Assembly (NCBI GenBank): GCA_015655255.1
Contig: JAATFJ010000123.1
Span: forward strand, 1-5,519
Origin: Actinomycetales bacterium
GTDB taxonomy: Bacteria > Actinomycetota > Actinomycetes > Actinomycetales > Microbacteriaceae
Direction of reading: 5' to 3'
DNA: 5,519 bases
Part shown: piece after piece, positions 1 to 5,519 of the stretch
Layout of the letters: each line of letters begins with the position of its first letter
Numbering within the stretch: the stretch's first letter is position 1
Notes under the pieces: model-generated
Told to the model about the DNA's origin: nothing
What the model saw: only the letters and a program-made list of their open reading frames with translations
Databases searched by the model: none
Translations under genes and position numbers: made by a program

Positions 1-320
<320 letters not shown>

Positions 321-338
321 GAACTCCCCCGGGCGTGT

Positions 339-357
339 CCCGCCCCGCCTCGGCGGG
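339..357. repeat. Inverted repeat in the serC-dtxR intergenic gap
   Basis: CCCGCC (339-344) and GGCGGG (352-357) form a 6-bp perfect inverted repeat with a 7-nt loop. It lies between the two divergent promoters and has no T-tract, so it is not an obvious terminator. It could be an operator or chance in GC-rich DNA. It does not resemble a classical DtxR iron box. Confidence 0.3.
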
Positions 358-376
358 CAATGTCCACGCCAGAAGG

Positions 377-404
377 TAGGCTGGCCGCAGCGGACTTCGG
401 AGGA
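377..404 (+). promoter_or_regulatory. Probable -10 and ribosome binding site of dtxR
   Basis: TAGGCT (377-382) fits TANNNT, and GGAGGA (399-404) is a strong Shine-Dalgarno 4 nt before the ATG at 409. This fixes the start codon. A transcription start near 388-390 would give a leader of about 20 nt. No clear -35 box is visible. Confidence 0.5.
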
Positions 405-408
405 AACC

Positions 409-1110
409 ATGGTTGACCTGATCGACACCACGGAGATGTATCTCCGAACCATTCTCGAGTTGGAAGAAGAGAACATCGTGCCCCTGCGTGCACGGATCTC
501 GGAGCGTCTCGGCCACTCAGGTCCCACGGTGTCACAGACGGTGGGGCGGATGGAGCGCGACGGTCTCGTCATCGTCTCGGAAGACCGTACCCTCGAGCTC
601 ACCGAACCGGGCCGTCGCAAGGCGATCGATGTCATGCGCAAGCACCGTCTCGCCGAGCGTCTGCTGTCCGACGTCATCGGTCTCGACTGGGCATATGTCC
701 ATGAGGAAGCATGCCGCTGGGAGCATGTGATGAGCGAGCAGGTGGAGCTGCGCCTGCTGGAGCTGCTCGGCAGCCCCACGGAGTCCCCCTACGGCAACCC
801 CATCCCCGGTCTCGATCAGCTCGGCGGTTCTCCCGCGCACACCTTTGATGAGGGTGTGGTCGGCCTCGTCCGCAAGCTCAACGAGGCGGGGGGCCCCATC
901 GAGGGCACCGTGCGTCGTCTCGCCGAGCCTGCGCAGGTCGACCCGGAGCTGCTGCAGCAGCTGCGGGACGCCGGCGTCGTGCCGGGGGCGCACGGCTCGT
1001 TCCGGTTCAACGAGGGGTATGTGCTCATCCAGATCGATGGGCAGGAGGACGGGCTGGAACTCCCCGTCGAGCTCGCGTCCCACATCTTCCTCGTTCGCGA
1101 GACGGCCTGA
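409..1110 (+). CDS. dtxR: DtxR/IdeR-family iron-dependent transcriptional repressor
   Basis: Fe(II)-activated repressor that, in this family, shuts down siderophore and iron-uptake genes when iron is replete. The 233-aa length is normal. The N-terminal winged helix (about residues 1-75) carries a recognition helix SGPTVSQTVGRMERDG (37-52) that is nearly identical to DtxR. The dimerisation and metal domain (about 76-140) contains RKHRLAERLL and VHEEACRWEHVM. All metal ligands are present at DtxR numbering: H79, E83, H98 for one site and M10, C102, E105, H106 for the other. In the C-terminal SH3/FeoA-like domain, E173 and Q176 align with IdeR E172 and Q175. Cys102 marks the iron type rather than the manganese MntR type. 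The linker near 140-165 diverges from DtxR. It is monocistronic or first of a short unit with the M23 gene 97 bp downstream, which has its own promoter. No iron box is visible in this window, so its targets lie elsewhere. Confidence 0.95.
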   Translation: MVDLIDTTEMYLRTILELEEENIVPLRARISERLGHSGPTVSQTVGRMERDGLVIVSEDRTLELTEPGRRKAIDVMRKHRLAERLLSDVIGLDWAYVHEEACRWEHVMSEQVELRLLELLGSPTESPYGNPIPGLDQLGGSPAHTFDEGVVGLVRKLNEAGGPIEGTVRRLAEPAQVDPELLQQLRDAGVVPGAHGSFRFNEGYVLIQIDGQEDGLELPVELASHIFLVRETA

Positions 1111-1145
1111 CGGCACGGCGAGGACCCGGCTCCCAGGTTCGCAGG

Positions 1146-1174
1146 GTGACAGAATCGTTATCTTCGGGTAGCCT
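1146..1174 (+). promoter_or_regulatory. Promoter of the M23 peptidase gene
   Basis: GTGACA (1146-1151) and TAGCCT (1169-1174) are spaced exactly 17 bp, the best sigma-70/HrdB-like promoter in the window. Transcription would start near 1181, leaving a leader of about 27 nt before the ATG at 1208. The GAAGAAG at 1191-1197 is a weak ribosome binding site about 10 nt from the start. Confidence 0.6.
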
Positions 1175-1207
1175 CGGTCAGGTCGTCAGTGAAGAAGCCC
1201 GCTGACG

Positions 1208-2155
1208 ATGACCGCGAAGATCGTCTCGAAGGATCGTTTCTCCGCGTTGGGGACAGGCGCCAGTACGCGCGTTACCCAGCTGAGCGGAAACGAGCTAGCG
1301 CACCCGAGCGCTGAGGCACTGGAGGACTCCGTTTTGGCCGCAGACATCGAACCGACATCGACGACAGCTGAAGAGAACGCCCTACGCCGCCACCGCACCC
1401 CGGCCCCGCGGAGCCGGGCGAGCCGTGTGCTCAAGCCGCTGCGTTCTGTCGCGATCTTCAGTGCGGTCGGTGCGCTCGTCGCGGCGGTCGCGATTCCCGC
1501 GTACGCGGCCAGTCAGCCGTCTGCCGAAGCGGTGACGACACTGCAGCAGGCCGCCATGCAGGATGCCCAGTCTCTCGTCATCGCCTCCGACGCCACCTCG
1601 GCGCCGCTCGATCGCGGCACGTTCACCGCCACGACGCCGGAAGAGATCGCCAAGAAGGAGGCGGAGGAGGCGGCCGCTGCGCGTGCCGCCGCTGCCGCGA
1701 AGGCCGCCGCGACTTCCACCGCGTCGTTCAGCAACGTCGATCTCTCGCTCACGTCCCCGGGCTCCGGTGAGGTCCGCTATCCGCTCACCGTGCAGTACTC
1801 GGTGAGCCGCACCGTCGGTGGCGGGCACAACGGTGCGGATATGCTCGCTCCCGCGGGCAGCCCGATCTACGCGGCGGCGGGTGGCACGGTCATCGCCTCG
1901 GCGGAGAGTATCGGCGGCTACGGCGTGTGCATCATGATCCAGTCCACCGTCGGCGGGCAGAGCGTGAAGACGACGTACGGGCACATGACCTACGGCTCTC
2001 GGCTCGTCCAGGTCGGTGACACCGTCGCACCCGGACAGATCATCGGGCTCGTCGGCAGCACGGGACGGTCCACCGCCAACCACCTCCACTTCGAGGTCTG
2101 GGTCAACGGCAGTCTCATGGAGCCGGTCGCCTGGCTCGCCGCCAACGCCGGCTGA
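1208..2155 (+). CDS. M23 (LytM-type) zinc metallopeptidase, membrane-anchored or secreted
   Basis: Probable peptidoglycan hydrolase or cell-wall remodelling endopeptidase of 315 aa. Residues 1-79 are a hydrophilic region, basic near its end (RRHRTPAPRSRASR). A hydrophobic segment at about 81-97 ends in AYA-AS, a plausible signal-peptidase site after A100. A Glu/Ala/Lys-rich linker, probably helical, spans about 144-168, and the M23 domain covers about 185-312. The catalytic set is complete: H207 and D211 in the HNGAD (HxxxD) motif, H259 in YGHM, and H292 and H294 in HLHFE. H207, D211 and H294 should bind zinc. The intact site argues for an active enzyme rather than an EnvC/NlpD-like activator. 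The long N-region before the hydrophobic stretch is odd for a signal peptide; a type II membrane anchor is the alternative. The ATG at 1208 follows a strong promoter, but a later start cannot be excluded. Confidence 0.9.
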   Translation: MTAKIVSKDRFSALGTGASTRVTQLSGNELAHPSAEALEDSVLAADIEPTSTTAEENALRRHRTPAPRSRASRVLKPLRSVAIFSAVGALVAAVAIPAYAASQPSAEAVTTLQQAAMQDAQSLVIASDATSAPLDRGTFTATTPEEIAKKEAEEAAAARAAAAAKAAATSTASFSNVDLSLTSPGSGEVRYPLTVQYSVSRTVGGGHNGADMLAPAGSPIYAAAGGTVIASAESIGGYGVCIMIQSTVGGQSVKTTYGHMTYGSRLVQVGDTVAPGQIIGLVGSTGRSTANHLHFEVWVNGSLMEPVAWLAANAG

Positions 2156-2214
2156 CCGCATCGCTTCCGTTCTCCTTCCGGTCGGCGACACGCCGCCTGC
2201 CGTTTCCTGCTCGT

Positions 2215-2245
2215 TTGGGTGAATCGGTGCTCTGGGGGTTACCCT
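2215..2245 (+). promoter_or_regulatory. Possible promoter of the intergenic RNA
   Basis: TTGGGT (2215-2220) and TACCCT (2240-2245) resemble -35 and -10 boxes but with a long 19-bp spacer; TGGGTG one base later gives 18 bp. The predicted start is near 2252, just upstream of the structured region. Weak evidence on its own. Confidence 0.3.
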
Positions 2246-2251
2246 GAATCC

Positions 2252-2401
2252 GTCGTCACGCGGACGGGAGAAGCCGATGGACCTGATACCGAGCATCCGA
2301 ACCATGGATGCACTCGGTCGTTTCGTTCTTCGGCATTGCCCGCAGGGACGCACCCGGCTTGTCGTGTGCTGAAGCGCTACCCCCTGGGGTGGCGCTTTTT
2401 T
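2252..2401 (+). ncRNA. Candidate structured small RNA or HNH-gene leader
   Basis: This fills most of the 333-bp gene-free gap at 2156-2488. It is about 150 nt with a possible promoter before it and a strong intrinsic terminator at its end. Inside, ACCGAGCATCC pairs with GGATG, then after a 2-nt bulge with CTCGGT, giving an 11-bp hairpin over about 2289-2324. An outer GCCGA/TCGGC stem (2273-2277 with about 2329-2333) closes around it. A smaller CCGTC/GACGG hairpin lies at 2250-2267. There is no open frame with a credible start and ribosome binding site. The Ffs, tmRNA and RNase P signatures I know are absent. It may be a free sRNA, or a leader whose terminator attenuates the HNH gene. It could also simply be the 3' UTR of the M23 transcript, which has no other terminator. 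Confidence 0.4.
2373..2401 (+). terminator. Strong Rho-independent terminator
   Basis: AGCGCTACCC pairs with GGGTGGCGCT (one T·G wobble) around a CCTG loop, and the stem runs straight into six T residues (2396-2401). It is the clearest intrinsic terminator on the plus strand. It ends transcription from the M23 gene and/or the intergenic RNA before the HNH gene. Confidence 0.88.
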
Positions 2402-2444
2402 CGTCTCTGTGAACTGCTCCTCCGCCCGGATGGCGTCGTGTGAG

Positions 2445-2481
2445 TCGAGAGTGCCGGGAAGCCGTCCCGGCGTATCGAGAG
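2445..2481 (+). repeat. Perfect hairpin framed by a 7-nt direct repeat in the HNH 5' region
   Basis: GCCGGGA (2453-2459) and TCCCGGC (2465-2471) form a perfect 7-bp stem with a 5-nt loop. TCGAGAG occurs on both sides, at 2445-2451 and 2475-2481, and the downstream copy overlaps the ribosome binding site. No T-tract follows. It may affect translation or be an operator for the HNH gene. Confidence 0.4.
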
Positions 2482-2482
2482 G
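2477..2482 (+). promoter_or_regulatory. Ribosome binding site that decides the HNH start
   Basis: GAGAGG (2477-2482) abuts the ATG at 2483 with no spacing but lies 6 nt before the ATG at 2489, a normal distance. This favours 2489 as the true start and a protein beginning MRTLVLNAGYEPL. Confidence 0.65.
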
Positions 2483-2488
2483 ATGACG

Positions 2489-2986
2489 ATGCGCACACTG
2501 GTCCTGAACGCCGGATACGAGCCGCTCGCGGTGGTGTCCTTCAAACGAGCCCTCGTGCTTGTCATGAACGATAAGGCGACGGTCATCGAGCACGAGGAGG
2601 GGAACCCCGTGTGGGCCTCCCGGGGCTCCTACGAGCGGCCGGCGGTGATCATCCTCACCCGCTACGTGCGTATACCCACGACGCGCAAGGTTCCCGTGAC
2701 GCGTCGCGGCGTCCTCCGCCGCGACAATCAGCGCTGCGGGTACTGCGGCAAGGCGGCCTCGACGATCGATCACATCCAGCCGCGCTCGCGCGGGGGAGCG
2801 GACTCGTGGGAGAACCTCGTCGCCTGCTGCCTGCGCTGCAACAACATCAAGAGTGATCGCACGCCGCAGGAGATGGGCTGGTCCCTCCAGTTCACGCCCC
2901 GTCCGCCGCACGGCACCTCGTGGACCGTGCGCGGCACCGAGCGCAGCGATCCGCGCTGGGAGCCGTACCTCGCACTCGCCGCGTAG
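2489..2986 (+). CDS. HNH endonuclease family protein
   Basis: A 165-aa cytoplasmic protein with a C-terminal ββα-metal HNH nuclease module. The conserved N-terminal part (MRTLVLNAGYEPLAVVSF) and the central RYVRIPTTRKVPVTRRGVL block are typical of the small chromosomal HNH proteins found widely in Actinobacteria. The nuclease core has a zinc-knuckle pair C83-x2-C86, the D94-H95 catalytic dyad region, N109, and C114-x2-C117 followed by N118, N119, K121 and D123-R124. All key positions look intact. The exact substrate is not established; a role in DNA repair or restriction of damaged DNA is a guess. I chose the ATG at 2489 over 2483 because of ribosome binding site spacing and the family start. 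It stands alone between the terminator at 2401 and the tRNA; no clear promoter was found, so attenuation read-through is possible. Confidence 0.88.
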   Translation: MRTLVLNAGYEPLAVVSFKRALVLVMNDKATVIEHEEGNPVWASRGSYERPAVIILTRYVRIPTTRKVPVTRRGVLRRDNQRCGYCGKAASTIDHIQPRSRGGADSWENLVACCLRCNNIKSDRTPQEMGWSLQFTPRPPHGTSWTVRGTERSDPRWEPYLALAA

Positions 2987-2990
2987 CCGG

Positions 2991-2996
2991 TAGACT
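2991..2996 (+). promoter_or_regulatory. Probable -10 element of tRNA-Arg
   Basis: TAGACT fits TANNNT and lies 10 nt before the mature tRNA 5' end, only 4 nt after the HNH stop codon. No good -35 sequence sits at 17 nt. Co-transcription with the HNH gene is possible. Confidence 0.5.
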
Positions 2997-3006
2997 CGAC
3001 CCGCCA

Positions 3007-3081
3007 GCCTCTGTAGCTCAATGGAAGAGCAGTTGCGTCCTAAGCAAACGGTTGGGGGTTCGAGTCCCTCCAGGGGCACCA
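3007..3081 (+). tRNA. tRNA-Arg (anticodon CCT), CCA encoded
   Basis: A full cloverleaf folds by hand. The acceptor stem is GCCTCTG with CAGGGGC (one T·G pair), the D stem is GCTC/GAGC, and the anticodon loop GTCCTAA has CCT at 3039-3041. The T arm has loop TTCGAGT, then discriminator A3078 and CCA 3079-3081. CCT decodes AGG arginine codons. The top pair of the anticodon stem (G3032 with A3048, positions 27-43) is mismatched; the other four pairs are good. The prophage-like genes begin right after this gene, so its 3' half is the likely attachment site. Confidence 0.93.
3054..3081 (+). other. Inferred attachment (att) core in the tRNA 3' end
   Basis: Tyrosine integrases of actinophages often recombine inside the 3' end of a tRNA gene and leave the tRNA intact. 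Host genes lie to the left and lysis-type phage genes to the right, so a crossover in the T arm to CCA segment is the simplest boundary. No second copy of this sequence is visible in the window, so the exact core and its length are not known. Confidence 0.4.
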
Positions 3082-3090
3082 CCTAGCCCT

Positions 3091-3106
3091 ACTCCCGACA
3101 GGGAGT
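3091..3106. repeat. Small hairpin just after the tRNA
   Basis: ACTCCC (3091-3096) and GGGAGT (3101-3106) pair perfectly around GACA. There is no T-tract. It may assist tRNA 3' processing or termination, or be an arm-type site near the att junction. The remaining stretch to 3202 shows no gene. Confidence 0.3.
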
Positions 3107-3202
3107 GATCCAAGCGGCCATCGGGGAAGAATCCTGAGATCCAGCGCTTACCCAGCGGAAACGATGGGCGGCGGGCCTCAACCCGATCACCGGGAAGCCT
3201 CG

Positions 3203-3208
3203 TAACCT
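3203..3208 (+). promoter_or_regulatory. -10 element of the 87-aa gene, leaderless geometry
   Basis: TAACCT fits TANNNT and lies 6 nt before the ATG at 3215, so transcription should begin at the start codon. No ribosome binding site lies at a usable distance: the GGGAAG at 3192-3197 is 17 nt away. Same spacing as serC. Confidence 0.5.
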
Positions 3209-3214
3209 GTCCTC

Positions 3215-3478
3215 ATGATCGGAACTATCCGCCCCATCGAAACCACCACCATCGAGAAGACGGGCACCGACTCCACCGTCCTCTACGAGGAACTGTTGAG
3301 TGCGACGCCTGCCGGGTTCGTGATGAGCTTGTTCCGACACGCGCAAGCCGCTACCACCGTCACAGCCACCGCGACCTACACGCGCGAGAACGGTGCGGAG
3401 ACGATCGAAGCACCCGGCCTCGACGCCCTCCACGCGAAGACCCCAGAGGGCTGGCAACTTCTCTTCGTGCAGGCCTGA
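3215..3478 (+). CDS. Hypothetical 87-aa protein, probable prophage cargo gene
   Basis: I do not recognise this protein. It has no signal peptide or membrane segment. It is rich in Thr and Ala, with a possible strand-rich middle (TTVTATATYTRENGAETIEA) and an end GWQLLFVQA that suggests a small compact α/β or β fold, perhaps a small regulatory or accessory protein. It sits between the tRNA and the rest of the element in the orientation opposite to the lysis genes. It has its own -10 box, starts without a leader, and is followed 6 nt after its stop by a strong hairpin. That promoter-gene-terminator unit is typical of morons expressed in the lysogen. A gene on the host side of the junction is less likely given its place after the tRNA. 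Confidence 0.65.
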   Translation: MIGTIRPIETTTIEKTGTDSTVLYEELLSATPAGFVMSLFRHAQAATTVTATATYTRENGAETIEAPGLDALHAKTPEGWQLLFVQA

Positions 3479-3583
3479 ACACAAAACGTCCTCATCCTCT
3501 CGAAAGAGGATGGGGACGTTCCCGCTCTGGCGTCTTGAGCTACACCCCTGGCCTGGGGCTCCCCGCCTCGAATCGGGGATCAT
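3479..3583 (-). ncRNA. Candidate small RNA, copy A of a duplicated module
   Basis: On the minus strand, TAAAGT (3595-3590) could be a -10 box, giving a start near 3583. The RNA would contain the hairpin CCCCGATTCGAGGCGGGG (3578-3561), a CCCC/GGGG stem-loop (3558-3545), the 12-mer AGCTCAAGACGC (3541-3530), and a terminator hairpin with TTCG loop and T-rich tail. The same parts recur in the same order in copy B. No reading frame with a ribosome binding site is present. Transcription and strand are inferred. Confidence 0.35.
3485..3520. terminator. Long hairpin terminator, T-tract on the minus strand
   Basis: A 16-bp stem with one G·T pair (AACGTCCTCATCCTCT with AGAGGATGGGGACGTT) closes a CGAA loop. 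On the plus strand it follows the 87-aa gene stop directly but has only two T residues. On the minus strand the loop is TTCG and the tail is TTTTGTGTT, so termination should be better in that direction. It probably works both ways. Confidence 0.75.
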
Positions 3584-3604
3584 GGGACTACTTTAACACC
3601 CATC
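3530..3604. repeat. Duplicated noncoding module, copy A
   Basis: In plus-strand order: GCGTCTTGAGCT (3530-3541), stem-loop CCCC-TGGCCT-GGGG (3545-3558), CCCCGCCTCGAATCGGGG (3561-3578), and TACTTTAACACCCATC (3589-3604). Each part has a counterpart in copy B (3650-3749): 10/12, preserved pairing, 17/18 and 13/16 identical. Confidence 0.75.
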
Positions 3605-3609
3605 ACGAA

Positions 3610-3728
3610 CGGCGAAGGGCCACTCGCGGGAGTGGCCCTTCGTTGCTCCGCATCTCGAGCTCGCGGTTTATCACCGCCCCCGCCTCTAATCGGGGCCCTC
3701 TATTTTCGTCCTTGCAGACGCTAGATCT
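3610..3728 (-). ncRNA. Candidate small RNA, copy B of a duplicated module
   Basis: On the minus strand TAATGT (3740-3735) is a possible -10 box with a start near 3728. Then come CCCCGATTAGAGGCGGGG (3695-3678), a 5-bp stem-loop GCGGT/ACCGC (3677-3663), AGCTCGAGATGC (3661-3650) and the 13-bp hairpin. The order matches copy A, but 28 extra nt lie between the promoter-like motif and the 18-mer. The terminal hairpin has a poor T-tail, so this copy is less certain as a transcript. Confidence 0.3.
3613..3642. terminator. Perfect 13-bp hairpin, probable terminator
   Basis: CGAAGGGCCACTC (3613-3625) pairs perfectly with GAGTGGCCCTTCG (3630-3642) around GCGG. It lacks a real T-tract on either strand (plus TTGCTCC, minus CCGTTCG). 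It would be the 3' hairpin of candidate RNA B on the minus strand, or an actinobacterial U-poor terminator in the plus direction. Confidence 0.6.
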
Positions 3729-3749
3729 GCGGATACATTAACACCTATG
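3650..3749. repeat. Duplicated noncoding module, copy B
   Basis: In plus-strand order: GCATCTCGAGCT (3650-3661), stem-loop GCGGT-TTATC-ACCGC (3663-3677), CCCCGCCTCTAATCGGGG (3678-3695), and TACATTAACACCTATG (3734-3749). The last part includes the start codon of the 204-aa gene. The stem-loop has a sequence quite different from copy A but keeps full pairing. Confidence 0.75.
3734..3739 (+). promoter_or_regulatory. -10 element of the 204-aa gene, leaderless geometry
   Basis: TACATT fits TANNNT and lies 7 nt before the ATG at 3747. No ribosome binding site precedes the ATG (AACACCT). The box is part of the duplicated TACWTTAACACCYAT motif, which could also be a repressor operator covering the start. 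Confidence 0.5.
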
Positions 3750-4361
3750 TCGCCCGTACGCCAGCCCTACTTCGGCATCACCACGCAGCAAGCAGAAACA
3801 GCTCTCGCCCGATGGCTCCTCCCCCACCGATTGGCGGATCTGGAAGGACGCCTCGACCCCTCCGCCGACAGGTATTCGAAGCTCGGCATATCCCTGATAA
3901 TCCGGTCTCTCCTGATCGATGGACAGAACATCGAGTCTCTCGCCCGCAATCGAGGGGAGATCACTCCACCCATCTTCAGCTACACGCCCTACAAGCCTCA
4001 GGAAGGTCCGGTACGTGACGGCCTGCACTGGGTGGAGAACGGTGTGCCGACGCTCATATTCGCCACGACGACATCGGCTTTCACATCGCCCACGGTGCAG
4101 TCCGATCTCAAAGGCTTCCTGAAGGCTCCGGTAGCGCAAATCGAAAGCACACCCGTCTCTGTCCAGGAGTTCGTGAAGGCATATGCCCATGTCCTCGGAG
4201 GCGTGCATCTCGGCAGACCCGACTCCGACGCACAGAAGCTACTGCACGCCGCTTCCGCAGCGATCTCGCAAGCCGTCAACGGATGGTCAGCGGCGCTCCA
4301 ACACATCGGTGTCGTCACGTTGCGAGCGCTGAAACCTATCGCAGAAACCCCGGCTTTCTAA
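3747..4361 (+). CDS. Hypothetical 204-aa protein, probable prophage cargo gene
   Basis: I do not recognise the family with confidence. The protein is soluble, with no signal peptide or membrane span. It looks mostly helical at the ends (residues 11-60 and about 140-200), with a strand-rich middle around GLHWVENGVPTLIFATTTSA. The segment FVKAYAHVLGGVHLGRPDSD, about residues 139-158, recalls a GGVH motif seen in assorted uncharacterised phage and mobile-element proteins; this is memory-based and weak. Base composition is less G/C-rich than the host genes, which fits transfer. It runs opposite to the lysis genes, has its own leaderless-type promoter inside a duplicated noncoding module, and ends before a hairpin terminator. 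That suggests expression from the lysogen, for example superinfection exclusion or another host-benefit trait, but no function can be read from the sequence. Confidence 0.75.
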   Translation: MSPVRQPYFGITTQQAETALARWLLPHRLADLEGRLDPSADRYSKLGISLIIRSLLIDGQNIESLARNRGEITPPIFSYTPYKPQEGPVRDGLHWVENGVPTLIFATTTSAFTSPTVQSDLKGFLKAPVAQIESTPVSVQEFVKAYAHVLGGVHLGRPDSDAQKLLHAASAAISQAVNGWSAALQHIGVVTLRALKPIAETPAF

Positions 4362-4378
4362 TACCGAAGCCACGAAGA

Positions 4379-4410
4379 GGACCCCGCCTTCCCGGAGGAA
4401 AGCGGGGGCC
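4379..4410. terminator. Bidirectional hairpin between convergent genes
   Basis: GG-a-CCCCGC-c-TTCC (4379-4392) pairs with GGAA-a-GCGGGG-g-CC (4397-4410) around CGGA, with three symmetric 1-nt mismatches. It lies between the stop of the 204-aa gene (4361) and the stop of the minus-strand 64-aa gene (4417), where a shared terminator is expected. T-tracts are weak on both strands. Confidence 0.65.
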
Positions 4411-4416
4411 TGTTCC

Positions 4417-4611
4417 TCAGCGGTCGAGGAGCACTTGCGCGATCAACTCCGCCGGCAGGGTGAGCACCAGTTCTTCCGCGAGTTCCCCGAAGGGCAGCCG
4501 AATCGTCATCTCCACCTCTCCATGATCAGCTCGTTCCACCCTCACGCGAACGGGCGAGAGTTCGGTGAGCTGCTGCCGCTTGTAGACGATCAACGCTGAC
4601 ACGTCATGCAT
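4417..4611 (-). CDS. Hypothetical 64-aa phage protein
   Basis: A small acidic protein (MHDVSALIVYKRQQLTELSP...) with alternating hydrophobic residues suggesting β strands (VRVRVER, EMTIRLPF) and a C-terminal Leu-rich helix. No membrane segment and no family recognised. The start is well supported: AAGGAA (4623-4618) lies 6 nt before the ATG at 4611. It is the last minus-strand gene before the tRNA side, 117 bp after the holin-like gene and beyond a strong terminator. It is therefore expressed by read-through or from a weak promoter I could not find. Confidence 0.68.
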   Translation of the reverse strand: MHDVSALIVYKRQQLTELSPVRVRVERADHGEVEMTIRLPFGELAEELVLTLPAELIAQVLLDR

Positions 4612-4671
4612 GATGGTTTCCTTCTTTCCGGCGCCCCGTGTGGACGCTCGGCACCAGCATGGAGAAACGAC

Positions 4672-4714
4672 AAAACTGCCCCCACCCTCCCGACGAATCG
4701 GTGAGGGTGGGGGC
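4672..4714 (-). terminator. Strong intrinsic terminator after the lysis genes
   Basis: On the minus strand GCCCCCACCCTC (4714-4703) pairs perfectly with GAGGGTGGGGGC (4689-4678). An inner CCGA/TCGG stem caps with a TTCG loop, with a single A bulge at 4702. The tail AGTTTTGT follows. It starts 15 nt past the holin-like stop codon and ends the lysis operon. Confidence 0.9.
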
Positions 4715-4728
4715 TTCGTGTGTGGGTG

Positions 4729-5007
4729 TCAGGACGGGTCGGACGCGGCGGACTGCTGATCGACGCCCGCATTCGTGTACTCGTCCGGGATGCCCTTGGA
4801 GAGGATCGCGGCCGCGGATGCAGCACCGGAGAGGATCGCGGTAGCGATAGCGCCCGCCGCGCCGAGACCGATACCGAGGAGCCAATCCGATGTGAGGGTG
4901 ATCGTGATCGCGCTGGTAGGGATGACCGAGGCGAGGGACTGCGCCGCGGTACGGATGAAGCCTCTCTTCGCGGCGAGCCACGTCGAGTCGGGGATAAGAG
5001 ATGTCAT
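4729..5007 (-). CDS. Holin-like two-TM phage lysis protein
   Basis: A 92-aa protein with two hydrophobic helices, at about residues 18-38 and 42-70, separated by a short polar turn at TSDW, then a hydrophilic acidic/polar tail (KGIPDEYTNAGVDQQ...). Size, topology and the KRGFIRTAAQSLASVI start of helix 1 resemble the r1t-type holins common in actinophages. Those assemble in the cytoplasmic membrane and let the endolysin reach the wall. The start is supported by GGAG (5016-5013) 5 nt before the ATG at 5007, which overlaps the upstream gene's TAA by one base, so translation is probably coupled. The strong terminator follows directly. Helix 2 contains a short internal repeat. The holin label rests on topology and context, not on a specific catalytic motif. 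Confidence 0.75.
   Translation of the reverse strand: MTSLIPDSTWLAAKRGFIRTAAQSLASVIPTSAITITLTSDWLLGIGLGAAGAIATAILSGAASAAAILSKGIPDEYTNAGVDQQSAASDPS
4798..4841 (-). repeat. Internal 30-nt-period repeat in the holin-like gene
   Basis: The plus-strand 14-mer GGAGAGGATCGCGG occurs at 4798-4811 and 4828-4841, exactly 30 nt apart. In the protein it encodes AILS twice (residues 57-60 and 67-70), ten residues apart in helix 2. It looks like an in-frame duplication of part of the helix. Confidence 0.7.
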
Positions 5008-5327
5008 TATGTCTCCAATGATTCGTCGGTGCCGCCGAGGATCGACGGCAGGTCAGGCCAGGGTGGGATAGTGCCCGCCTCGACACCGCGCTGGATGAGG
5101 GCGTAGAAACGCATCCAGGCGAGGTCGCGGCGGCGGTAGTGGTCGAGCTTGCGGTCCATCACATCGACGCGCTCGCGCAGCTCCTTGAGCGCTTCACGCT
5201 CCGCGGCGAGGTCTTCCTGTAGCTGGTCGATGCGCGCGTTCTCCACGGTCCCCTTGCGGGGCAGTAGGGCGATGAGGGCCAAGGCAATCGCCACACCCCA
5301 GCCGCCGAAGCTCCCTACGATCTCCAC
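5007..5327 (-). CDS. Single-TM coiled-coil membrane protein of the lysis module
   Basis: A 106-aa protein with an N-terminal hydrophobic helix (about residues 8-22, GGWGVAIALALIALL), basic residues after it (PRKGT), a coiled coil of charged heptads at about 28-66 (IDQLQEDLAAEREALKELRE), then a basic region and a Pro/Gly-rich tail. The basic flank suggests the coiled coil faces the cytoplasm. Similar one-TM proteins often sit beside the holin in actinophages and are thought to help or restrain it; this is inferred from context. The start is GTG at 5327-5325, 2 nt after the stop of the upstream gene and with no good ribosome binding site of its own, so translation is probably coupled. The stop overlaps the holin-like ATG. 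Confidence 0.72.
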   Translation of the reverse strand: MEIVGSFGGWGVAIALALIALLPRKGTVENARIDQLQEDLAAEREALKELRERVDVMDRKLDHYRRRDLAWMRFYALIQRGVEAGTIPPWPDLPSILGGTDESLET

Positions 5328-5329
5328 GA

Positions 5330-5519
5330 TCAGGCGGCGATGTCCTTGACGGCGGCGGCGACCTCAGCGAGGGTCATGCCCTGCGCGTCCTGAGCGCCAC
5401 GCTGTGCGATGCCCTCCGCGATCTGCCGGGACCAGTACCGGCCCCCATCGAGGTACGCCTTCCCCTGGAGGACCTGCACGAGGACATCACCGTGGATGCC
5501 CTGATCCTCTAGAAGCTCA
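5330..5519 (-). CDS. Phage protein C-terminus, truncated by the window edge
   Basis: About 62 C-terminal residues are visible, ending GMTLAEVAAAVKDIAA and a TGA at 5332-5330. The fragment contains LLEDQGIHGDVLVQVLQGKAYLDG... with a probable final amphipathic helix. I do not recognise it. Its place directly before the coiled-coil and holin-like genes makes the endolysin C-terminus or a late tail-associated protein the likeliest choices. No peptidoglycan-binding or catalytic motif is visible in this part, so neither is claimed. The continuous frame and the 2-nt spacing to the next gene support it as a real gene. Confidence 0.65.
   Translation of the reverse strand, partial: ELLEDQGIHGDVLVQVLQGKAYLDGGRYWSRQIAEGIAQRGAQDAQGMTLAEVAAAVKDIAA

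Follow-up and report, generated by a model that had tools for sequence, protein, structure and literature searches.

A small two-copy repeat between two putative prophage cargo genes is a likely boundary of leaderless promoters and hairpin terminators

Introduction

What is the role of the stretch at 3479-3749, which lies between two short plus-strand genes and contains several parts twice in the same order? In the original prediction it was a duplicated, structured non-coding module. Stem-loops that differ in sequence and still pair were taken as a hint of selection on RNA structure, and the minus strand was read as two small RNAs. The repeat, its hairpins and its promoter-like motif were compared with shuffled sequence, with sequence collections and with the rest of the window, which is the whole 5,519-nt stretch of DNA analysed.

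Results

Genomic setting

The left 3 kb of the contig has chromosomal-looking gene content. The gene start at the left end, at 308 on the minus strand, presumably belongs to a serC-like gene. Other proteins of the left part are a DtxR equivalog, an M23-type peptidase and an HNH protein, the latter two with matches below cut-offs. ARAGORN identified a tRNA-Arg (anticodon CCT) at 3007-3081. At the right end, a 106-aa minus-strand gene has 46-63% matches in 6 Microbacterium phage records, and 219 nt in the region of a 92-aa lysis-side gene match phage vB_MoxS-R1 at 75.5%. The chromosomal-like left and prophage-like right parts are separated by two genes on the plus strand, one encoding 87 aa and the other 204 aa. 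Because the 106-aa gene and the 92-aa region match Microbacterium phages, the host would be Microbacterium-like and the 87-aa and 204-aa genes would be prophage cargo. The right end appears to be part of a Microbacterium-type prophage, with the putative cargo region at its tRNA-side end.

3215-3478, plus strand: 87-aa putative cargo gene, an orphan ORF with GC3 0.82
3747-4361, plus strand: 204-aa putative cargo gene of unknown function, with homologs P0002-P0004 at 58-63% identity

A protein search with the 87-aa product returned no homolog but itself. The 204-aa family is sparse, with 3 homologs in a single-sequence search and 15 members, including the query, in a profile search that scored 7998 candidates. 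Weaker homologs lie on 4 Arthrobacter plasmid records, three of them covering 40-42%. The family has a conserved GGVHL motif, and its distant members occur in Hymenobacter as well as on the Arthrobacter plasmids. PADLOC gave only a weak match (PDC-S14, E 0.026). The predicted fold has a mean pLDDT of 82 and matched no solved structure at E <= 0.001. Peptide patterns, which have limited sensitivity, found no relatives in IMG/VR and genome_contigs, nor did tblastn in phages.

Two features of the left part were observed in passing. In the region 1208-1340 (plus strand), the ORF of the M23-type peptidase opens at 1208 without a Shine-Dalgarno sequence. A TTG at 1334 has GGAGGA close upstream; this TTG may be the true start, preceded by a long leader. 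The surrounding 1100-1400 has no Rfam match. At 2277-2401 on the plus strand, a 31-codon ORF, possibly a short protein or leader peptide, is directly followed by a hairpin with a T-run, AGCGCTACCCCCTGGGGTGGCGCTTTTTT.

The repeat

3485-3520, no strand assigned: hairpin T1, 16 bp on the plus strand (one G-U), one mismatch on the minus strand and then TTTTGTGTT
3530-3541, no strand assigned: 12-mer, copy 1, inside a GCTC-N9-GAGC stem-loop (3524-3541)
3561-3578, no strand assigned: 18-mer, copy 1, a 5-bp stem with an 8-nt loop
3610-3645, no strand assigned: hairpin T2, 16 bp on the plus strand (two G-U) and 13 bp on the minus strand, without a T-tail on either strand
3650-3661, no strand assigned: 12-mer, copy 2, inside a GCTC-N8-GAGC stem-loop (3645-3661)
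3678-3695, no strand assigned: 18-mer, copy 2, followed on the plus strand by CCCTCTATTTT, terminator-like

The repeated unit of hairpin, conserved motifs and promoter-like motif is present between the two prophage-side genes, with its parts where they had been placed. The 12-mer pair lies at 3530 and 3650 (10/12 identical), the 18-mer pair at 3561 and 3678 (17/18), and the 15-mer, which had been called the promoter-like motif, at 3589 and 3734 (13/15). Stem-loops occupy 3545-3558 in copy 1 and 3663-3677 in copy 2, and the long hairpins stand 9 nt (copy 1) and 7 nt (copy 2) upstream of the 12-mers.

To evaluate the motif pairs, the two stretches between hairpins were dinucleotide-shuffled 2000 times. 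An 18-mer pair with at least 17/18 identities occurred in 0/2000 shuffles and is the sole pair of such quality in the window. For the 15-mer pair, chance is a moderately unlikely source (27/2000), and the window has 76 comparable pairs. The 12-mer pair is at chance level (465/2000), with 1720 comparable pairs. All three pairs in order were found in 0/2000 shuffles. A gapped alignment of the two units scored 34.5, above 3000/3000 shuffles; the same score ranks only 3rd among 861 pairs of 130-nt window pieces. The gap between 18-mer and 15-mer, which the original prediction did not mention, is unequal, at 10 nt in copy 1 and 38 nt in copy 2. MAFFT left the two copies unaligned through the middle, so a covariance model would yield no covariation. 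The two-copy repeat is real but small.

Two GC-rich hairpins that are ordinary terminators, and two promoters that share the 18-mer by coincidence, would accommodate the rank of the unit alignment. They would also accommodate the chance-level 12-mer and copy-1 stem, and the recurrence of the 18-mer pattern in two unrelated places, a phage terminator and a coding-looking stretch. Against such a coincidence are the counts of 0/2000 for the 18-mer pair and for the three ordered motifs, and we judge it quite improbable.

Searches for relatives of the repeat

DNA searches covered phages, plasmids and IMG/VR, and Microbacteriaceae genomes were covered through peptide patterns in genome_contigs only. 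No further copies were found in phages, plasmids yielded only one 34-nt match (E 0.8), and another pattern scan of IMG/VR found none. The relaxed 18-mer was present in 0/3 Microbacterium phage records, and relatives of the lysis-side genes in IMG/VR and phages lack the 18-mer at <=3 mismatches. Five IMG/VR stretches that match the 18-mer or its relaxed form were rejected by eye as unrelated: L001 and L014 are terminator-like, L013 lies in an AT-rich stretch, and L002 and L012 are coding-looking. At 6034-6051 (minus strand) of L001, an unrelated phage contig, the 18-mer pattern, whose variable loop base is C here, forms an apparent classical terminator stem-loop with a T-run.

In Rfam, nothing in the stretch came near a gathering score, which window-wide only the tRNA reaches. 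The best trace was a Streptomyces sRNA, RF02827, at 21.3 bits versus 52.5 needed (E 4). Two further candidates were set aside. For a degenerate tRNA, the GCTC/GAGC stem-loop is D-arm-like with no acceptor stem visible by eye, and ARAGORN yields the tRNA-Arg only. For an integron attC site, the expected end boxes are absent by eye.

The 18-mer could alternatively be a DNA element bound by protein, either a regulator's operator or a recombinase site, through which the cargo cassettes are controlled or moved. It would then have inverted arms of 5 bp, separated by a conserved, asymmetric spacer of 8 nt. Its 17/18 identity amid diverged surroundings and its direct orientation upstream of both promoters are consistent with this. 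The arms, however, are only 5 bp long, the distance to the 15-mer is unequal (10 versus 38 nt), and the prophage side of the contig has no recognisable gene for a protein of this type. Apart from matches fetched by the pattern itself, the window and 18 loci contain no more copies at <=3 mismatches. We consider a DNA element of this kind improbable.

Weak stem-loops

3524-3541, no strand assigned: first weak stem-loop of copy 1, GCTC-N9-GAGC, in the minimum free energy (MFE) structure of the minus transcript, in a linker no stabler than shuffles
3545-3558, no strand assigned: second weak stem-loop of copy 1, CCCC/GGGG, at chance level
3645-3661, no strand assigned: first weak stem-loop of copy 2, GCTC-N8-GAGC, in the MFE structure of the minus transcript, overlapping the last T2 pair on the plus strand
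3663-3677, no strand assigned: second stem-loop of copy 2, GCGGT/ACCGC, found ~1% of the time by chance

Shuffling the copy-1 spacer gave a 4-bp stem, as in copy 1, in 54% of cases, and 18% of equal-length window stretches contain one. For the 5-bp stem of copy 2 the frequency was ~1% in both comparisons. Stems of at least 4 bp in both spacers are a 1.35% event for random window stretches. The linkers from long hairpin to 18-mer have fold z-scores from +0.22 to -1.67 on either strand, which is no clear gain over shuffles; the low z-score of each full unit is mostly due to its long hairpin. Two stem-loops in both linkers are expected ~3% of the time on the plus strand and ~6% on the minus strand, as the product of separate frequencies and with a copy-2 linker that began at 3647, so that part of one stem was missing. 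The 18-mer stem is identical in both copies and is thus uninformative on covariation.

The argument for selection on RNA structure, which had been drawn from stem-loops that differ yet pair, fails because the 12-mer pair and the copy-1 stem-loop are at chance level; the linkers too are near shuffles. The proposal of a structured RNA family called for homologous copies with compensatory changes, and none were found in phages, plasmids and IMG/VR. With linker structure near chance, a new structured RNA family is unsupported, though conceivable.

Putative leaderless promoters

3203-3217, plus strand: putative leaderless promoter signature of the 87-aa gene, TAACCT, 6 nt, ATG, without a Shine-Dalgarno sequence
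3589-3603, no strand assigned: copy 1 promoter motif, TACTTTA-ACACCC-AT, with a predicted plus start at 3601/3602 that has no start codon and a predicted minus start at 3583
3734-3749, no strand assigned: copy 2 promoter motif, TACATTA-ACACCT-ATG, the putative leaderless promoter of the 204-aa gene, pseudo-symmetric, with a predicted minus start at 3728

In Actinobacteria, where leaderless genes are common, they are marked by TANNNT ~12 bp before the start codon, according to excerpts of two reports (PMC3160421, PMC3898074). This element stands before the starts at 3215 (6-nt spacer) and 3747 (7-nt spacer), and both starts lack a Shine-Dalgarno sequence, as leaderless genes do. In copy 2, TACATT is followed after 7 nt by the ATG of the 204-aa gene, with a predicted plus start at 3746/3747. 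In copy 1, ATC occupies the position where the start codon would stand.

The signature is rare. TANNNT lies 5-8 nt upstream of 2/151 ATG or GTG triplets on the plus strand, and these two are 3215 and 3747. On the minus strand 3/184 triplets have it: an ATG inside copy 1 (3583), a GTG (367) and the start of the serC-like gene (308). Over 300 shuffled windows, an ATG with TANNNT 6-7 nt upstream arises 0.38 times on average. In two Microbacterium phages the signature is present at 0/43 annotated gene starts (27 from L005 and 16 from L003), which are mostly those of phage core genes and not proven cargo. These starts came from the fetched phage parts, with genes cut by a locus end excluded and a third phage, L004, left out.

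A strict two-hexamer promoter scan of 2980-4700 passed no candidate, and the -35 regions are poor. P0002 and P0003, which align from the first residue of the 204-aa protein, support its start codon. The best reading of the 15-mer is a promoter, putatively leaderless and of the sigma-70 type. In TANNNT 6-7 nt before ATG and the lack of a Shine-Dalgarno sequence, the locus resembles the leaderless promoters of Actinobacteria as described in the excerpts (PMC3160421, PMC3898074). Unlike those, the two repeated putative promoter motifs are also pseudo-symmetric (TANNNTA). The 15-mer had previously been viewed as a minus-strand promoter; a minus-strand -10 does exist, and the putative plus-strand leaderless start at the ATG of the 204-aa gene had been overlooked.

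Three of the Arthrobacter homologs (L015, L016 and L017) have similar upstream regions by eye, with a TACACT or TACCCT -10-like box and a ~60-nt leader. This leader contrasts with the leaderless start in the window.

Putative terminators

4382-4407, no strand assigned: hairpin T3, after the 204-aa gene
4678-4714, minus strand: hairpin after the 92-aa gene

T1 has fold z-scores of -6.2 on the plus strand and -4.6 on the minus strand, and T2 of -7.9 and -6.5 (100 shuffles each). The two G-U pairs of T2 exist on the plus strand only, and without them the hairpin spans 3613-3642. T1 is probably a bidirectional terminator. According to an excerpt of PMC8355165, bacterial terminators commonly consist of one hairpin or a cluster, do not need a U-tract, and favour clusters at high GC. 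On this basis, we read T1 and T2, together with the weak hairpins, as putative terminators of the cassettes. The likeness to the clusters in that excerpt is that hairpins <15 nt apart stand just past a stop codon with no U-tract required, and the difference is that here a promoter directly follows the cluster (PMC8355165).

Pseudo-symmetric -10 elements

TANNNTA occurs twice in the window, once in each 15-mer, and a -10 of the form TAAWGT is therefore readable on the minus strand of each copy. By the usual geometry, starts are predicted at 3601/3602 and 3746/3747 on the plus strand and at 3583 and 3728 on the minus strand, 18-19 bp apart. Positions -11A and -7T coincide between the strands. 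In both copies plus-strand position -18 is T and the minus start is A; on the minus strand, copy 1 has G and copy 2 has A at -18, and the T lies at -19 instead. At least two TANNNTA in the region occurred in 107/2000 shuffles, and the window count of 2 is ordinary against a shuffle mean of 1.4.

The sequence features of bidirectional promoters, a symmetric -10 and divergent predicted starts ~18 bp apart, are largely present in both copies. Non-coding divergent RNAs from symmetric promoters are reported to be common. The resemblance to the bidirectional promoters described in excerpts of PMC10268837 and PMC12825309 lies in the coinciding -11A and -7T, starts 18-19 bp apart, the plus-strand -18 T and the minus-strand A. 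The differences are the absent minus-strand -18 T, found at -19, and starts predicted from sequence (PMC10268837, PMC12825309). The -10 elements may thus also fire leftwards.

The resulting RNAs could be two tandem small RNAs of the prophage, of ~105 nt (3583 to ~3479) and ~120 nt (3728 to ~3610). Each would run from the 18-mer stem-loop through the variable stem-loop and the GCTC/GAGC stem-loop to a terminator, and they would act through conserved loops. In favour of this part of the original prediction are the minus-strand -10 in both copies, a predicted minus start at A in both, and the T-rich minus-strand tail of T1 (TTTTGTGTT). So is the order of stem-loops: the predicted transcripts, folded as 3479-3583 and 3606-3728, have MFE structures with the stem-loops in the same order (z -3.35 and -4.52). 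The rest fits less well. T2 has no T-tail on the minus strand, the copy-1 centroid pairs differently, and the copy-2 RNA has one additional stem-loop at its 5' end. Most of the stability comes from T1 and T2, with linkers not clearly above shuffles, and for the minus strand two stem-loops in both linkers are expected ~6% of the time (the product of separate frequencies, with the copy-2 linker shortened). Further copies were missing from the searched sets, and no Rfam family matched the stretch at gathering score. We regard two such small RNAs as unlikely.

A combined model has promoters working both ways, with a leaderless mRNA or a stub rightwards and, leftwards, tandem new prophage small RNAs that share the 18-nt stem-loop and regulate cargo or host. 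We hold this to be rather unlikely. The rightward RNA of copy 1 would be a stub of ~45 nt at most, consisting of a hairpin only (3602-3650 folded).

On the minus strand opposite the 87-aa gene, a 164-aa ORF (3089-3583) begins exactly at 3583, the minus start predicted in copy 1 (TAAAGT, 6 nt, ATG). Its GC3 (0.62) is below its GC1 (0.71), and it looks non-coding.

Discussion

The reading that we favour, and find reasonably likely, is that two moron-like cargo genes of a Microbacterium-type prophage are transcribed independently, with 3479-3749 as the regulatory boundary that separates them. Each unit would comprise a strong hairpin terminator, weak hairpins including the 18-mer, and a leaderless sigma-70-type promoter. 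The 87-aa gene would have its own leaderless promoter and a transcript that ends at T1, and the copy-2 promoter would start the 204-aa mRNA at its own ATG, with the end at T3. The copy-1 promoter faces T2, 8 nt downstream, and its rightward product would be a hairpin-only RNA of <=~45 nt, which makes copy 1 a putative promoter that meets the next terminator before any gene. Copy 1 is probably what is left of a cassette after its gene was lost, or else one half of a boundary that was duplicated. Searches returned no relative that shares this boundary, and the loss of a gene is something we infer. Both -10 elements may in addition fire leftwards, giving RNAs of ~105 and ~120 nt that would end at T1 and T2.

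The boundary reading draws on the leaderless signature at both cargo starts and on hairpins that also follow the 204-aa and 92-aa genes. Several observations count against it. The tail of T1 is better on the minus strand, and a plain promoter offers no explanation for the 18-mer. Neither the 18-mer (<=3 mismatches) nor the 15-mer (<=2) is present at the four Arthrobacter plasmid loci. The contig contains one prophage side only, in which no attachment site was identified.

Moron loci with their own promoter, transcribed antisense to lytic genes, are described in an excerpt of PMC7067206. The genes here likewise lie opposite lysis genes, and each seems to have a promoter of its own and a hairpin behind it. 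They differ from the morons of that excerpt in their leaderless starts, in an orphan promoter between two terminator-like hairpins, and in products of unknown function (PMC7067206). Of the features of a moron, candidate promoter and terminator sequences are present and gene matches provide the prophage context, seen from one prophage side only. Our search found no literature that joins moron, promoter and terminator in actinobacteriophage prophages, and we do not claim its absence from print.

If the small RNAs were real, they would be a new small-RNA pair in this phage group, for which few small RNAs are known. If the boundary reading is correct, leaderless, possibly bidirectional promoters would distinguish cargo genes from the Shine-Dalgarno genes of the phage itself, and this could help to flag moron genes from sequence.
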